Shown here one piece after another: positions 1-64,000 of a DNA stretch of 64,000 nt; position 1 is the first letter of the stretch; every line of letters begins with the position of its first letter. The DNA is from Chryseobacterium sp. ISL-80 (lineage in GTDB: Bacteria; Bacillota; Bacilli; Bacillales; Cytobacillaceae): contig JAGGQZ010000020.1 of NCBI GenBank assembly GCA_018613055.1, positions 186,001-250,000 of the forward strand, in the 5' to 3' direction. A program made the position numbers and the translations under genes. Below the pieces are notes generated by a model. The model saw only the letters and a list, made by a program, of their open reading frames with translations. It was not told the origin of the DNA and ran no database searches.

Positions 1-163
1 GGCCCTGTTCAACATCAAACGATACTTCTTGTCCTTCATCTAAAGATTTGTAGCCTTCACCCTGGATTGCTGAGAAGTGTACGAACACATCGTCTCCACC
101 TTCACGCTCAATGAATCCAAAGCCTTTTTCACTGTTAAACCATTTTACCTTGCCACGTTCCAC
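1..163 (-). CDS. Cold-shock protein, CspD-like (3' end outside window)
   Basis: Small single-stranded nucleic-acid-binding OB-fold protein, expected to act as a cytoplasmic RNA chaperone. The visible part holds both RNA-binding motifs, KGFGFIE (RNP1) and VFVHF (RNP2), starting [16 protein letters not shown]. The first codon is GTG at 163, chosen because GGAGGC (171-176) lies 7 bases upstream and the next residues match the family start. The end is cut by the window edge after about 54 residues of an expected 66 or so. The wording ...[29 protein letters not shown] is closest to Bacillus CspD/CspB, but paralogue identity cannot be settled. A TATAAT-like -10 element sits at 215-220, suggesting a short leader of roughly 45 bases rather than a long cspA-type leader. 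Confidence 0.93.
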
Positions 164-301
164 TATTGTTGCCTCCTAGCGATTAAAAAAATTGCAATTT
201 AACCTTGCGTGATTATTATATCCATTTATGTTTATTTTAAACCCTAAAAACGAATTTTTTTGAGGAAGGACGATAAACCAACAACGGATTTCTATTCATT
301 T

Positions 302-1330
302 TCAACTGCTGATTTTCTTAAAAGTGTCTTCATCACAGATGACAAACATCTTTGCTCCGTCTGGAATAGGTTCATTATGCTTTCTGGCAACATCAAGTGC
401 ATGGCCGTCTGAAATGAGCGTCGCCCCTAAATCGAACAGCTCCATCGCTGCCTGCTTGTATGTGCCCCAATGCGGTTTCTTTTCGACCTCATACAAGTTT
501 TCACCTTCCATGTTGCTGAGCAATTGTTTGAATAGCTTGCTTGAGCCAGGAAAGATTGCTGCCTGAGCCATCAGTTTGGATACTGATTCATTCGCTAATA
601 TGAATTCATCGACGTTTGCATGTTCGAACAGTGCAATATGCTTTTCCTTCATAATCTCGGCAATTGTGTATATATTTTTTCCAGACTGTTTGGATATATG
701 TTCCACCCTTGAAGCAATAAGCAAAGTTTTCCCATCAGCATATTCTGGCAGCTCGATACGATCATCTGTAAATACTGCCACTGACTTTGACTCCAGGATA
801 TTAGCCTGCATCAGCACCTCTTCCTCAGCAGGGTTGCCACTGACAAAATGGACTCGTTCATGCTGTACTGGTGACTCATTGCTATGGTCGACAATTACGA
901 TATCACAATTCTTATTGGAGTTCAGGATTTCTTCAACAACATTTATCAGCTTATCTTTGGATGAACCTATCAGAATATAGTGGTCCTTTCCTTTGTATGC
1001 CAATTTCCCTTCCTCCTTCATCTTCTTATACAGTGCCAGGCTGTCAAAAATTTTGCCAATGATAATCCCCATTGCTCCGATTCCAACAGTATAGAGCAGT
1101 ATCATTGTGAAAATCCTTCCGATGTCACTGCTTGGAGAGTAATCTCCATAACCAACTGTGACGACTGTTGTCATTGTCCACCAGACAGCATCCAGATATC
1201 TCGGAAAGGTTTCAGGTTCCAGCGTTTTAATAATCAGACTGCTCAACAGGATTACTGTCAAAACAATCAGTGTGATTTTCCACAGACTGATTCTCATCAT
1301 CTTTGTGAATAATCTTTGTAAAATCCACAT
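302..1330 (-). CDS. Two-TM potassium channel with RCK domain (YugO/MthK-like)
   Basis: K+ channel of the plasma membrane, 342 aa. Residues about 17-37 and 72-95 are membrane helices flanking a pore loop with the selectivity filter TVGYGD (58-63). The rest is a cytoplasmic RCK/TrkA-N-like domain (residues about 115-340) beginning YILIGSSKDK, a degenerate Rossmann nucleotide-binding start; such domains gate channels by binding ions or nucleotides. Start ATG has GGAGG 6-7 bases upstream. It lies 16 bp after the ATP-grasp ligase gene and is the last gene of a five-gene operon (lipoprotein, DUF350, small protein, ligase, channel), so its role is probably tied to envelope or polyamine-linked stress rather than bulk K+ supply. 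That link is inference from context. Confidence 0.92.
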   Translation of the reverse strand: MWILQRLFTKMMRISLWKITLIVLTVILLSSLIIKTLEPETFPRYLDAVWWTMTTVVTVGYGDYSPSSDIGRIFTMILLYTVGIGAMGIIIGKIFDSLALYKKMKEEGKLAYKGKDHYILIGSSKDKLINVVEEILNSNKNCDIVIVDHSNESPVQHERVHFVSGNPAEEEVLMQANILESKSVAVFTDDRIELPEYADGKTLLIASRVEHISKQSGKNIYTIAEIMKEKHIALFEHANVDEFILANESVSKLMAQAAIFPGSSKLFKQLLSNMEGENLYEVEKKPHWGTYKQAAMELFDLGATLISDGHALDVARKHNEPIPDGAKMFVICDEDTFKKISS

Positions 1331-1346
1331 GTTTGTACCTCCTATC

Positions 1347-2579
1347 CTAGACGGTCAAGCCTGCCGGTAAAAAGCAAGATAGGTTGTTAGTGATCTTGCC
1401 GCCAACTCTGTAACCAAATGCGGATGCTTCCCCATAGACAAGAAAGCTCCCGGTCAGTATATGCCCGTCTTGTATCCCTTTTTCAGAAAGGTACTTGGCG
1501 GAAGGCAATTTGATGTACTGCTGAAAAATTGATGGTACTTGATCGTAATTTCTCTGTTGCTCTTCAAGGACCAATTGACCGGCACAATCGAAAATCTGGA
1601 CTGTGTCGCCTTCCCTCCCGAAAATCGGTTTTTTCACATAAGGCATTTCTTGTTCGAGAAAATGGTCCTCTTCCAAATACGTCGGCAGAAAATATTGCTG
1701 TATCCACTGATGCTCTTCTTTGGTGAAGAAAGGATCTTTATTTTCATGCATCCCCCAAATTACCGCCTGTACTGCTTTGTTTTGCAATAGGAACGCAGAT
1801 GGAGGGTTGATCACAGCCAATTTCTTTGTTTTTATAAGATCCATCAACCAGAGCCCGATTCTATTCCCTGACTGGTCTTCATCCAGGACCAGGCTCTCAA
1901 TCGGGAAAGTTTGCCTGTAGAGAATGTCGATTTTTCGTCCATCTTCGTCAAAAAGGCCCTCTCCCGGCTGGATTCTTAATTTATCCAGTGAAATAAACCT
2001 TGAAGGCAATCCGTATAACTCTTGTAAATAAAGAACAGTATTCTTGTCCTCGATATTGTCTTCATGTGCTGTAAAAATTACGTATGGTTCGATTTCTGCA
2101 AGCCAATTGGCAGATGCCTTAATGGCTTTCCTTACAGCTAATGCTAACTGCTCTTCTTTTGATTCATTTGGATTCCCATAGCCAAAATCCTGTGCAACAA
2201 GCCCGTTGACGTGGAACAACTCTTTAATAAAAGTAGGAGTATCTGCGTTAATTTCAATGCATTTGTATGTATCATCCGTTTTTATGAGATCAAGTCTTGC
2301 AATGACACTTTCAGGATTCAAGGTTTTTAGCCGGATAAAATCTACGGTTTCTCCTGGAAACCCTAAGTCGAGTAAGGTATTTTTATCCACCTTTCTCAGC
2401 AGGTCACAAATTTTGAAAAATACTTTTCCAATCCTTGAAGTACATAGCCTGATTTCATCCGCTTCCTTCTGGGGAATGGCGGCTACATCATATAAAGCAT
2501 ACTCTTCTCCATATAAATCAGGCCAGAAATTCCTGATCCCTCTATAGAAATTCCTTCGTCTTATTCGATGGTCTTCCAT
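1347..2579 (-). CDS. Glutathionylspermidine synthase-like ATP-grasp ligase (YjfC/YgiC family)
   Basis: A 410-aa ATP-grasp amide ligase related to the synthetase half of glutathionylspermidine synthase and to E. coli YgiC/YjfC. The family joins a carboxylate to an amine with ATP; the true substrate of the stand-alone enzymes is not established. Visible family features are the N-terminal FYRGIRNFWPDLYGEEYALYD region, the IEINADTPTF segment (acid/Asn metal ligands) and a late KKPIFGREGDTV stretch that fits the ATP-binding lysine region. Start at 2579 was chosen over an upstream in-frame codon because AGGAGGC (2585-2591) lies 5 bases before it; that site overlaps the stop of the preceding gene, indicating translational coupling. 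Bacilli do not normally make glutathione, so the acceptor is probably something else. Confidence 0.88.
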   Translation of the reverse strand: MEDHRIRRRNFYRGIRNFWPDLYGEEYALYDVAAIPQKEADEIRLCTSRIGKVFFKICDLLRKVDKNTLLDLGFPGETVDFIRLKTLNPESVIARLDLIKTDDTYKCIEINADTPTFIKELFHVNGLVAQDFGYGNPNESKEEQLALAVRKAIKASANWLAEIEPYVIFTAHEDNIEDKNTVLYLQELYGLPSRFISLDKLRIQPGEGLFDEDGRKIDILYRQTFPIESLVLDEDQSGNRIGLWLMDLIKTKKLAVINPPSAFLLQNKAVQAVIWGMHENKDPFFTKEEHQWIQQYFLPTYLEEDHFLEQEMPYVKKPIFGREGDTVQIFDCAGQLVLEEQQRNYDQVPSIFQQYIKLPSAKYLSEKGIQDGHILTGSFLVYGEASAFGYRVGGKITNNLSCFLPAGLTV

Positions 2580-2589
2580 GGAATGCCTC

Positions 2590-3054
2590 CTATTCCATGT
2601 CGTTTTCATGCAAATCTTTCACATACAGAACATAAACTCCGCGGTCCTCATCAATTTCAGTCGAAGTAACCACCATTTGGCCAACTTCCGGGACATCCGT
2701 GACATCCTTTAAAAGATAGCGGATGACATCGAGATGGGTTTGGCAAGGGACAGCGGAGAGCAATTTGTAATTCTCACTTTCACGGTACCTGCGAAATTCG
2801 ACGTGAATGCCCAATCCCCTATAATTTTTCTCGTCAATGAATGAATTGTTCCTTCCACGGTCCTCAAGGACTAGGATTTCTTCTTCTCCATTCATTTCAT
2901 TGGACACTAATTCATATTGGTTTCCTTTGATCACGAAATACGTGCATAACTGCCGGGCATAAAATTCATCAATGCCAACAGCCGCAGACGTATATTCATA
3001 TAAAGCTTCATAGCCGCCTTTTCCATCATGGATAAAATAAGTCAGTTTTTTCAT
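2590..3054 (-). CDS. Conserved protein of unknown function in envelope operon
   Basis: Soluble, acidic 154-aa protein without signal peptide or membrane segment, and not recognised with certainty. It has alternating strands and charged turns (KKLTYFIHDGKGG at the start, VYVLYVKDL at the end). Start ATG is preceded by GGGAG 11 bases upstream. It sits 15 bp after the DUF350 gene, and its end overlaps the ribosome site of the ATP-grasp ligase, so it is part of the same transcript. In E. coli yjfIJKLMC the equivalent slot is held by a DUF2491 protein (YjfK); a distant relation is possible but unproven. A job as partner or regulator of the ligase is the simplest guess. Confidence 0.75.
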   Translation of the reverse strand: MKKLTYFIHDGKGGYEALYEYTSAAVGIDEFYARQLCTYFVIKGNQYELVSNEMNGEEEILVLEDRGRNNSFIDEKNYRGLGIHVEFRRYRESENYKLLSAVPCQTHLDVIRYLLKDVTDVPEVGQMVVTSTEIDEDRGVYVLYVKDLHENDME

Positions 3055-3069
3055 GGCTGCTGATCTCCC

Positions 3070-3468
3070 TTAATACGATAGACTCTTGGCTACAATCCAG
3101 CCAACAGCGAGGGAAAGTGAAAAAAGAATGACACCAACGGAACGATTATCTTCCTCAATCGCTTTTTGAAGGCTGTACCTGATTGTTACAACCTCGGCGA
3201 TAAAAAACACCAGGATTTGAGTGAAAATCCCAATAGAGCCCCAAATTGCCATATCCAGGAGGGAAATTGAATATTCCGCCGCAGCCCCAAGGACAATCGC
3301 GAGTCCCAACATTTTCCCGCCAAGCGAAAGAGCAGCTGTAACGTTTCTTTTGCCAATCAGTTCGAATTCCTTGATTTTAGGAGTAGCCAGCACGAATAAT
3401 CCTACCCCTGCGGTCAGCAAAAGCAATCCAAGTCCTAAATATGAGGCAAAATTCATATATAAATTCAT
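3070..3468 (-). CDS. DUF350 (YjfL-like) membrane protein
   Basis: A 132-aa integral membrane protein with four predicted helices (residues about 9-28, 45-66, 72-93 and 110-129) and almost no soluble part, matching DUF350/YjfL in length and topology. The function of the family is unknown; it recurs beside ATP-grasp YgiC/YjfC ligases, DUF1190 lipoproteins and ion channels, and that partnership is repeated here. Start ATG follows AGAAGGA; a second in-frame ATG four codons on is an alternative. The gap to the lipoprotein gene is 15 bp and to the next gene 15 bp. Confidence 0.85.
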   Translation of the reverse strand: MNLYMNFASYLGLGLLLLTAGVGLFVLATPKIKEFELIGKRNVTAALSLGGKMLGLAIVLGAAAEYSISLLDMAIWGSIGIFTQILVFFIAEVVTIRYSLQKAIEEDNRSVGVILFSLSLAVGWIVAKSLSY

Positions 3469-3483
3469 TATTCCTTCTCTCCC

Positions 3484-3924
3484 TTAGCCGCCAGTAGTGC
3501 TTCTTGACCCGCTTCCGAATCCTGAGCTGCCCTTTGGCGTCCTGTTTTTATAATTGCTGTCCAGCCTGGCTCCCTTAAATGATGAGCTGTTCTTATATTT
3601 CATATAATCATTGCTCTTATAAAGCATCGATCGATTGGCAAAGAACATACCAGCAAAAAAGAAATGGCCAAAGTACGGTGAATTGTTATCGTTACATTCC
3701 CAAACTCCATCTTCAGCATCCCATTCCCAGTCACTGCAATCTGTTCCTTCTGGCACAGGCGGAATATCCTGATCCTGTGCGGCACTCCAATCCTCTCCAT
3801 CACCTGCAGATGAGCCCTCATCCCAATCTCTGTCTGGAAGTGCTTGTGGATTATTACATGCCGTAGCCCCCATTAAAAGAGCAGTTGCTGAAATCCCAGC
3901 CATGACCTTTTTTGTTTTATTCAT
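3484..3924 (-). CDS. Putative lipoprotein, first gene of envelope operon (YgiB/YjfM-like)
   Basis: A 146-aa exported protein. Basic N-terminus, hydrophobic stretch and a lipobox-like GATAC (Cys at residue 23) suggest lipid anchoring to the outer face of the membrane; -3 is Ala rather than the usual Leu, so the prediction is moderate. The middle is very acidic (DWDEGSSAGDGEDW, WEWDAEDGVWECND) and the tail is Gly/Ser-rich with SSGFGSGSRSTTGG. An acidic middle and glycine-serine tail are also features of DUF1190 proteins (E. coli YgiB/YjfM), which occur in the same operon type. Start ATG at 3924 was preferred because the upstream GTG lies inside the GGAGGTG ribosome site. It begins the operon that continues through the ligase and K+ channel. 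Confidence 0.75.
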   Translation of the reverse strand: MNKTKKVMAGISATALLMGATACNNPQALPDRDWDEGSSAGDGEDWSAAQDQDIPPVPEGTDCSDWEWDAEDGVWECNDNNSPYFGHFFFAGMFFANRSMLYKSNDYMKYKNSSSFKGARLDSNYKNRTPKGSSGFGSGSRSTTGG

Positions 3925-4003
3925 ATTTTTCACCTCCTATTCAACAGATGTATTTACGGCAACCTAGGTAAAAAGGTTTCATAATTTTGTGCCATCTTTC
4001 ATT

Positions 4004-4144
4004 CTAACATTTCTTTTCTGTAAATCGATGCTTATTACAGATCTCATCTATACCGTACTTGATAAACGTAGATCTGTCGCCATTGACCGATTTTCTTCCT
4101 GCTAAGGCATCTTCAGGGATCTCGAAACCTAAAGTCCTCTGCAA
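4004..4144 (-). pseudogene. Possible remnant: open frame continuing past the 41-aa gene's stop
   Basis: Immediately after the TAA of the 41-aa ORF the same frame stays open for 46 codons (TTG-led, LQRTLGFEIPEDALAGRKSV...NKHRFTEKKC) to a TAG. There is no ribosome site of its own. The composition is protein-like and charged. It may be the decayed C-terminal half of a longer ancestral gene, or chance. No homologue was recognised. Confidence 0.2.
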
Positions 4145-4270
4145 TTAAGATTCCCCATTAAAGAACTCCTCAAAATTAAAATCCTCTATTTCTGACTTTC
4201 CCAATGCAATTTTTGCTAAAATAATTTCTAATAGGCATAATCCTGCTAACGTAACTATTCCTGTAACCAT
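4145..4270 (-). CDS. Small single-helix membrane protein (41 aa)
   Basis: A 41-codon ORF with a good ribosome site (AAGGGAG, 8 bases before ATG). Residues about 3-22 form one hydrophobic helix (VTGIVTLAGLCLLEIILAKI), followed by an acidic tail with EDFNFEEFF. No family was recognised. It lies between the divergent lipoprotein operon and the LacI-type gene. The frame stays open for 46 more codons after its TAA stop (4144-4004), so it could be the front part of a broken longer gene. Confidence 0.5.
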   Translation of the reverse strand: MVTGIVTLAGLCLLEIILAKIALGKSEIEDFNFEEFFNGES

Positions 4271-4313
4271 AATGACAGCTCCCTTAAATTCTATTTGCTT
4301 ATACCATAAATTA

Positions 4314-4327
4314 TGGAACGCGTTTCA
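4314..4327. promoter_or_regulatory. Palindrome upstream of LacI-type gene, probable operator
   Basis: TGGAACG/CGTTTCA is a 14-bp near-perfect palindrome (one mismatch) 30 bp before the regulator's ATG. LacI-family proteins bind palindromes of this size with TG...CA ends, so autoregulation is likely. It does not fit the catabolite-responsive element consensus at the centre. Confidence 0.4.
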
Positions 4328-4357
4328 GGTCAAGAATATTTTTGTGAGGTTTTTCAA

Positions 4358-5332
4358 ATGGCTAATATACGAGAAATTGCCCGACTGGCTGGAGTCTCTG
4401 TTTCAACCGTGTCCCGGGTGTTGAATAACCATCCATATGTAAGTACGGAGAAACGGGATGCAGTGTTGGAAACGATGAAGAAGCTGGATTACAGCCCTAA
4501 TATTAATGCTGTCCACTTATCGCGCGGCAGGACGAATATGGTTGGAGTCGTACTGCCAACCATTAACCACCCATATTTTTCTGAGCTGCTCGAAGGTATT
4601 GCTGAGGAGGCGATGCACCATAATATCCAGCTGGTCATATTCCAGACAGGCTATCATGAAGAAAAAGAGTTCGAAGCATTAGAACAATTAAGGGGCCAGC
4701 TTATTGATGGAGTCATTTTCGCATCACGGGCAATTCCATTTGGAACTTTAATGAACTATAAGGGTGCGGGTCCAATTGTGTTATGTGAAGACTCTGATCA
4801 AGATGAGTTTCCTTCAATATCGATAAAACATGTTGACGCGTTCAATCTCGGGCTTGACTACTTAATCACAAAAGGTCATCAAAAAATTGCGATATGCCTG
4901 GGAAGGCTTGAAGGGACCAATAGCCGGAAACGAAAAAATGCATATGTAAAGAAGATGAAGATGATTGGCGAGGATGTGCGTTCAGAGTGGATCCTTGGTC
5001 AATGTTTAATGATAGAAGATGGTAAAGAAGTGATTGATCAATATTTGAAAATGGAGGTAAGGCCGTCTGCCTTCATTGTTGGTAATGACCAGGTCGCAGC
5101 AGGCATGATGACAGCGGCACATAAACTTGGACTTGATATTCCCGGAGATCTGGGCATAATCAGCTTTGACAATCATCCTGTATCAGAAATCCTGGACATC
5201 ACGACAATAAGCATACCCACCAAACAATTAGGTACCACCGCCTTAAAAGCCTTGATCAAGCGCTCAGCGGAAAAAGAATTTGCGAATAAGATCACCCTGC
5301 CCTTTCAATTAATCGAAAGGGATTCTGTTTGA
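4358..5332 (+). CDS. LacI-family transcriptional regulator
   Basis: A 324-aa repressor-type DNA-binding protein. Residues 1-50 form the LacI helix-turn-helix and hinge (NIREIARLAGVSVSTVSRVL), followed by a periplasmic-binding-protein-like effector domain with family landmarks VVLPTINHPYFSELLEGI, DGVIFAS, GHQKIA and GLDIPGDLGIISFDN. ATG at 4358 is chosen because the family always starts a few residues before the helix-turn-helix; the ribosome site GTGAGG is modest. No sugar-utilisation gene is adjacent, so the ligand is unknown. A palindrome at 4314-4327 suggests self-regulation. Nearest functional class is the sugar-responsive LacI/GalR group. Confidence 0.93.
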   Translation: MANIREIARLAGVSVSTVSRVLNNHPYVSTEKRDAVLETMKKLDYSPNINAVHLSRGRTNMVGVVLPTINHPYFSELLEGIAEEAMHHNIQLVIFQTGYHEEKEFEALEQLRGQLIDGVIFASRAIPFGTLMNYKGAGPIVLCEDSDQDEFPSISIKHVDAFNLGLDYLITKGHQKIAICLGRLEGTNSRKRKNAYVKKMKMIGEDVRSEWILGQCLMIEDGKEVIDQYLKMEVRPSAFIVGNDQVAAGMMTAAHKLGLDIPGDLGIISFDNHPVSEILDITTISIPTKQLGTTALKALIKRSAEKEFANKITLPFQLIERDSV

Positions 5333-5350
5333 GGGAAACTACCAGTCAAA

Positions 5351-5377
5351 AGAAAAACCTGCCTATATTAGGCAGGT
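5351..5377 (-). terminator. Intrinsic terminator of MEDS gene
   Basis: Stem ACCTGCCTA / TAGGCAGGT with a 3-base loop, followed on the minus strand by TTTTTCTTTT. It begins 7 bp after the stop of the gene ending at 5384. Confidence 0.85.
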
Positions 5378-5383
5378 GATGTA

Positions 5384-5953
5384 TTAGTTTATGCTGCTTT
5401 TATGTTCGATCAGGTTTATGCAGTCATCGGTCATATGGTAATCATGGCAATCCATAAGTGTTTTTTCCAGTGAGGCTGGAACCCTCTCGAAATCATAGGC
5501 ACAGATTGTAATCAGCTTTGTTTCCTTAAGCATAATATCAGCTTCTCTTTCATATTCGCCAAGATTCTGGAAGATTTCTTCCTGATCTCTCCATTCTACA
5601 TGGGCCCAAGTCTGGATTGGAATATTTTTTTCGAGGAAAGGTTCAATCATATTTTCAAGATAACTTAAAATCGTTTCTTTATTGAAGTTGCCTCGATAGC
5701 AATAGAAATCGTAATTATTAAGGGTATGGATCATTTCTTGCTGCGTCTCATCAAACTCGGTTTTGATCCTATTTTGGATTTCTGGCATAAACCGGTCATT
5801 TTCAATAATCATGACATGGTTCCCAAGTCCAATCGCAGCATTTATATAGACTAAAAGATTGCTAATATATTTTTGGTCATCCTTGAATGAATAAAAGATA
5901 TGGGCACCAGATTCTTCAACAGACGAAATCAGGTTCTGGATTTTATTGTGCAT
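5384..5953 (-). CDS. MEDS-domain (DcmR-like sensory) protein
   Basis: A 189-aa cytoplasmic protein made of a single MEDS domain, a RecA/KaiC-like fold found fused to methanogen/methylotroph sensors and in Bacillus stand-alone proteins. Landmarks are GAHIFYSFKDDQKYISNLLVYI, NHVMIIENDRF, and the closing TICAYD segment. The domain probably senses small molecules or pairs with anti-sigma/kinase modules; the role here is unknown. ATG at 5953 was chosen over an upstream in-frame codon because GGAGGAGAC lies about 10 bases before it. It is a single-gene unit with its own terminator. Confidence 0.8.
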   Translation of the reverse strand: MHNKIQNLISSVEESGAHIFYSFKDDQKYISNLLVYINAAIGLGNHVMIIENDRFMPEIQNRIKTEFDETQQEMIHTLNNYDFYCYRGNFNKETILSYLENMIEPFLEKNIPIQTWAHVEWRDQEEIFQNLGEYEREADIMLKETKLITICAYDFERVPASLEKTLMDCHDYHMTDDCINLIEHKSSIN

Positions 5954-6160
5954 TGTTATCAGTCTCCTCCGGAATTCAAGGGAAACAAACAATGAATTCA
6001 GATATTCAAATATAACCCTTATCTTATCATACTTCCTTCCAATAATCGATTAATCTTGGTTTTCATTTTAATGACAGACCCATTTTCCCAATCAAGCAAC
6101 CGCCATAATCAGGAACATTTACTATTTAACAAAAATAAAAAACAGGTGGAGAATTGGTGT

Positions 6161-7159
6161 TTATTTTACGGCATTGGCAGCCAATCTGTCCGCTTTTCCG
6201 TTAAGAACAGATAAGGCCTCATGATATTCAGCTTCTAATTGTTTAATAATCTCAGATGCAGGCTGAATTTTACTGATGGCCCCAACCCCCTGGCCCGCTG
6301 ACCAAATGTCTTTCCACGCTTTTGCATTGGTCTCCCTCTGCATGGAATCAAAATTGACACTGTCCTTTTTCTTAAGTGTTTCTGGATCCAGTCCGGCTTT
6401 CACGATGCTTGGCTTTAGCATGTTCGCTTTTACACCTGAAAAAGCATCAGTAAGGATAAGGTCTTCCTGTGTTGCGTCAACGACCATCTTCCTGTATTCT
6501 TCATTTGCCATACTTTCCTCAGCAACAATGAATCTTGTTCCCATATAGGCAAGATCTGCTCCTGCGGCCTGGGCAGCAAGAATCGATTTTCCGGTAGTAA
6601 TAGATCCAGCCAGCACAATGATTCCATCCCAGAAGGTCCTGACAGAATCGACAAAAGCAAAGCTGTTCAATTCTCCAGCATGCCCTCCAGCTCCATTAGC
6701 AACCAGAATAAGGCCATCTACTCCGGTTTCTGCTGCCTTCCTGGCAAACTTCACATCACTTACATCAGAAAACACCAATCCGCCATATTCGTGGACAATT
6801 TCAACTACTTTCCTTGGGCTTCCCAGAGAAGTGATGACGAGCTGCGGCTTATGCTTTTTTAATAATGCCAGCTCTTCATCAAGACGGCTGTATGTACTAT
6901 GCACGACCATATTCATTGCCCATGGTGCGATTTTCCGTTCGGGCTCAAGAGTTCTCGCATCTGCTAACTCTTCATTCAGCTTGCCCATCCACTCATCAAG
7001 TACCTCGATTGGCCTGGCATTAGGGGCTGGAAACGACCCAATCACTCCGTTTTTACAGCATGCGCTCACAAGGTCAGGCCCGGAAACCAGGAACATCGGT
7101 GCTGCTATAGCTGGTACTGTCAATTGATCCCACCAGCTTTCAGGAACCACTTTACTCAT
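6161..7159 (-). CDS. Nitronate monooxygenase-family flavoprotein
   Basis: A 332-aa TIM-barrel FMN enzyme of the nitronate monooxygenase/2-nitropropane dioxygenase family; it would oxidise alkyl nitronates such as propionate-3-nitronate with O2. Visible motifs include APMFLVSG near the start, ANGAGGHAGELN, the phosphate-binding LAGSITTGKSILAAQAAGAD and GTRFIVAEES. GGHAGE contains the family's active-site His. ATG at 7159 follows AAAGGA by 8 bases; the longer in-frame start has no ribosome site. It stands alone. Some members with this layout are annotated as enoyl-ACP reductase II-like, but the WSAGQGVGAI segment fits the nitronate group. Confidence 0.88.
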   Translation of the reverse strand: MSKVVPESWWDQLTVPAIAAPMFLVSGPDLVSACCKNGVIGSFPAPNARPIEVLDEWMGKLNEELADARTLEPERKIAPWAMNMVVHSTYSRLDEELALLKKHKPQLVITSLGSPRKVVEIVHEYGGLVFSDVSDVKFARKAAETGVDGLILVANGAGGHAGELNSFAFVDSVRTFWDGIIVLAGSITTGKSILAAQAAGADLAYMGTRFIVAEESMANEEYRKMVVDATQEDLILTDAFSGVKANMLKPSIVKAGLDPETLKKKDSVNFDSMQRETNAKAWKDIWSAGQGVGAISKIQPASEIIKQLEAEYHEALSVLNGKADRLAANAVK

Positions 7160-7275
7160 ATTATCATCCTTTCTTTGCATGTCAAAATTTTCTGAATATC
7201 TATATCATAATTTAATACACTGAATAATTCAATAAAGAGTAGTACCTTATTATATTAAAAAAAGAATCCGCCACC

Positions 7276-7464
7276 TTAATGTGAAGGATCCTTTCGATAC
7301 TTTTTCAATGTGCCTTTCATACTATTTCGGATTCGAATAAACCTTGATTCATGATCTTCTTCCGTATTTTTTAAATAACGCCGCCAAATGAACTGACTGA
7401 TCTCTTCTATTAACAGCAACAATACGATTGGCAGAATCAAGTACCATCCCCACGTCCACATCAT
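7276..7464 (-). CDS. Small membrane protein, unknown (62 aa)
   Basis: One N-terminal membrane helix (WGWYLILPIVLLLLIEEI) followed by a basic, charged tail (RYLKNTEEDHESRFIRIRNS). A strong ribosome site AAAGGAG lies 7 bases before the ATG, which makes translation credible despite the small size. No family was recognised. It sits between the nitronate monooxygenase and PlsY-like genes, which are transcribed in the same direction. Confidence 0.7.
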   Translation of the reverse strand: MMWTWGWYLILPIVLLLLIEEISQFIWRRYLKNTEEDHESRFIRIRNSMKGTLKKYRKDPSH

Positions 7465-7569
7465 TCAGGCTCCTTTCGAACGGATATATTATCCTATTCA
7501 ATTCTTTACCTCAACATGTGCATTAGATAAACATTGGATATTACCACAGACAAAAAAACATTTCCTTCC

Positions 7570-8184
7570 TTATCTTAATCTCTCCATGATATCTTCACGG
7601 TGGATATAAATGATTGCCAATACGAGAAATCCGGTGACCACAATAACTGCAGGGTCGGTTCCCAGAAAATAAAAGCTAAACGGAATCAATAGAAAGGAAC
7701 CAAGTCCGGCAAACGTAAAACTCTTCAAAAAAGGATAAAGTAACAGGAAGCCTGTGATGATGACAAGTGCAGTAAACGGTTCAAAAGCGAGCATCCCGCC
7801 GATGAATGTGGAGATACCCATCCCGCCTTTAAATTTCAAAGTAATGGGTTTTACATGACCTAAGATTGCAAATCCCAACCCTCCAAGAACTAATTCAGAT
7901 GAAAATCCAAAGTAATGGCCTGCGATAATCACAATCGCACCTTTAAGGGCATCACCAAGAAATGTTAGAATGAATGAAATCTTCCCATTTACCCGTCCTG
8001 CATTGCGTGCTCCTACATTTCCGCTGCCCTCATCTCTTATATCTTTTTTTCCCAGCAGCTTTACTACAAGGAAACCGGCCATCAAGCTTCCCAATAAGTA
8101 TGAACATACATAAAAAATAATTATAGCCAATATAGACACAACCTGTCTTAAATGATTATTAAAGCTTATTCGGTAAAAAAACAT
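7570..8184 (-). CDS. PlsY-like glycerol-3-phosphate acyltransferase family protein
   Basis: Integral membrane protein, about 204 aa with five or six helices. PlsY transfers acyl groups from acyl-phosphate to glycerol-3-phosphate to make lysophosphatidic acid. The PlsY phosphate loop appears as GSGNVGARNAGR and the second motif as GDALKG; a third (GHVKPITLKFKGGMGIST) is present too. The usual SGNIGATN is changed to SGNVGARN, so this is probably a divergent paralogue rather than the housekeeping PlsY. The start is uncertain: 8184 has AAGGA close by, while an ATG at 8208 lies just inside the terminator of the upstream MFS gene region. Confidence 0.82.
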   Translation of the reverse strand: MFFYRISFNNHLRQVVSILAIIIFYVCSYLLGSLMAGFLVVKLLGKKDIRDEGSGNVGARNAGRVNGKISFILTFLGDALKGAIVIIAGHYFGFSSELVLGGLGFAILGHVKPITLKFKGGMGISTFIGGMLAFEPFTALVIITGFLLLYPFLKSFTFAGLGSFLLIPFSFYFLGTDPAVIVVTGFLVLAIIYIHREDIMERLR

Positions 8185-8211
8185 AAATTCCTTCAAATGA
8201 TCATCCATTAG

Positions 8212-8237
8212 AAAAAGGAGCCTGTGACCGGCTCCTT
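8212..8237 (-). terminator. Terminator after MFS transporter gene
   Basis: GGAGCC/GGCTCC stem with a 7-base loop and a following T5 run on the minus strand, immediately after the stop at 8239. Confidence 0.75.
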
Positions 8238-8238
8238 A

Positions 8239-9492
8239 CTAGGATTTCTGAACAGAAACTATAGTGCGTCTGAAGTATTGCTTCTTCCTCATATAATAGT
8301 AGAATACTAGAAAAACAGCACCGCTGACTAGACGCATACCGGCAGCAAGATTCATAGCCGTATTGATTGAACTGAACTGCAGCAAAAACACTCCAACTTG
8401 CGGAGCGACAAAACCGATTATAGCTAAATTGATATTATATTGTGCAATAAAGCTGCTCCGGTTTTCCTCCAATGTAACTTCAAGAAGTTGATTGAATAGT
8501 AAAAGCACAGTTCCAGAAACAAACAGGCCTGAAGTGAAATTCACAAATGTCAAATAGTACATATTTGTCGAAAGGATCGTTAAAAAAGGTGCGGTCGCCA
8601 TGCCAACGGCTGTAATTGCCAGCATTTTGGCATTGCTGTGCTTATCGGCCATCCTTCCCCACCATTTGAAACTGATGATTTGTCCAACCTGATTTGCCAC
8701 TGTGATGATGCTGATCCAAAACCCTGTCATGTGGGCAATTTTAATATTATAAATATTGAACAACGGCCAAGCCAGCTGCCAGGCAAAGTTGAAGAATAAG
8801 CCGCACACCAGAAAATAAATGAATGGTTTATGTTTATAGGCGTCCCAGCCGAAATTTACTCTTTTCAGTTCTTTTTTAAATTCTTTTTTCGGTTCTATAT
8901 GTTTATTTAAATAAAAAACTTCCACGATCCCAAAGAAGAATGCCAGAATAAACAGGATCTGATATGGCAAAGGATTGGCTTTATCAAACCACTGCAGCCC
9001 AATACCAATTGCCAATGTCGTGAACATGCCAGCGATTGTCAGTATCCTGTTCCTCTCACTGAAAAAACCGCTCCGCCTGCTATCAGAAATAAGATCTCCA
9101 ATAAACGACTGCCAGCTGAGCATAGCGAATGAGCCGGGAAGATTCATAAGGCCGATTAAAATAACAAACGTCCAGGCCCTGTACTCCTGAGGCAGGTAAA
9201 TGACAAGGAACATCGCAAGCAAAAAGAAGCGTGTAAATAAAATTGATAACCCGGTGAACCTCTTCTTTTCCTGAAGCCGGCTCATAATTGCGGTGCCGAG
9301 AATCATGGCGAACATCCCAATGATTTGCGGCAAGGAACTGATTAAACCTACTTGATAATTCGTCGCACCAAGGACACCAATCGCGAAAAGGGCAAAATAA
9401 TTATTGCTCATGCTTGTTACAATCGTCGAGGCCACACCATTTAAGATACTATTTTTCTCATTCCGCATTGCCTGTTCAGAAGGACTTTGCAT
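8239..9492 (-). CDS. Major facilitator superfamily transporter
   Basis: A 417-aa membrane transporter with about 12 predicted helices in two halves separated by a basic loop (EPKKEFKKELKRVN). The N-terminal half has family-like NYFALFAIGVLGATNYQVGLISSLPQ. The substrate cannot be told from sequence; the best general class is an efflux-type MFS protein. ATG at 9492 was chosen over an upstream TTG because AGAGGAAG lies just before it. A sigma-A-like promoter with TATAAT lies at 9592-9619. It is monocistronic with its own terminator. Confidence 0.88.
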   Translation of the reverse strand: MQSPSEQAMRNEKNSILNGVASTIVTSMSNNYFALFAIGVLGATNYQVGLISSLPQIIGMFAMILGTAIMSRLQEKKRFTGLSILFTRFFLLAMFLVIYLPQEYRAWTFVILIGLMNLPGSFAMLSWQSFIGDLISDSRRSGFFSERNRILTIAGMFTTLAIGIGLQWFDKANPLPYQILFILAFFFGIVEVFYLNKHIEPKKEFKKELKRVNFGWDAYKHKPFIYFLVCGLFFNFAWQLAWPLFNIYNIKIAHMTGFWISIITVANQVGQIISFKWWGRMADKHSNAKMLAITAVGMATAPFLTILSTNMYYLTFVNFTSGLFVSGTVLLLFNQLLEVTLEENRSSFIAQYNINLAIIGFVAPQVGVFLLQFSSINTAMNLAAGMRLVSGAVFLVFYYYMRKKQYFRRTIVSVQKS

Positions 9493-9591
9493 ATCTTCTT
9501 CCTCTTTCAAATGATTCAAATTATTTTGTATATCGAAATTTCCACCTAATTTTACTCCTTCTGTTTTTTACTGGCAATAAGAATTTCATCC

Positions 9592-9619
9592 ATTATATAA
9601 ACAAAGATTATTCTGTGAA
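9592..9619 (-). promoter_or_regulatory. Sigma-A-like promoter of MFS gene
   Basis: TTCACA, 16-base spacer, TATAAT on the minus strand, about 100 bp before the MFS start codon. The -10 is perfect, the -35 weak and the spacer one base short. Confidence 0.45.
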
Positions 9620-9636
9620 TTTCTTCCCTAAGGCAC

Positions 9637-9662
9637 AAAAAAAGGAGCTAAATGCTCCTTTT
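9637..9662 (-). terminator. Terminator of 77-aa gene
   Basis: AAAGGAGC / GCTCCTTT hairpin followed by a T run on the minus strand, 4 bp after the stop at 9666. Confidence 0.8.
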
Positions 9663-9665
9663 CGA

Positions 9666-9899
9666 TTAAACGTTTTTCAAAATCAAATTCAATCTGTTAT
9701 TCCGCTCATTTCTTTCCTCTTCGGTCGCAAGGTCATACTTTTTCAGCAGATGGAATACCTCATTCAGGATATCCTGAGTATGTTCTTCCTCCAGAAAATT
9801 GCTGAATGAATTCTGGATATCCTGTGGCAGGAACTCCTTCTGTGACTCGTATTTTTTTTGGACATCTTCCTTGCTATGGTCAAGTTTGCATTCTCCCAT
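9666..9899 (-). CDS. Small helical cytoplasmic protein, unknown (77 aa)
   Basis: An acidic, entirely soluble 77-residue protein predicted to be all-helical (VQKKYESQKEFLPQDIQNSF ... ILNEVFHLLKKYDLATEEER). Ribosome site GGAGGG lies about 10 bases before the ATG. It is followed directly by an intrinsic terminator. The family was not recognised; it resembles small group-specific Bacillus proteins. Confidence 0.65.
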   Translation of the reverse strand: MGECKLDHSKEDVQKKYESQKEFLPQDIQNSFSNFLEEEHTQDILNEVFHLLKKYDLATEEERNERNNRLNLILKNV

Positions 9900-10021
9900 T
9901 TCAAAAATCCCTCCTTACTATGGATACTGTTAGCATACCAAACAATGAATTCCTACTTCAATTCACTTTATTTATTACTTGGATCCCCTTATTAAGCCTG
10001 GCGAAAAACTTCACTCCTGAT

Positions 10022-10753
10022 TCAACTAAATTTAATGGTTAGATATAGCATCGAAATCAAGCCGAGGATAAAAGAATATGTTGGAAACTTCACATGGTGG
10101 TCCTCCTGGCTTTCTGGGATCAACTCTTTGTAGATAACAAAAAGCATCGCCCCAGCCGCAAAACTTAAACCGTATGGTACCAGTCCGTCTACATCCGCTG
10201 CAAGAAAATACCCGATTAACGCTGTTACAATTTCAACAGCACCTGTAAAGGTAGCAATCAAAAGTGACTTCAGCTTGGACATATTCTGGTGTATTAAATA
10301 AATCCCAACAAGGAATCCCTCGGGTGCATTCTGCAGACCAATTGCAAACGCTATGATGGCACCGAGATTATCCTCTCCGGATCCATAGCTGACACCGACA
10401 GATAAACCTTCGGGCAAGTTATGAAGCGTGATCGCTGTTACTATTACTAATGTTTTACGATCAACACCTGATAAAAGTTTAAAGTCACTTGTATCGAGAT
10501 CTTCCGTTTTTGAATTGATGAAATTCAAAACAAATGTACCCAGTAGCATACCAATGCTTAACACCCAGATATTGGATGCTTTTAAAGACTCCGGTATCAA
10601 ACTGAATGTTGTCGCTGCCATCATGATGCCTGATGCGTATCCAAGAAGAAGGGACTTCAATCTGGAAGAGACATTATTTAAGAATAAAACTGGTATTGCT
10701 CCTAAACCTGTTGCCATCGCAGAGATGACAATGCCCAAAAAAGCTTCTGCCAT
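10022..10753 (-). CDS. ZIP-family divalent metal transporter
   Basis: A 243-aa membrane protein with about eight helices that moves Zn2+ or related divalent metals. The two diagnostic metal-binding motifs HNLPEGLSVG (helix IV) and QNAPEGFLVGI (helix V) are present; helix V has Gln where many ZIPs have His, as in ZupT-like bacterial members. The ATG at 10753 is about 14 bases from the AGGAGG site, while a TTG at 10765 is only 2 bases from it, so the true start is unsure. Single gene. Confidence 0.9.
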   Translation of the reverse strand: MAEAFLGIVISAMATGLGAIPVLFLNNVSSRLKSLLLGYASGIMMAATTFSLIPESLKASNIWVLSIGMLLGTFVLNFINSKTEDLDTSDFKLLSGVDRKTLVIVTAITLHNLPEGLSVGVSYGSGEDNLGAIIAFAIGLQNAPEGFLVGIYLIHQNMSKLKSLLIATFTGAVEIVTALIGYFLAADVDGLVPYGLSFAAGAMLFVIYKELIPESQEDHHVKFPTYSFILGLISMLYLTIKFS

Positions 10754-10846
10754 AATTTTTTCCAATGCCTCCTATTTTACAAAAGTAAAATACTATTTCC
10801 CTTAAAATAGGGAAATTACACTTGGAAAAAATTATTATATGTAGTT

Positions 10847-11230
10847 TCATGGAGCAACCAATTCTACTTTTATTCGATCGGGATCTTCAAAAAAGACCGC
10901 ATAATGTCCGTTCCCTCCGGCAAAAGGATGCCTATCTTGATACAGAATACGGATATTTTTTTCTTTGAGTTTCTCGGTCATCCAATCTACTTGTTCCCTT
11001 GAACTTGCATGAAAAGCAAGATGGTTCAGACCGACTTTGGCGCGATGATATCCTTTTTTTATATACTGATCATCTGTTTGCACAAAGACCAGATACGTCG
11101 ACTGGTATTTCCAGCTGATTCCCCGATCCCATTTTTGATAAAGCTCGTAACGTAATTCGCTTAAAAACCAGTCCCAAAACGCAATTGTCTTATTAAGGTC
11201 AGTTACATTGATTTCAATATGATGCAGCAT
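10847..11230 (-). CDS. VOC-family (glyoxalase/bleomycin-resistance fold) protein
   Basis: A 127-aa cytoplasmic protein with two beta-alpha-beta-beta-beta modules. Likely metal ligands are the His pair in MLHHIEINVTDL, the His of GLNHLAFHA and the Glu of IKVELVAP. VOC proteins catalyse isomerisation, dioxygenation or antibiotic binding at a divalent metal; the substrate is unknown here. Start ATG follows GGGAGAG. It is a single gene upstream of, and divergent from, the CBO0543-like gene. Confidence 0.85.
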   Translation of the reverse strand: MLHHIEINVTDLNKTIAFWDWFLSELRYELYQKWDRGISWKYQSTYLVFVQTDDQYIKKGYHRAKVGLNHLAFHASSREQVDWMTEKLKEKNIRILYQDRHPFAGGNGHYAVFFEDPDRIKVELVAP

Positions 11231-11318
11231 CTGATTTCTCTCCCTTTCTATACCACCTTCTGTATCGGGAACCTTATAATTGGAAACAATATCATAAAAT
11301 TATAAAGGACGTCATGTT

Positions 11319-11831
11319 ATGTATCTGGTTATAACCGTCGCTGTATTTTTAATACTAGGATATTTTGTCGTTGATTGGAAACGTTGGCGGGATTTTTATC
11401 CAACAATACAATTTTATATAATATGCAATTTAATGTATAACTTTATTTTCTTTAACCATACCTTGTGGGCATACAATCCGAGGGCTCCGTGGCTGAATCA
11501 CACGGTTATTGATCTGGTTTTCAGTTTAATCATCATGCCAATTATTATCATGATCTACCTTGACCATATTCCTGCATTTTTCAAAAAGAAACTTCTTTAT
11601 TGGACAGGATGGGTTGTGCTGTTTACTGTCATCGAGTATTTTTTTCAAAAAATGGACTTATTTATCTATCAAAATGGATGGGGAATCATGCGTTCAGCAA
11701 TGTTCAACGGCATTATGTTCACGGTGCTTGGGGTTCACTATAAACGCTCTTTAGCAGGCTTATTGCTCGCGATTCCAATCATTATCCTTCTGTTATATTT
11801 CCACCATCCATCATTCCAGGATTTAAAATAG
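11319..11831 (+). CDS. CBO0543-like integral membrane protein
   Basis: A 170-aa membrane protein with about five helices and a short basic first loop (VDWKRWRDFYPTIQFYIIC). The pattern of a W/R-rich turn followed by F-Y/L-P-T, a VIEYFFQKM segment and GWGIMRS is shared with the product at 26648-27151, marking a paralogue family in Bacilli and Clostridia of unknown function (CBO0543 type). It is preceded by a short AT-rich leader and followed by the promoter of corA. Confidence 0.78.
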   Translation: MYLVITVAVFLILGYFVVDWKRWRDFYPTIQFYIICNLMYNFIFFNHTLWAYNPRAPWLNHTVIDLVFSLIIMPIIIMIYLDHIPAFFKKKLLYWTGWVVLFTVIEYFFQKMDLFIYQNGWGIMRSAMFNGIMFTVLGVHYKRSLAGLLLAIPIIILLLYFHHPSFQDLK

Positions 11832-11853
11832 GTAAGTTTTCCGGCCTTTAGCT

Positions 11854-11883
11854 TTGCTTCCTGTTCGCCTTTGTTACTATAAT
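11854..11883 (+). promoter_or_regulatory. Sigma-A-like promoter of first corA
   Basis: TTGCTT, 18-base spacer, TATAAT, about 45 bp before the corA start codon. Confidence 0.5.
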
Positions 11884-11928
11884 AATGAAAAGTGATTAAA
11901 GACGAAACTTTCATTCAGGGAGATTCTA

Positions 11929-12879
11929 ATGATACGTACAATTTCAATTAGTCATACTGGTCAGATCCGAACTGGCCAAACCATAGAGACATTAATTTCA
12001 AACGATGACTTATGGTATTGGATTGATTTCAATGAACCAACAGATGAGGAAATTGAATTTTTAAGGGAGCCGCTTAAATTCCATCCTTTATCGATTGAAG
12101 ATTGTATCCATACCTTGCAAAGACCCAAGTTGGACTATTATGATGATTATCATTTTTTTGTGTTTCAGGCATTGAATTCAGAATCTATGCAAAAGGAAGA
12201 AGTTGACCTGTTCCTGGGAACGAACTATATCATCACCTTCCATAGTGACAATACACGTGAAGTGGAGGATGTATGGAAGAGATTAGAGTTGTCCAAGACA
12301 CCTGGAGAGTGGAACCCTTCGATTGTTCTCTATCATGTTTTGGATAAAATAGTTGATAATTATTTTCCGCATGTCTATCGAATTGAGGATTTATTGAACG
12401 AAATAGACGAAAATTCAGCAGACCGTTCAATGGAAGAATTGCTCGAGGACCTATTCGACACAAGGCATGAACTCCTTTCACTCCGTCATACCATCACCCC
12501 TATGAGGGATCTGGCATACAGGATGATCAATTCTCATCGTCTCTCTGGTGTTCTTGAGCAAAAGGAATATTTTGCGGACATCCATGACCATTTATTGAGA
12601 TTGGCTGAAAAGGTTGAAGCAAGCCGAGAGTTGACCACAGATATTCGTGATAGCTATTTATCGATGAACGCTCATGAAACGAACCGGGTGATGAAAGTAC
12701 TCACTGTAATCACAACCATTTTCATGCCTCTTACTTTCATTGCCGGAATCTACGGAATGAATTTTGGGAAAATGCCGGAACTCTCATGGGAATATGGTTA
12801 CTTTGGAGCTTTATTCGCCATGTTCATCATTGGAATAAGCATGTTTCTCTGGTTTAGAAAAAAAGGCTGGTTTAAATAA
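11929..12879 (+). CDS. corA: CorA-family Mg2+/divalent cation transporter (copy 1)
   Basis: A 316-aa pentameric channel subunit. The large cytoplasmic N-terminal domain (residues 1-250) holds the PTDEEIEFLREPLKFHPLSIED segment, and the C-terminus has two helices with the family signature YGMNFG just after the first; the selectivity loop MPELSWEYG follows. This is the classic CorA layout for Mg2+ (also Co2+/Ni2+) uptake at the plasma membrane. Start ATG is preceded by GGGAG. A second, less similar CorA lies 1.5 kb away on the other strand. Confidence 0.93.
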   Translation: MIRTISISHTGQIRTGQTIETLISNDDLWYWIDFNEPTDEEIEFLREPLKFHPLSIEDCIHTLQRPKLDYYDDYHFFVFQALNSESMQKEEVDLFLGTNYIITFHSDNTREVEDVWKRLELSKTPGEWNPSIVLYHVLDKIVDNYFPHVYRIEDLLNEIDENSADRSMEELLEDLFDTRHELLSLRHTITPMRDLAYRMINSHRLSGVLEQKEYFADIHDHLLRLAEKVEASRELTTDIRDSYLSMNAHETNRVMKVLTVITTIFMPLTFIAGIYGMNFGKMPELSWEYGYFGALFAMFIIGISMFLWFRKKGWFK

Positions 12880-12895
12880 AGTGCCATATCAGGAC

Positions 12896-12932
12896 AAAAA
12901 ACCATTGAAGACCTAATCTCAATGGTTTTTTT
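12896..12932. terminator. Bidirectional terminator between corA and the spoIIP unit
   Basis: AACCATTGA / TCAATGGTT hairpin with T runs on both strands. It ends corA on the plus strand and the 57-aa gene after spoIIP on the minus strand. Confidence 0.85.
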
Positions 12933-12939
12933 CGTTTTG

Positions 12940-13113
12940 CTATTCATCATCTTCATGAAAGCGGATAAAATCATCCACAAGGCATTTACTGCTCACAAGA
13001 AGGCCGGACAGGAAACAGGCAATAGTGGTCTCATAAGAAAAAAAATGAAAAGAAAAAAGAGAAAAGACAACCGTCAATACCAGCCAAAGGTACTTCTCCC
13101 GATGATCAGCCAT
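12940..13113 (-). CDS. Small membrane protein translationally coupled to spoIIP (57 aa)
   Basis: The ATG at 13113 lies inside the last codons of spoIIP: the genes share ATGGCTGA, an 8-base overlap typical of translational coupling. GAGGTG just upstream serves as ribosome site. The product begins MADHREKYLWLVLTVV, has two hydrophobic stretches (residues about 9-26 and 30-42), and ends in an acidic tail (DDFIRFHEDDE). A terminator follows 8 bp later, so it closes the operon. Family not recognised; the coupling suggests a sporulation-time partner of SpoIIP. Confidence 0.6.
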   Translation of the reverse strand: MADHREKYLWLVLTVVFSLFSFHFFSYETTIACFLSGLLVSSKCLVDDFIRFHEDDE

Positions 13114-14236
13114 TCACCTCTTCCGCCTTCCAATAAATTTGGCTGATGGCCTCTGCTAGTGCTTCCACTGTATTTTTCAATTCTTTCATATTATTATCGA
13201 CACCGCCAACTTCCACGACTAGAGAATTGGCATTCAAATCCTGATTGTAAATCCCATCAACGCCAATACCTTTTTTGGGAAGAACCCCCTTGCTTATGCC
13301 TGGGTATTGCTTATTCAGGATTTTATGAAGCTCGTTCGCAAACTTGAGGTTTTTTTGGAAGTTTTTGTTTTCCTCACCAATGACAAAGACAATCCTCGCA
13401 TATGGTTGATTATTTATGACCGTTGTGGTTGAATCCTTTCTGACTGAATCTCGGTGCAGGTCTATGAAATAATTCAGTTTTTGATTACCCGCCATCGCCT
13501 TTTGGACCAATGAACGTGAAATCTCATAAGACTTAAAACTCTGCCATCCCTTTTTATCCAACTCCTGGCCAATATTGGTCTTATCCACGCTGGCTCCCAC
13601 ACCGCGCTTTTCCAATTCCTGTCCGAGCAGTTCACCCACAATGGTGATGTTGGTCTTGCCATCTACAGCTTCGTTTTCATTCTCCGCACCCTCCATGCCG
13701 AGCAACGGCAAGTAAGATTCCCAACTATGTGTATGATAAATGAAAACAGATTTTTCTGATGGTGAAGACCCTGAATACACCTTTCCACTATTGAGCTCCT
13801 TCAGCTCATTCGCTGCCATATTCCTTTCCTGCAAAAGCACATCAATAGGCGGAGCAGATTCAATCGGTATATCCGTAAAATCCACACCTTCTTCTGCGAT
13901 GATGAAATTTGAATCAAAGGACATGAAACCTGGCATCTCACTTCTAATCAAGCTCCTGATATCATTCATCTCAATGTTTGTAAGCAATTTGAATCCTGTG
14001 GAAAAAATCGGGTAATCTGTATTTGCACCCGTTAAAGCATGTCCTATAAGCGGATTCTCATAACCGATAATACGCAGGAAAACCTCAGCACCGATATCAC
14101 CGTTTACTTTGAACTTAAAAAAGCTGATATTCGAAGAAGATAAAAGACCTGCGACCAAAAACAAACCCGTTGTGCTGATCAGAATAAGGAAAACCATCAA
14201 AACTTTTCTGTATATTTTAACAAATATATCAGTCAT
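13106..14236 (-). CDS. spoIIP: Stage II sporulation protein P (SpoIIP family)
   Basis: A 376-aa sporulation cell-wall amidase/endopeptidase of the SpoIID-SpoIIM-SpoIIP engulfment machine, which removes septal peptidoglycan. One N-terminal membrane anchor (residues about 10-31) is followed by a linker and the SpoIIP catalytic domain from about residue 165. Zinc-site candidates are the His of FIYHTHSWESY, the His in YFIDLHRDS and the Glu of LVVEVGGVDNN. Length fits the family (about 400). In B. subtilis the gene follows gpr; here no gpr is nearby, so this may be a paralogue or relocated copy. A small membrane gene overlaps its end. Confidence 0.93.
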   Translation of the reverse strand: MTDIFVKIYRKVLMVFLILISTTGLFLVAGLLSSSNISFFKFKVNGDIGAEVFLRIIGYENPLIGHALTGANTDYPIFSTGFKLLTNIEMNDIRSLIRSEMPGFMSFDSNFIIAEEGVDFTDIPIESAPPIDVLLQERNMAANELKELNSGKVYSGSSPSEKSVFIYHTHSWESYLPLLGMEGAENENEAVDGKTNITIVGELLGQELEKRGVGASVDKTNIGQELDKKGWQSFKSYEISRSLVQKAMAGNQKLNYFIDLHRDSVRKDSTTTVINNQPYARIVFVIGEENKNFQKNLKFANELHKILNKQYPGISKGVLPKKGIGVDGIYNQDLNANSLVVEVGGVDNNMKELKNTVEALAEAISQIYWKAEEVNG

Positions 14237-14306
14237 TCAATCACCCTTTTGCATGTGATACGAATTCTTTTAATCCATGAATATGTAAAAAACAAGATTT
14301 TAGACT

Positions 14307-14338
14307 AAAAAACGCCTGGACATATGTCCAGGCGTTTT
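14307..14338 (-). terminator. Terminator of second corA
   Basis: A 15-bp perfect stem (AAAACGCCTGGACAT / ATGTCCAGGCGTTTT) 36 bp after the stop of the gene ending at 14375. It is symmetrical and could act in both directions. Confidence 0.85.
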
Positions 14339-14374
14339 AAAATCCGCTTTATCTTCATGCACTTTCCTCTTACT

Positions 14375-15313
14375 CTAAAAATATCTTTTTTTCCAGAAAA
14401 TGAAGGCTGTGACTCCCGCCAGGAGGACGGCCATGCTGATAGCCAGGAAGAACGCATGTGGATTGTGCTGGAAAGGCAAATCGACGTTCATCCCATAAAA
14501 GCTTGCCACCATTGTTGGGAACGACAGGATGATGGTGATGGAGGTTAAAAACTTCATCACCATATTAAGATTATTTGAAATAATAGAAGCAAAAGCATCC
14601 ATCATACCGCTTAAAATGGAGCTGTATGTCTCAGCCATTTCAATCGCTTGCGTATTTTCGATGATGACATCCTCGAGTAAATCCTTGTCTTCTTCATACA
14701 TTTTCAAGTAATTAAAGCGCATGATTTTTGCGAGCACTACCTTGTTGGATTTCAATGAAGTAGTGAAGTATACAAGACTCTTTTCAAGAGCAAGGAAGGC
14801 ATATAATTCCTTGTTTTTCATGGATTGGTGCAACTCCCGCTCTATTTCATTCGTCTTTTTATTAATTTGTTTCAAATACCGCAAATAATATATTGAAATT
14901 ACGTAAAGGATCTGCAGAGCAAATCTTGTTTTTTTGAATGTATAGAATTCCTTTACCCGGTTAGTGCGAAATTCCTCCAGTACTGGTGTTTCTTTTAAAG
15001 AAACAGTAATGATACAGCTGGAGGTCTGGATAATTCCTACAGGGATTGTTTCATAAATTGGAAACCCCGATTCATCATGGGTAATATATGGATAGTCGAC
15101 AATAATATATACATTGCCATCTTCCTTATCAATCCGGGGGCGTTCTTCGTCATCAAGGGCGTCCCTGATAAAGTCAACCGCTATCCCCGTTTCACCGGCT
15201 ACTCTCGTAATTTCATCCTCAGATGGATGAACCATATTGATCCAGCAGCCTTTTGAGATTTCTTCAACAAGTGTTAAACGTCTATCTTCATTGCTTTTGT
15301 AGATTTCTAACAT
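14375..15313 (-). CDS. CorA-family Mg2+ transporter (copy 2)
   Basis: A 312-aa CorA paralogue. N-terminal cytoplasmic domain (EDRRLTLVEEISKGCWINMV ... DDEERPRIDKEDGN), then two C-terminal helices with YGMNVDLPFQHNPHAF, the GMN signature and loop. ATG at 15313 was chosen because GAGGAGG (15322-15328) lies 8 bases upstream; in-frame codons before it have no ribosome site. It resembles Bacillus YfjQ more than the first copy does. The leader encodes a 36-codon peptide with EPDPDRR and can fold so that the ribosome site is alternately sequestered or free, suggesting translational control, possibly by Mg2+. Confidence 0.92.
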   Translation of the reverse strand: MLEIYKSNEDRRLTLVEEISKGCWINMVHPSEDEITRVAGETGIAVDFIRDALDDEERPRIDKEDGNVYIIVDYPYITHDESGFPIYETIPVGIIQTSSCIITVSLKETPVLEEFRTNRVKEFYTFKKTRFALQILYVISIYYLRYLKQINKKTNEIERELHQSMKNKELYAFLALEKSLVYFTTSLKSNKVVLAKIMRFNYLKMYEEDKDLLEDVIIENTQAIEMAETYSSILSGMMDAFASIISNNLNMVMKFLTSITIILSFPTMVASFYGMNVDLPFQHNPHAFFLAISMAVLLAGVTAFIFWKKRYF

Positions 15314-15321
15314 TTCCGCCA

Positions 15322-15420
15322 CCTCCTCGTTTTTAAATGAGGAAGTCAATTACCGTTTATCAGAGTTGATAGTCTTCCAGCTTTCAATTGTATCAAATCT
15401 ACTAGATTATCGACTTCCCC
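15322..15420 (-). promoter_or_regulatory. Candidate attenuator/translation switch in corA leader
   Basis: In the minus-strand transcript the segment ATTGACTTCCTC (15339-15350, spanning the leader ORF stop) can pair in two exclusive ways. It pairs with GGGGAAGTCGAT (15409-15420) inside the leader ORF over 12 positions including two G-U pairs. Alternatively its TTCCTC pairs with GAGGAG of the corA ribosome site (15322-15328) across a 10-base loop. A ribosome on the leader ORF would mask the upstream arm just after the EPDPD codons, changing access to the corA site. Inferred from base pairing only. Confidence 0.45.
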
Positions 15421-15456
15421 GCGCCTATCGGGATCAGGTTCTATTGAATAACCCAA
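15346..15456 (-). CDS. 36-codon leader peptide upstream of corA with EPDPDRR motif
   Basis: TTG start at 15456 preceded by GAGAGGAG at 9-base spacing; an alternative TTG lies three codons upstream. The peptide begins LGYSIEPDPDRRGEVDN and ends TLINGN, 33 bp before the corA ATG. The acidic-proline run EPDPDRR recalls MgtL, the leader peptide of enterobacterial mgtA (MEPDPTPLPRRR), where such residues destabilise ribosomes at low Mg2+. No sequence relationship beyond the motif is claimed. The ORF overlaps pairing segments that can control the corA ribosome site. Confidence 0.5.
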   Translation of the reverse strand: MGYSIEPDPDRRGEVDNLVDLIQLKAGRLSTLINGN

Positions 15457-15693
15457 AGATACCAACTCCTCTCTTTTTTCACCTCTTACATATTACTCCT
15501 GACTGCGTTAAAGTACAATGGTATTTTTCAATTAAGGGTCTATTCGTAAGCTTTGTTGCTTTTACACCCATAATGACAATTCAAGTAATCGGCATCTTGT
15601 CAATTAGCTACTTTAAATAGCACGATAAACAGCAATCACTGCGGGAACAGCCTTAATGAAATAGAAAGTAACCACAAAAATTCAATTAGGATA

Positions 15694-15722
15694 TTGACAA
15701 TATACCTATATGGGTATATATT
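15694..15722 (+). promoter_or_regulatory. Strong sigma-A promoter of secreted-protein gene
   Basis: TTGACA, 17-base spacer, TATATT. The spacer itself is an operator-like palindrome. Confidence 0.75.
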
Positions 15723-15751
15723 AAAGATATTACAAATACCCCATATGGTAT
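15702..15751 (+). promoter_or_regulatory. Duplicated palindromic operator ATACC-N6-GGTAT
   Basis: Two copies: 15702-15717 (centre TATATG) inside the promoter spacer, and 15736-15751 (centre CCATAT) in the leader, centres 34 bp apart. The layout, with C-rich and G-rich arms inside ATA/TAT and two sites over the promoter, resembles operators of CsoR/CstR-type copper or persulfide repressors. The regulator is not in the window. Confidence 0.5.
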
Positions 15752-15771
15752 GTAAATTAGGAGGAAAATTA

Positions 15772-16170
15772 ATGAAGAATATGATTGCAAAAACAGTTAT
15801 AGCATTTACACTTGTTTTTTCCATGATAGCAATGGGTGGTGCCGCACAGCAAAAAGCTGAAGCTGCCACAACCGCTGCGGATGTATTGGTTACTGTCGGC
15901 CAACAGGGTGCAGATTCTTATTCCCAAACTTTGGATGGCGTTTTATATACAGTCGACTCAATCGGTATGATGGCTGACAGAATCCTATGGACTGAACAAC
16001 AGATCGGCTTCATGGCAGACAGAATTGTCTATGTAACTGAATTCTCGCAGGACAATACCATCAAAGTAATCTACATGGCTACCGGATTATGGCCTACAGG
16101 TACAAAAGATGGTGGGTATACTTATAAAGTTTACCTTACACCTGTAGCTATGCTTCCAGCAGGCTGGTAA
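15772..16170 (+). CDS. Secreted protein of unknown function (132 aa)
   Basis: Signal peptide with basic start, hydrophobic core and AEA cleavage site (about residue 32), giving a mature protein of about 100 residues rich in Thr, Gly and aromatic residues. The repeat-like segments SIGMMADRI and QIGFMADRIVYV suggest an internal duplication. No catalytic motif was recognised. Start ATG follows TAGGAGG. It is a single-gene unit with a strong promoter, two operator-like palindromes and a strong terminator, so it appears to be tightly induced. Related short exported Bacillus proteins exist, but no function is known to me. Confidence 0.82.
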   Translation: MKNMIAKTVIAFTLVFSMIAMGGAAQQKAEAATTAADVLVTVGQQGADSYSQTLDGVLYTVDSIGMMADRILWTEQQIGFMADRIVYVTEFSQDNTIKVIYMATGLWPTGTKDGGYTYKVYLTPVAMLPAGW

Positions 16171-16180
16171 GATCAATGTA

Positions 16181-16212
16181 AAAGGCGGACCTTTAGAGGT
16201 TCGCCTTTTTTT
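16181..16212 (+). terminator. Terminator of secreted-protein gene
   Basis: A 10-bp stem AAGGCGGACC / GGTTCGCCTT (one G-U) with a T7 tail. Confidence 0.9.
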
Positions 16213-16495
16213 ATGGTAGATTGCCCTTTTGGGGTTATATTTTTCCCCTCTTTTTTGAATTTGTTCCCAGTGATATTCTCCTCTTCTAGGGTATTTGTGA
16301 AGAAAAAAAGTGAAATTTGCGCTGATCATCCTCTAATATATGTTCCATTCATTAATAAGTCATATAATTACCGCTTAATACAAGTATTTTTCATTTATTG
16401 TCATACTAACAGTACAGGCACAAATAGCTCCAGCTTTTCCGCAACTGCAAAAATAGATATAATGAAAGATAAATTAGGTTGATGGCCTAATTTTT
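16213..16495. other. Intergenic stretch, nothing supported
   Basis: AT-rich spacer between the terminator and the hairpin array. One open frame on the plus strand lacks a ribosome site and starts inside the terminator. No gene or clear regulatory site seen. Confidence 0.5.
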
Positions 16496-16496
16496 A

Positions 16497-17083
16497 TTTT
16501 GACAGCTTTCAAGTAAAAGTAACTAAAGCTGTCAAGAAAACACCTTTATTTTACAGCTTTTATGGATGAGAAGCCAAAGCTGTCAAGAAAACATCGTTTA
16601 TTTGACAGGTTTCCAGCAAAGGAGCACAAAGCTGTCAAAAAAACACCGGTATTTTGACAGGTTCCCGGCAAAGGAACACAAAGCTGTCAAGAAAACACCT
16701 TTATTTTGACAGGTTCTCACCAAAGGAACCTAAAGCTGTCAAGAAAACACCGGTATTTTGACAGGTTCCAAGCAATGGAGCCCAAAGCTGTCAAAAATAC
16801 ACCGGTATTTTGACAGGTTCCCACCAAAGGAACCTATAGCTGTCAAGAAAACTTCGGTATTTTGACAGGTTCCCACCAAAGGAACCTAAAGCTGTCAAGA
16901 TAACTTCGGTATTTTGACAGGTTCCCACCAAAGGAGTCTAAAGCTGTCAAGAAAACACCTTTATTTTGACAGGTTCCCACCAAAGGAATCCAAAGCTGTC
17001 AAGAAAACATCTTTATTTTGACAGGTTCCCAGCAAAGGTACCCAAAGCTGTCAAGAAAACAGCAATGGAACCCATAGCTGTCA
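16497..17083 (+). repeat. Tandem array of about 11 hairpin units, period 52 bp (array A)
   Basis: Unit starts (GACAG) fall at 16604, 16656, 16708, 16760, 16812, 16864, 16916, 16968 and 17020, exactly 52 bp apart, with two more diverged units at 16501 and 16552 and a truncated one at the end. Each unit is a 33-bp imperfect palindrome (TTGACAG outer arm, GGTTCC/GGAACC inner arm, CTGTCAA closing arm) plus a 19-bp spacer of the type AAGAAAACACCTTTATTTT. Spacers vary among CACCTTTAT, CACCGGTAT and CTTCGGTAT. The CTGTCAA and next TTGACAG arms can also pair, so two folding registers exist. It ends about 40 bp before the PBP ribosome site. Confidence 0.95.
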
Positions 17084-17132
17084 AAACGCTACCTGAATTT
17101 ATAAAGCTTCATTTTGAAAAAGGAGATATTAT

Positions 17133-19241
17133 ATGCAATTGTTGCAACGATTATGGGAGGCTATTGTCCGATTCTGGAAGAGACGCCACCTGACACAAAT
17201 TTTGTTATTGATCTTATTGATTTTTGTATTGCTGTCTATCCTTTGGTTTGCTTTTATTGCCAGCCGGGCCAATGTCCAAACGTTAAAGGATGGTTTAAGC
17301 CAGGCTACCACAATCTATGACCAAAATGGAGAGGAAGCCAGCAAACTTGCGACAAACCGTACTGGCGGGGTGCCGATTGAAGATATGCCAGAGCATGTGC
17401 CTAATGCGGTAGTCGCCATTGAAGATGAGCGATTTTACGAACATAATGGTTTTGATATCAAGGGGATTGCTCGTGCGTTCTTTGGAAACCTGTTTGCAGG
17501 ACAAATTACTGGAGGCGGCAGTACGCTGACCCAGCAGCTGACGAAAAATGCCCTGCTTTCTTCTGAACGGACTTATAAACGTAAAGTGGAAGAACTTTTT
17601 CTGGCCGTAGAACTTGAAAAAGTCTATGAAAAAGATGAAATTATTGAAATGTACCTGAACCAGGTTTATTTTGGCAGTGGTGCATTCGGGATCAATAATG
17701 CCAGCAAGAAGTATTTTGCCAAGGATATTCAAGATGTGACGATCAGTGAAGCGGCATTGCTCGCCGGCTTGCTTAAAGCTCCTTCCGCTCTTGATCCCTA
17801 TAATAATTACGAAGCTGCCATTAAGCGCCGGAATGTGGTTCTCGCGAAAATGAACGAATTAGGGATGATCACTGATTCGGAGTTTAAGAAAGCAAAGTCC
17901 GAGGAGATACGATTAGAAGACGGCGGCGGTTCACTTGCAGATCGTAAATATCCTTCCTATGTCGATGCTGTATTGGATGAAGCTACGAGCAAATACGGCC
18001 TGACACAGGATGAAATCATGACAAGAGGCTACCGGATTTACACGGAACTTGACCAAAATATCCAATCTGGCCTTGAAAAGGTATACCGGCAGGATTACCT
18101 GTTCCCTGACCGTACCAGAGATGTACTGGTACAAAGCGGATCCGTGCTGCTCGATCCTAAAAGTGGCGGAGTCCGATCCCTGGTCGGCGGCCGCGGCGAA
18201 AAGGTCTTCCGCGGATTCAACCGCGCGACACATTTGAAGGCCCAACCAGGCTCGACCATGAAACCTCTGGCTGTTTACACACCCGCACTAGAAGAAGGTT
18301 ATGAGTATGATTCTATGCTGGTTGACAAAAAGATGAGCTTTAAAAATTACAGTCCCAAAAACTTCTCAGATACCTACAAGGGAGAAGTGCCAATGTATGA
18401 GGCAATTGAAAATTCAATAAACCTCCCTGCTGTCTGGCTATTAAATGAAATTGGCTTGAACAAAGGAATCGATGCTGTCAGGAGGTTTGGCATCAAGGTC
18501 GAGAAAGAAGATCAGAATCTTGCGCTGGCTTTAGGTGGCATGCATAACGGAGTTTCACCGCTTAAGATGGCGGAAGCCTACTCTGCATTTCCGAATGGCG
18601 GAAAACGGCAAGATGGGCACCTGATTACGAAAATCGTCGGTCCAACAGGCAAAGTAATCGCTGAGCATGATGGCACCACCACTCGTGTAACCTCTAAGTC
18701 AGTGGCCAATAAAATGACCTCCATGCTATTGAATGTTGTGGAATCAGGTACCGGCAAAGGAACGTATATGGAAGGAGTCGATCTAGCCGGAAAAACAGGT
18801 TCAACGCAGCTCCCTTTTGCAGACATCAATGGGACAAAGGACCAATGGTTTGTTGGATATACACCGAATATCGTCGGAGCTGTCTGGCTCGGATATGATC
18901 AGACAGACCGCAAGCATTATTTATCCAGCAGCAGTTCAAAAGATGTCGTTCCTTTATTCAGGGCCATTATGGAAGAAACCTTGCCCCATGTGGAGCAAGA
19001 GGAATTCGCAGTCAAATCAATCAATGAAAGCAACTCTGGAGACTATGAACAAACCGAAAAGGCAATCAAGGAAAAAGCGGATAAATTAGAAGAAGAATTA
19101 AAAGCTCGTGCTGGTAAGGTTGAAGAAAAGTTAAAAGAGGAAGCACCGAAGTGGAAAAAGGTTTTTGATCAGATGCAGGAGGATGCCGGTAAAGTCGGCG
19201 ATAAAGTCATCGACAAATTACGCGAATGGAAAGGTCAGTAA
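17133..19241 (+). CDS. Class A penicillin-binding protein (PBP1A/PbpF-like)
   Basis: A 702-aa bifunctional peptidoglycan synthase: glycosyltransferase polymerises lipid II and transpeptidase cross-links. Membrane anchor at residues about 22-44; GT51 domain with catalytic Glu97 in the EDERFYEHNG motif, GGGSTLTQQLTKN, and the KVEELFLAVELE region. The transpeptidase has S374-T-M-K377, S428-I-N430 and K554-T-G. The C-terminus carries a charged helical tail of about 65 residues (KADKLEEELKARAGKVEEKL) not typical of the core enzyme. Length and order match B. subtilis PbpF (714 aa). Start ATG follows AAAGGAG. The 52-bp hairpin array lies directly upstream, so its mRNA leader or promoter may include part of it. 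Confidence 0.93.
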   Translation: MQLLQRLWEAIVRFWKRRHLTQILLLILLIFVLLSILWFAFIASRANVQTLKDGLSQATTIYDQNGEEASKLATNRTGGVPIEDMPEHVPNAVVAIEDERFYEHNGFDIKGIARAFFGNLFAGQITGGGSTLTQQLTKNALLSSERTYKRKVEELFLAVELEKVYEKDEIIEMYLNQVYFGSGAFGINNASKKYFAKDIQDVTISEAALLAGLLKAPSALDPYNNYEAAIKRRNVVLAKMNELGMITDSEFKKAKSEEIRLEDGGGSLADRKYPSYVDAVLDEATSKYGLTQDEIMTRGYRIYTELDQNIQSGLEKVYRQDYLFPDRTRDVLVQSGSVLLDPKSGGVRSLVGGRGEKVFRGFNRATHLKAQPGSTMKPLAVYTPALEEGYEYDSMLVDKKMSFKNYSPKNFSDTYKGEVPMYEAIENSINLPAVWLLNEIGLNKGIDAVRRFGIKVEKEDQNLALALGGMHNGVSPLKMAEAYSAFPNGGKRQDGHLITKIVGPTGKVIAEHDGTTTRVTSKSVANKMTSMLLNVVESGTGKGTYMEGVDLAGKTGSTQLPFADINGTKDQWFVGYTPNIVGAVWLGYDQTDRKHYLSSSSSKDVVPLFRAIMEETLPHVEQEEFAVKSINESNSGDYEQTEKAIKEKADKLEEELKARAGKVEEKLKEEAPKWKKVFDQMQEDAGKVGDKVIDKLREWKGQ

Positions 19242-19282
19242 AAAATGAGAGAGCGGCTTTGACGAGCTGCTCTCATTTTTTA
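19242..19282 (+). terminator. Terminator of PBP gene
   Basis: AAAATGAGAG...CTCTCATTTT stem with AGC/GCT continuation and T tail directly after the stop codon. Confidence 0.8.
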
Positions 19283-19298
19283 TTCTGTTCCCTAATCT

Positions 19299-19859
19299 TT
19301 AAAAAGTCTTAGAATAAATACAAGTATCCCGCAGATCACCATCAACAGAAACAGATTCGTTTTTCAATATAGCATCGAGGGAAAATCCTAATCTTTCGGG
19401 AATTGCCCTGCTCTTACGATTCAATGAGTCACATCTGATTTCAACCCTGCGAGCTTTAAGCTCCTTATCCGCAAAGTCTGTTATTCCCTGTACCGCCTCT
19501 GTCATATACCCTTTCCCACTAAAACGTGTGTCGATCCAATAACCTATTTCGAATTTGGGAACGTCCCAGTTAATCCTATGTAAACCAGATGAGGCTACAA
19601 ATTCCCCAGTATCCTTCTTGAATACCAGCAGCCTGAGGTCTGTGCGATTTAAAAAATTCAGGTGACCCTGCCTGATCACCACTTCTGTTTCTTCAACTGT
19701 TTGTTCCTTTTGGGCAAATGGCATCCAGGGTTGAAGTTCTTTTAAAGAAGCGTTGATTGATTCACATGTAACCGCACCATCTCCGGGAAGCGGCATCCTG
19801 ATCAAAAGTCTGTTTGTTTCAAATTCACCTGGAAATTCCAACAAAATAGGATTCACCAT
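19299..19859 (-). CDS. GNAT N-acetyltransferase (RimJ/RimL type)
   Basis: A 186-aa acetyl-CoA-dependent acetyltransferase. Motif A appears around YWIDTRFSGKGYMTEAVQGI, followed by the RVEIRCDSLNRKSRAIPERLGF segment typical of RimJ/RimL proteins that modify protein N-termini or small molecules. ATG at 19859 was chosen because AAAGGAG lies 8 bases before it. The gene converges on the PBP gene. Substrate unknown. Confidence 0.88.
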   Translation of the reverse strand: MVNPILLEFPGEFETNRLLIRMPLPGDGAVTCESINASLKELQPWMPFAQKEQTVEETEVVIRQGHLNFLNRTDLRLLVFKKDTGEFVASSGLHRINWDVPKFEIGYWIDTRFSGKGYMTEAVQGITDFADKELKARRVEIRCDSLNRKSRAIPERLGFSLDAILKNESVSVDGDLRDTCIYSKTF

Positions 19860-19891
19860 ACCTACCTCTCCTTTCTCTAATTCCCCCATAT

Positions 19892-19916
19892 AAAAAGAGC
19901 AGCCAAAGCCGCTCTC
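19892..19916 (-). terminator. Terminator of ABC exporter operon
   Basis: AGAGCGGC/GCTGCTCT hairpin with T5 on the minus strand, 12 bp after the permease stop. Confidence 0.7.
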
Positions 19917-19928
19917 TAATTATTCTCC

Positions 19929-20873
19929 CTATATGCTGATATCCCTCTTTTGGAAAAAGAAAAAGGTTAACATCATAAATATTGCGTAATATACAGCTAG
20001 TATCGACAGTGATACTGGCAGTGTTATATCCTCCAGGATCCTTTCCTGAAGAGCATAGACTGTTAAATCCAGATGAGGGAAAATTAAAAACTTCGCCCAA
20101 GTATACTTGTCAGCAAGCATGAGGATTATGCCACCAAGTGTCGATGAAAAGAAAAGGACAAAAATACCGATACCTACTGCAAGAGCCTGACTTTTAAATA
20201 ACGTAGAAAGCATGAAGGCGATCGTCATGATCATGAGCAGGCTCGGAATGAAGTAAAGCATTTTCAATAGGAATTGTTCACCGACAATTGCTACCTTCCT
20301 TCCCTCTAATGTGATTTCAAAGATTTTCATATTAAAATCACCGTTTCCGAATAGAACCAATCCAATAATATAACCTGAAACAATCAACGTAATGACCAAC
20401 AGCAATGCATAAATGATGACGGCTATGTACTTTGACAGCAGGATCCTCCATCTCTGATGCGGGCGGATCAATAACTGCTTTATCGTTCCATCAGAGAATT
20501 CTGCTGCTACATTGGCACTCCCTACTACAACTACGAACAACGTGACAAGCGAGCTGACGCCGACAACGACATCATTCATGAAGTGCCAGTTAGTCTTGGC
20601 ATTTGGATTGATGTTCTCATCCAAAAACTCCTGCGTTTGATCAATTTGGCTTTGGATCAACGCTTTTTCATCATCAGAGGCAGAAGCCAACTGGTTTTCA
20701 AGCATGGCGATTTCCGCCTCTGTATCCTGACGCCAATTTGGATTTGGATCAGCACTGAATTTCATATAGATAATTCCAGCAATCAATATAGCCAAAACCA
20801 TAATGACCATATAAATCCAGCTTGCCATTTTCCCGAATATCTTCATTAATTCATTTTGGATCAAACCAATCAT
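19929..20873 (-). CDS. ABC-2 type transporter permease
   Basis: A 314-aa membrane subunit with six predicted helices and a large extracytoplasmic loop after helix 1 (residues about 40-100; MLENQLASASDDEKALIQSQ is helical). It belongs to the ABC-2 group of exporters for peptides or antibiotics (BcrB/NatB-like). The ATG overlaps the stop of the upstream ATPase gene (ATGA), so both are co-translated. Substrate unknown. Confidence 0.88.
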   Translation of the reverse strand: MIGLIQNELMKIFGKMASWIYMVIMVLAILIAGIIYMKFSADPNPNWRQDTEAEIAMLENQLASASDDEKALIQSQIDQTQEFLDENINPNAKTNWHFMNDVVVGVSSLVTLFVVVVGSANVAAEFSDGTIKQLLIRPHQRWRILLSKYIAVIIYALLLVITLIVSGYIIGLVLFGNGDFNMKIFEITLEGRKVAIVGEQFLLKMLYFIPSLLMIMTIAFMLSTLFKSQALAVGIGIFVLFFSSTLGGIILMLADKYTWAKFLIFPHLDLTVYALQERILEDITLPVSLSILAVYYAIFMMLTFFFFQKRDISI

Positions 20874-21811
20874 GTCAATTGCTCCTTTCTATCTTTATTT
20901 GTGATTTCCAGGAAGCGATCTTCCAACGTGGCTTTCACATTCAATATTTCAAAAACATCAATATTGTTTTCAACTAAAAGTTTGTTAAGGCCAGGTATTT
21001 GTTGTTTTCTCAATGATAATGTCAGTCGCGATCCATCTCTTGAAGTCACTTTAATGTCTGGCATATGCTCTGCCAGCAGCCTGGCTGCTATGACAGGGTC
21101 TGATATTTCCACAACAACCGTTCTTGTCTTCTCTGTCTCTGATATTTCATTCTCATGCATGGATGAGATATGTATGAGCTTGCCTTGTTCAATAATTGCG
21201 AATCGGTCACACATCAACTGCATTTCAGACAATAAATGAGATGATACTAATACGGATGTTCCCTGGCTGGTAAGTAACCGCAAATAATCACGGAATTCCC
21301 TGATTCCCTGGGGATCCAGTCCATTAGTCGGTTCATCCAAAATCAAGATGGACGGCTTATGCAGAATGGCTTGTGCCACTCCAAGCCGTTGACGCATCCC
21401 TAAAGAATAGGTACGAACTTTATCATGTATTGCGTTCTCCAGTCCTACGAGTCCGGTGACTTCATTGATTCGCTCTTCACTTACCTCCCCCAAAGCCATA
21501 CGGGCATAATGCCTGAGGTTTTTAAAACCACTCAGGTATTTGTAAAACTCAGGGTTTTCTACGATGGCCCCCAGTTCGTTCATTGCTGCCGTAAATGAAT
21601 TGTCCAGGTCGTGCCCATTCACAAGCACTGTCCCACCCGTGCGGTTGATCAGGCTGACAATCATACGGATGATTGTTGTCTTCCCTGCGCCATTTGGGCC
21701 AAGAAGTCCAAATATCTCGCCTTTTTCTACTTGAAAGCTGACGTCATCCACGATTGTTTTTTTACCAATCGTCTTGGTCAGCGACTTCACTTCTAATGCA
21801 AAATGCGACAT
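20870..21811 (-). CDS. ABC transporter ATP-binding protein
   Basis: A 313-aa ATPase subunit: Walker A GPNGAGKTT, Q-loop near VENPEFYKYL, signature SLGMRQRLGVAQ, Walker B SILILDEP with NGLDPQG, and a C-terminal extension after about residue 220 typical of DrrA/BcrA-like exporters. ATG at 21811 follows GAGAGGAG; the long upstream open frame is not used. Together with the overlapping permease it forms a two-gene drug- or peptide-export operon. Confidence 0.92.
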   Translation of the reverse strand: MSHFALEVKSLTKTIGKKTIVDDVSFQVEKGEIFGLLGPNGAGKTTIIRMIVSLINRTGGTVLVNGHDLDNSFTAAMNELGAIVENPEFYKYLSGFKNLRHYARMALGEVSEERINEVTGLVGLENAIHDKVRTYSLGMRQRLGVAQAILHKPSILILDEPTNGLDPQGIREFRDYLRLLTSQGTSVLVSSHLLSEMQLMCDRFAIIEQGKLIHISSMHENEISETEKTRTVVVEISDPVIAARLLAEHMPDIKVTSRDGSRLTLSLRKQQIPGLNKLLVENNIDVFEILNVKATLEDRFLEITNKDRKEQLT

Positions 21812-22011
21812 AGAATCTCCTCTCTTCATCAAAAAAAATACTTCTATCCTATGATTAATACGAAGAATATTGTAAAAAGTTACAAAAAAGACTAAAAAGA
21901 TTCTATCTCGCCTCTGAATGGCCAGTATATTGCCCGTCAATAATACAAACGATATAAGTGATATTCAAGCGAATATCCTGTGTTTCAAAAATCCAATCAT
22001 GAGGTGATTGT

Positions 22012-22164
22012 ATGAGTTACAAAGATCATTTGGATCCACACTCACAACTATTCCACCACACTTGGACTAGGCGGAAGCATACCAATTCGCAGGTCAATGG
22101 TGAAACCCAGGTTACCAAAAACACTATACTTGCAAGAGGTAATGCGAAAGCACACCGTTTTTGA
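22012..22164 (+). CDS. YpzG-like small basic protein (50 aa)
   Basis: A 50-codon ORF with GAGGTG 6 bases before the ATG. The product (MSYKDHLDPHSQLFHHTWTR start, QVNGETQVTK middle, KAHRF end) is rich in His, Lys and Gln and matches the look of Bacillus YpzG-family peptides, which are found in spore formers; function unknown. It lies alone between the divergent ABC operon and uppP and shares the bidirectional terminator with uppP. Confidence 0.7.
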   Translation: MSYKDHLDPHSQLFHHTWTRRKHTNSQVNGETQVTKNTILARGNAKAHRF

Positions 22165-22182
22165 ATTTTTGAAACCAAAAAG

Positions 22183-22208
22183 GAAAAGACGCCCCAGGGC
22201 GTCTTTTC
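22183..22208. terminator. Bidirectional terminator (YpzG-like gene / uppP)
   Basis: GAAAAGACGCC...GGCGTCTTTTC stem, 4-base loop, lying between converging genes. Confidence 0.85.
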
Positions 22209-22232
22209 TTAAAAAGCTTTAACTGACAAGAT

Positions 22233-23060
22233 TTAAAGAAAAATAAAATAAATTACACCTGCCAAAATGATTCGATAAATCGCAAATGGCATTAATTTAA
22301 TTTTATTGATCAATTTAAGGAAGAATCGGATGAAAAGTAAAGCAAATAAAAATGCACTAATGAATCCTACTGCGAAAAACGGCAGCGCATCCAAGGTAAA
22401 ATACTGCCAATTCTTCAATAATGATATCCCGCTTGCACCGAGCATGATTGGTACCGCCATGATAAAAGTGAAATCAGAAGCTGCACGGTGGTTCAAACCA
22501 AGCAGTACACCACCTGAAATCGTGGATCCTGATCTTGAAAACCCTGGCCATAAACCCAGACATTGGAATAAGCCGATACCAAGTGCCTGCTTATAGCTGA
22601 TTTGATCGACATCATCAATCTTAACCACACGAGGATGTAAGCGGTCAGCGATGATCATCAGGACGGCACCGATTACTAATCCAACTATGACTGTTTCCAC
22701 AGAGAATAAGTGCTCATCAATATAATCCTCGAATAAAACACCAATTACACCTGCAGGAATCAAACCAACGATTACTTTTGAAAGACTAAGTCTTCCCTTG
22801 GAATCCGTGATGGAAACTCCCTTTTGCAAGCCCAGCAGGTTTATGAATCGCTCCTTAAACACGATTACTACGGCAAGTATAGATCCTAATTGGATGACGA
22901 CTTTAAACGTATTGGCAACAGGTTCCGTAAATATGTCTTTAGAATGCAAAAGAAGGTCATCGACAATAATCATATGCCCTGTTGATGAAACAGGAGCAAA
23001 CTCGGTTAATCCTTCTACCAGACCAAGAATGAATGCTACAAACAATTCCCAAATATCCAT
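22233..23060 (-). CDS. uppP: Undecaprenyl-diphosphatase UppP (BacA)
   Basis: A 275-aa membrane enzyme with about eight helices that removes a phosphate from undecaprenyl diphosphate to recycle the lipid carrier for wall synthesis; excess gives bacitracin resistance. Both family motifs are present: EGLTEFAPVSSTGHMI near the N-terminus and PGFSRSGSTISGGVLLG in the second half. Start ATG follows AAAGGAG. The usual motif EGLTEFLPISSTGH has the conservative change APVSS. Single gene. Confidence 0.95.
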   Translation of the reverse strand: MDIWELFVAFILGLVEGLTEFAPVSSTGHMIIVDDLLLHSKDIFTEPVANTFKVVIQLGSILAVVIVFKERFINLLGLQKGVSITDSKGRLSLSKVIVGLIPAGVIGVLFEDYIDEHLFSVETVIVGLVIGAVLMIIADRLHPRVVKIDDVDQISYKQALGIGLFQCLGLWPGFSRSGSTISGGVLLGLNHRAASDFTFIMAVPIMLGASGISLLKNWQYFTLDALPFFAVGFISAFLFALLFIRFFLKLINKIKLMPFAIYRIILAGVIYFIFL

Positions 23061-23182
23061 TAAGTATATTCTCCTTTAGAAGATGAAAGTATGTTGCTAT
23101 TCCCGCCACTATGTGAAATGTAAAGGGGCCAAATCAGCATGCACTCTTTCAGTTTTATCTCCAATAGGCAAAATAGTCAAGA

Positions 23183-23308
23183 ACAAAAAGCGCAAGCGCC
23201 CTGGTCAGCCCCGACAAGCGCTGGAGGGCCGACCGGTGAAGTCGTTCTTTGACTTCATTGGGCGGACCGAAGCGTCTCGAGGGACTAGGCGCTGGAGCTG
23301 GATTAAGA
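23183..23308. repeat. GC-rich dispersed palindromic repeat
   Basis: About 125 bp with much higher GC than its surroundings, containing GCGCAAGCGCCC, GACAAGCGCTGGAGGGCC, a central GAAGTC/GACTTC hairpin with GGTCCG-like flanks and closing GGCGCTGGAGCTGG. It matches my memory of an interspersed intergenic element common in Bacillaceae genomes. Copy number cannot be judged from one window. Confidence 0.65.
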
Positions 23309-23359
23309 AAACCATATATAGTTATCAACAACCAGGGTAATTTATAATTTTTTAACAAT

Positions 23360-23385
23360 AAAAAAATGCAGCTTCAAGAGCTGCA
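23360..23385 (-). terminator. Terminator of glycosylation operon
   Basis: TGCAGCT/AGCTGCA hairpin with T7 on the minus strand; its upstream arm overlaps the last codons of the GtrA gene. Confidence 0.8.
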
Positions 23386-23868
23386 GTATTCCCCTTCTTT
23401 AAAAACAAATAATTTCTGGCCGATGAAATTCGTTATAGTATAGAAAATTGACCCTAAAATAATTGCAATAGTGTCTAAACTTAAATAAATATTAGCTATC
23501 GTAATTTCATTTATTCTTTCCGTTATACTGTGACTTACGGAGAATGAAAGAATATAACTGATCAGTACCACTAAAATGAATCGAGGTGCCCCTTCCCGTA
23601 TGGAAACACTGCTCTTAAAGGTAAATGCCCTATTTAATATGAAACTGACAGCAGCTCCAATCGTGTTGCCAGTAAAGGTGGCATGCCAATAGGGCCAATC
23701 AAGCCCATTTTTCAGCAAAATCATCAAACCCATTCCAATCATGGTATTAAGCATGCCGACTAGCATGAATCTTAAGAATTGCATGGAATTTACAAAACAG
23801 CCTCGGATCCACTTATTCAGTTGGCTAGTTGTTCTCAGATAGCTTCCTTGTTTCAATGATTGACTCAT
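23374..23868 (-). CDS. GtrA-family membrane protein
   Basis: A 164-aa four-helix membrane protein of the GtrA/PF04138 family, thought to flip or help translocate polyprenyl-phosphate-linked sugars. Landmarks are FLRFMLVGMLNTMIGMGLM, GAAVSFILNRAFTFKS and the final FIGQKLFVFKEG. It overlaps the glycosyltransferase gene by 44 bp with GGAGGACGAGT before its ATG, so it is coupled to it. It completes a three-part system with the GT2 enzyme and the YkoS-like protein. Confidence 0.9.
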   Translation of the reverse strand: MSQSLKQGSYLRTTSQLNKWIRGCFVNSMQFLRFMLVGMLNTMIGMGLMILLKNGLDWPYWHATFTGNTIGAAVSFILNRAFTFKSSVSIREGAPRFILVVLISYILSFSVSHSITERINEITIANIYLSLDTIAIILGSIFYTITNFIGQKLFVFKEGEYCSS

Positions 23869-24859
23869 ACTCGTCCTCCTCCATGTTCACCAATTTCCTT
23901 GGTACAGGCAGGTTGAACAGGTCAACATCGACAATGTATTTGGGCCTGCGCTTAGTTTCTTTGTAGATTTTCCCAATATATTCCCCAACCAACCCGAGGG
24001 CAATTAGCTGCAAGCCGCCAATAAGCCAAATCGAAGTGATCAACGACGTCCATCCAAGCTCAGTATTTCCAAAAAGCTTTAAAGTCAAAAAATATATTCC
24101 AAACAACAGGCTGACAATAAATGAGAGGCATCCGACAAGCATGACGAGCCTGATTGGAGTGACAGAGAATGATGTAATGCCATCGAAGGCAAATGCAAGC
24201 ATCTTTTTCAATGGGTACTTTGTTTCCCCCGCAAACCTTTCCTTTCTTTCATAATAGATATTAGCAGAGTTGAATCCAATTAACGGAACAATTCCCCGCA
24301 AGAACATATTACTCTCAGCAAATCGCTCCAATTCATCTACCGTGCGCCTGCTCATTAAACGGAAGTCAGCATGATTAAAGATCAGTTTTACCCCCAGCTT
24401 GTCCATTACCTTATAAAATCCCTCCGCAGTAAACCGTTTGAAGAATGTATCCGACTCTCTGCTGCTTCTGACACCATAGACAATTTCGTAACCTTCAATG
24501 TACTTTCTTACCATTTCATTGATTGCATCGATATCGTCCTGAAGGTCTGCATCAATGCTCACGAGACAATCTGAAGAATCTTTTGCGGCAAAAAGGCCTG
24601 CGAGCAATGCATTTTGATGGCCTGCATTTTTTGAAAGCTTCAACCCTTTTATTAATTCATTCCTAAGACTTGCTTTGTATATCAAATGCCATGTATTGTC
24701 TTTGCTCCCGTCATCAACAAACAGAATTTTACTGTTTTTCGATACCAGGTTTTCACTTATCATTTGCTCAAGTTTTGCGGTTAGCTGCTCAATAGTCTCT
24801 TCCAACACTTCCTCCTCATTGTAGCAGGGAACGATAATAGATAAGATTGGCAAATTCAT
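23825..24859 (-). CDS. ykoT: GT2 polyprenyl-phosphate glycosyltransferase (YkoT/CsbB-like)
   Basis: A 344-aa enzyme: cytoplasmic GT-A domain (residues 1-220) with SIIVPCYNEEEVLEETI, LFVDDGSKDNTW and the SIDADLQDD metal-binding DAD motif, then two C-terminal membrane helices (about 232-256 and 268-292). It transfers a sugar from a nucleotide donor to undecaprenyl phosphate. Length and neighbours match B. subtilis YkoT (next to YkoS). Start ATG follows AAGGAGG. It lies 18 bp after the YkoS-like gene. Confidence 0.9.
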   Translation of the reverse strand: MNLPILSIIVPCYNEEEVLEETIEQLTAKLEQMISENLVSKNSKILFVDDGSKDNTWHLIYKASLRNELIKGLKLSKNAGHQNALLAGLFAAKDSSDCLVSIDADLQDDIDAINEMVRKYIEGYEIVYGVRSSRESDTFFKRFTAEGFYKVMDKLGVKLIFNHADFRLMSRRTVDELERFAESNMFLRGIVPLIGFNSANIYYERKERFAGETKYPLKKMLAFAFDGITSFSVTPIRLVMLVGCLSFIVSLLFGIYFLTLKLFGNTELGWTSLITSIWLIGGLQLIALGLVGEYIGKIYKETKRRPKYIVDVDLFNLPVPRKLVNMEEDEYESIIETRKLSENN

Positions 24860-24877
24860 GGATGGACCTCCTTGGTG

Positions 24878-26548
24878 TTATAAAACCTGATAAAGATAAA
24901 TTTTCCAGGCACTCGCATCTGAAGTGAAAATAGCATCAAGCTTTAAATCATTCTCGATTGCATTATCGATCGGGACTGCTGAAAAAATGTATTCGCCTCC
25001 CATTTGTTTGAAGGGCTCGATATCGATATCCAGATTCTTGATTCTTTTTTTGGAGTTTTTCTTGAACATGTAATGCTTGCCTAATTCATCTGTGAAGATG
25101 TAGCATCTTCCACCCCACTCATCAAAATAAGTACGGATTTTCTTGTTCTTTTCCAGCTCGTTTTCGATAATCTTGCGGAATTTATGCTTATACTTTAAGG
25201 GATAAAAATTATTATAGGTATCAAGTGTGTAAAATCCGTTATATTGGGCGATAGCAGGATGCAGCCCAATACTGGCTATTCGGTAGCTGCTTTGAGGTTT
25301 CCCGATGTGGTCCTTTATTGCTTCAAATTGTTTTTCAGCATAAAATTCACTTACACTCGGTTTTTTGCTATGAACAATTTCTTCATTGCTGAACAACAAT
25401 AAGATAATTTGTGCTCCAATCAACAGCGGAACAGATTTATGAAGTACCTTTTCTTCCCAGAGAATCCTAAGGCCAACAGCAAAAAGAATATAAATGATCA
25501 ATGGCCGCAAAAAATGGTACCTGGCAAAATTGAAAGTATCAAGAAAGTGGAATCTTTCTGTTAAATGAACCCATCCTTTATAAAACCAGAATGCGTACCA
25601 TGCAGAAAATAGAAAATTCAGCAGGAATAAAAGAACAAAAATACGCTCATTTTTCCATCTCCGGTGCTTCCATACGATCAGCATGGCCGCAATAATAACC
25701 GGCAAAATGATTAACGTATGTACCGTCATGACATGGGTATGACCGAAAAGGAAGTTCTTAAACGTAAGCTTTACAGAATGAAAGAACGACAGACGGGCGT
25801 GGAAATATTCATCCCGACTATTCGGCTCACTATCAAATAGAAACGAGTAAACAAGTCTGTAGTCTGCAATCAAGTAAACTGATGTCATATAAACAATCGC
25901 AACCAAGAAACGCCAGTTGAACGTTTTTTTGCGGATGGCATCACTAATCCAGAGTATACCCATAGCGCTGAGGAAAAAGAAAAAACCCAAAACAATGCTA
26001 GAGTAAAAAGGCAAGAGTGTAAGGGTAAGATAATGACTCCCCTTTCCATTGCCTTGTCTTATATGCAAAAAAGCCCATAGTGCCAATGGCATTCCTAACG
26101 TACTCAGCATCCCTGAGGGCCAAAAAGGAGTTAAGGCAAACGCCAATGCCGTACCGACACGAATCAGGGTTCTCTCCCTTTCTGGAATGAAATGGTCCTT
26201 TAAAAGTAAATACATACCAAGAAAGGCAAAAAATCTAGTAATACTCTGGCTAATTCCATAAGCGATCATAGTCGGGAACCAAACATATAGCCAAACAATC
26301 AGGCTGAATTCGCTCCCAAGCGCATTTCTTGGAAGTCCATTAATTACTTGAGGAATAACAGATTCGGCTGAACCAGCGATTTGGCCACTCTCAGCAAGGA
26401 TTTTATACCATGCCAAATTGGAATCCAGATTATCATGGACCCGAATATGGGCATCGTTCCCCAAGATAAAATACGGCGATACGAAGACTGAAATAACGAG
26501 AAGAGATAGTATGATGAATTTATTCTCTTTTTCCTGCAAATAAGCCAA
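24878..26548 (-). CDS. ykoS: YkoS-like polytopic membrane protein (DUF6044), putative GT-C glycosyltransferase
   Basis: A 556-aa membrane protein with about 11-13 helices and a C-terminal soluble part (from about residue 430). It matches YkoS in length and in its place before ykoT. By analogy to YfhO, it probably moves the sugar from undecaprenyl phosphate onto a wall polymer such as a teichoic acid on the outer face. The first extracytoplasmic loop has HIRVHDNLDSNLAWYK, with acidic residues in the position expected for a GT-C catalytic Asp. Start is TTG with GAGGTG 9 bases upstream. Confidence 0.82.
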   Translation of the reverse strand: MAYLQEKENKFIILSLLVISVFVSPYFILGNDAHIRVHDNLDSNLAWYKILAESGQIAGSAESVIPQVINGLPRNALGSEFSLIVWLYVWFPTMIAYGISQSITRFFAFLGMYLLLKDHFIPERERTLIRVGTALAFALTPFWPSGMLSTLGMPLALWAFLHIRQGNGKGSHYLTLTLLPFYSSIVLGFFFFLSAMGILWISDAIRKKTFNWRFLVAIVYMTSVYLIADYRLVYSFLFDSEPNSRDEYFHARLSFFHSVKLTFKNFLFGHTHVMTVHTLIILPVIIAAMLIVWKHRRWKNERIFVLLFLLNFLFSAWYAFWFYKGWVHLTERFHFLDTFNFARYHFLRPLIIYILFAVGLRILWEEKVLHKSVPLLIGAQIILLLFSNEEIVHSKKPSVSEFYAEKQFEAIKDHIGKPQSSYRIASIGLHPAIAQYNGFYTLDTYNNFYPLKYKHKFRKIIENELEKNKKIRTYFDEWGGRCYIFTDELGKHYMFKKNSKKRIKNLDIDIEPFKQMGGEYIFSAVPIDNAIENDLKLDAIFTSDASAWKIYLYQVL

Positions 26549-26647
26549 ATCAAATTACACCTCAAATCCCATGTTCGCCTTCTTAAGATTTGCACAATGA
26601 CAGAAAATATTCCCTGAAAAGTTAATCAACTTCCTAGTCTGTTTTTA

Positions 26648-27151
26648 TCAGAAAAGATGGTAATCAAAGACAATCAGATAGAAGATCACAAAAAAGACTG
26701 ATAGGACCAATGCCGTCAAAGGCTTTTTATAATGGAGCCTTAGCATGGGATACATCGTACTATAGAAGAAGAATTCCCATACGATCGACCATCCATGATC
26801 AAATTTAATGGCTCCATACTTTAACGCCAGAGCCTCTATCAGGACGGACAGTGAGATCCATTTTAAATAATGCCTAACCTTCTTGTTTCGGTCTTCAGGG
26901 AAATTTCCCAAAAACAAAATGATCATACTCGGATAAAAAAGAAATGTATACAAGGATTCCGTTACAAACAGACTGATGAAATTCCTGTCAAACTCCCACA
27001 AATGTTTATTTCCAATGTACGATATATATTCATAGAAGCAGCTAAACAATGCCCAATAATAAAAGGTAGGTAAAAACTCTCTCCATCTTTGCCAATTCCC
27101 CTTGCCAAATGACAACAAAACCCCGCCCACAATAACTGCTGCATGGAACAA
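26648..27151 (-). CDS. CBO0543-like integral membrane protein (second copy)
   Basis: A 167-aa protein with five predicted helices. Shares WQRWREFLPTFYYW, ISLSVLIEALALKYG and HGWSIVWEFFFYSTMYPML with the product at 11319-11831, including the W-R-W-R turn and the GW motif. Start is TTG with AAGGAGGG upstream. It lies between the glycosylation operon and an MFS gene in the same direction; no function is known. Confidence 0.75.
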   Translation of the reverse strand: MFHAAVIVGGVLLSFGKGNWQRWREFLPTFYYWALFSCFYEYISYIGNKHLWEFDRNFISLFVTESLYTFLFYPSMIILFLGNFPEDRNKKVRHYLKWISLSVLIEALALKYGAIKFDHGWSIVWEFFFYSTMYPMLRLHYKKPLTALVLSVFFVIFYLIVFDYHLF

Positions 27152-27261
27152 GCTTTCACCCTCCTTTACTAAGGACCCTAAATAGACCCATTAATCAGAG
27201 GTATTTTTTAACTCTCATTCATATTTTATGTATGGCCCAACAAATCTCTATAACAAAGAAA

Positions 27262-27302
27262 AAAGGCTGTAATGGCATTTATAACACCATTACAGCCTTA
27301 AA
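27262..27302 (-). terminator. Terminator of MFS gene
   Basis: A 13-bp perfect stem AAGGCTGTAATGG / CCATTACAGCCTT followed by TTTTTTCTTTG on the minus strand. Confidence 0.9.
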
Positions 27303-27310
27303 GATCTTAT

Positions 27311-28546
27311 TTAATTCAAATTCCTATCAGATTCCAGTACAAAAAGATTCTTTTTTGATTGAAGAAAAACGACAGATGTCAACGCTATTGCCAATAGCAG
27401 TCCCATTGCCGAAAATCCGATGGTTGCTGTTTGCAGTTTTATGATTTCAGCCAGGTATCCCAACAAAAGTGTCAGCAGAATTTGGAGCATCGCCTGAAAA
27501 AATGCAAAAGCACTGCTAAACCTACCCATCAAATCTAAAGGAACATTGTTTTGAAAAAAAGTTGTGTATCCTGTAAATGAAAATGGTGAGAAGAATCCAA
27601 TTATGATAAAGCCTATTACAGCCATAGGCACAGTATCTGATGAGGCGAGAAAAAACATAAAGTATCCTGTCACGGATAAAACAGATCCCAAACCCAGCAG
27701 CGTCCGGATTGAAAGCCTCGTTGCCAACGCAGATACTGCGAAGGATCCTGCCACATAACCTGCGCCTGTAAGGCTGACAAGCAAGCCATAATTCTTTTCT
27801 GATAAGCCGATGACCTGCTGGATAAAGGTTACTTCCTGTGAATCAAGCGCAAATGATATCAGTGTGATGAATTGGAAAATCAGGAAAACCACCATGAATC
27901 CAACCGCTGTCTTTCCAAAATCGGCAACTGCCTTCCAATCAGCAGCAATCATCTTCAAACTAATAGTATCTCTATATTTTTCTTTCCGATCTTCCTCATC
28001 GACGTCCGGCAGGAAGTATATTGCCGCTGCACAGAAAAAGAATGTTACCGCATTAATATAAATGCTGGTATTTATGCTTCCATACATGATCAGCAAGCCA
28101 GAAACACTTGGCCCAACCAACATGGCTCCGGAAGTCGCAAATGAAAAAATGGAATTGAACCGTTTTCTTTTTTCAGGGGGAACCAGCTTTGCTATGTATG
28201 TTTCCGAAGTGGGGCCAAAAAATGCGCCAGCAATATTAGTCAAAAACATAATGCTATATATAGGAACAAGTGAGGTGAAAAAGGGAATGATTGCAATGAA
28301 GATCCCCCTCAGAATATCAATCCAAATCATCAATTTTCTTTTATTTACACGATCGATGACGCTTCCGGCCCATGTGTTTGTCAAAAGGATCGCCAGGGGC
28401 CTGATGATGAACAAACCAGCAATAGCTGCTGCTGATCCTGTGATCTTTAATACCAATAAGTTAATTGCCACAAAATAAATCCAGTTGCCAATATTCGAAA
28501 TCCCAATTCCCAGAATCAATAATATGGGATTTTTCCATCCCTTCAA
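27311..28546 (-). CDS. MFS transporter, macrolide/enterobactin-exporter type
   Basis: A 411-aa membrane transporter with 12 helices in the MFS_3 style: NPILLILGIGISNIGNWIYF, then AWAGSVIDRVNKRKLMIW-like motif A (NTWAGSVIDRVNKRKLMIWI) and an ETYIAKLVPPEKRKRFNSI segment shared with macrolide efflux proteins. It is likely a drug or siderophore exporter. Start is TTG with GGAGGGG 5 bases upstream. Single gene with a very strong terminator. Confidence 0.88.
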   Translation of the reverse strand: MKGWKNPILLILGIGISNIGNWIYFVAINLLVLKITGSAAAIAGLFIIRPLAILLTNTWAGSVIDRVNKRKLMIWIDILRGIFIAIIPFFTSLVPIYSIMFLTNIAGAFFGPTSETYIAKLVPPEKRKRFNSIFSFATSGAMLVGPSVSGLLIMYGSINTSIYINAVTFFFCAAAIYFLPDVDEEDRKEKYRDTISLKMIAADWKAVADFGKTAVGFMVVFLIFQFITLISFALDSQEVTFIQQVIGLSEKNYGLLVSLTGAGYVAGSFAVSALATRLSIRTLLGLGSVLSVTGYFMFFLASSDTVPMAVIGFIIIGFFSPFSFTGYTTFFQNNVPLDLMGRFSSAFAFFQAMLQILLTLLLGYLAEIIKLQTATIGFSAMGLLLAIALTSVVFLQSKKNLFVLESDRNLN

Positions 28547-28871
28547 GCAAACCCCTCCTGAATATAGACTAAGTTGTCGGAATTTTATTAACCTTTTTCT
28601 CTTTCATCCTAGCGGTAACTTCCAAAAGTTTCAAGTACCTATTCTTTTAAAATTTACATTTTATCCCAATTATAAAGTTTGTCACAATTTGTCCATATTA
28701 ATTTTCCCAACAAAATTATTCGAAATATGCATTATACCCGCATTTTCGACGCCCTAAAACTCTTCTATTAAAAGTTTCATATATTTACCACCTTCTCCAC
28801 GACAATTTACCCATTTATAACATTGGTATATTACTTATAATGGTATATAGATTCGATAAGGAGCTGAAAGT
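28547..28871. other. Intergenic region before FtsH-like gene
   Basis: A 325-bp AT-rich divergent spacer. A TATAAT lies about 35 bp before the FtsH-like start with a weak TTGGTA-like element upstream. No small ORF with a ribosome site was found. Confidence 0.5.
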
Positions 28872-30614
28872 ATGAATTCAAATCAGAAATTTGTTTCTAA
28901 GGTCCTTCCGCTATTTGCGGCGTTTATGGTAATGGTTACAATAGCAGCGACTATAGTCGTTCAAAATAATGATGATCAAGTATCGGTTCCGTTTAGTTCC
29001 CTTGTCAAGTCAGTAGAAAGTCTTAACGGCCATGAGGCAACCCTGATTGAAAAAATAGATGGAACCCTTATACTCAAAACAAAAGATTCAACATTTGTTT
29101 CCCAAGTTCCCCCTGGCAGTGATATGGTCGATAAATTAGTAGAAAAATATAATATTAATTATGAATACATGAACAATAGTAAGTATGGTGCATGGATTCT
29201 TGGCGGTGTTCTGCTGCTCTTGATGGGTGGTGCATTTGTAATCCAGAAGAAAACCGGAGGGATTGGTGCCGGTAATCGTATGAAAAATAGCCTGTCAAAG
29301 CCTAATCCTTTGCCCTCCATCACGCTAACTGACGTGGGCGGGTTGCAAGAAGAAATGAAAGAAGAGATTAGCCAGACACTTTCCATCCTGAAGAACCCAG
29401 AAAAATCAGCGAGGATGGGAATCAAGCCACCCAAGGGGATACTATTGTATGGTCCTCCAGGTACCGGCAAGACTCTCCTTGCCCAGGCAATTGCCCATGA
29501 GCTCAATGCAAACTTTTTCTCAGCCAGCGGATCGGCTTTCAATGAAATGTTTATCGGAGTAGGTGCATCACGGGTGCGAAGCTTGTTCCAGAGTGCACGA
29601 AAGCAAGGTCCTGCAGTCATTTTCATTGATGAAGTTGACGCACTTGCGGGCAAGCGTAAACCACATGGCGGTGAAGAAGGCGAAAAGACACTTACTGAGC
29701 TGCTTGTCCAGCTTGATGGCGGACATTCAAACGATGGCATCCTTTTCATTGCGGCAACAAACAGAAAGGACATGCTGGATGATGCATTCCTTCGCCCTGG
29801 ACGAATTGATTTCTCTTTCAATGTGCCTCTGCCGGATACTAAAGGCAGAAGGGAAATCATTGATATCCATATTAAAGGTAAAAATCTTACTCCAGATGTA
29901 TACTCATCACTGGATGACCTGGCAGAAAGCACTTCAGGTTTTTCAGGTGCCGAGCTCAACTCATTGTTTGAAACTGCCAGCAGGCGTGCATTGAGAAACG
30001 GACAGGATATCATTTCAAAAAGCGATATTGATTATGCCCTTGACCGTACCATCCTTGGCAGCACATCCCGGACTCTCCAGGATGCCGACACGAAGCGCAG
30101 GGTTGCCATACACGAAGCTGGACATGCTCTTGTGTCTGCCGTCACCAAACCTGGTTCTGTCCGGAAAGCGACCATTATTCCGCGCGGCCAGGCCCTTGGA
30201 TATGTAGCACCAATTCCAAAAGAGCTTCAATTGTCGACGCACAGCGATTTGATAGACCGCATTGCAATGATCCTTGCTGGTGGTGTCGCTGAAAGGATGT
30301 TCCTCGGCGAGCATAGTATCGGCGTAAGCGGGGATGTTCAACAGGCAAAACAAATCATTGAACAAATGGTTGACACCGGTTTGTTGCAGGAAGGTTTCTC
30401 ACTCACATTCAGCAAAGGGTTAAGAGAAACAAAAATGCAAGAACTGTTTGATGACGCACTTGAAAAATCCGAAATAATTATCAGGTCTCATCAAAATCAG
30501 TTTGGAAAACTTGTCGATGCATTACTAAAGAAGGAGACACTCGAAGGCTCCGAAGTAGATGAAATTGTTCAGGATCAAGCTGGTTTTCGTGAAGATCAAT
30601 ATGTAATGGTGTAA
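28872..30614 (+). CDS. FtsH-like membrane AAA+ zinc metalloprotease, divergent paralogue
   Basis: A 580-aa membrane protease, shorter than housekeeping FtsH (about 640). Helices at residues about 12-30 and 107-125 flank a small external domain. The AAA+ module has Walker A GPPGTGKT (194-201), Walker B FIDEVD (251-256), pore FIG (227-229) and ATNR sensor. The M41 protease has HEAGH (414-418) and the third ligand Asp488 in GVSGDVQQAKQI. Odd point: the arginine-finger region reads RPGRIDF where FtsH has RPGRFDR, so the second Arg finger is Phe314. It is therefore likely an active but altered protease. Monocistronic; start ATG follows AAGGAG. Confidence 0.9.
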   Translation: MNSNQKFVSKVLPLFAAFMVMVTIAATIVVQNNDDQVSVPFSSLVKSVESLNGHEATLIEKIDGTLILKTKDSTFVSQVPPGSDMVDKLVEKYNINYEYMNNSKYGAWILGGVLLLLMGGAFVIQKKTGGIGAGNRMKNSLSKPNPLPSITLTDVGGLQEEMKEEISQTLSILKNPEKSARMGIKPPKGILLYGPPGTGKTLLAQAIAHELNANFFSASGSAFNEMFIGVGASRVRSLFQSARKQGPAVIFIDEVDALAGKRKPHGGEEGEKTLTELLVQLDGGHSNDGILFIAATNRKDMLDDAFLRPGRIDFSFNVPLPDTKGRREIIDIHIKGKNLTPDVYSSLDDLAESTSGFSGAELNSLFETASRRALRNGQDIISKSDIDYALDRTILGSTSRTLQDADTKRRVAIHEAGHALVSAVTKPGSVRKATIIPRGQALGYVAPIPKELQLSTHSDLIDRIAMILAGGVAERMFLGEHSIGVSGDVQQAKQIIEQMVDTGLLQEGFSLTFSKGLRETKMQELFDDALEKSEIIIRSHQNQFGKLVDALLKKETLEGSEVDEIVQDQAGFREDQYVMV

Positions 30615-30623
30615 AAGATTTAT

Positions 30624-30665
30624 AAAAAAAGGATTTCCGAATAAAATTTCGGAAATCCTTTTTTA
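30624..30665. terminator. Bidirectional terminator (FtsH-like / rsbRD-like)
   Basis: AAAGGATTTCCGA...TCGGAAATCCTTT stem with T runs on both sides, between converging genes. Confidence 0.88.
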
Positions 30666-31493
30666 TTTACGCTGGTCAATAGCCTGGGCAAGATTTGTCT
30701 TAATGTCTATTTCTTTAAAGGAAATTCCCAGCTGTACGGCTGTTTGGGCAATTTCAGGGCGCATGCCGGAAAGCGTCGCATTTACACCTATTAGTTTCAA
30801 GGCATTCAACAGCTGGAATATTTGATGGGCAACCATGGTATCAATCATTGCGACACCTGATAAATCAACAAATAAATGGTGAATATCCCTTTGAGAGCAC
30901 TGCTGCAACGTATTTTCAAGGATCATTTTAGCCCTTGTAGTATCTATATCACCAATCAGCGGCAGCAATCCCTGGTGGTTCGTCAACGAAATGACAGGGG
31001 CGCTTAATTCATTGATTGTTTCCTGTTGGGCTTTCAACACACCCTGGGAGTATCTATAAGTAGCTTCTATAAACCGCAGGATCACCTCATCCATTTCTTT
31101 GAGGATGATATCATACCAGATATCGACCTCTTTTCTTGCTATTTCAGGATGTAACTCTGCAAATCGGCGGATATAATCAAAATACTGGTTCCTTACATTT
31201 TTAAATTCCCTGATCACAAATTGAATCGGAGTTTTAACATGCTCAACATCACTAGCAATTTTCTCAATCCATGGCTTAAAGTCCTTAAAGAATTCCCCTT
31301 CCTCCTTTTTGAATAATTCAATGAAATGAAGGTGAAACTCATGATTTTGTTCTTTCAATGCATGTACAACATCAGGGTCACTAGATGCATATACACCCGC
31401 TGTATTTTGTTTATCGATATTTTCGTGCCATTCCTCAGTCAGGTTCCGACTGTTTCCTTTTAAAAAAGTGTATAATTCCTGATTTCTATGCAA
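30663..31493 (-). CDS. rsbRD: RsbR paralogue (RsbRD/YqhA-like) stressosome protein
   Basis: A 276-aa stressosome subunit. N-terminal non-heme globin-like sensory domain (residues 1-150), a linker helix and a C-terminal STAS domain (about 160-270). Phosphorylation sites of RsbR proteins are kept: Thr185/Thr186 in GDIDTTRAKM and Thr219 in VAMIDTMVAH. RsbT phosphorylates these to release the switch towards SigB. Length and N-terminus fit B. subtilis YqhA (RsbRD) best. rsbS-rsbT lie 19 kb away in this window. Start ATG follows GGGGGG. Confidence 0.9.
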   Translation of the reverse strand: MHRNQELYTFLKGNSRNLTEEWHENIDKQNTAGVYASSDPDVVHALKEQNHEFHLHFIELFKKEEGEFFKDFKPWIEKIASDVEHVKTPIQFVIREFKNVRNQYFDYIRRFAELHPEIARKEVDIWYDIILKEMDEVILRFIEATYRYSQGVLKAQQETINELSAPVISLTNHQGLLPLIGDIDTTRAKMILENTLQQCSQRDIHHLFVDLSGVAMIDTMVAHQIFQLLNALKLIGVNATLSGMRPEIAQTAVQLGISFKEIDIKTNLAQAIDQRK

Positions 31494-31606
31494 AGAAATC
31501 CCCCCTTGTCTGGAAGCAACAGATGGAAAAATATGTATAGGGCTGAACTCAGCCTAGTACAATTATAACAAACCTTCTCCTATTGAAAAATTTTAAACGC
31601 GCTGCT

Positions 31607-31882
31607 TTACTCTAGTTTATGCTTCTCCCTTAATTCTGCAGGTGCCATCTTTATAATTTGCTGAAAAACGATTAACAGCACACCAACATCATCCACGATG
31701 CCAATTAGTGTCAAAAAGTCTGGAATGATATCAAATGGAAGCAAAAAATAACCAATGATTAAGCCAGCTGAAATTATTTTTTGCTTGACCGGAACACTTC
31801 CCGTAGTAAAAAATTCTATGAGAAAGGGAACGAATTTTTTCACCTTAAAAACCAACCGAATTCTTTTAAAGAATTTCTTCAT
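31607..31882 (-). CDS. YkvA-like DUF1232 membrane protein
   Basis: A 91-aa protein with a basic amphipathic N-terminus (KKFFKRIRLVFKVKKFV) and the DUF1232 core YFLLPFDIIPDFLTLIGIVDDVGVL, in which the LPFDxIPDF and GIxDD motifs are diagnostic. Family role unknown, in membrane stress or transport-related contexts. Start ATG, single gene. It is a little shorter than B. subtilis YkvA. Confidence 0.85.
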   Translation of the reverse strand: MKKFFKRIRLVFKVKKFVPFLIEFFTTGSVPVKQKIISAGLIIGYFLLPFDIIPDFLTLIGIVDDVGVLLIVFQQIIKMAPAELREKHKLE

Positions 31883-32065
31883 TCTGATCCACCCCTTTTA
31901 TAGAGACTATTATATCCTTCTTTCACCATTTGTCAGATTTAAAACCTACTTGGGACATACTTATTTACGAATCAGCAGGTGGATTCGTTTCATTTTAACG
32001 AAAACATCATTGATTTCATCCAAAAGCAATAAGGGTTTTTGCATGTTTGCTCGAAAACAGCCAAT

Positions 32066-32096
32066 TAAAGAAAGAAGCAGCCACTTCAATGGCCGC
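32066..32096 (-). terminator. Terminator of MerR/TipAS gene
   Basis: GCGGCCA/TGGCTGC hairpin with TTCTTTCTTT tail on the minus strand just past the stop at 32105. Confidence 0.7.
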
Positions 32097-32104
32097 CCAG
32101 TTTC

Positions 32105-32866
32105 TTACTTTTCTTGTTGATCGCAATAATGATGGATTGCCCTTTTGAAGAATGCAGCCAACCCAGGCTGATATTTATCAATATTCTTTGTGAAGCGCCG
32201 GTCATCGACGTAAAGATCCCCCAGCCCTCGAAAAATATCAATGGTACATTCATAATAATGATCAGTGATGAACTGCCTCCAATCCGCAACTGCTTCCTGA
32301 ACAGCCGGATCATTCGGGCCATCTTCCATACCGGAGATCAACCGTTGGTAAATCTCTTCTGTTTTCGCCTGAATATTTCCCCAATCCTCTGGCGTATAAT
32401 TAGCTGTCTTCTTTTCTACCTTTTCAACTGTCTCTTTTCCGTACCTTGTCTTTGCTTCATCACTATATTTCTTCTGATGTTCTTCAATTTCTTTCATATC
32501 GAAGCCTTCGAACATATCTTTCTCCTTCATTTGATATCCTCCTTCAATTGAATGAATCGTCTTTTCCACTGTCTTGATGATCTCATCCAGCCGCTTCTTT
32601 TTCTTTAAAAGCAATGCTTTATGCTTTTTCAAGGATTCTTTCCTGTTGAAGTCCGGCCGGTCCAAAATATCTTTTATTTCTTGCAGGGTAAAATCCATTT
32701 CCCTAAAGAACAATATTTGCTGCAGGCGTTCGAGATCTCTTTCTGAATAAAGCCGATACCCAGCCTCAGAAACGGCCTCTGGGTGAAGCAGGCCAATCCT
32801 GTCATAATAATGCAGTGTTCGTATACTCACTCCTGTCAGATCGGCAACTTCTTTTACCTTGAACAT
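32105..32866 (-). CDS. MerR-family regulator with TipAS effector domain (Mta-like)
   Basis: A 253-aa activator. N-terminal MerR winged helix (residues 1-70: FKVKEVADLTGVSIRTLHYYDRIGLLHP), a coiled-coil dimer helix with KKHKALLLKKKKRLDEII, and a C-terminal TipAS domain from about 135 (globin-like, drug-binding; PEDWGNIQAKTEEIYQRL). B. subtilis Mta and Streptomyces TipAL are models; they bind hydrophobic drugs and activate efflux genes. ATG at 32866 has the near-perfect ribosome site GGAGGTGATC 8 bases upstream. A 19-bp-spacer promoter with a palindrome lies ahead of it, as expected for MerR autoregulation. Confidence 0.92.
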   Translation of the reverse strand: MFKVKEVADLTGVSIRTLHYYDRIGLLHPEAVSEAGYRLYSERDLERLQQILFFREMDFTLQEIKDILDRPDFNRKESLKKHKALLLKKKKRLDEIIKTVEKTIHSIEGGYQMKEKDMFEGFDMKEIEEHQKKYSDEAKTRYGKETVEKVEKKTANYTPEDWGNIQAKTEEIYQRLISGMEDGPNDPAVQEAVADWRQFITDHYYECTIDIFRGLGDLYVDDRRFTKNIDKYQPGLAAFFKRAIHHYCDQQEK

Positions 32867-32892
32867 GTTGTCTTGATCACCTCCACATGTAT

Positions 32893-32923
32893 AGCGTAAA
32901 CCCTTACCTAACGTTAGGGTCAA
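32893..32923 (-). promoter_or_regulatory. MerR-type promoter/operator with 19-bp spacer
   Basis: TTGACC, 19-base spacer with CTAACGTTAG palindrome, TACGCT, on the minus strand. Over-long spacers with a palindrome (CCTAACGTTAGG core) are the hallmark of MerR-activated promoters. Confidence 0.7.
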
Positions 32924-33009
32924 TAGAGAGTTGCAATTATTTTGATGTTTACATAATATTTTTATAATCAACTGATTGTCTAAGGTTGAGTTTTTTCAAT
33001 TACACTTCT

Positions 33010-33215
33010 TATTTTAATAGACATTTCGGCATGCTCCTTCTTATGAAATGTCTATTAAATCCGGTTTCTTGGACATTTTGCCATGCTCCCGCTTCTGAAA
33101 TGTCTATTAAATCTGGGTTCTTGGACATTTTGCCCTGCTCCCGCTTCTGAAATGTCTATTAAATCCGATTTCTTGGACATTTTGTCCTGCTTCCACTGCT
33201 GAAATGTCTATTAAA
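33010..33215 (+). repeat. Tandem array of four hairpin units, period 52 bp (array B)
   Basis: Units GACATTT...AAATGTC start at 33020, 33072, 33124 and 33176, exactly 52 bp apart. Each is a 33-bp palindromic hairpin (first unit: 13-bp perfect arms TAATAGACATTTC / GAAATGTCTATTA; others 7-9 bp) followed by a 19-bp spacer TATTAAATC(C/T)GGxTTCTTG. Loop content TGCTCC[CT]xC is conserved. Unit and spacer sizes equal those of array A, but the sequences differ. It lies between the Mta-like promoter and the UDG-like gene. Confidence 0.93.
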
Positions 33216-33327
33216 GACCGCCTATTAGCCATCCCAGCCTTAATGTCGCTTGCCAGCCGATTAATATAATTGATATTTTTAAAAAGGTACGATCATAATA
33301 AAGTTACTAAACACAAGGGGGTCATTC

Positions 33328-34059
33328 ATGGCCAGACTGGTAGAATACATAGATAAGATTGCTGAGCTCCCTTTAAAAGAAAGTTATTCTCGAGATGAAC
33401 TGTTGACACAGGAATTTTTATTGGCAAATGAACGCCGCCTTGCGGTCTATTATTGTACGCATAATGAATACGTAAATCCAAATGCAAAGGTGTTTATCGT
33501 AGGAATTACTCCTGGTTTCCAACAAATGAGCAAATCCATTGCTGTTGCCCGCTCCCTGATTGAAGAGAGATTTCCTGTTTCCGATATTCCTTATTTTTGC
33601 AAGCGTGAAGCAAGATTTTCCGGGGTACTTCGCAATCATATCATTGAGATGCTTGATGATCTCGGCTTACAAAACTGGTTATCGCTAGAATCTTGTTCTC
33701 ATCTTTTTAATGAGAAAGACAACCTGCTGCATACAACTTCTCTCATTCCATATGCTGTTTTTAATGATGGGAAGAATTACACTGGACATAATCCCAAGAT
33801 TCTAAAAAATAATATGCTTTTGAATTTCTTAAAGAGTTACTTTGAACCACAGGCGGCCATGCTTAGGAATGCGCTTGTGATCCCACTTGGGAAGAGCGTC
33901 GAAGAAATCATGAGGGTGTATGTGAGTGAAGGCCTTCTGGAAGAAAATAATATTCTCTTTGGATTCCCTCACCCTTCAGGTGCAAACGGACACCGCCTGC
34001 AGCAATTTACCAGTAACAAAGATAAAATGAAAAATACCATTACAGGCTTTTTCCAGTGA
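33328..34059 (+). CDS. Uracil-DNA glycosylase superfamily-like protein
   Basis: A 243-aa soluble protein. Two features of the UDG fold are visible: a first strand-loop VFIVGITPGFQQM (motif A-like, GxxPG) and a late FPHPSGANGHRLQQF resembling the HPSP-x-R motif B. The Asp/Asn of motif A of classical UDG is replaced, so glycosylase activity is uncertain. It is probably a nucleic-acid- or base-binding relative, annotated in databases as hypothetical. ATG follows AAGGGGG. Array B precedes it by about 110 bp. Confidence 0.65.
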   Translation: MARLVEYIDKIAELPLKESYSRDELLTQEFLLANERRLAVYYCTHNEYVNPNAKVFIVGITPGFQQMSKSIAVARSLIEERFPVSDIPYFCKREARFSGVLRNHIIEMLDDLGLQNWLSLESCSHLFNEKDNLLHTTSLIPYAVFNDGKNYTGHNPKILKNNMLLNFLKSYFEPQAAMLRNALVIPLGKSVEEIMRVYVSEGLLEENNILFGFPHPSGANGHRLQQFTSNKDKMKNTITGFFQ

Positions 34060-34099
34060 TTTTAAAAACAACTAGCTGTTTGAGCATGTAAAGAATAAT

Positions 34100-34127
34100 A
34101 AAAAAAGAGGCTATGATCCATAGCCTC
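34100..34127 (-). terminator. Terminator of first ECF sigma operon
   Basis: GAGGCTATG/CATAGCCTC stem with 3-base loop and T7 on the minus strand. Confidence 0.88.
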
Positions 34128-34157
34128 AAATCGTAAGTTTTGTCGTCACCAATCACC

Positions 34158-34790
34158 TCATTCAAACGGAACTTCATTTTCATAGGCAGCTTTATAGATG
34201 GCAATCAATTCCTCTTTTTGTGTTTCATTTTCTATCATAATATCTCCATAAGCAGGAACAATCGTGTGCCATCCGTGTTGTTTGTTTTGGCGTGACACGA
34301 ATAAATAGCTCTCACCTTCTTTCAGGAGTTGATCATTTTCAACTAAGACCAGTTTATTCCCTTCAAATCCCCCCTGTTGGTTCACCATGATCCTGCCGTT
34401 CAATTGGCCTTTGATATTTTCAGCTACCTCAACCTCGTATTGAGTTTCAAGTATTCCATCTTCATTACTTGTTCCCTTCGTCTCTTCTACCTTCCCGATA
34501 AAAACATTATCCGCCCATCCAACGAGTTGTTTTTGGTCGGTTACATCAAATGCATAGCTCGCCGGGATGTTCTGTACTTCCGGATTTTTCGGAGTATTTT
34601 CTAAAAACAAGGCTGATCCGGCCACTGAAAGTGCGATGACTGCTGCGATGGCCGGGGCAGCCAGCACTATCCGTTTTTTTGTTTTGCTGCTCATTTCGGT
34701 CTTAGCCATTTGAATTCCAAGTTCACTTCTTCTGCTTAAACCCTCTGGTATATCGATTTTATTAATCTCTGATTGAATATTATTGTTCAT
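34158..34790 (-). CDS. Probable membrane anti-sigma factor
   Basis: A 210-aa protein with an N-terminal cytoplasmic part, a single helix (residues about 42-62) and an external domain (ASYAFDVTDQKQLVGWADNV). It overlaps the preceding ECF sigma gene by 11 bp, the standard arrangement for a sigma/anti-sigma pair, so the sigma factor is probably held at the membrane until stress. The cytoplasmic part lacks an obvious zinc-binding HxxxCxxC motif. Not recognised as RsiV/RsiW. Confidence 0.75.
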   Translation of the reverse strand: MNNNIQSEINKIDIPEGLSRRSELGIQMAKTEMSSKTKKRIVLAAPAIAAVIALSVAGSALFLENTPKNPEVQNIPASYAFDVTDQKQLVGWADNVFIGKVEETKGTSNEDGILETQYEVEVAENIKGQLNGRIMVNQQGGFEGNKLVLVENDQLLKEGESYLFVSRQNKQHGWHTIVPAYGDIMIENETQKEELIAIYKAAYENEVPFE

Positions 34791-35304
34791 TAGCTTCTTC
34801 CTCCTTTAAATTCTTTCGAAGTTTCCCCAGACTGCGATAAAGAATGGTCTTTACTGTGCCAAGCGGAAGTTGGAGAGTGTTAGCTATTTCCTTAAATGTC
34901 ATTTGCTGATAGAACTTCAGGAGAATGACACTTTTTTCTTCTTCCTGAAGTTTTTCAATTAAGTTCTTCAAATCAATTCCAGAGATATCATCATCTTGAG
35001 CAACCTCTGTTGTATACTCAGCAAATTCAGGTTTTAAAGGTACAATGTTTTTTCTTTTTCTCAATAAGTCAATGGAACAACTGATGGCAATTCTAATCAG
35101 CCAGGTTTTAAAATATTTTGGCTCCTTAAGCTCCTTGATGGATTTGAACGATCTGTAAGCCGTTTCCTGGACAACATCCATGGCGTCATTCTGGTTTTTC
35201 ACATAGATGAACGCCATTCTGTACAAATCCTGTTCATATTGCTGGAACAACTCCAAAAATGCCTTATCATTGCCTTTTTGAGCTTTTTTTATCAATTTCA
35301 GCAT
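34780..35304 (-). CDS. ECF RNA polymerase sigma factor (SigV-like)
   Basis: A 174-aa two-domain sigma factor: sigma-2 (residues about 10-80, YRMAFIYVKNQNDAMDVVQETAYRS) and sigma-4 (about 115-165, MTFKEIANTLQLPLGTVKTILYRS). It directs RNA polymerase to stress promoters and is controlled by the overlapping anti-sigma gene. ATG at 35304 follows GGGAG; in-frame codons upstream were rejected. No clear ECF autoregulatory -35 was found ahead of it. Domain architecture resembles SigV/SigM class proteins. Confidence 0.9.
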   Translation of the reverse strand: MLKLIKKAQKGNDKAFLELFQQYEQDLYRMAFIYVKNQNDAMDVVQETAYRSFKSIKELKEPKYFKTWLIRIAISCSIDLLRKRKNIVPLKPEFAEYTTEVAQDDDISGIDLKNLIEKLQEEEKSVILLKFYQQMTFKEIANTLQLPLGTVKTILYRSLGKLRKNLKEEEANEQ

Positions 35305-35422
35305 TAGATGCACTCCCTTGTACTCCTTGTTATCCATTAGACGTTAGATTCGCCAGTTTGGCTTTAATATCCTGTAAAAAAATTCAAATGTAGCGGAATG
35401 TAAATCCAGTCGTCTTGCAAAA

Positions 35423-35452
35423 GAAAAAAACACCCTTTAAAGAAAGGATGTT
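35423..35452 (-). terminator. Terminator of helicase gene
   Basis: AACATCCTTT / AAAGGGTGTT hairpin with T7 on the minus strand, overlapping the stop codon. Confidence 0.78.
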
Positions 35453-37743
35453 CATCGAGGCAGAAGCGTGTATTTTTTCCAGGCATCCGGGAGAAGCGCC
35501 TGATATTTATGGTGGAGGTAACGGTCGTCAATCAACACTATCCTGCCTGTATCACTTTCTGACCGAATCAGTCTTCCTCCGGCTTGCAGTACTTTGTTCA
35601 TTCCAGTGAAGACATAGGCATAATCATAACCATGCTTACCAGTACCAGCGAAATGTTTTTTAATCAAGTCTCTTTCGAATCCAATCTGAGGCAGTCCTAC
35701 CCCAACAATCACTACCCCGTTTAGCCTGTCCCCTTTTAAATCGATGCCTTCAGAAAACACACCACCAAGAACAGCAAAACCAATGAGTGCTCCTTGATTG
35801 TCAGCTGTGAAAGATTCTAGAAATGCGGCACGTTCTTCTTCATCCATCACTGTCCCCTGGACAATCGTAGTGATATCCTCATTGGAGATTCTCCACTCCT
35901 CAAGAACCATATTTAGGTATTGGTAGGATGGAAAGAAAAACAGATAATTACCCGGAGCCTTGTGAACTAGATCAGTCATTGTTTTGACTATTGGTTTAAT
36001 TGATTTTACCCGATCCTTGTACCTTGTTGATAACGCTTGAACCTTCACATCAGTCTGTTCACTAGAAAAAGGGGAAGGAATCAAAGAGATATAATCCTCG
36101 TTATTACCGCCAAGCATATCCTTGTAATAGCCCATAGGATTTAGAGTGGCAGAAAAAAAGATTCGAGACTTAAAGCTTTTTCCTGCCTGTTTAATCAAAT
36201 GAGAAGGATCCAGACAAAACTGCTTAATACGCACATCATTTTTTTCGATTTCAGCATATAAAATGAAGCGTTCATCAAATAATCTGTTGATTCGTTGCCA
36301 ATGTTGGGCAACGAAAAAAGTTTCAAGCAACAAGTCTGAATCTCCTGTACTTCCTCTTAGGAGTTCTTTTTCCGCATGTTCAATAAACTCAGCCACTAAC
36401 TGATTCAATTCCTCGAATGGCTCCTCGTACTTCATTGTTGTTGAGGTTCCAGCCTGTTTTCTTAATTGGATAAAATAGTCATTTAAACGTTTGGATATGT
36501 CACCTAAAGAATGATTTTTTTCTTTAAACTCCCTTTTCAACTGTAGAAAAGCTGATTTTTCCAATGTCGCAGAGAACATATCCCTCCCTCTGTCAACGAG
36601 ATTATGTGCCTCATCGACAAGGAGGGCGGTTTTCTTTTTTTGTTCATCGAATAGTCTTTTCAAAGAGACTTTTGGATCAAAAATATAATTGTAATCACAT
36701 ATGACCGCATCTGCTGCGTATGCCAGGTCCAATGAAAACTCAAAAGGACAGACTTTATGTTTTTTGGCATACTTTTCAACACAGTATCTATCCAGGGTTG
36801 CTTCATTCCTGAGGATATCAAGTACCGCATCGTTGATCCTGTCATAATATCCATCTGCAAATTCACAATGATCCTTGCTGCACTTTCCCTCACTGGTAAA
36901 ACATACCTTATCTTTTGCTGTGATTGTCACAGTCCTTATTTCCAAGCCTTTTTTTATCATGAGACTGAACGCTTCCTCTGCGGTCTGTCTTGTCGTCGTT
37001 TTCGCAGTTAAATAAAATAACTTCCTAATCTGATCTTCCCCTATTGCCTTAACTGCAGGAAATATCGTTGAAATGGTCTTGCCGATCCCAGTGGGTGCAT
37101 TGGCAAATAATGTCCTTCCTTCCTCGATGGTCTTATAGACACCCCCGGCAAGCTGTCGCTGGCCCTGCCGGTATTGAGGAAAAGGAAAGTCCAGCTTTTT
37201 AATGCTCTGATCCCTTTTCAAACCATGTTCCACCTGCAACCTGGCATATGGTGCAAAATCTGCGAGCATTCCTTTAACAGATCTTTCCAACTTCTCTTTG
37301 GTAAATGTCCTTTTAAAAAACTTCTTGTCACCAGTAGTTTTATGAACATAAGTCAGCTGGATATCAATCTCATCGTTACCGTGTTCCTTTAAATACATAT
37401 AGCCATAGCATTCTGCTTGCGCCCAGTGAGCAGGGTTTGAATTTTCTCCGATACTTTCCAAAGGCATAGAAGTCGATTTAATTTCATCAATCGTAATTTT
37501 CTCTCCTGAAAAAAGCAATCCGTCACAGCGGCCTTCGATAAGAAATAAGAGGTTATCAAATTCAATTTCTGTTTTTAAAAAGACTTCACTCTGATCCATT
37601 TCTTGATAAGTTTTTTGGATTTCCCGATGGATCCTTGAGCCTTCAGAGAAGGATGAGGCCGTTTTAAAACCGGATTCAATGCTTCCAGTTTTAAATACAT
37701 ATTCAGCCAGCATCCTTACCGGAATTTTTATTACATGCTCCAT
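35452..37743 (-). CDS. PD-(D/E)XK nuclease-like / XPD-DinG-type FeS helicase fusion
   Basis: A 763-aa DNA-processing protein. N-terminal 170 residues look like a Cas4/RecB-type nuclease (FLIEGRCDGLLF, ITIDEIKST with Asp/Glu-x-Lys, QAECYGYMY). The rest is a superfamily 2 XPD/DinG-like helicase: Walker A ANAPTGIGKT, the FeS cluster region with Cys in VCFTSEGKCSKDHCE and VCPFEF, DEAH box LLVDEAH, and late motifs (GGVFSEGIDLKGDRL, AGGRLIRSESD). It probably unwinds 5' to 3' and trims DNA during repair. ATG at 37743 follows GGAGGTGAGC. Single gene. Similar fusions occur across Bacilli. Confidence 0.9.
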   Translation of the reverse strand: MEHVIKIPVRMLAEYVFKTGSIESGFKTASSFSEGSRIHREIQKTYQEMDQSEVFLKTEIEFDNLLFLIEGRCDGLLFSGEKITIDEIKSTSMPLESIGENSNPAHWAQAECYGYMYLKEHGNDEIDIQLTYVHKTTGDKKFFKRTFTKEKLERSVKGMLADFAPYARLQVEHGLKRDQSIKKLDFPFPQYRQGQRQLAGGVYKTIEEGRTLFANAPTGIGKTISTIFPAVKAIGEDQIRKLFYLTAKTTTRQTAEEAFSLMIKKGLEIRTVTITAKDKVCFTSEGKCSKDHCEFADGYYDRINDAVLDILRNEATLDRYCVEKYAKKHKVCPFEFSLDLAYAADAVICDYNYIFDPKVSLKRLFDEQKKKTALLVDEAHNLVDRGRDMFSATLEKSAFLQLKREFKEKNHSLGDISKRLNDYFIQLRKQAGTSTTMKYEEPFEELNQLVAEFIEHAEKELLRGSTGDSDLLLETFFVAQHWQRINRLFDERFILYAEIEKNDVRIKQFCLDPSHLIKQAGKSFKSRIFFSATLNPMGYYKDMLGGNNEDYISLIPSPFSSEQTDVKVQALSTRYKDRVKSIKPIVKTMTDLVHKAPGNYLFFFPSYQYLNMVLEEWRISNEDITTIVQGTVMDEEERAAFLESFTADNQGALIGFAVLGGVFSEGIDLKGDRLNGVVIVGVGLPQIGFERDLIKKHFAGTGKHGYDYAYVFTGMNKVLQAGGRLIRSESDTGRIVLIDDRYLHHKYQALLPDAWKKYTLLPR

Positions 37744-37807
37744 CCTGCTCACCTCCTGCCTAACTTCCAACTCCATTATAGTACATATGTTCCCTCACGT
37801 TCAATAA

Positions 37808-37840
37808 AATAAAAAACCCGCTCCAGGAAACCTGGAACGG
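37808..37840 (-). terminator. Terminator of 42-aa gene
   Basis: CCGTTCCAGG / CCTGGAGCGG stem and T6 on the minus strand. Confidence 0.85.
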
Positions 37841-37852
37841 ATTGATATCTAT

Positions 37853-37981
37853 TTACCAATGGCGTGTATTTTCAAGCAAACTGTCAATCTCAATCGGGTT
37901 CAGTGAAAAACTCAAATCATCCTCAGCAATTTCCATTGTATCTTCCAACAGCTCGTCAATATCCATGCTAATTCTTCCCAT
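37853..37981 (-). CDS. Small acidic protein, unknown (42 aa)
   Basis: A 42-codon ORF with an ideal ribosome site (GAGGAGG, 6 bases before ATG) and its own strong terminator 12 bp after the stop. The product is highly acidic: MGRISMDIDELLEDTMEIAE ... IEIDSLLENTRHW. It is predicted helical, cytoplasmic and resembles no family known to me. The ribosome site and terminator make expression likely. It could be a regulatory or adaptor peptide. Confidence 0.6.
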   Translation of the reverse strand: MGRISMDIDELLEDTMEIAEDDLSFSLNPIEIDSLLENTRHW

Positions 37982-38208
37982 ACCGAACCTCCTCGTTCAC
38001 TTTTGGCCATCCATTGTCCATGTGGGCCTCGTGAAAATAGTTCGTTTATTATATGAGGGTTCTGGGGGTCATTTAACGCAGTGAAAATTTTCCCAAGTTG
38101 TTGTTAATTTGATATGATTTTTTGAAAAGTTTTACAAAAGGGAATTCGAAGGACATGACAATTACTTTTTATTAGACAGTTCTATTCATTTCTTTTTTGC
38201 TTTAAAAA

Positions 38209-38234
38209 CAAAAAGGCCTAATTAGGCCTTTTTG
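38209..38234 (-). terminator. Terminator after peptide gene
   Basis: AAAAAGGCCTA / TAGGCCTTTTT with a 2-base turn and T5, 8 bp after the propeptide stop. Ends the regulator/peptide operon. Confidence 0.82.
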
Positions 38235-38242
38235 GTAGCTAC

Positions 38243-38332
38243 TCATGCTGGAGGTAAAATTGGCGGCATACCCGCTACTAATACACCTAGTGCGATAGCA
38301 CTTGACAATAATGCAGTCAAAATCTTTTTCAT
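38243..38332 (-). CDS. 29-aa secreted signal propeptide (NprX/Phr-like)
   Basis: A 29-codon gene right after the NprR-like regulator, 12 bp from its stop, with GAGGAGG overlapping that stop codon (coupled translation). The product has a positively charged start (MKK), a hydrophobic secretion core of about 18 residues and a short proline-rich tail ending GMPPILPPA. This is the design of RRNPP propeptides: export, cleavage and re-import by Opp, then binding to the TPR regulator. The mature peptide is probably within the last 5-9 residues. Sequence differs from NprX (SKPDIVG) and PapR. Confidence 0.75.
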   Translation of the reverse strand: MKKILTALLSSAIALGVLVAGMPPILPPA

Positions 38333-38344
38333 TAGAATTCCTCC

Positions 38345-39565
38345 TCAATTGATTTTTTCTATATATTTTACTGCTTGATCAAATCTTCCCATCTCTCGAT
38401 AGTGATTTGATAGCATTTTGTAAAACCAAATTAATTCTTCACTTTTCCCATCGCTTTCCTCAAGAAATGGTATTACTTTGGTTTCTGAGTAATCTAACGA
38501 TTTTTCTGGAGAGTCCAGCGTCATTAAATAATAGTTTGCTAAGATTCTATACTTACGGTTTTCAGTATCCTTAGATAATTGGTATACCTCTTCAAAGGAT
38601 GCCCTTGCTTGTTCTTCATTTTGCAGCTCAAATTGGATTTCTCCAATTGAATAAAGAGTAATAAGATAGTGTTGTGTTCCTTTTGTTTGTAAAGATAAGC
38701 TTTTCTCAAAAAAGAAAAGAGCCTCTCGATAATTCTTAAGCTTTTTTTGTAGATAACCCATATTGTGATATATTTCAGGTAATAATTTTTTCTCCTGTAA
38801 AATCTCTGCGTTTCTGATGAGATTTTTATAGCAATCCTCTGCTTCTTCATAGATCTTAGAATTAGTATAGTTAATTCCAAGCAACATCAATACATGTAGG
38901 ATTCTTTTAAAATTGTGTTGTTCCATAAATTCCTGAAGTGCCATCTTTCCATAATAAATGGCATATCCTAAATCTTCAGGAGAAGTTTTAGCCAGAGCAC
39001 GATGATAAAGTAATTCACCATCGGGTATATCAAACTTTGATCCCCTGTTAATGGTGTCTAAGATCTCATCTGCTTTCTTATACAATCTCTTCTTTAATAA
39101 CATTACAGCATGTAGATAGGAAAATAAAGCCATCTGAGGTTGGGAAAATATTTTCTTCTGTTTCTTTAATAATTCATATTGTTGCTGAGCTTCGGTAAAT
39201 TTGTGTTTGAATATTAAATACCTGAATTTGGTAAGTTCATATGTATGTAGATTTGTTGTAAATGGAATAATTCCTTCAAATTCCTTTAGCATTTCCATTG
39301 CAGTATCTGCTTCTTCATCTTGAATGAAATCAATTTTTTCATTAAGTTCTTTAATTAACTGCTTAATCTGCTCTTCGTTTTCTGTAATGGATGAAAGGTT
39401 GACTCCCAGCCTTTCAAGCAGGAGGCCCATGGTTTCTTCATTGGCTTCTTTTGAGTTGCTTTCAATCTTGCTTAAGTGTGGAACTGAACATATGCCATTA
39501 GCCAGTTCCTTTTGTGTTAAACCTTGCTGGATCCTGTAAAATTTGATTAGTGGTCCAAACTGCAT
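38345..39565 (-). CDS. NprR/PlcR-like RRNPP quorum-sensing regulator
   Basis: A 406-aa cytoplasmic regulator. N-terminal helix-turn-helix (residues 5-60: LIKFYRIQQGLTQKELANGI, SVPHLSKIESNSKEANEETM) and a C-terminal set of tetratricopeptide repeats (about 90-400), including FEKSLSLQTKGTQHYLITLY and EEAEDCYKNLIRNAEI. Length fits NprR (about 420) and layout fits PlcR/NprR/Rgg-type proteins that bind an exported peptide. Its gene is followed directly by a propeptide gene and preceded by a subtilisin gene in the same direction, the probable target. In B. cereus NprR drives a neutral protease; here a serine protease holds that place. Confidence 0.88.
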   Translation of the reverse strand: MQFGPLIKFYRIQQGLTQKELANGICSVPHLSKIESNSKEANEETMGLLLERLGVNLSSITENEEQIKQLIKELNEKIDFIQDEEADTAMEMLKEFEGIIPFTTNLHTYELTKFRYLIFKHKFTEAQQQYELLKKQKKIFSQPQMALFSYLHAVMLLKKRLYKKADEILDTINRGSKFDIPDGELLYHRALAKTSPEDLGYAIYYGKMALQEFMEQHNFKRILHVLMLLGINYTNSKIYEEAEDCYKNLIRNAEILQEKKLLPEIYHNMGYLQKKLKNYREALFFFEKSLSLQTKGTQHYLITLYSIGEIQFELQNEEQARASFEEVYQLSKDTENRKYRILANYYLMTLDSPEKSLDYSETKVIPFLEESDGKSEELIWFYKMLSNHYREMGRFDQAVKYIEKIN

Positions 39566-39687
39566 ACGTTCACCTTCTGTTTTCTTATTAATCTACCATC
39601 TTTTCCAACAATTTAAACAGTCCAAAAGAACTATTTTTATAAAATTCTATATATTAAAAATTGTTTCTTCATATATTACCTCAAATA

Positions 39688-39732
39688 AGAAAATAAAGCC
39701 ACCCGAATCAATCATTTAATCCGGATGGCTTG
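39688..39732 (-). terminator. Terminator of subtilisin gene
   Basis: AAGCCATCCGGAT / ATTCGGGTGGCTT stem (with G-T pairs) then TATTTTCTTATTT on the minus strand. Confidence 0.72.
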
Positions 39733-39749
39733 CAAGTGAGTGCATTAAA

Positions 39750-41036
39750 TTATTTTACGCGAGGGAAACCGAATCCTGAAGCGTAATCATCACCAGTTCC
39801 TGCTCCTGTACCACCTTTGATGTCATAAAGTTTTGCTCGCCTTTGGATTTCCGAACGTAGCTGTGCGTTGCTCCATGACTTATTTGCGGACCAAAGTTTA
39901 GCTGCAAGTCCAGAGATATGTGGAGTTGCCATGGAAGTGCCGCTCATTGTCGTATAGTTGCCATCTACTGCAGTAGAATAGATTCCGCCGCCAGGTGCTG
40001 CAACTTCAACATCCTTTTCCTGGATATAGTAATCACCATCAGTATTTGGGTTGCCACGAGAAGAGAAGTCAGATACTTTATGGGTACCATTTACAAATGT
40101 ATTGTCCAGTGATGCAACAGCAATCGCATTCGTAAGTGCACCAGGATATCCAATTGTATTGGCACTTGGACCGCTGTTCCCTGCCGCGGCAACCACTAAA
40201 GCACCTTTGCTGTATGCATAGTCAACTGCACTTGCGATCATTGAATCCTTGCCGCTTGAGCCTAATGACATTGAGATGACAACCCGTGTTCCAGTTCGGA
40301 CACCTTCATCAGCAGCATGGCGGATTGCACCAGCAATATCATCGGAATATCCGGATCCATTGTCCCCGAGGACTTTATAGCCCCAGAGTTCTGCTTGAGG
40401 AGCAACTCCATAGATACCTGCTCCATCATAACCACCATTAGCTACAGCCGTACCGGCTACATGCGTGCCATGGCCCTGACGGTCTGTACAAGATCCATTG
40501 ACCATTGAAGAAGAAGATTGGGTAAAGTCTTTACATTGTTCAACATTGTCTGTCAAATCAATATGGTCTCGGTTGATGCCTGTGTCTAGGACAGCTACCT
40601 TGATTCCGTCTCCGCCACTTGTTGATTGAATATAGTTATCGTTATAGATTGCCTGGATGCCCCATGGTGTCTGGTCGGAAGGGTAGGATGCCTGGACAGT
40701 ATAGTCACCCTTGCCCTTCCCGTTTCCATTGCTATTTCCTTCGACTCGGGCATCGACTGTATACGTACCAACCTGAGCGATTTCGATATTCTTATTTTTC
40801 AAAAGTGCCTGATATTGCTTGCTGTTCACTTCAGTTGTGAAACCTTGTTTTCCAAAATCCCAACGCTTGCCGTATTGTTCTTTAACTTTTGCTTTTTCTG
40901 CACTCGGACCCTGAATTAACACCCGATAAGTATCCTGGCTTTCCTGTGCACCGGCACCAAAAGCGCCAGTTGCGAACATGGAAACCCCCATTGCCAAACT
41001 AAGTACAGCGGATCCGAAAACTCTTTTCTTCTTCAT
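39750..41036 (-). CDS. Secreted subtilisin-family (S8) serine protease
   Basis: A 428-aa preproenzyme. Signal peptide to about residue 30, propeptide inhibitor I9 (about 36-105: YRVLIQGPSAEKAKVKEQYG), then the mature protease. Catalytic triad Asp151 (VAVLDTGINRDH), His189 (QGHGTHVAG) and Ser368 (SGTSMATPH); oxyanion Asn287. Cys168 and Cys183 fit the disulfide seen in Ak.1/TA39-type subtilisins. It digests external protein as food. A sigma-A-like promoter lies at 41091-41120. It is immediately upstream of the NprR-like gene and may be its target. Confidence 0.94.
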   Translation of the reverse strand: MKKKRVFGSAVLSLAMGVSMFATGAFGAGAQESQDTYRVLIQGPSAEKAKVKEQYGKRWDFGKQGFTTEVNSKQYQALLKNKNIEIAQVGTYTVDARVEGNSNGNGKGKGDYTVQASYPSDQTPWGIQAIYNDNYIQSTSGGDGIKVAVLDTGINRDHIDLTDNVEQCKDFTQSSSSMVNGSCTDRQGHGTHVAGTAVANGGYDGAGIYGVAPQAELWGYKVLGDNGSGYSDDIAGAIRHAADEGVRTGTRVVISMSLGSSGKDSMIASAVDYAYSKGALVVAAAGNSGPSANTIGYPGALTNAIAVASLDNTFVNGTHKVSDFSSRGNPNTDGDYYIQEKDVEVAAPGGGIYSTAVDGNYTTMSGTSMATPHISGLAAKLWSANKSWSNAQLRSEIQRRAKLYDIKGGTGAGTGDDYASGFGFPRVK

Positions 41037-41090
41037 CCTTTTGCTCCTCTCACCTTTGAAAAATTTGCAGCTTGCCGGGCTGCAGGATTA

Positions 41091-41120
41091 AGTATATTGC
41101 AAATTTTCTGTGTTTATCAA
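41091..41120 (-). promoter_or_regulatory. Sigma-A-like promoter of subtilisin gene
   Basis: TTGATA, 18-base spacer, TATACT on the minus strand, about 55 bp before the ATG. The leader contains GCAG...CTGC arms (about 41065-41085) that may fold. Confidence 0.5.
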
Positions 41121-41391
41121 CGAATAACCAGGCATACATGATTGGGAAAAACGAAAAGCAAAAAGGTTGAAATAATGTATTTTTACCATTACCTTCCTAT
41201 TTGATTTACCAATTCGTCTCTCATTGTTACACCTAGGAATCATCAAATTGTATTTATCCTTTTCAATATATATAACGTAAAAATGTGATGACAAAGAGAG
41301 TTAAGGAACCAAGGTCAAAAAATGGTAAAAAAGAATATTAACTTATCGGGAAAACGCTTGCTTTATCCGTTCGTTGAGGAAAAATGAGCAA
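41121..41391. other. Intergenic region upstream of subtilisin promoter
   Basis: About 270 bp, AT-rich. A 68-codon frame on the minus strand lacks a ribosome site and was not accepted. A regulator site for the NprR-like protein would be expected here, but no palindrome stood out. Confidence 0.4.
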
Positions 41392-41422
41392 GAAAAAACA
41401 CCTCGATTCCCATCGAAGTGTT
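41392..41422 (-). terminator. Terminator of B12/STAS operon
   Basis: AACACTTCGAT / ATCGAGGTGTT stem with a 4-base loop and T6, close behind the stop at 41427. Confidence 0.85.
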
Positions 41423-41426
41423 CATC

Positions 41427-42173
41427 TTACTGAGATATTTTAAAGGCCTTGCTTAGACTATTCAGATACGGAACATCAGGAATGGATGTTGAATGATTCA
41501 GGAAAAAGGCATGATTGGGTTTAACACCAATTATAGACGGCTGCAAACCCATCATTTGCAGTTCCTTAACTAAGGAGATGAATGCCTCTACTCCCTCTAT
41601 GGTCAGTTCCCCTACACCATTTAAATCAAACAGAATCTCTTGATATCCACCTTCCTGTGATCGATTCAGCACTCGATCTTCATTCTGCCTGATCAATTTA
41701 TCATCTAAATTTCCAAAAAGCGGAACCAATGCTGAGGTCCTTGTTAATTTTATAAATGGACAAGAAAGGCTTTTTATTTCCATAAGTGATTTTTCTACCT
41801 GCTCTTTTTTTTCAAGCAGCTCCAAATCTGTTTCAGCCAGTCTGATCCTATGTTTCTCAACAATACTTTCCAATTCTGATAATCGATGATCTTTTTCTAT
41901 ACAAATGACATGGCCTCTATCTTCATGCCAATTTACACTAATATCAAACAAGGCATAAGGGGAAAATTTTGTTTTCATGATCAGTTCGCCTTCTGCCTTG
42001 ATTTCTTTGAGTTCCAAAAGGCTCTTAATCTTTCTATGGCTTTCCCAATCCACTAGTTCCAGAAATTTTTTCCCAACCGAAAAAACCTCTTCACTTGCAT
42101 CAGAATAGGCAAGAATATTGTGTTCGATATCTATTAAAAAATACGGTAATGGCAAATATTTAAGATCCGACAT
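41427..42173 (-). CDS. PAS-like plus STAS domain protein (RsbR-like)
   Basis: A 248-aa cytoplasmic protein. N-terminal PAS-like sensor (residues 1-95: LPLPYFLIDIEHNILAYSD), a coiled coil (about 100-138: RLAETDLELLEKKEQVEKSL) and a STAS domain (about 142-245: ALVPLFGNLDDKLI ... EILFDLNGVGELTIEGVEAF). STAS proteins of this design act as stressosome-like partners of switch kinases. The RsbR Thr phosphosites are not obviously conserved. It overlaps the B12-binding gene by 14 bp, so they are co-translated and probably act together. Confidence 0.82.
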   Translation of the reverse strand: MSDLKYLPLPYFLIDIEHNILAYSDASEEVFSVGKKFLELVDWESHRKIKSLLELKEIKAEGELIMKTKFSPYALFDISVNWHEDRGHVICIEKDHRLSELESIVEKHRIRLAETDLELLEKKEQVEKSLMEIKSLSCPFIKLTRTSALVPLFGNLDDKLIRQNEDRVLNRSQEGGYQEILFDLNGVGELTIEGVEAFISLVKELQMMGLQPSIIGVKPNHAFFLNHSTSIPDVPYLNSLSKAFKISQ

Positions 42174-42819
42174 TCATTTTCACTCCATGCTGATGGCTAA
42201 GCCATTTTTTCACGTCATCCATACTTTTATGGAAAAGGGTACGGTCTGACCCGTAGCGATGAAATTCATATTGATCCAGCAACCTGCCCCCAACAATTAC
42301 AACCGGCTGGCTTGGAAGTTTTTCCAATGCTTGGATATATGGGCTTAGATGTTCAGCATGGTACAGAATTGAAAAAGAGAGACATATAACATTTGCTTTC
42401 CATTCTTGTGCAGCTTTCATCACATATTCTAGCGGAAGATTGGGACCATGGAATTTTGTTTCCCAACCATACTCATTGAATAGCTGGCTGGCCATTTTCA
42501 GTCCGAGATAGTGCTGTTCATTTTCAACGCAAAGAAACATCGCTCTTTTCCCATTAGGAGAAATTTGCAGTGTTCTTCTTTTCTCCCAATTGTAACGAGC
42601 AAGCAGATAATCACAGGTTGCTGTCGCCAAATGCTCATCAGCAACAGTGATTTTGTTTGTTTCCCACATATAACCGATATGTCTCATTGCAGGGGTGATG
42701 ATTTTTTCATAGATATATAAACTTTCTTTTGATTCCTCGCACTCTTGTTCAATTAGTGCCCATGAATCATCCTGATTGCCCTCGAGCAAAAGCCGGGCTA
42801 ATTCGATTGCTTTTTCCAT
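42160..42819 (-). CDS. Cobalamin-binding (B12) sensor protein, CarH-like without DNA-binding domain
   Basis: A 219-aa protein with a B12-binding helical cap (ITPAMRHIGYMWETNKITVADEHLAT, carrying the W-x9-EH motif seen in CarH/LitR photoreceptors) and a B12 Rossmann domain with ENEQHYLGLKMAS (E/D-x-H-x2-G lower ligand) and ICLSFSILYHAEHL. CarH-type domains use adenosylcobalamin to sense light. Here there is no MerR DNA-binding part; output is likely through the overlapping PAS-STAS protein. ATG at 42819 was chosen because GAGGTG is 7 bases upstream. Confidence 0.85.
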   Translation of the reverse strand: MEKAIELARLLLEGNQDDSWALIEQECEESKESLYIYEKIITPAMRHIGYMWETNKITVADEHLATATCDYLLARYNWEKRRTLQISPNGKRAMFLCVENEQHYLGLKMASQLFNEYGWETKFHGPNLPLEYVMKAAQEWKANVICLSFSILYHAEHLSPYIQALEKLPSQPVVIVGGRLLDQYEFHRYGSDRTLFHKSMDDVKKWLSHQHGVKMNVGS

Positions 42820-42841
42820 TGGCACTCACCTCATCCTGGTG

Positions 42842-43195
42842 TTATTTCACACCCCTTAATGAATTAATCGCACTTTCAAGCATGTTGATAAATACTCCCT
42901 TATGATCTTCTTCTGTTTTTTCAAAAGCCGTCTTCAATCTCACAAAATTATCAACCAAATGTTCCGTCTTCATTCCTCTGGAGGTCAAAATCCCATTTAG
43001 CCAGTGTGCATAATCAATGAAATATTTGTCCTCATTCATATCTGCTGCAGTCTGCAGATATTTGATGTGATGTCCATTGTCTTCTCTGCACTTCTGGCGT
43101 CCCCTCTCTCCATATTTTTCAAGCAGAAAGGGGAAATCTTTGTATATGCCTTCAGTAACATCCTCAATGATCGACGATATAACAGCCTCATTCAT
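42842..43195 (-). CDS. Helical protein of unknown function in B12/STAS operon (117 aa)
   Basis: All-helical, acidic 117-residue protein with no signal or membrane part (VISSIIEDVTEGIYKDFPFL, DNGHHIKYLQTAADMNEDKY). His and Asp pairs (NGHHIKYL) could bind a cofactor, which is a guess. Its ATG overlaps the TGA of the preceding monooxygenase-like gene (ATGA) and it lies 22 bp ahead of the B12 gene, so it is part of the same transcript. No family recognised. Confidence 0.7.
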   Translation of the reverse strand: MNEAVISSIIEDVTEGIYKDFPFLLEKYGERGRQKCREDNGHHIKYLQTAADMNEDKYFIDYAHWLNGILTSRGMKTEHLVDNFVRLKTAFEKTEEDHKGVFINMLESAINSLRGVK

Positions 43196-43496
43196 TTTGC
43201 TACCACCTTATAACGGCCAACCGAGGGACGTATGGCTGCAAGTTCCTGGTCTGGATAATTTTTTTCCAGTTCATGAACCTTCTTGTATGCATCACTTGTG
43301 ATATATTTTATGTAATTTTCTTTTGTTTCCCATGATATTTGTACAGTCAATTCTGTTGGATTATTTTCGTTCTGGAGCAATTGGAAGGAAACGAACCCCT
43401 CATACTCATCTACCAATCTAGATCTTTTTTGATAGATGCAATCACTTCATCAACTTTATCCTCAGGAATAACCACTGTTGAATGAACGATATACAT
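43192..43496 (-). pseudogene. Antibiotic biosynthesis monooxygenase-like gene with frameshift in an A6 run
   Basis: Frame 1 starts at ATG 43496 (after AGGAGGAG) and reads 28 codons (MYIVHSTVVIPEDKVDEVIA) to a TAG at 43410. The family sequence continues in the next frame, with RSRLVDEYEGF and WETKENYIKYITSDAYKKVHE, ending at 43192. The join falls at a run of six A (43425-43430): one extra A restores a roughly 101-aa ABM-fold protein (heme-degrading or quinol monooxygenase type). Its TGA overlaps the next gene's ATG, implying the gene was recently intact. Sequencing error, recent decay or programmed slippage are all possible. Confidence 0.75.
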
Positions 43497-43662
43497 GTTC
43501 GATCTCCTCCTGTTCTTATCTGCAAACATAGTCCAATTATACATATCCTCTTACCGCCTATCAAATTATGCATTTTCCAAAATGCCCAACTGAAAAAACA
43601 CTTGTCATTTTTCTCCATTTAGACTATCATACTAAAAAGCTATTTAAAGGGAGATTTTGGTT

Positions 43663-44445
43663 ATGATCAGAAAACTTAATGAAAGAGATAACGAAATAGC
43701 AATGAAATTTTTAATGGAAGAAGCAGCACTCAACCTATTTATCATAGGTGATATTGAGGCATTCGGATACGAATCTGATTTCCAGGAACTATGGGGCTTC
43801 TTCGATGACGATGAGCTCTCGGCGGTATTGCTCAGATTCCATAATTCTTTCATTCCTTACACAAATAATGGTAGGCTTCCCGTTAAGGGATTCTCAGAAA
43901 TTATCAAGAATTACTCAGGAAAAATCTTTTTATCAGGAAAAAGTGAACTCGTTGAACAATTCGAGGGAATACCTGGAATAGATCTTGGTAAAAAGCAGAT
44001 TACCTATTTTGCGGAGTGCACAACGGATTCCTGCTTAGAAGAGACTGACTTTGATATTTTCACAGCAGGTCCTGAGGATGTGGATCGAATTATCGAGTTA
44101 AGAGCCAGTATTGAGGAGTTCTTTCCTAATCCGAATGCACGTGAAATTTTTTTACAGTCGCTGGAATCTGGCACTGGGAGAACTTACTATATTGAAATCG
44201 ATGGAAAAATGGCCGCTTCAGCATCAACTGCAGCGGAAAATTCACGATCAGCGATGATCGTTGGTGTTTGTACACATAAGGAATACAGGAGAAAAGGGCT
44301 TGCATCAGCTGTGATGCAAAAGCTTTTCAAAGATGTTATGGATGAAGGAAAGCTTCTATGCCTATTCTATGATAACCCTGAGGCTGGCAGGATTTATAAA
44401 CGGCTGGGCTTTACAGATATCGGCATGTGGACAATGTATAGATAA
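43663..44445 (+). CDS. GNAT-family N-acetyltransferase (two-domain)
   Basis: A 260-aa acetyltransferase. The C-terminal GNAT fold (about residue 125 on) shows AMIVGVCTHKEYRRKGLASAVMQKLF, the acetyl-CoA-binding motif A (Q/RxxGxG/A), and a late LCLFYDNPEAGRIYKRLGF. The N-terminal half is a diverged GNAT-like domain. Substrate unknown. Start ATG at 43663 preferred over a TTG two codons earlier because GGGAG is better spaced. Confidence 0.88.
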   Translation: MIRKLNERDNEIAMKFLMEEAALNLFIIGDIEAFGYESDFQELWGFFDDDELSAVLLRFHNSFIPYTNNGRLPVKGFSEIIKNYSGKIFLSGKSELVEQFEGIPGIDLGKKQITYFAECTTDSCLEETDFDIFTAGPEDVDRIIELRASIEEFFPNPNAREIFLQSLESGTGRTYYIEIDGKMAASASTAAENSRSAMIVGVCTHKEYRRKGLASAVMQKLFKDVMDEGKLLCLFYDNPEAGRIYKRLGFTDIGMWTMYR

Positions 44446-44449
44446 AAAT

Positions 44450-44482
44450 CAGGGCTGGATGCCGAACATCCAGCCCTGACTT
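44450..44482. terminator. Bidirectional terminator (GNAT / threonine aldolase)
   Basis: CAGGGCTGGATG / CATCCAGCCCTG, a 12-bp perfect stem between converging genes. Confidence 0.85.
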
Positions 44483-45507
44483 TAATTTCTGGCAACCTTG
44501 GCAATTGCTTCAATTGCTTTCTGGATTTGGTCCTCCGTTACATCGTAATGCGTAACAAAACGAACAAAGGTTGGACCAAAAGTTCCTGATATCACTCCTT
44601 CTGATCGCAATTTCTCAACAAAAGCTTCAGAGGTGATATTTAAATCTGTAACATCGGCAACTACAATATTTGTTTCCGGCTGCCTCGCAAGTTTCATTCC
44701 CGGAATCGATTCGATTCCTTCTGCGAGAACCCTGGCATTCCACTGATCTTCTCCAAGCCGGTCTTTCATTTTCGTCAAAGCGATTAAACCCGGCGCAGCG
44801 ATGATACCGGCCTGTCTCATCCCTCCACCTAATCGTTTTCTCCATTTTCTTGCTGTTTTAATAAATTCGGAACTTCCGGCAATGATGGAACCCACCGGGG
44901 CCCCTAATCCCTTTGAAAGACATATTTGAACGGTATCGGTGTGTTTAGCAAATTCCTTTACATCGACTCCAGCTGCTGCTGCAGCATTGAACAATCTGGC
45001 GCCATCGAGATGAACAGGCACGTTATTCGCTCTCGCTACATTGTAAATGGCTTCCATGTTTTCAACTGGGATTACTGCTCCTCCAGCCCTATTATGGGTA
45101 TTTTCGAGGCAAATCAATCCTGTTTCCGGATAATGGATATCTTCTGTACGGATGGCACTTAGAACATCTTTAGGATCCATAGCCCCTTTTTTACCCTTGA
45201 TGGTCCTCGTCTGGACTCCGGCAAGTGCAGCTACTGCACCTGATTCATAATAAAAAATATGCGATTCTTCTTCAAGCAGCAATTCCTGACCCGGACGGCA
45301 ATGCGAAAGCACGGCAATTTGATTTCCCTGTGTACCACTTGTAACAAATAATGCCTTTTCTTTTCCAAGTATTTCAGCAGCAATTTCTTCTAATTCATTT
45401 ACTGTGGGATCTTCCTGATATACATCATCACCCACTTCTGCAGAATACATTGCCCTGCGCATTTCATCAGTCGGTTTTGTAACGGTATCACTTCTTAAAT
45501 CGATCAT
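44482..45507 (-). CDS. ltaE: Low-specificity L-threonine aldolase
   Basis: A 341-aa PLP enzyme that splits L-threonine and L-allo-threonine to glycine and acetaldehyde. Typical opening IDLRSDTVTKPTDEMRRAMY, GTQGNQIAV, the histidine stack in EESHIFYYESG, and the PLP-lysine in VQICLSKGLGAPVGS (Lys near residue 198). Length is right for LtaE/GLY1. ATG follows GAGGGG. Single gene. Confidence 0.94.
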   Translation of the reverse strand: MIDLRSDTVTKPTDEMRRAMYSAEVGDDVYQEDPTVNELEEIAAEILGKEKALFVTSGTQGNQIAVLSHCRPGQELLLEEESHIFYYESGAVAALAGVQTRTIKGKKGAMDPKDVLSAIRTEDIHYPETGLICLENTHNRAGGAVIPVENMEAIYNVARANNVPVHLDGARLFNAAAAAGVDVKEFAKHTDTVQICLSKGLGAPVGSIIAGSSEFIKTARKWRKRLGGGMRQAGIIAAPGLIALTKMKDRLGEDQWNARVLAEGIESIPGMKLARQPETNIVVADVTDLNITSEAFVEKLRSEGVISGTFGPTFVRFVTHYDVTEDQIQKAIEAIAKVARN

Positions 45508-45581
45508 TCCTTACCCCTCATTTCTATGTAAAGTTTTCTAATATCTTTTATTTTAACAACCTAACCTGCAAAAAACTAACA

Positions 45582-45607
45582 GTTTCTTTTCATCTGCCTT
45601 CGGGTAA
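45582..45607 (+). promoter_or_regulatory. Candidate SigB promoter upstream of CBS gene
   Basis: GTTTCT, 14-base spacer, GGGTAA, close to the SigB consensus GTTTAA-N13-15-GGGTAT. About 150 bp before the CBS-domain start, so a long leader would be needed. Confidence 0.35.
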
Positions 45608-45757
45608 CTCCTTAACAAAGGCTGATTCTTCTAAAAAGGTAGTTTCGATATTAATTAACAGACTTTGGGCTTCTCGTCGCCGGATATTATTTATATAAGA
45701 GAGCTACAAGGTTAAAATAGAGCCTTTATACATTCAACAAGGAGGAAGATTATTGTT

Positions 45758-46183
45758 ATGAATATTGAAAAAGTAATGACAAGAGATGTAGAATATTGCA
45801 GACCTGATACACCGATTCATCAGGTAGCAGCAAAAATGAAAGAACTGGATGTTGGAGTCATGCCAATTTGTGAGGGTGACCAATTAACAGGCCTGGCAAC
45901 TGACAGAGATATTGTTTTAAAAGCTGTAGCTGAAAACACTTCAATGGATTCCCCGATTTCTGATGTAATGACAACTGATCCTGTCAGAGGGACCGTCCAT
46001 ATGTCAGCAGAGGAAGCAGCAGATTTGATGGCAGATGTTCAAATACGCAGACTGCCTATCGTAGAAAATGGAAAGATGATCGGAATTGTATCATTAGGAG
46101 ATCTTGCAGTTACAGATAATCTCGAGGATGATGCAGTAAATGCCTTGGAGGATATCTCGACTCCTTCAGAGCCTGAAAAATAA
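45758..46183 (+). CDS. CBS-pair domain protein (YhcV-like)
   Basis: A 141-aa cytoplasmic protein of two CBS motifs (residues about 7-60 and 75-125) with landmarks VMTRDVEYCRPDTPI, ATDRDIVLKAVAE, VMTTDPVRGT and IVSLGDLAV. CBS pairs bind adenine nucleotides and sense energy state. Length matches B. subtilis YhcV (140), which is SigB/stress-linked. ATG follows AAGGAGG. A SigB-like promoter may lie upstream. Confidence 0.9.
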   Translation: MNIEKVMTRDVEYCRPDTPIHQVAAKMKELDVGVMPICEGDQLTGLATDRDIVLKAVAENTSMDSPISDVMTTDPVRGTVHMSAEEAADLMADVQIRRLPIVENGKMIGIVSLGDLAVTDNLEDDAVNALEDISTPSEPEK

Positions 46184-46191
46184 AACAATTC

Positions 46192-46221
46192 AAAAACCCC
46201 GTCATACAACGGGGTTTTTTT
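46192..46221. terminator. Bidirectional terminator (CBS / STAS genes)
   Basis: AAAACCCCGT / ACGGGGTTTT hairpin with T7, between converging genes and overlapping the STAS stop codon. Confidence 0.85.
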
Positions 46222-46684
46222 CGTCTGATATTTGTCTGAATTCCAGCCCTTTTTCCTTCATTAAATGAGATAATGCAGATTGAAAATTTGCGAAGGTTTG
46301 CGCTTCCAATCGAATACCATCGAGTACCATTTTCTTGACGAGCCCCGGATTAAGTCCAACAAATAAAGTCCTTACACCCATCAAAGACATAGATGAAGCC
46401 ATTTCATGAAGCTCTCGCCCAATCTCTTCGAGGCATAGGTCAGCAACGCTTTCTCCACTGATATCTGTCAAATCAATGATTGCTGTTTCAATATCTTTAT
46501 TGTGAATAAAGTCAAGCAGCTTTACACGTATTTTATCGAACCGCTCTGCTCGAATTAATCCTGTTAATGGTACTAGGATGGTTTGAGGTACGATCGAAGG
46601 GATAATTGGCGCGGACATTTCAGAAATAATTGTTTCATACTCTCGAATTTTTTCTTCGAGTTCTTTCAGCCTATTCGTTTCCAA
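46202..46684 (-). CDS. STAS-domain protein with N-terminal coiled coil (RsbR-like)
   Basis: A 160-aa protein: a short coiled coil (residues 4-24: RLKELEEKIREYETII) and one STAS domain (IVPQTILVPLTGLIRAERFD ... AIIDLTDISGESVADLCL). No sensory N-terminal domain, so it is a cut-down RsbR-type protein. Start is TTG with GGGGG upstream. It could join stressosomes formed by RsbS and RsbRD in this genome. Confidence 0.8.
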   Translation of the reverse strand: METNRLKELEEKIREYETIISEMSAPIIPSIVPQTILVPLTGLIRAERFDKIRVKLLDFIHNKDIETAIIDLTDISGESVADLCLEEIGRELHEMASSMSLMGVRTLFVGLNPGLVKKMVLDGIRLEAQTFANFQSALSHLMKEKGLEFRQISDEKNPVV

Positions 46685-46799
46685 GCTGTACTAAACCCCC
46701 TAAAAAGCGCAGTAATCTCTGTTTATCTACCTTTCTATCATACATTTATACCTCCGCTTTGTATAGCCAAAAACCCCTTCCCTGGAAAAAGCTGAATAT

Positions 46800-46937
46800 T
46801 CAATGGATCACATTGATTAATTGCATGATATCTTCATAAATCTGCTCTTGATATTCATCATCACAGCATCTTTTATAGTCATCGATCAATCGTCCAAGTT
46901 CTTTTAAAAAGATTAATTTTTCTTCATCGTTTATCAT
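46800..46937 (-). CDS. Small acidic helical protein, unknown (45 aa)
   Basis: A 45-codon ORF with AAGGAG 9 bases before ATG. Product MINDEEKLIFLKELGRLIDD ... EQIYEDIMQLINVIH is acidic, helical and has a Cys-Cys pair (DYKRCCDDE). No family recognised. It lies between the STAS gene and a membrane-protein gene, without a clear terminator of its own. Confidence 0.55.
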   Translation of the reverse strand: MINDEEKLIFLKELGRLIDDYKRCCDDEYQEQIYEDIMQLINVIH

Positions 46938-47090
46938 GGCAAAGTTCTCCTTAACAGGACAAAAGTCATGTGTGGTTAAAAGTTAACACAAATATTTCCA
47001 GAACACAACGGAAATTTTCCAATGTACATTATTATATTTTGTAAATCTGGAGAAACTATACCTAATGAAACTGAATTTAAAGGAGCAGAT

Positions 47091-47543
47091 ATGTTACATA
47101 ATATATTCAGGTTAAGTATGGTTTTAGTATCCTGGTCAACTTTGTTGCTTTATCCCAAAAAGGAATTCAAACGTTTTTTGCCAGTTACTGTATTCGTCAC
47201 AGGCCTGGTATCTATTTTGTTGATTTTATCTAGTCCATATAGATTATGGAGAGTATCAGGAGGGTTGAAGTCAAAAATCTTCAATGATTTAAGCTTTACT
47301 CTCGGTCCATTCTTTGTTGCTAATCTCTGGGTGTTCCGACTCGCCTACGGCACCATCTGGCAATACCTAGGCATTAATCTCGTGATCGATTATTTATTAG
47401 CATACCCAGTTAGCAGTCTCTTTAAGAAGATGAATATTTACCAATTGGACAGGCTGAAGCCTTTATATTTTTTCAGCATTATTTATTCCTTTGCAATCCT
47501 GGCATATGGCTTCCAATATTTTTTTAGAGGCGGCAGGCGTTAA
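47091..47543 (+). CDS. Integral membrane protein, possibly CBO0543-related (150 aa)
   Basis: Five predicted helices and a basic first loop YPKKEFKRFLPVTVFV that recalls the W-R-F-Y/L-P pattern of the products at 11319 and 26648. The link is weak. ATG at 47091 was chosen because AAAGGAG lies 7 bases upstream; the longer open frame has no ribosome site. Function unknown. Followed by an intrinsic terminator. Confidence 0.7.
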   Translation: MLHNIFRLSMVLVSWSTLLLYPKKEFKRFLPVTVFVTGLVSILLILSSPYRLWRVSGGLKSKIFNDLSFTLGPFFVANLWVFRLAYGTIWQYLGINLVIDYLLAYPVSSLFKKMNIYQLDRLKPLYFFSIIYSFAILAYGFQYFFRGGRR

Positions 47544-47551
47544 TGTAAAAA

Positions 47552-47585
47552 ACCTTCCATCACGAAAAATGGAAGGTCTTTTTTT
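47552..47585 (+). terminator. Terminator of membrane-protein gene
   Basis: ACCTTCCAT / ATGGAAGGT stem with an 8-base A-rich loop and T7. Confidence 0.85.
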
Positions 47586-47774
47586 AAGGCTCTTTTCTCA
47601 AACTTTGTTGCTATTGGCTACAAAATAGGATTGAATTACCTAAGATTTTTCACACAATTCATGACTATTATGAAAAAAGAGCTTGCAAACTTAGTACCGA
47701 CATACAAAATGGCTATTATCAGGTTAAAATCGGCTTTAGGATTTTAACAACAATCTTTACGAAAACAGCCTTTT

Positions 47775-48380
47775 TTAATTTTCTGTGGTTATATTCTCCA
47801 TGACCAGCTCGACCCCTTCGACATTTTCAACAAAATCAATGACTGGGTCGATTTCATTCCGGAGTTTCGGAGTCAATGGTAACTCAATAGTTTCGTTCCC
47901 GTATGTAAAAACTAATTTCTCGGGCGTTAGAGACCCCCCATCATTTTTGTTTATTTGCTTCATGGCGGTTATGTCATTCCATGAATAAAAGCTTTTGTCC
48001 AGCTTCCAAAGCTCGTCATAATGCAATCCAGTCTTATCGATATAATAATAATTGTCAAGACTCAGGTAGCTGCCTGAAACCATTACGAACAATGTGATAA
48101 ATGAGGCAATCAAGACATTCACATTCCTCTTCCTCGATTCATTTGTCCTGAAAAGATAGATAGCGATTATGATCAGAAAAATTGGAATGACCAATAGTAC
48201 GGTTACCATTGTTACATAGGATGACATCGGGCTGTCAAAAAACCAGTGTGACCTATCCAGATAAATTGATTGGTGTACGAAAGAAACGATAAAGATTCCA
48301 ATTGGTACAGATGCGAAGAGCAGGATTACTGCGGCTGTAATCAATAAACTCCCTGCACGATCAGCATTATGTGCGCTCAA
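47775..48380 (-). CDS. Membrane protein of unknown function, PH-like C-terminus
   Basis: About 201 aa. Three helices (AGSLLITAAVILLFASVPIG, TMVTVLLVIPIFLIIIAIYL and LIASFITLFVMVSGSYL) are followed by an external or cytoplasmic domain (YYYIDKTGLHYDELWKLDKS ... WNDITAMKQI) with the look of a bacterial PH-like domain. TTG at 48380 with AAGGGG is preferred; a TTG 16 codons upstream has a weaker site. No family assigned. Confidence 0.65.
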   Translation of the reverse strand: MSAHNADRAGSLLITAAVILLFASVPIGIFIVSFVHQSIYLDRSHWFFDSPMSSYVTMVTVLLVIPIFLIIIAIYLFRTNESRKRNVNVLIASFITLFVMVSGSYLSLDNYYYIDKTGLHYDELWKLDKSFYSWNDITAMKQINKNDGGSLTPEKLVFTYGNETIELPLTPKLRNEIDPVIDFVENVEGVELVMENITTEN

Positions 48381-48676
48381 ATCATTGTTCCCCTTTTCTA
48401 ATTCTATATCTCCATAATATATATTCAATATAAGTAAAAAATTTCCTTCTTCAAAACAAATATTTATTTACTATTTTTTCTAGAAACTAACTATTTACAA
48501 AGCGGCAAGTAAAGTGGAGGTTTGAATCTACCTCTACGGAAACAAGACCTGTATACCAGCCCCTCTATTTTTTTCTATCGGTAATATATCAACTAAAGGA
48601 AGGTGTTCCAAGATAGCTGCTGGATATTAATGGCACTCCCTCCCCAACTCCTCTTGAAGGCATCTGTAGCACCCGT
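48381..48676. other. Intergenic stretch, nothing supported
   Basis: AT-rich, with no ORF carrying a ribosome site and no strong hairpin. The next feature is the terminator at 48677. Confidence 0.45.
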
Positions 48677-48711
48677 AAAAAAACCAAGCCAGAAATATTG
48701 CCGGCTTGGTT
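48677..48711 (-). terminator. Terminator of 49-aa gene
   Basis: AACCAAGCC / GGCTTGGTT stem with T7 on the minus strand. Confidence 0.85.
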
Positions 48712-48719
48712 GCTTCGTT

Positions 48720-48869
48720 TTATTTTCTTAAATTTTCCTGATCCTTTAATCTGTTTTGCTGGTCAGGAACTCTGCCTTGATCTTTGAACTCATCAATCTT
48801 TTTTCCTTCTCCTAATTTCTCACGTTCATATTCCACAAGGCTCTGCTGATTACTTTTCGAATTTTCCAT
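48720..48869 (-). CDS. Small hydrophilic protein, unknown (49 aa)
   Basis: A 49-codon ORF with GGAGGG 7 bases before the ATG and a strong terminator 8 bp after its stop. The product is very hydrophilic (ENSKSNQQSLVEYEREKLGE, DQGRVPDQQNRLKDQENLRK), rich in Gln, Lys and Glu, without hydrophobic core, as seen in small spore or stress proteins. No family identified. Confidence 0.62.
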   Translation of the reverse strand: MENSKSNQQSLVEYEREKLGEGKKIDEFKDQGRVPDQQNRLKDQENLRK

Positions 48870-49048
48870 AGCATTTCCCTCCTTGTTTTTGTTATTATTC
48901 TATTCCCTTTTAAAGCAGGAACAAACACCGCTTTTTGTCATCCAGCAGAGGCATTAAAATTTTACTTCCATCATTTTAAAGGCTTTATAAAATTTAATAA
49001 CATAATGAGTTTTTTAAGGGGTTTCTATATATACCATGTAATCACTAT

Positions 49049-49074
49049 GTTTACTTAAGCGGTTTAGATGGTAA
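49049..49074 (+). promoter_or_regulatory. Candidate SigB promoter of BA3454-like gene
   Basis: GTTTAC, 14-base spacer, TGGTAA, about 60 bp before the start codon. Each hexamer is close to the SigB consensus; weak on its own. Confidence 0.25.
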
Positions 49075-49133
49075 TTTAAATAGCACGGAGGGAATCCTTC
49101 AATTTGCACTACATTTAGAAAGGAAAATGTTTT

Positions 49134-49268
49134 ATGAGACAAATTACAGTTACTGTAGATTTTAAGGGGAAAAATTATTTAACCAATGTTATTGCTGATC
49201 ATGATACATCAGAAGAAGAAATCATGGAGACGGCAAGAAAGCAAATTAAAGAACAGTGGTTATTTTAA
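49134..49268 (+). CDS. BA3454-type small stress protein (44 aa)
   Basis: A 44-codon gene with AAAGGAA upstream. The product (MRQITVTVDFKGKNYLTNVI ... ARKQIKEQWLF) fits my memory of the BA3454 family of short Bacillus stress-response proteins: a beta hairpin with FKGKNY followed by the SEEEI helix. Role unknown. Single gene ended by a bidirectional terminator about 70 bp on. Confidence 0.7.
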   Translation: MRQITVTVDFKGKNYLTNVIADHDTSEEEIMETARKQIKEQWLF

Positions 49269-49335
49269 ATTCGAAAAATATTTAAACAAGTCAGCAGCTT
49301 TTTTTGATTGGTTTTAAATTGATTTATACAACCCT

Positions 49336-49376
49336 AAAAAAGGAGGTTCAGTTTACAAGGGCTGAACCTCCTTTTC
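49336..49376. terminator. Terminator after BA3454-like gene
   Basis: AAGGAGGTTCAG / CTGAACCTCCTT, a 12-bp stem with a 10-base loop, T4CTT on the plus strand. Confidence 0.8.
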
Positions 49377-49498
49377 TTAATGGCCATTTTGGTGATATTA
49401 ACTTTTTCATTTTCCATAAGAAGGGGATGTACAAAAGGAGATTGGCATAGAAATATACCATTGTGGAAAAAGGGGTTTAAAATTTGAAACAGGAAAAT

Positions 49499-49885
49499 TT
49501 ACTCTTCATACAGTTCAATAGGTAATCCATCGGGATCCGCAAAGAATGTAAATCGTTTTCCAGTCAGAGGGTCGATCCTTATTTTCTCCACTTTCAACCC
49601 CTGATTTGCAAGATAATCAACATGTGCGGAAAGGTTCTTAACGGAAAAAGCCAGATGCCTGAGGCCTGCTGCTTCTGGATAGCTGGCCCGCGCTGGAACT
49701 TCTGGGAAGGAGAACAATTCAATCTGGAAACCGTCTCCTACACTTAAATCCAATTTATATGACTTCCTTTCTTCCCTATATACTTCCGAAATGACCTTAA
49801 AGCCAAGAACCATTGTATAAAACTCCTTGGACTTTTCATAATCAGCACAAATAATGGCGACGTGATGAATTTTCTCTAACTTCAT
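49499..49885 (-). CDS. VOC-family protein (GloA2/YwbC-like)
   Basis: A 128-aa glyoxalase-fold protein. HHVAIICADYEKSKEFYTMV, LRHLAFSVKNL and LPIELYEE carry the likely metal ligands (His, His, Glu). It resembles the lactoylglutathione-lyase-like group in Bacilli; the true substrate is unknown. It lies 12 bp after rsbT, in the place where many genomes have rsbU, so it may be transcribed with rsbS-rsbT. Confidence 0.88.
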   Translation of the reverse strand: MKLEKIHHVAIICADYEKSKEFYTMVLGFKVISEVYREERKSYKLDLSVGDGFQIELFSFPEVPARASYPEAAGLRHLAFSVKNLSAHVDYLANQGLKVEKIRIDPLTGKRFTFFADPDGLPIELYEE

Positions 49886-49897
49886 CGAGATCTCCTT

Positions 49898-50299
49898 TTA
49901 CCTTGCCCATTTAGTAATGGTGATTTTCGTACCGGCCCCTGGCATGGAATCAATATCAAAACTATCCATTAACCTTCTAACTCCCGGTAGGCCTGCACCA
50001 AGTCCGCCTGACGTCGAAAAACCATCCTGCAGAACCATCCTGATGTCGTTTATTCCTGGTCCATTATCAGCAGCAGATATTTGGATTCCTTTTCGGCCAT
50101 TTTCATTCAAGACCTGAATCGTAATCTCGCCGCTGCCTGCATAAAGGTATATATTTCTGGCAAGCTCGGAAATCGCAGTCGTGATCCTTGCCTGATCCAC
50201 CCCTCCAAATTGAAGCTCTTTTGAAACTTCTCTCCCTTTTTGTCGGGCAAGCACTATATCAAATTCATTATTTATATTTATTACAATCGATTCTGTCAT
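49898..50299 (-). CDS. rsbT: RsbT switch protein/serine kinase
   Basis: A 133-aa GHKL-type kinase, the same length as B. subtilis RsbT. Motifs: AISELARNIYLYAG (N-box), ISAADNGPGI (G1) and the GLGAGLPGVRRLMD lid/G2. RsbT is held in the stressosome by RsbS/RsbR, phosphorylates them under stress, then leaves to activate RsbU. It begins 4 bp after rsbS; GAGG precedes ATG. No rsbU is next to it in this window, so the downstream target is elsewhere or differs. Confidence 0.94.
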   Translation of the reverse strand: MTESIVININNEFDIVLARQKGREVSKELQFGGVDQARITTAISELARNIYLYAGSGEITIQVLNENGRKGIQISAADNGPGINDIRMVLQDGFSTSGGLGAGLPGVRRLMDSFDIDSMPGAGTKITITKWAR

Positions 50300-50303
50300 A
50301 TGG

Positions 50304-50660
50304 CTAAACCTCTAACAAATGGCTTAATATCGAAATTCCTTGTTCAAGATCCAGAGCAGTATGGACATTTTCCATTGTTATGCCCAACTCGATCAGTGTA
50401 ATGGCAACCGCTGGCTGTATGCCCGTCAGGACCGCTTTTGTGCCCATCAAGCTTGTCATGACAATGACATCACCCAAAACTTTTGCAATGAATGAATCAA
50501 TCATATCGACAGAAGTCAGGTCGATCACAACACCTTTTGCTCCTGTGTCTTTTATTTTATTCAACAAGTCCTCCTGGAACGTAAGTACGGTCTGGTCATC
50601 CAATTCCACTTGTATAGAAACCAGCAGGTAATCTTTTAGCTTTAATATAGGAATCCTCAC
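50304..50660 (-). CDS. rsbS: RsbS stressosome scaffold protein
   Basis: A 118-aa single STAS-domain antagonist of RsbT. The phosphorylation site Ser56 in [12 protein letters not shown] matches Ser59 of B. subtilis RsbS. GTG at 50660 was chosen ([17 protein letters not shown]) because GGAGG is 8 bases upstream and the sequence then aligns with the known N-terminus; a TTG five codons earlier has no good site. It is followed by rsbT, with no rsbR immediately upstream. Confidence 0.93.
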
Positions 50661-50815
50661 TTTATATGCCTCCAAATCATTAAACTCACTAGAAATCCAC
50701 TTTGCATTTGTAAAGAAGAATTTAATTGGATTATACGCTATGTAAGAAGTGCTTTACAAATTAAAAGCAGTATTTATATGATTAAATAGGCTTTAAGCAT
50801 TAAGAAAAAAATAAA

Positions 50816-50842
50816 TTAAAAAACCTCCTAAAAAGGAGGTTT
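50816..50842 (-). terminator. Terminator of lytE-like gene
   Basis: AACCTCC/GGAGGTT hairpin with T6 on the minus strand, 26 bp after the stop. Confidence 0.8.
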
Positions 50843-50867
50843 CAATCACTAAACAAACGGGTATAAG

Positions 50868-51878
50868 TTAAAAAGTAGTTTTTGCACCAAGATATCGAGG
50901 TTTCCAGTATGAGTTATTCATATCACTGATTTCGACTCCTCTGGAGGATCCTGCATGAATAAATTGGCCGTTTCCTAGATAGATACCAGCATGAGATGGA
51001 CCTGCTTTATAAGTTTCAAAGAATACTAGGTCTCCTGCACGTGGTGAAGAAACAGACTTGGTTGCATCCCAAATGGAGGCAACAGTTCTTGGGATAGAGA
51101 TACCTGCCTTATTATAAACATAGTTCAGGTAACCAGAACAGTCAAAACCAGATGGAGTGCTGCCAGCCCAAACATACGGAACTCCAATGTATTTTTTTGC
51201 TTCAGCAATCAATGAACTCACCTGTGAAGCTGAGCTATATGATGCTACTACAGGTGTAGATGCTGTTGAGACCTTTGTAGCAACTGGCGTTGAAGTTGCC
51301 ACTGATAATTTTAGTACCTGTCCAGGGAAAATAAGGTACGATTTAAGATTGTTGATAGAAATCAACTGCGAAAGCGATACATTATGGCGAGCAGCAATAG
51401 ATGATAAATTATCACCGCTGCGGACTGTGTATGTGCTTGATGTACTTGCAGGTGCAACAGAAGCTGGTGCAGCCGAAGATCCTGAAACCTTCAATTTTTG
51501 ACCAGGATAAATGACATCAGAAGTTAGTCCATTCAGGGATTTTAGTCCATTGATAGACATTCCGTATGATTTTGAAATTCCCCATAAAGTATCGCCCGAT
51601 TTCACGATATAGCCATCGACAGTTGTGCTTGTTGCAGCAGTGGTTGAGTGACTATGAGGAGCCAGGACTGAAAGTTTTTGATTTACATAGATTGTAGAAC
51701 CTGATAGGTTATTCCATTTTTGAATATCATTAATTGCAACATTATATGTGTTAGAAAGCTTCCATAAAGAATCACCAGATTGAACTGTGTGTAATTTTTC
51801 ATGTGCACTTGCAGATCCATTGAACGATGTAAATAAAAATCCGGCTGTTGCAGCCACCGTCAGAATTTGTTTTTTCAT
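50868..51878 (-). CDS. lytE: LytE-like peptidoglycan endopeptidase: three LysM domains plus NlpC/P60
   Basis: A 336-aa secreted cell-wall hydrolase; signal peptide to about residue 25 (SASA). Three LysM wall-binding repeats (about 29-72, 88-131 and 147-190), each with the GDxLWxI/SxIAxxxxxS pattern, then a Ser/Thr linker and an NlpC/P60 D,L-endopeptidase with Cys in GFDCSGYLNYVY and His in PSHAGIYLGNGQFIHAG. Domain count and length match B. subtilis LytE (334 aa), one of two redundant enzymes essential for elongation. ATG at 51878 follows GGGAG. The 420-bp leader region has one WalR-box-like site at 52070-52086. Confidence 0.92.
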   Translation of the reverse strand: MKKQILTVAATAGFLFTSFNGSASAHEKLHTVQSGDSLWKLSNTYNVAINDIQKWNNLSGSTIYVNQKLSVLAPHSHSTTAATSTTVDGYIVKSGDTLWGISKSYGMSINGLKSLNGLTSDVIYPGQKLKVSGSSAAPASVAPASTSSTYTVRSGDNLSSIAARHNVSLSQLISINNLKSYLIFPGQVLKLSVATSTPVATKVSTASTPVVASYSSASQVSSLIAEAKKYIGVPYVWAGSTPSGFDCSGYLNYVYNKAGISIPRTVASIWDATKSVSSPRAGDLVFFETYKAGPSHAGIYLGNGQFIHAGSSRGVEISDMNNSYWKPRYLGAKTTF

Positions 51879-52253
51879 GTTGAGCAACTCCCTTTGATTT
51901 CGATTACAAATTAATAGTAGAGTTTCCCAAACTAGTTTTGAATCTATAAATTTTGGTTTACAAGGAATTGTTTTCCTTTGGTAAATAATTCGTTTTCTTT
52001 CCAGAATACCTCCTAATCCTTTTAATTACAGGGATTTCAGCCTGTTTTTTCCACTGAAATTTCATCTTTTGTAATAAAATTGCAACATAAGCTTAACTTT
52101 GTTGTAATTTAATTACCCTATGTAACTATTCCTATTAAGATTGTATTACAAGGGAAGAAAGAACTAATAACATGTCAAAATGGTGAATTTTTCACATTAG
52201 CTCATAATCATTGTTAGGCAATTTATTATTGATCCGAGAATACCTGCGCAGCC
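51879..52253. other. Long AT-rich intergenic region upstream of lytE-like gene
   Basis: About 375 bp. TGTAAT-N5-TGCAAC at 52070-52086 is one mismatch from a WalR box, which controls lytE in B. subtilis, but it is about 190 bp from the start codon. No ORF with a ribosome site was found. Confidence 0.3.
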
Positions 52254-52288
52254 AAAAGCCCACTGTGGAATCACACAGTGGGCTTTTC
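52254..52288. terminator. Terminator of 142-aa gene
   Basis: AAAAGCCCACTGTG / CACAGTGGGCTTTT, a 14-bp perfect stem with TTCTTTT tail. Confidence 0.88.
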
Positions 52289-52300
52289 TTTTATTTCATG

Positions 52301-52729
52301 TTAGAGATTCCGTTTGATTAATTGTTCCGCCATCTGGTCAACCTGCTGGCTGTTTCCTTCTTGCTTTGCGGCTGAAGCAATTTGACTGATTAACTGACTG
52401 CTTTCCGGGTTTGTCGCAGCATGGTAACCAGAATTAGTGTTTGTTGTTTGGGAATCCGTCATGCCTGAAGTAATTTCTTTTGCGAATTCCGTTAATCCCG
52501 CTGAAACCGGCCGATTGAATGAATTTCCTGTGCTTGTATTCTGAAAAAGCTGCTTCATTCCATCTCCCATTCGATTCCTGAAAGCAAATGCAGCAGCTGC
52601 ACTTGCCACAACACCCATGATGGAAAACGTCATGGAGCGAGATTTCTTGCGTTTGTATCCGAACATCTTCATCAGATTTTGAGGTATATTCGATTTCATT
52701 AACGCAGACATCCATGCAGATCTATTCAT
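52301..52729 (-). CDS. Putative membrane-associated protein, unknown (142 aa)
   Basis: A basic N-terminus (SNIPQNLMKMFGYKRKKSR) is followed by one hydrophobic segment (residues about 33-50: MTFSIMGVVASAAAAFAF) and a Ser/Asn/Gln-rich C-terminal half. No family recognised; N-terminal basic plus single helix suggests a cytoplasmic tail and a loose external domain. ATG at 52729 follows AAGGGGTG. Its neighbour is the 2Duf/DUF1657 operon, so a spore role is possible. Confidence 0.65.
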   Translation of the reverse strand: MNRSAWMSALMKSNIPQNLMKMFGYKRKKSRSMTFSIMGVVASAAAAFAFRNRMGDGMKQLFQNTSTGNSFNRPVSAGLTEFAKEITSGMTDSQTTNTNSGYHAATNPESSQLISQIASAAKQEGNSQQVDQMAEQLIKRNL

Positions 52730-52833
52730 CGGCAGCACCCCTTTATGAATTAGAGGAGAAACATCCCCTCCACTCTTTAGTATTAGGTTCTAGTCATTCA
52801 ATATACCGGTAAAAGTTTTACAGTGACGTCCGT

Positions 52834-53694
52834 TTACTCATTAAGGAATGGCTTCAATTTCTGTATAGCCTGCTGCAGCTTATTAGCGTTTTTACTGTAC
52901 ATTTGTTTCACTCCAGAAGACTCTGTCCCGAGAGCAAATAATTCTAAATCTGCCTGGCATTTATTCATCATCGCGAGCAATAGTTTCCTCGGCTGCGGAG
53001 CTGGAATCTCAAACTGATCATCATAAGTATCAATGGTGAGCTTTCCGAATGAATCCACCTGTCCCAAAAATACATTATCAACCGTTACACCTAAGTTTGC
53101 TAATTCTATATCCAGCCACCCTCTGTTCTTGCCTGCAGAAGCTAATGAATCGTTCAGTATATTTCCATCCATGATTACGGTATACGGTTCTTTCTCTGGA
53201 GCCACTGTCAGATTCAAATCTTTCGCCGTAAGAGGCTGCAGTTCTTTTTTTAACAAGACACTCAGGTCCCCTTTTGGTTCCAGAACTGCAAATTCGACAT
53301 CTGCTGTTTTAAAAACATTTTTCTGGCGCAATAAAGAGTTCAATTCATCGATGGTATATTTTTCTTTCTTAAGATTTTCTTCAAGGACTTTCCCATCTTT
53401 AATTAACACTGTTGCTTTTCCTTCAAATACATCCCTGAACTTTTTGCTCTTAACGCCAATGACGTCATGAAAATATGTAAACGCACCAAATATCATAATC
53501 GCTAATACACCATGGAAGAAATTCCCGTCAAGTCCCATGATGACTTCCGCGGCAATACTACCTATTGTAATTCCTGAAATATATTCGAAGAATGACAACT
53601 CGGAAAGCTGTTTTTTCCCGCCTATCTTGGTAATTGCGTACAAGGTGATTGCAAACAATATGGATGAGACAAGAATATGTGTAATATCATTCAT
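52834..53694 (-). CDS. DUF421 plus DUF1657 fusion, 2Duf-like spore membrane protein
   Basis: A 286-aa protein. N-terminal DUF421 (YetF-like) with three helices (residues about 3-20, 36-50 and 58-75) and a soluble part with VFEGKATVLIKDG and ELNSLLRQKNVF, then a C-terminal DUF1657 domain (about 238-283: MMNKCQADLELFALGTESSG). The combination is that of 2Duf, which raises wet-heat resistance of spores carrying the spoVA2mob operon. It is preceded by two stand-alone DUF1657 genes, as in that operon, but no spoVAC/AD/AE genes are present here. Confidence 0.88.
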   Translation of the reverse strand: MNDITHILVSSILFAITLYAITKIGGKKQLSELSFFEYISGITIGSIAAEVIMGLDGNFFHGVLAIMIFGAFTYFHDVIGVKSKKFRDVFEGKATVLIKDGKVLEENLKKEKYTIDELNSLLRQKNVFKTADVEFAVLEPKGDLSVLLKKELQPLTAKDLNLTVAPEKEPYTVIMDGNILNDSLASAGKNRGWLDIELANLGVTVDNVFLGQVDSFGKLTIDTYDDQFEIPAPQPRKLLLAMMNKCQADLELFALGTESSGVKQMYSKNANKLQQAIQKLKPFLNE

Positions 53695-53705
53695 TGCTTC
53701 ACCTT

Positions 53706-53909
53706 CTAGTTTTTATATTGGGGTTCTTCTATCTCTACCTGGATTTTCCGTTTTTCTAAATCTGTCTTGATTTCCGTGATGACAAGCATGGTTTCATGGA
53801 AAACCCTGCTTGCTTCCGGAATCGTTGAGTTTAAGGCCATTGCAGACAGTTGCGCTTCTATCCCTTTTATCGTCGATAAAACTTGATTCACATTCGAACC
53901 TACTGTCAT
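53706..53909 (-). CDS. DUF1657 small protein (first of pair by position to 2Duf)
   Basis: A 67-aa helical protein starting TVGSNVNQVLSTIKGIEAQL and ending EEPQYKN, the DUF1657 frame seen in spoVA-type operons. GAGGTG precedes ATG. It lies 11 bp ahead of the 2Duf-like gene. It is more diverged than the neighbouring copy. Thought to be a spore-specific helper of unknown role. Confidence 0.85.
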   Translation of the reverse strand: MTVGSNVNQVLSTIKGIEAQLSAMALNSTIPEASRVFHETMLVITEIKTDLEKRKIQVEIEEPQYKN

Positions 53910-53961
53910 TTATCATCACCTCTTTGATGCAGAAGAGGGCGGGTTGCCCTGCCCTCCCTGA

Positions 53962-54165
53962 TTACTGCTTATATTGTGGTTCCTCTTGTTCAATTTCCTG
54001 CAGGCGAGGCTGAAGGCTGTCAATTACTGCTTGTGTCTGTTGTGCTGCAGTTTGATAAATCTGTTTTGCCTGCTGATTTTCTGTACCGAGTGCAAAAGTC
54101 TCCAAACTAGCCTGGGCACTTTTCAAACCTGCCATTGTTTGTTTAACCTGAGCTCCAACTGTCAT
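53962..54165 (-). CDS. DUF1657 small protein (upstream copy)
   Basis: A 67-aa protein, TVGAQVKQTMAGLKSAQASL ... EEPQYKQ, a near-consensus DUF1657. ATG at 54165 was chosen over a longer frame. It starts the DUF1657-DUF1657-2Duf unit. A GAGGGC/GCCCTC hairpin (53935-53956) between the two DUF1657 genes may partly terminate transcription and set expression ratios. Confidence 0.86.
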   Translation of the reverse strand: MTVGAQVKQTMAGLKSAQASLETFALGTENQQAKQIYQTAAQQTQAVIDSLQPRLQEIEQEEPQYKQ

Positions 54166-54325
54166 CCTATCCCCTGCTTTCTGAAATAATATTGGTACTG
54201 TTTTAGTATTGCTACTATGGATTGAATTATTCTCTGCTATATTCTTTTTCATTGATCCCTGCTTCAGACTATTTTATGCAAAAAAAAATAGCCATTTCGG
54301 CTGATATAACAATATTTCTCCATGA

Positions 54326-54787
54326 CTATTCCTCATTCACTTGTATCCTCGTATTGTAAAGTGCGTAGCCAACTTCCCATTTGGCCCGGATTTCCATTGC
54401 ATAATCACCCGAAGAAACTTTCAATTGAGCAAGATCCAATGGTAATCCATCCAGGCTTTTATATGCGAGTCCTCCTGTTTCCATATCCCATAAATAGCAT
54501 GTCACAGAAACGGGTGAATGCTCAAACTGCATGTTAATGCTGTCATTACGACCGACCTTAATCGGAGGAGTTTCTCTTACAAATAATGCAGGATCGGTAT
54601 TGGCATCTGCCGCTGCTGCCCTCCCCCATTTTCTCAATGAATAGGTTGCAGCTTTGACCTCCACCGTTTGTTTGTCTACAATCATTTCTAAATCAGGAGG
54701 AGTTGGTCTATAGCTTTTATATGTATTCCAGCCAACGATTACGGCTAACAATAATAAAGCTGAGATTCCCAATAGAATTGTTTTCAC
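54326..54787 (-). CDS. Membrane-anchored extracytoplasmic protein, unknown (153 aa)
   Basis: One N-terminal helix (residues about 2-20: TILLGISALLLLAVIVGW) followed by a mainly beta-strand external domain (PPDLEMIVDKQTVEVKAATY ... SVTCYLWDMETGGLAYKSL). No lipobox or catalytic motif. GTG at 54787 with GGGGGAG upstream is the likely start; a TTG six codons earlier is possible. Single gene ahead of the divergent radical SAM gene. Confidence 0.68.
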   Translation of the reverse strand: MKTILLGISALLLLAVIVGWNTYKSYRPTPPDLEMIVDKQTVEVKAATYSLRKWGRAAAADANTDPALFVRETPPIKVGRNDSINMQFEHSPVSVTCYLWDMETGGLAYKSLDGLPLDLAQLKVSSGDYAMEIRAKWEVGYALYNTRIQVNEE

Positions 54788-55016
54788 CAAACTCCCCCAT
54801 TTCAAAAAGTTATGAATCTTTACCTCTAATTAATTAGACGGCTATGCGGAGAAGTAAGTTTCAAATTTTCAGTTTTTTTCGAAACTAATATTGAGGGGCT
54901 TCAATGGTTCATTTTTCGCATAAACCTTTTGTCGTTATTATGTAACATTCCTTACATGAAAATTTTCCCGCCTACTTTATAATATATGAATAAATGATGA
55001 AAAGTAGGTGATTAAA

Positions 55017-56186
55017 GTGCCTGAAACAGGACATAACCTTTCCACTGGCAGCCATCCAGCTGCAATTGATTTTAACATAAACCCTTATATTGTTATTTGG
55101 GAAGTGACCAGGGCCTGCCAGTTAAAATGTATCCACTGCCGGGCTGATGCACAAAACAGGCCTGACCCAATGGAATTAAGCCCTGAGGAAGGACTGAGGC
55201 TAATCGATCAAATCCATGAAATGGGCAACCCCATGCTTGTGTTTACAGGTGGAGACTGTATGATGCGAGAAGATCTTTTTGAGCTTGCTGAATATGCGGT
55301 GAAGAAAGGCATGCGTGTGTCGATGACACCAAGCGCTACAGATAATGTAACAAAAGATAAAATGCTTAGAGCTAAGGAAGTTGGATTATCCAGATGGGCT
55401 TTCAGCCTGGACGGACCTATTCCGGAAGTACATGATCATTTTCGAGGAACTCCTGGTTCATTCAATCTGACAATCGAAAAAGTTAAATACCTAAATGAAT
55501 TAAAAATGCCATTGCAGCTTAACACAGTCATCTCACGGTATAATTATGAGTACCTTGAACAAATGGCTGAACTGATGAAAGAACTCAAAGTTGTGATGTG
55601 GTACATATTTCTTTTGGTCCCTACCGGCCGAGGCCAGCTGGATGCCTGTCTGACACCTGCAGAACATGAAAAAGTGTTCCGCTGGCTGTATGAATTAAGC
55701 AAGACTGCTCCATATGATATTAAAACGACGGCAGCTCAGCATTACCGCCGTGTGGTTTTCCAACAAAAAGCCAGGGAACATAGCGTGAACAAGGATGTAA
55801 TCCGGTATGAAGACACATTAACGAAAGATATGGCTTCAGTCATCGATGGCCTGAAACGTGCCCCAAAAGGTGTCAATGATGGCAATGGATTTGTTTTCAT
55901 CTCTCACACAGGAGATGTAATGCCATCCGGATTGCTTCCTTTAGTTGGCGGAAATGTGCGTGAAAAGCCGTTGGCGGACATTTACCGCAACTCTCCAATC
56001 TTTAAGGACCTGCGTAATCCCGATCAATACAAAGGAAAATGCGGTGTTTGCGAATTCCGCTATGTCTGCGGAGGGTCCCGTTCAAGAACCTATGCAATCA
56101 CAGGCGACTACATGGGCAGCGAGCCATTCTGTGTCTATATCCCGGAGGCAATGCGCAAAACAAAATCGCCGATATCATGCCGATAG
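55017..56186 (+). CDS. Radical SAM/SPASM protein (TIGR04053-like, NirJ/AhbD-related)
   Basis: A 389-aa radical SAM enzyme. Cys34-x3-Cys38-x2-Cys41 (TRACQLKCIHCRAD) binds the [4Fe-4S] cluster that cleaves SAM; GGDCMMREDL and SRWAFSLDGP follow. A C-terminal SPASM region has Cys in KCGVCEFRYVCGGSR and EPFC for additional clusters. The family resembles heme d1/alternative heme enzymes NirJ/AhbD; the substrate in Bacilli is not settled. GTG at 55017 was chosen because TAGGTGA lies 5 bases upstream. Single gene. Confidence 0.88.
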   Translation: MPETGHNLSTGSHPAAIDFNINPYIVIWEVTRACQLKCIHCRADAQNRPDPMELSPEEGLRLIDQIHEMGNPMLVFTGGDCMMREDLFELAEYAVKKGMRVSMTPSATDNVTKDKMLRAKEVGLSRWAFSLDGPIPEVHDHFRGTPGSFNLTIEKVKYLNELKMPLQLNTVISRYNYEYLEQMAELMKELKVVMWYIFLLVPTGRGQLDACLTPAEHEKVFRWLYELSKTAPYDIKTTAAQHYRRVVFQQKAREHSVNKDVIRYEDTLTKDMASVIDGLKRAPKGVNDGNGFVFISHTGDVMPSGLLPLVGGNVREKPLADIYRNSPIFKDLRNPDQYKGKCGVCEFRYVCGGSRSRTYAITGDYMGSEPFCVYIPEAMRKTKSPISCR

Positions 56187-56356
56187 CCCCTGTTCAAGGA
56201 GCTTTCTTTATTTAGTGTTCGGTTCTAATTCAAATCTAGAATCCTTCTTTGGACAATATTGAACCTTTTATGACATCACCTTTTACTGTGACATAAAGCA
56301 CGGAAAACAATACCATCCAAGTTTTACAATAAAGTTAACGAAAGGATGGTGCAAAT

Positions 56357-56653
56357 ATGACAATCAAGATTGATCAAGAAGCATTTAAATGGTTTGAAAG
56401 AGAATTCGACACACCAAAACCGTTTCACATCCGCCTTTATCCTCAATATGCCGGGTTTGGCGACAAGAATAAAGGCTACAGCCTGGCATTTTCGCTAGAA
56501 GCTCCAGCCATTGCCGCAGAACAGCAGGAAATTGACGGAATTACATTTTATGTAGAGTCCAATGACACCTGGTTCTTTAATCAGACAGATGTAGAAATAA
56601 AGTACAGCGATACTGCCGGTGAAATATTTACAAAATACCTTGAGCATCATTAA
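56357..56653 (+). CDS. HesB/IscA-like protein (YneR type)
   Basis: A 98-aa protein of the HesB-like fold: MTIKIDQEAFKWFEREFDTP start and GITFYVESNDTWFF near the end. The three Cys of IscA-type scaffold proteins are absent, as in Bacillus YneR, so it is not an Fe-S assembly scaffold of the standard sort. Start ATG follows AAAGGATG. Function unknown. Confidence 0.85.
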   Translation: MTIKIDQEAFKWFEREFDTPKPFHIRLYPQYAGFGDKNKGYSLAFSLEAPAIAAEQQEIDGITFYVESNDTWFFNQTDVEIKYSDTAGEIFTKYLEHH

Positions 56654-56726
56654 ACACACTCTATAAATAGCAGCAATCCTTGCATAAAGAATGAAGTTGA
56701 GCTCCCGGCAGGGCCAGGAGCTCTTA

Positions 56727-58424
56727 TTACATTTCTTTTGGAGCCTTGATTCCTAAAAGTCTAAGGCCTTCTTCAAGAACAACGCTGACTGCACTCACCA
56801 AAGCCAGGCGTGCATCTTTTTCCTCATTTTCTTGCAGAATCCGTACTTCTCCATAATATTTATTGAAAGCCTGGGCGAGATTCAGCACATATTTTGCGAT
56901 TTGCGATGGATCATTTTTGTCGAAAGCTCTTATAACCGTTTCAGGAAAAGCCATAAGTTCGGTGACAACGGGCCATTCAGCATTACCTTCAAGCTTGATT
57001 TCCACATCGGTTACTGAGCTTGCTGCCTTTCTTAATATGGTTTTGGCCCTGGCATTTGTATATTGCACATATGGACCTGTTTCTCCTTCTACCTTCAACA
57101 TTTCCTCCAGGGAAAAATCAATATCATTCATTCTAAAATTCTTCAGGTCGTGAAAAATGATTGCTCCTGTACCCACCAGATCAGCTGTTTCTTCCTTATC
57201 TTCGAGTAGTGGATTTTTTTCCTCGATATTCTTTTTTGCCAGCTCAATCGAATTTCTAAGGACATCCTCCAGTAAAACAACTTTCCCTTTGCGCGTCGAC
57301 ATTTTTTTGCCATCTTTCAGCATCATTCCAAAAGGGACATGGATGATCCTATCCGCCCACTCAAAATCCATTTTTGCGAGCACAGCTTTTAGCTGTTTAA
57401 AATGAAGACTTTGCTCATTTCCCACAACGTATAAAGATGTGACAAATGTATGCTGATCATATCGATACTTGGCCGCGGCCAAATCCCGGGTCGCATACAA
57501 TGTAGCGCCATCTGACTTCTTAATCAGGCATGGAGGCAGGGCAGCATCTTCCAATTGAACGACCATAGCCCCGTCCGATTCCACAAGCAGTTCTTTTTCG
57601 GCTAAAAGTTCTACGATGGGCTCCATTTTATCATTATAAAATGCTTCCCCAGCGTATGAATCAAACTCAATACCCAGCAGATCATAAATCTTTTTGAACT
57701 CTTTCAATGATTCTTCCTTGAACCATTTCCATAGTTCGAGAGCCTCTACATCCCCATTTTCAAGGCGCCTGAACCAATTTCGGCCTTCTTGTTCGAGTTC
57801 AGGGTTGATTTCTGCGGCTTCATGAAACTTAATGTAAAGGGCAAGAAGCTCCTTTATCGGACTCTCTTTCACTTTCTGTTCACTGCCCCATAGCTTATAG
57901 GCAGTAATCAGTTTGCCAAATTGTGTCCCCCAGTCTCCCAGATGGTTTATTTTAATCGTCCTGAAGCCACACTTTTCATAAATTAACGAAAGGGAATTTC
58001 CTATAACGGTTGAACGCAAATGCCCCATGGAAAAGGGTTTGGCAATATTAGGAGAGGAAAAATCAATAGTCACGATCTGTTGACGTCCACAATTACGGTC
58101 TCCGTAATGGTTTTTCTTTTCTGTAATTTCATGGAGGATTTCAGCAGCTGCTTTTGATTTATTCAAAAAAGCATTCACATATCCGCCAACTGCTTCAAAA
58201 CGGTCAAAGTCAGATTCATTTCTGGACTGCAACTTATGGCTGATGTCCTTGGCAATCTCTACAGGAGACTTTCTCAGGATTTTTGCCATCTGGAAGCAAG
58301 GAAAGGCCAAATCTCCTTGTTGAAGGAATTTCGGTTTTTCGATCAAACGTTCAATATCGTTCAAAGAAAGTATTCCATTGAATTCTTGGGCGAGTAATTC
58401 AGAATATTTTTTGCCGTATTTCAT
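56727..58424 (-). CDS. argS: Arginyl-tRNA synthetase
   Basis: A 565-aa class I synthetase that charges tRNA-Arg. N-terminal Add1 domain, HIGH-type motif in SSPNIAKPFSMGHLRS, KMSKS-type loop DGKKMSTRKG and a C-terminal DALR anticodon domain (PYVQYTNARAKTILRKA). Length is right. The gene is preceded by a T-box leader, so it is induced when tRNA-Arg is uncharged. The leader supports a regulated, possibly second, argS in this genome; the other copy would be outside the window. ATG follows AAAGGTGG. Confidence 0.95.
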   Translation of the reverse strand: MKYGKKYSELLAQEFNGILSLNDIERLIEKPKFLQQGDLAFPCFQMAKILRKSPVEIAKDISHKLQSRNESDFDRFEAVGGYVNAFLNKSKAAAEILHEITEKKNHYGDRNCGRQQIVTIDFSSPNIAKPFSMGHLRSTVIGNSLSLIYEKCGFRTIKINHLGDWGTQFGKLITAYKLWGSEQKVKESPIKELLALYIKFHEAAEINPELEQEGRNWFRRLENGDVEALELWKWFKEESLKEFKKIYDLLGIEFDSYAGEAFYNDKMEPIVELLAEKELLVESDGAMVVQLEDAALPPCLIKKSDGATLYATRDLAAAKYRYDQHTFVTSLYVVGNEQSLHFKQLKAVLAKMDFEWADRIIHVPFGMMLKDGKKMSTRKGKVVLLEDVLRNSIELAKKNIEEKNPLLEDKEETADLVGTGAIIFHDLKNFRMNDIDFSLEEMLKVEGETGPYVQYTNARAKTILRKAASSVTDVEIKLEGNAEWPVVTELMAFPETVIRAFDKNDPSQIAKYVLNLAQAFNKYYGEVRILQENEEKDARLALVSAVSVVLEEGLRLLGIKAPKEM

Positions 58425-58448
58425 AGTAGACCCACCTTTTTAAAAAAT

Positions 58449-58680
58449 AAAAAAACTCCCGCCTCTAAAAAGAGACGAGAGCTTAATCCCGCGGTACCAC
58501 TCTAATTGTTCCTGAAAAAGAACCTGCTTTCATTGATAACGGAGTTCGTTCCGGCCAACCCTACTGGTTTTCAGGGAGGCATCTCAAAAGTGCGCTTCAT
58601 TACCCTGTTGCACCAGGCTTTCACCGACCCTGGCTCGCTAATGCAAAGAAGGATAACTACTCTCTTTCTCATCGATTAGA
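58449..58680 (-). ncRNA. T-box riboswitch (arginine, CGC specifier)
   Basis: The minus-strand leader of argS has the T-box sequence AGAGTGGTACCGCGG (58489-58503), the antiterminator region and a terminator hairpin AGCTCTCGTCTCT/AGAGGCGGGAG with T7 (58449-58483). Stem I begins near 58680 with GAAAGAGAGTAG. The specifier loop TGAAGCGCAC places CGC, an arginine codon, at 58592-58594. Uncharged tRNA-Arg pairs with the specifier and T-box to stabilise the antiterminator. Confidence 0.93.
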
Positions 58681-58720
58681 TATTTTTACCATTATAAACA
58701 ACAACTTTAATCATTTGCAA

Positions 58721-59197
58721 TCATTTTTTTACCGCTAATACTGTATTAAATTCCTGGGTTGAACAATTGTTATCATTAAAGGTTTCAATATAATTTCCAT
58801 CGGTATAGTCTCCTATAACCTTCCGCCAAAAACTCCTCGCTGGTTCATTCTTCTCTACCTGAAGGACACTCCATCTGCCCGGGAATTGATCAAAAAGTCT
58901 TAATGCCGCAATTCTGCCAAACCCTCTTCTGTAAAATTTCCTCATGATAAAAAATTCCAGGATGACATTAGACTCTCCGCTTTCAACCATGGCAAATCCA
59001 GCATTTTCACCTTCATGAATGATGAAGAAAGCATGGAGAATCGGGTCGGTCCAATATGGTTTCAAATCAAACGGTGCAAAACTTCCGTTCTCTTCAAGTT
59101 TGATTTCCTGAAATACTGTAAACTCGTAAATATAGAATTGAATCAGATTTTGGAGGATCGCCTCATCCTCCTGTTTCACACGTACCAAATCGATCAC
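58721..59197 (-). CDS. GNAT-family N-acetyltransferase
   Basis: A 158-aa acetyltransferase. Motif A appears as EFFIMRKFYRRGFGRIAALR (R/QxxGxG/A) and a late VEKNEPARSFWRKVIGDY. Substrate unknown. Start GTG at 59197 with AAGGGG 7 bases upstream. Single gene. Confidence 0.85.
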   Translation of the reverse strand: MIDLVRVKQEDEAILQNLIQFYIYEFTVFQEIKLEENGSFAPFDLKPYWTDPILHAFFIIHEGENAGFAMVESGESNVILEFFIMRKFYRRGFGRIAALRLFDQFPGRWSVLQVEKNEPARSFWRKVIGDYTDGNYIETFNDNNCSTQEFNTVLAVKK

Positions 59198-59286
59198 AAG
59201 GATTCCCCTTTTTAAAACTGAATTTTTACATATAATTATTCGTTAAAATAAGAGGAAATCCCTTTTTTCTTTACCCGCTTTCCTTT

Positions 59287-60195
59287 TTACTCCTCTCTGC
59301 CAGGATAAGTGTATTGATAGGTAAGCTCCTTCACATCTCTTGTTATCTTAACTATTACCATGCCATCAGCAGACTCAAAAATAAAGGATGAACCTTCTCC
59401 TCCAGTCTGCTTCCAAACATCTGTTGCCTGTATCTTAGCAAGATAATCCTTCATGTTTCGGTCCGTACCTCGGTCCCATATATATTTTTCAGTGTCCCCA
59501 TTGATTTCTGCCGGCTGTAACCCTACTGGATAAGGAAGATTTCCATAGCCATGTGTAACATATAGCGGCTTTTCGTGATGATAAGGGGCTGGATTTTTGA
59601 GTCTAAGTGACCCAATAATCTGAAATATATCTGCATATTCAAGCTTTGGATAATCAAAGCTCAAATATAATGTTTCATTGCCCGCTTCCACAAAGAAGTG
59701 ATACCGGAGGCTGACATCCATCATTTTTACATGTTCAATATATAATTTTGTCGGATAGGGAAAATTCTGAAGTTCATCTTCAACATTCATTGCTTTAGAA
59801 CTAAGGATTTCTTTCTTTTTACCATCATTCACGAATTCGGCAAAACCAACCTTTTCAGATTCTCCTTTTTTATAAAAATCATAGCCCTCCTGACTTCTTT
59901 CACTGTATACAGTATCTAAATCCCAAGTCAGAATGAACTTCTTGACAGCCTGTGAATGACCTGCTCTGTCTTCACGTTGATCATATTTTTGAACTTGAAA
60001 CAACAAGCCAGCAGATAAAAGCAGGAATAGCGACGTTAACACCACGTTTTTCAAGTCAAAAATTCTTTGCTTCTTTTTTTGTGCTTTACTATTTCGAATG
60101 GATGACCTTAAATGCATCCTCATTCGGTCCCTTTCGCTTTCACTTGGTGTTAGCTTTTTTAGCAATTCCCATTGTTCCTCAGAAAATTTGCTCAT
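59287..60195 (-). CDS. Probable anti-sigma factor of SigX-like system
   Basis: A 302-aa membrane protein with a cytoplasmic N-terminal helical part (residues 1-48: FSEEQWELLKKLTPSESERD), a single helix (about 50-66: VVLTSLFLLLSAGLLF) and an external domain of about 230 residues. It overlaps the sigma gene by 17 bp. The layout fits a RsiX/RsiM-like anti-sigma factor. GGAGG precedes ATG. No zinc-binding motif seen. Confidence 0.78.
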   Translation of the reverse strand: MSKFSEEQWELLKKLTPSESERDRMRMHLRSSIRNSKAQKKKQRIFDLKNVVLTSLFLLLSAGLLFQVQKYDQREDRAGHSQAVKKFILTWDLDTVYSERSQEGYDFYKKGESEKVGFAEFVNDGKKKEILSSKAMNVEDELQNFPYPTKLYIEHVKMMDVSLRYHFFVEAGNETLYLSFDYPKLEYADIFQIIGSLRLKNPAPYHHEKPLYVTHGYGNLPYPVGLQPAEINGDTEKYIWDRGTDRNMKDYLAKIQATDVWKQTGGEGSSFIFESADGMVIVKITRDVKELTYQYTYPGREE

Positions 60196-60724
60196 TATGT
60201 CCGCCTCCTTCCCCTATATCCTTTTTTCTTAGTGCCGCAAGTCCTCTCGATAGTGTTTTCCTGATTTTTGATTCCGAACAGCCCAGGATTTCGGCAACTT
60301 CTTTAGTGGAACATTCCTCGATTTTTTTCAGAGTGATCACAAGCCGGTAGTCAGGCTTAAGCTGTTGAATTGCTTTCAGGCTCCTTTCTACCATATCCCG
60401 GTTTTCTATATATTGTTCGATGTTTAGAGGTGATGCTATGTCTTGCCCCTCAGAAAATAACGTGAAAATCCTTCTTCTTTTCCGCCTGCGTATTTCATCC
60501 AATACGAGGTGCTTTGCAATGCTAAAAAGCCAGGTCTTTACACTCGCCCTCTTTTCAAATTTCTCAAAGGAAGTATAAGCACGCAGAAATGTATCATGAA
60601 CCAGGTCCTCACAGGATTGGCGATCCCCCAGCATATAATAGATAAAACGGTAAATATCCTTATAATACAATTCATACCATTCCATGACTTTTTGTTCTTT
60701 TAAGTTATCACTAATTTTCCCCAC
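60179..60724 (-). CDS. ECF sigma factor (SigX-like)
   Basis: A 181-aa sigma factor with sigma-2 (about residues 15-80, YKDIYRFIYYMLGDRQSCED, SVKTWLFSIAKHLVLDEIRR) and sigma-4 (about 115-165, CSTKEVAEILGCSESKIRKT). SigX/SigM-type proteins control cell-envelope and antimicrobial-peptide responses. Start GTG at 60724. A TGTCAC-N16-CGAC element 27 bp upstream resembles the SigX-type consensus (TGTAAC-N17-CGAC), so the operon is probably autoregulated. It overlaps the anti-sigma gene by 17 bp. Confidence 0.9.
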   Translation of the reverse strand: MGKISDNLKEQKVMEWYELYYKDIYRFIYYMLGDRQSCEDLVHDTFLRAYTSFEKFEKRASVKTWLFSIAKHLVLDEIRRRKRRRIFTLFSEGQDIASPLNIEQYIENRDMVERSLKAIQQLKPDYRLVITLKKIEECSTKEVAEILGCSESKIRKTLSRGLAALRKKDIGEGGGHNEQIF

Positions 60725-60750
60725 CTCATTTTCCCCTATCTAAAAGATAG

Positions 60751-60776
60751 GTCGAAGAAGAATCAATAATGTGACA
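60751..60776 (-). promoter_or_regulatory. Probable ECF (SigX-type) autoregulated promoter
   Basis: TGTCAC, 16-base spacer, CGAC on the minus strand, ahead of the sigma gene. The spacer and CGAC fit SigX; one mismatch in the -35. Confidence 0.5.
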
Positions 60777-60805
60777 CTTTTCCTCCTCTTTTTTCCATTA
60801 TAAAG

Positions 60806-60846
60806 TAAAATGGGCCCTTATCTTATTAAGATAGTGGCCCATTTTT
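60806..60846 (-). terminator. Terminator of OsmC-like gene
   Basis: AAAATGGGCC...GGCCCATTTT long stem with central ATCTTATTAAGAT, right at the stop codon (60846); T4 on the minus strand. Confidence 0.8.
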
Positions 60847-61316
60847 TAATCTTCTTCTATATTCCATGTATGTTCAAATTGTATGCTGCCTTTTAATGTT
60901 TGGGAAACCGGACATCCTCTTTCGAAAACATTCAACGCCCTTTCGGCTGCTTCCCTTTTACCTGCTGGAATCTTAAGCATATAATGACAACTGATCTTCG
61001 TTATTTTCAATACTCCTTCAGGTGCTTCAATCGTACCTTGCACCTGCGCCTTTACTTTATCGGGTGAAGTTGGTATTTTACGCGCCTCCAGCGCGCCTGA
61101 TAGAGTGCCGACCAGTCAGCCGCCGGCAGCAGCAACAATATGGTCCAGGGTTGAAGGGTATTCCACTTCTGGATTGACACCATAGAATTGTTTTACTCCC
61201 CCATGAACACCGAATAACAAAGGTTCTTGAAAACCATCGATGTATGCTTGTTTAATTTTATTGGAAATATCCTTTTGAATTACCGTTATTTTTGTTAAGG
61301 CAATTGGTTCGGACAA
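60846..61316 (-). CDS. OsmC-like peroxiredoxin-type protein with in-frame UGA: candidate selenoprotein
   Basis: Read through a TGA at 61118-61116, the frame gives 156 residues of an OsmC/Ohr-like protein, which reduces peroxides with two Cys. The UGA is residue 67, in ...DHIVAAAGG-U-LVGTLSGALEAR, exactly where OsmC proteins carry the peroxidatic Cys; the second Cys is kept as Cys135 in RGCPVSQTL. The rest of the frame is intact, arguing against decay. A SECIS-like hairpin follows the UGA (61081-61096). TTG at 61316 follows GGAGGG by 9 bases. Without selenocysteine insertion only a 66-aa fragment would be made. It needs selA/selB/selD elsewhere. Confidence 0.78.
61080..61096 (-). promoter_or_regulatory. 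Bacterial SECIS-like hairpin after the UGA codon
   Basis: CGCGC / GCGCG stem (plus a closing G-U pair) with loop TGGAG. The loop starts 25 bases after the UGA and has G as its second base, agreeing with the general bacterial SECIS rules (loop 16-37 bases from UGA, conserved G in the first two loop bases, small apical loop). Confidence 0.6.
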
Positions 61317-61515
61317 TGAAACGATCCCTCCTTTTTTAGTTACTATCACCATAATGGAAAGGGTATTATTTTTCAAATAAAATCCTTCTCATAAAATAGG
61401 CTGCCCTTATTTTATTTTATATGATACAAGCTGATGCTCGTCCGATATTTTTACATATGCTGTTGTTGTAAGGTTCGGATCTTACCTATCTTCTTAACAG
61501 AAGGGGGGTGGGGAG

Positions 61516-61644
61516 ATGTTAATCACTGCTATCGTAGTACTATTGTTAGCGCTGGCTTTGGTCGTTGCTATCTTGTTGAACCAGGATGAACTTGCTGATG
61601 TCCTATACACCTGCATCGGCGAAGTAAAGGATGCTAACCAATAA
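61516..61644 (+). CDS. Small single-helix membrane protein (42 aa)
   Basis: ATG preceded by an extreme purine-rich site GGGGGGTGGGGAG. The product starts with one hydrophobic helix (residues 2-20: LITAIVVLLLALALVVAIL) and an acidic tail ELADVLYTCIGEVKDANQ. No family recognised. The strong ribosome site makes expression likely. Between the OsmC-like and coiled-coil genes. Confidence 0.6.
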   Translation: MLITAIVVLLLALALVVAILLNQDELADVLYTCIGEVKDANQ

Positions 61645-61753
61645 TGGTGCTGCTTAATCTCTTCAAATGATGTAAAACCTGAACCTTGTGTCTGGCTCCC
61701 TGGCTATACCGGAAATGGCCAGGGGGACCCATATAATGAAAGGATCGATGAGG

Positions 61754-62188
61754 ATGAAAGAGAATGACTTAAACCTGGATATTGACATTGACCGTTTGAA
61801 AAAAGACCCCTCTTTAAATGAGGTACTTAATTTTACCAAGGCTATCTTTAAGAAGCTGCCACATGAAACAAACGGTGAGGAATCGGTATATCTGAAACCG
61901 CATGAAACAAACCGTATAAATCAAGAAAGTATTTATTCATTGTTAACAACAGCACAAAGTATCATCAATCCTGCTACTTTATCCCTTCTCTCAAATTCAT
62001 TGAATCAACCAGAAAATAATAGTGACAAATCAGAGATTTCTAGCCAGGCGTTTGATCAGCTTACCTCCAGTATGAATGCTATAAAAGAGGAATTGAAACA
62101 AACGAAAATCGAGTTAGAAGAAAAAAGCCAGCGTTTGGCGGCCCTGGAGTCAGAAGTGAAATCCCTCAAACGCCGCAGAAGACGGTAA
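61754..62188 (+). CDS. Coiled-coil protein, unknown (144 aa)
   Basis: A soluble protein with an acidic N-terminal half (ENDLNLDIDIDRLKKDPSLN, SLLTTAQSIINPATLSL), then a coiled coil at the C-terminus (about 110-137: MNAIKEELKQTKIELEEKSQ) ending in a basic KRRRRR tail. Polybasic end could bind nucleic acid or membranes. ATG at 61754 with AAAGGA at 9-base spacing. No family recognised; terminator follows. Confidence 0.72.
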   Translation: MKENDLNLDIDIDRLKKDPSLNEVLNFTKAIFKKLPHETNGEESVYLKPHETNRINQESIYSLLTTAQSIINPATLSLLSNSLNQPENNSDKSEISSQAFDQLTSSMNAIKEELKQTKIELEEKSQRLAALESEVKSLKRRRRR

Positions 62189-62195
62189 TGAACAG

Positions 62196-62230
62196 AGAGT
62201 CCTTCATCCATATATGAAGACTCTTTTTCT
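62196..62230 (+). terminator. Terminator of coiled-coil gene
   Basis: AGAGTCCTTCAT / ATGAAGACTCT stem with T5, 8 bp after the stop. Confidence 0.78.
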
Positions 62231-62318
62231 AGTTTATACCCTCTGTTCATGATTTTTAAAAAGGATTTAACAGATTTTTGAAGAATACTGTCATATCATG
62301 AATTGGAGGTTTTTGATT

Positions 62319-63059
62319 TTGAATACTGATACTTTGACAATCAATAAGACGAGCTGGGATGAAGTGGCCCAAAACTTCTTTGGCAGAACGGCTTTGCCGG
62401 AATATGGTCCTTTTGCTCCTGACGAAAAGGAACTGAACCTATTCGGGGATTTAAATCATAAAAAAGTATTGGATATCGGGTGCGGAAGCGGGCATTCCCT
62501 GAAATACATGCACGAAAAAAATGTCGACGAGCTGTGGGGTCTCGATCTATCCAGCTCACAAATTCAGGCGGCGGCAGAATTATTACAAGGGACGAATGTC
62601 AAATTATTTCAATCTCCTATGGAAGTGAACCCTGGAATTCCTGAAAGCCATTTTGATATTGTATACTCTATTTTTGCTCTAGGCTGGACAACCAATCTGG
62701 AACAGACGCTGACTAACATCAATCATTATTTGAAGCCGGGCGGATCGTTTATTTTCAGCTGGGAGCATCCACTGTTTAGCCGGGTGCGAAATACAGAGCA
62801 TGGACTTTTATTCACAAAGTCTTATCATGAGGAAGGTCCTTATGACCATGAGGCATGGAACCATCCCGCCATCATGCAGCAGCATAAGATCAGCACCTAT
62901 GTCAATTCAATGATCAAAACCGGTTTTAAAATCGAAAAAATAATAGAAGAAATCAGAGTTTCCGAAGAATTATTGTCGAGAGATTCTAACAGGTGGTATA
63001 ACTGGGAGAAAGTTAAGGCCGTTCCGACGACTATCATTTTTAAATGTGTGAAAAGTTAG
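62319..63059 (+). CDS. SAM-dependent methyltransferase (class I)
   Basis: A 246-aa cytoplasmic enzyme: motif I VLDIGCGSGHSLKY (SAM-binding glycine loop), acidic LWGLDLSSSQI, and motif IV HFDIVYSIFALGW, then LKPGGSFIFSWEHPLF. The overall form is of the UbiE/COQ5-like Methyltransf_11/25 group, substrate unknown. TTG at 62319 follows GGAGG by 9 bases; an ATG seven codons upstream has no site. Single gene. Confidence 0.9.
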   Translation: MNTDTLTINKTSWDEVAQNFFGRTALPEYGPFAPDEKELNLFGDLNHKKVLDIGCGSGHSLKYMHEKNVDELWGLDLSSSQIQAAAELLQGTNVKLFQSPMEVNPGIPESHFDIVYSIFALGWTTNLEQTLTNINHYLKPGGSFIFSWEHPLFSRVRNTEHGLLFTKSYHEEGPYDHEAWNHPAIMQQHKISTYVNSMIKTGFKIEKIIEEIRVSEELLSRDSNRWYNWEKVKAVPTTIIFKCVKS

Positions 63060-63082
63060 AGACCTACTATACGATGCCAAAA

Positions 63083-63110
63083 GAAAAGGACTTAATTAAA
63101 AGTCCTTTTC
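63083..63110. terminator. Bidirectional terminator (methyltransferase / 56-aa gene)
   Basis: GAAAAGGACTT / AAGTCCTTTTC hairpin between converging genes. Confidence 0.8.
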
Positions 63111-63113
63111 CAG

Positions 63114-63284
63114 TCAGTCTTTAATGATTTTCTTTGATATAAAAAATACAGCAAGACTAATTATAAAAGCATAAAAACCATGGTAAAATCTGTTATCCCA
63201 CTCAATTCCACTAGTTAGGGTCAAAATGGTTGCAATAAAAAAGGCTGAAAAAAGTCCCTGGGCACCATTTAGTTTAGTCTTCAA
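63114..63284 (-). CDS. Small two-helix membrane protein (56 aa)
   Basis: TTG start with GGAGGG 6-7 bases upstream. The product (MKTKLNGAQGLFSAFFIATI ... FYAFIISLAVFFISKKIIKD) has two hydrophobic stretches (residues about 10-26 and 36-50) joined by a short polar turn SGIEWDNRFYHG. No family recognised. It shares a terminator with the methyltransferase gene. Confidence 0.6.
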   Translation of the reverse strand: MKTKLNGAQGLFSAFFIATILTLTSGIEWDNRFYHGFYAFIISLAVFFISKKIIKD

Positions 63285-63336
63285 TCTTATCCCTCCATCT
63301 GCTCAAATCCGTATAGTCCTTTAGTTTCAACCTTTA

Positions 63337-63735
63337 CTATACTAAACTACTATTTTGGGGGCTTTGACCATTAAGCAGCTGTCCCTTCTCGTCTCTTACC
63401 CTCGAACCATAATGGACATGCCAATGCATATGTTTATTGCTTTGATAGTTTCCTACATTTGTAGAAATGGTGCAGGCCCCATATTCTTTTTCAAGCCTTG
63501 CTGCTACTTCCCTGACAACCTGGAGCACATCCTCTAGTAGATCCTTTTCCTCGGCCGTGACAGTCAAGATAGATTGTATATGTTTTTTGGGAATGACAAT
63601 GATATGTACTTCATAATAAGGGCGCGTATGATAAAATGCGAGACTATGTTCCGTTTCCATGATGGTCTCCACATCCGTTTTGCCAGAAAGCACCTCATCG
63701 CAATAAAAATCTTCCCATTGATCGTTAGCCACCAT
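63337..63735 (-). CDS. HIT-family nucleotide-binding protein
   Basis: A 132-aa nucleotide hydrolase/transferase-type protein. The histidine triad is HMHWHVHYG (HxHxH), near the C-terminus; an N-terminal YEVHIIVIPKKHIQSILTV forms the family strand pair. HIT proteins hydrolyse AMP-linked substrates such as AMP-NH2 and Ap4A. ATG follows AGGGG. Most similar to the Hit-like/HinT branch. Confidence 0.88.
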   Translation of the reverse strand: MVANDQWEDFYCDEVLSGKTDVETIMETEHSLAFYHTRPYYEVHIIVIPKKHIQSILTVTAEEKDLLEDVLQVVREVAARLEKEYGACTISTNVGNYQSNKHMHWHVHYGSRVRDEKGQLLNGQSPQNSSLV

Positions 63736-63840
63736 TCAACACCCCTATTCATTCATCTTTCTCGTTTACTTTCAACTTCTAATAGTGCGCTTCTATGAGA
63801 AAAACTATTCCTGCAAATGGACTAAGTCTCATTTCTTTTA

Positions 63841-64000
63841 TCAAAGATAAGCTTGAATATATTTCATATAGCCTAACTGCAAGTCTTTCGGTAAATGCTC
63901 CAAATGAAAGAACTTAAGATCGACTGATTCATGTTCATCTATTTCCAAAATCCCATCATATTCCCTTGTTGAATAAACGGTTGTAACAGAATAAAGTTCG
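63841..64000 (-). CDS. NUDIX hydrolase, C-terminal part (5' end outside window)
   Basis: The last 52 codons of a gene that continues past the window edge. The visible C-terminus ELYSVTTVYSTREYDGILEI ... KFFHLEHLPKDLQLGY fits the end of MutT/NUDIX hydrolases acting on nucleotide-diphosphate-linked compounds; the Nudix box itself is outside. Stop TGA at 63841-63843. Confidence 0.7.
   Translation of the reverse strand, partial: ELYSVTTVYSTREYDGILEIDEHESVDLKFFHLEHLPKDLQLGYMKYIQAYL

Follow-up and report, generated by a model that had tools for sequence, protein, structure and literature searches.

A putative OsmC-family selenoprotein gene representing an apparently selenocysteine-only subfamily in Bacillota

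In the window, by which we mean the whole stretch of 64,000 nucleotides that was analyzed, we identified a gene for an OsmC-family protein whose reading frame contains a TGA at codon 67 as its sole internal stop. The features of the gene are summarized in Table 1. A preliminary description of this DNA had likewise found the frame to be interrupted by this codon only, and had predicted that gene callers would split the gene; a caller that stops at UGA indeed sees two short frames. The read-through product matches the Pfam OsmC family (PF02566) over residues 53-149 with an E-value of 3.9e-14 (53.3 bits, gathering cut-off 27.5). The ribosome-binding site is spaced 9 bases from the TTG start codon. 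Among 61 relatives, the match opens with ATG in 39, TTG in 14, and GTG in 5, and in the remaining three it begins at residue 3. The promoter candidate, TTGAAA-17-TATGGT, is one of seven such matches in the region, where 2.5 are expected. The hairpin following the stop codon has a computed folding energy of -20.7 kcal/mol (z -5.0) and is absent from the list returned by a simple terminator scan. That so strong a hairpin immediately follows the stop codon suggests that the OsmC gene forms a single-gene transcript.

Table 1. Features of the OsmC-type gene and its flanking signals, in positions of the window
Feature	Position	Strand	Remarks
Putative OsmC-family selenoprotein gene, 156 residues, TTG start, TAA stop, single in-frame TGA	60846..61316	-	
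UGA codon 67, taken as selenocysteine, at the peroxidatic Cys position	61116..61118	-	TGA in 62/62 relatives; corresponds to E. coli OsmC Cys59
Putative bSECIS hairpin within the coding frame, 7-pair stem, GGA apical loop	61080..61096	-	
Cys135 codon, resolving-Cys position	60912..60914	-	Corresponds to E. coli OsmC Cys125
Ribosome-binding site AAGGAGGG	61326..61333	-	Similar sites precede the start in most of 12 relatives viewed
Probable transcription terminator, strong hairpin with T-rich flank, directly 3' of the stop codon	60807..60845	-	
Possible sigma-A type promoter TTGAAA-17-TATGGT	61348..61376	-	Consensus match only (9/12)

Within 3 kb of the gene in 62 loci, no cluster of ORFs was present in more than eight loci, the gene itself and its shadow frames aside, and no conserved neighbour hinting at a function was found. 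Most of the neighbouring clusters are restricted to near relatives. An ORF that by eye resembles glycerate kinase is located near the gene in seven loci from two groups, Planococcus/Planomicrobium and Cytobacillus. Downstream on the same strand in the window are two ORFs (59287-60195 and 60179-60724, minus strand) that by eye appear to encode an ECF sigma factor and a membrane-bound partner, and ORFs related to these are found near the gene in four other loci. The window also contains a T-box leader (58468-58681, minus strand; 123.9 bits), located just upstream of a 565-residue ORF (56727-58424) that by eye looks like an arginyl-tRNA synthetase.

The window is part of contig C13 of a 4.7 Mb genome, and selB is located ~7 kb from the OsmC gene on the same contig. 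The preliminary description had proposed a search for selA, selB, selD, and tRNA-Sec, and in this genome all four scored above their cut-offs: tRNA-Sec with 60.6 bits (Rfam cut-off 47; reported by ARAGORN as tRNA-SeC with anticodon TCA), selB with 372.5 bits (cut-off 242.25), selA with 562.9 bits (cut-off 267.9), and selD with 399.5 bits (cut-off 125). The curated cut-offs matter because, in 14 control genomes, weak matches were far more frequent (tRNA-Sec in 14, selB in 14, selA in 4, and selD in 14) than matches above cut-off (5, 2, 1, and 2 genomes, respectively). The host genome has other candidate selenocysteine genes as well, since UGA codons followed by hairpins are also found in selD and in two fdhA genes. 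The selD gene contains one UGA, in an AGUGCK motif near its start that we take to be the active site, and downstream of this UGA is a hairpin with a GUU loop, while two of the six above-cut-off matches to formate dehydrogenase alpha (fdhA) contain one in-frame UGA, followed by hairpins with GGUCU loops.

Selenocysteine use had been presumed in the preliminary description to be rare in Bacillaceae. This does not hold for the order to which the host belongs, where the selenocysteine machinery is common: of 299 genomes sampled, 137 contain selB and 139 contain selA above cut-off. For Bacillales, the table of a 2006 survey gives three selenoproteins in three families (PMC1794560), and compared with these figures many more genomes with the machinery are found in the present sample. 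All 34 genomes of the order carrying a near full-length copy also contain selB, against the 137 of 299 overall (hypergeometric p 2.4e-13, calculated with kinship ignored). In addition, selB was detected in each of 50 named genomes tested, which were drawn from 61 distinct genomes, overlap to some extent with the host-order sample, and include the genome with the broken copy L080 as well as that of L021. In the latter genome (Mesobacillus boroniphilus JCM 21738), the OsmC gene is intact, and the selB match, which covers model positions 32-580 only, contains one TGA that is due either to a draft error or to decay of the machinery. An uninterrupted selB accompanies the gene in, for example, the culturable Rossellomorea vietnamensis and Planomicrobium okeanokoites.

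Relatives of the gene were identified by one scan of a one-genome-per-species collection using six peptide patterns that all avoid residue 67. The aligned codon was TGA in all 62 loci obtained, at identities of 61 to 92%. The preliminary description had considered that the UGA might occur in this isolate only, with a decaying second half behind it; the codon is instead common to the relatives, and purifying selection is equal on its two sides (pN/pS 0.20 before and 0.21 after the UGA). These values, like the synonymous rates given below, were obtained from those 38 of 62 sequences that share one start-to-UGA spacing. A pseudogene or a sequencing error, with the UGA as a plain nonsense mutation, is exceedingly improbable in view of both observations, even though the two short frames seen by a UGA-stopping caller would fit such a reading and truly decayed copies do exist in a few relatives. 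The decayed copies (in genomes G085, G243, and G197 and at locus L080) are found despite the presence of selB. The intact close relatives appear to read UGA as selenocysteine as well.

At E <1e-40, a search of the 299 genomes of the host order gave 35 single-TGA places, distributed over 34 genomes, plus the broken copy in G085; the TGA was located within the sequence for the fetched loci, and for the others it was counted only. Below these came another piece of the broken G085 gene (E 2.4e-30) and the remnants in G243 and G197. The next rows start from E 1e-9 and contain almost no stops, with identities of at most 33% among the rows listed. From more than 100 such weak rows listed, 20 paralogues were picked and fetched, and the alignment of Cys homologues at residue 67 that the preliminary description had proposed showed Cys at this column in all 20. 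One weak row, G162:C33 (E 7.8e-5, 29%), holds one TGA.

The UGA-encoded residue (U) and the three residues following it form a UxxG motif in the 62 loci and in the divergent copies; it reads U-L-V/T/A/S/I-G, or U-M-Y/F-G in two of the divergent copies. At the level of the phylum, a 23-member profile matched 6 of 398 genomes at E <=1e-12, all with UGA and including the broken G085 copy and the window's own genome. For the class to which the most distant member belongs, a wider profile gave matches at E <=1e-10 in three of 154 genomes, again all with UGA. The lowest identity to the window protein among the proteins aligned was 37%. No Cys form of the UxxG subfamily was found in the species scan, the plasmid collection, the host order, or the phylum and class samples, which mainly represent Bacillota; in the plasmid collection, one distant match only was obtained, to a Legionella OsmC-family protein (29% identity over 73%). 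The distribution of the gene is patchy, and two genomes of the window's own genus (G143 and G194) contain selB and gave no match. Some genomes contain two copies with UGA, among them Marinithermofilum abyssi, G337, and G019 (loci including L069 with L070 and L112 with L117). The copy at L057, on a contig titled Pseudomonas sp. ISL-84, groups with those of Cytobacillus, and this assembly is probably mislabelled or contaminated. For a tree built from 68 Sec rows together with 20 Cys rows, an unconstrained quick search placed the Cys rows at two separate points, on branches of length 10. When the Sec rows were constrained to group together, the likelihood was higher by 41, and this tree was not rejected (p-AU 0.946). 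Because the branches are so long, a single origin of the Sec rows is not shown by the tree.

The sequence downstream of the UGA can form the hairpin GCGCGCU-GGA-GGCGCGU. A GC hairpin with a UGGAG loop had been reported in the preliminary description to start 25 bases from the UGA; the hairpin and its loop are present, and 25 bases is the distance to the UGGAG loop, the stem itself starting at 19 bases. For bSECIS elements, a 2026 review (PMC13188914) gives limits of 4-16 pairs for the stem and 3-9 for the loop, with G in the first two places, a distance of 16-37 bases from the UGA, and an energy of at most -7.5. The hairpins of the window gene and 61 relative loci (62 genes in total) lie within these limits, with 6 or 7 pairs, a GGA, GGC, or UGGAU loop, a distance of 25-26 bases, and energies of -9.3 to -11.2 kcal/mol for the nine variants observed. 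Locus L080 was left out of the hairpin counts because an 11-base deletion in the hairpin breaks the frame. At this locus (3193-3240; Cytobacillus oceanisediminis CGMCC 1.10115), the bases are apparently missing between two GGCGCG repeats, through a real deletion or an assembly slip, and selB is still present in the genome. In the divergent copy L140, the stem is interrupted by a single A-C mismatch.

The conservation of the hairpin at synonymous sites exceeds chance, whereas its folding energy alone does not. In terms of energy, the hairpin is unremarkable for its composition (49 bases, z -0.64), with 47 of 200 shuffled sequences folding as well. Codons 75, 76, and 78, on the other hand, are GCG, CTG, and GCG in all 62 genes, and codon 79 is always CGT or CGC; elsewhere in the same genes, GCG makes up 14% of Ala codons and CTG 16% of Leu codons. 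Synonymous differences per site amount to 0.111 in codons 74-79, compared with 0.797 in codons 2-66 and 0.767 in codons 80-150. Among 114 windows of six codons, those starting at codons 75, 74, 73, and 76 have the highest synonymous identity (0.85 to 0.74), the median being 0.42 and the maximum in the 94 windows away from the hairpin 0.54. The preliminary description had suggested covariation of the hairpin in relatives as a check; in this comparison, no stem pair has changed on both sides, four of the seven pairs never vary, and three vary on one side. The loop-closing pair is non-standard in 9 of 58 distinct sequences. In place of two-sided covariation, of which none was found, we used the synonymous-site conservation as support for the hairpin.

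This conservation of an RNA structure also bears on whether the UGA terminates translation to give two short proteins, or is decoded as Trp or a different amino acid through leaky readthrough. In favour of such a reading, an ORF of 65 residues, starting with the GTG at 61043, is callable downstream of the UGA; a start at this GTG, however, would drop half of the central helix (residues 56-78), and the near full-length copies tested were all in genomes with selB. We thus regard both termination and leaky readthrough as very improbable. The selenocysteine reading put forward in the preliminary description is supported by the presence of the machinery, the UGA in 62 of 62 relatives, the absence of decay after the UGA, and the synonymous-site conservation of the hairpin. 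As judged from sequence, the gene almost certainly encodes an OsmC-fold selenoprotein, with selenocysteine inserted at UGA 67 via SelB and the downstream hairpin. In this process, the hairpin just 3' of the UGA would be bound by SelB with Sec-tRNA(Sec), and at codon 67 the ribosome would insert selenocysteine rather than terminate.

In the predicted structural model (mean pLDDT 94.5), residue 67 is located in helix 56-78 and residue 135 just past helix 121-134. The best match among solved folds is 2onf (Z 15.0, rmsd 2.1 over 139), and E. coli OsmC (1nye) matches with an rmsd of 2.6 over 135. The leading matches of known structure are entries for OsmC, Ohr, or OsmC-like proteins, together with a few named only as hypothetical or redox proteins. 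A profile alignment (1qwi, counted by hand) places residue 67 at Cys59 and residue 135 at Cys125 of E. coli OsmC, which are described as its two active-site cysteines (PMC5113044). This agrees with the preliminary description, which had placed the UGA exactly at the peroxidatic Cys and had found the second Cys to be intact. Two motifs of the subfamily, TLD before the Sec and GALxAR after it, are invariant in 17 aligned members, as is His38, which is replaced by Gln in L140 and L141.

Because residues 67 and 135 fall on the active-site cysteines of OsmC, and because an OsmC fold is predicted, we infer that the protein probably performs a Sec67-Cys135 peroxidase cycle of the OsmC type with a selenenylsulfide intermediate. 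Sec67 lies in the central helix, and its selenol probably attacks a peroxide, which is most likely organic. The resulting selenenic acid would form a selenenylsulfide with Cys135, which would then be reduced by a cellular dithiol. Lipoylated proteins serve as reductants of Ohr and OsmC proteins. A real selenoprotein with another task, such as a selenol/thiol reaction in which a sulfur or selenium compound is reduced, seems rather unlikely, given that both OsmC redox positions are kept and that OsmC and Ohr are the best-matching solved folds. Such a task would nevertheless be in keeping with the subfamily's own TLD and GALxAR motifs and with the lack of any recognised neighbour gene of peroxide defence, and an OsmC-domain protein containing both cysteines has been described as having no detectable peroxidase activity (PMC5113044).

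We tentatively suggest that this OsmC subfamily could be obligately Sec-based over several Bacillota lineages, the gene being lost or decayed rather than switched to Cys and the hairpin being near-frozen. If so, these bacteria would rely on selenium in defending themselves against peroxides or a related reactive compound, and the output of this defence would be tied to selenium supply. In dozens of sequenced Bacillota, a UGA-stopping gene caller would split or miss the gene, and a conserved stress protein may therefore be misannotated. A seemingly Sec-only clade with culturable hosts would offer a test case for why selenium is kept where other selenoprotein families have widespread Cys forms, and the nearly invariant hairpin would be a natural reporter of SelB recognition in these bacteria. 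The finding adds a new subfamily and no new principle.

As the preliminary description had stated, OsmC-like selenoproteins are known; members with a UxxT motif have been reported in the Sargasso Sea and GOS sets (PMC1088965, PMC2398784; reviewed in PMC9312934 and PMC13188914). No report of an OsmC selenoprotein in Bacillaceae was found in the open-access literature, as judged by titles and abstract openings. The Sargasso/GOS proteins, as described in these sources, share with the window protein the OsmC family, a Sec at a redox position, and a bSECIS element after the UGA. They differ in having UxxT where the window subfamily has UxxG, in originating from marine metagenomes rather than from Bacillota genomes, and in having Cys-containing homologues, according to the figure legends, of which none were found for the window subfamily. 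The NCBIfam model NF041052 (OsmC_like_Se) is likewise OsmC-related and named for (seleno)proteins; its cut-off of 95 was not reached by the window protein (24.5 bits), and of five further members two scored 20.7 and 19.4 and three were unlisted. Three other OsmC models likewise have cut-offs far above the scores of the window protein, and against the TIGR03562 OsmC peroxiredoxin subfamily it scored 33.7 bits (cut-off 85.8). Compared with E. coli OsmC and Ohr, the protein shares the fold (Z 13.9 for OsmC and at most 13.6 for organic hydroperoxide resistance entries) and both redox positions, while a UGA (Sec) replaces the peroxidatic Cys. OsmC and Ohr rows have 11 to 21% identity to the window protein, and TLD and GALxAR belong to the window subfamily. 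Because of the UxxG rather than UxxT motif and the scores far below the NF041052 cut-off, we place the protein in a separate subfamily, one not encountered in the literature searched. The window gene would thus represent a known kind of protein, the bacterial OsmC-type selenoprotein, in a separate and apparently Sec-only subfamily.
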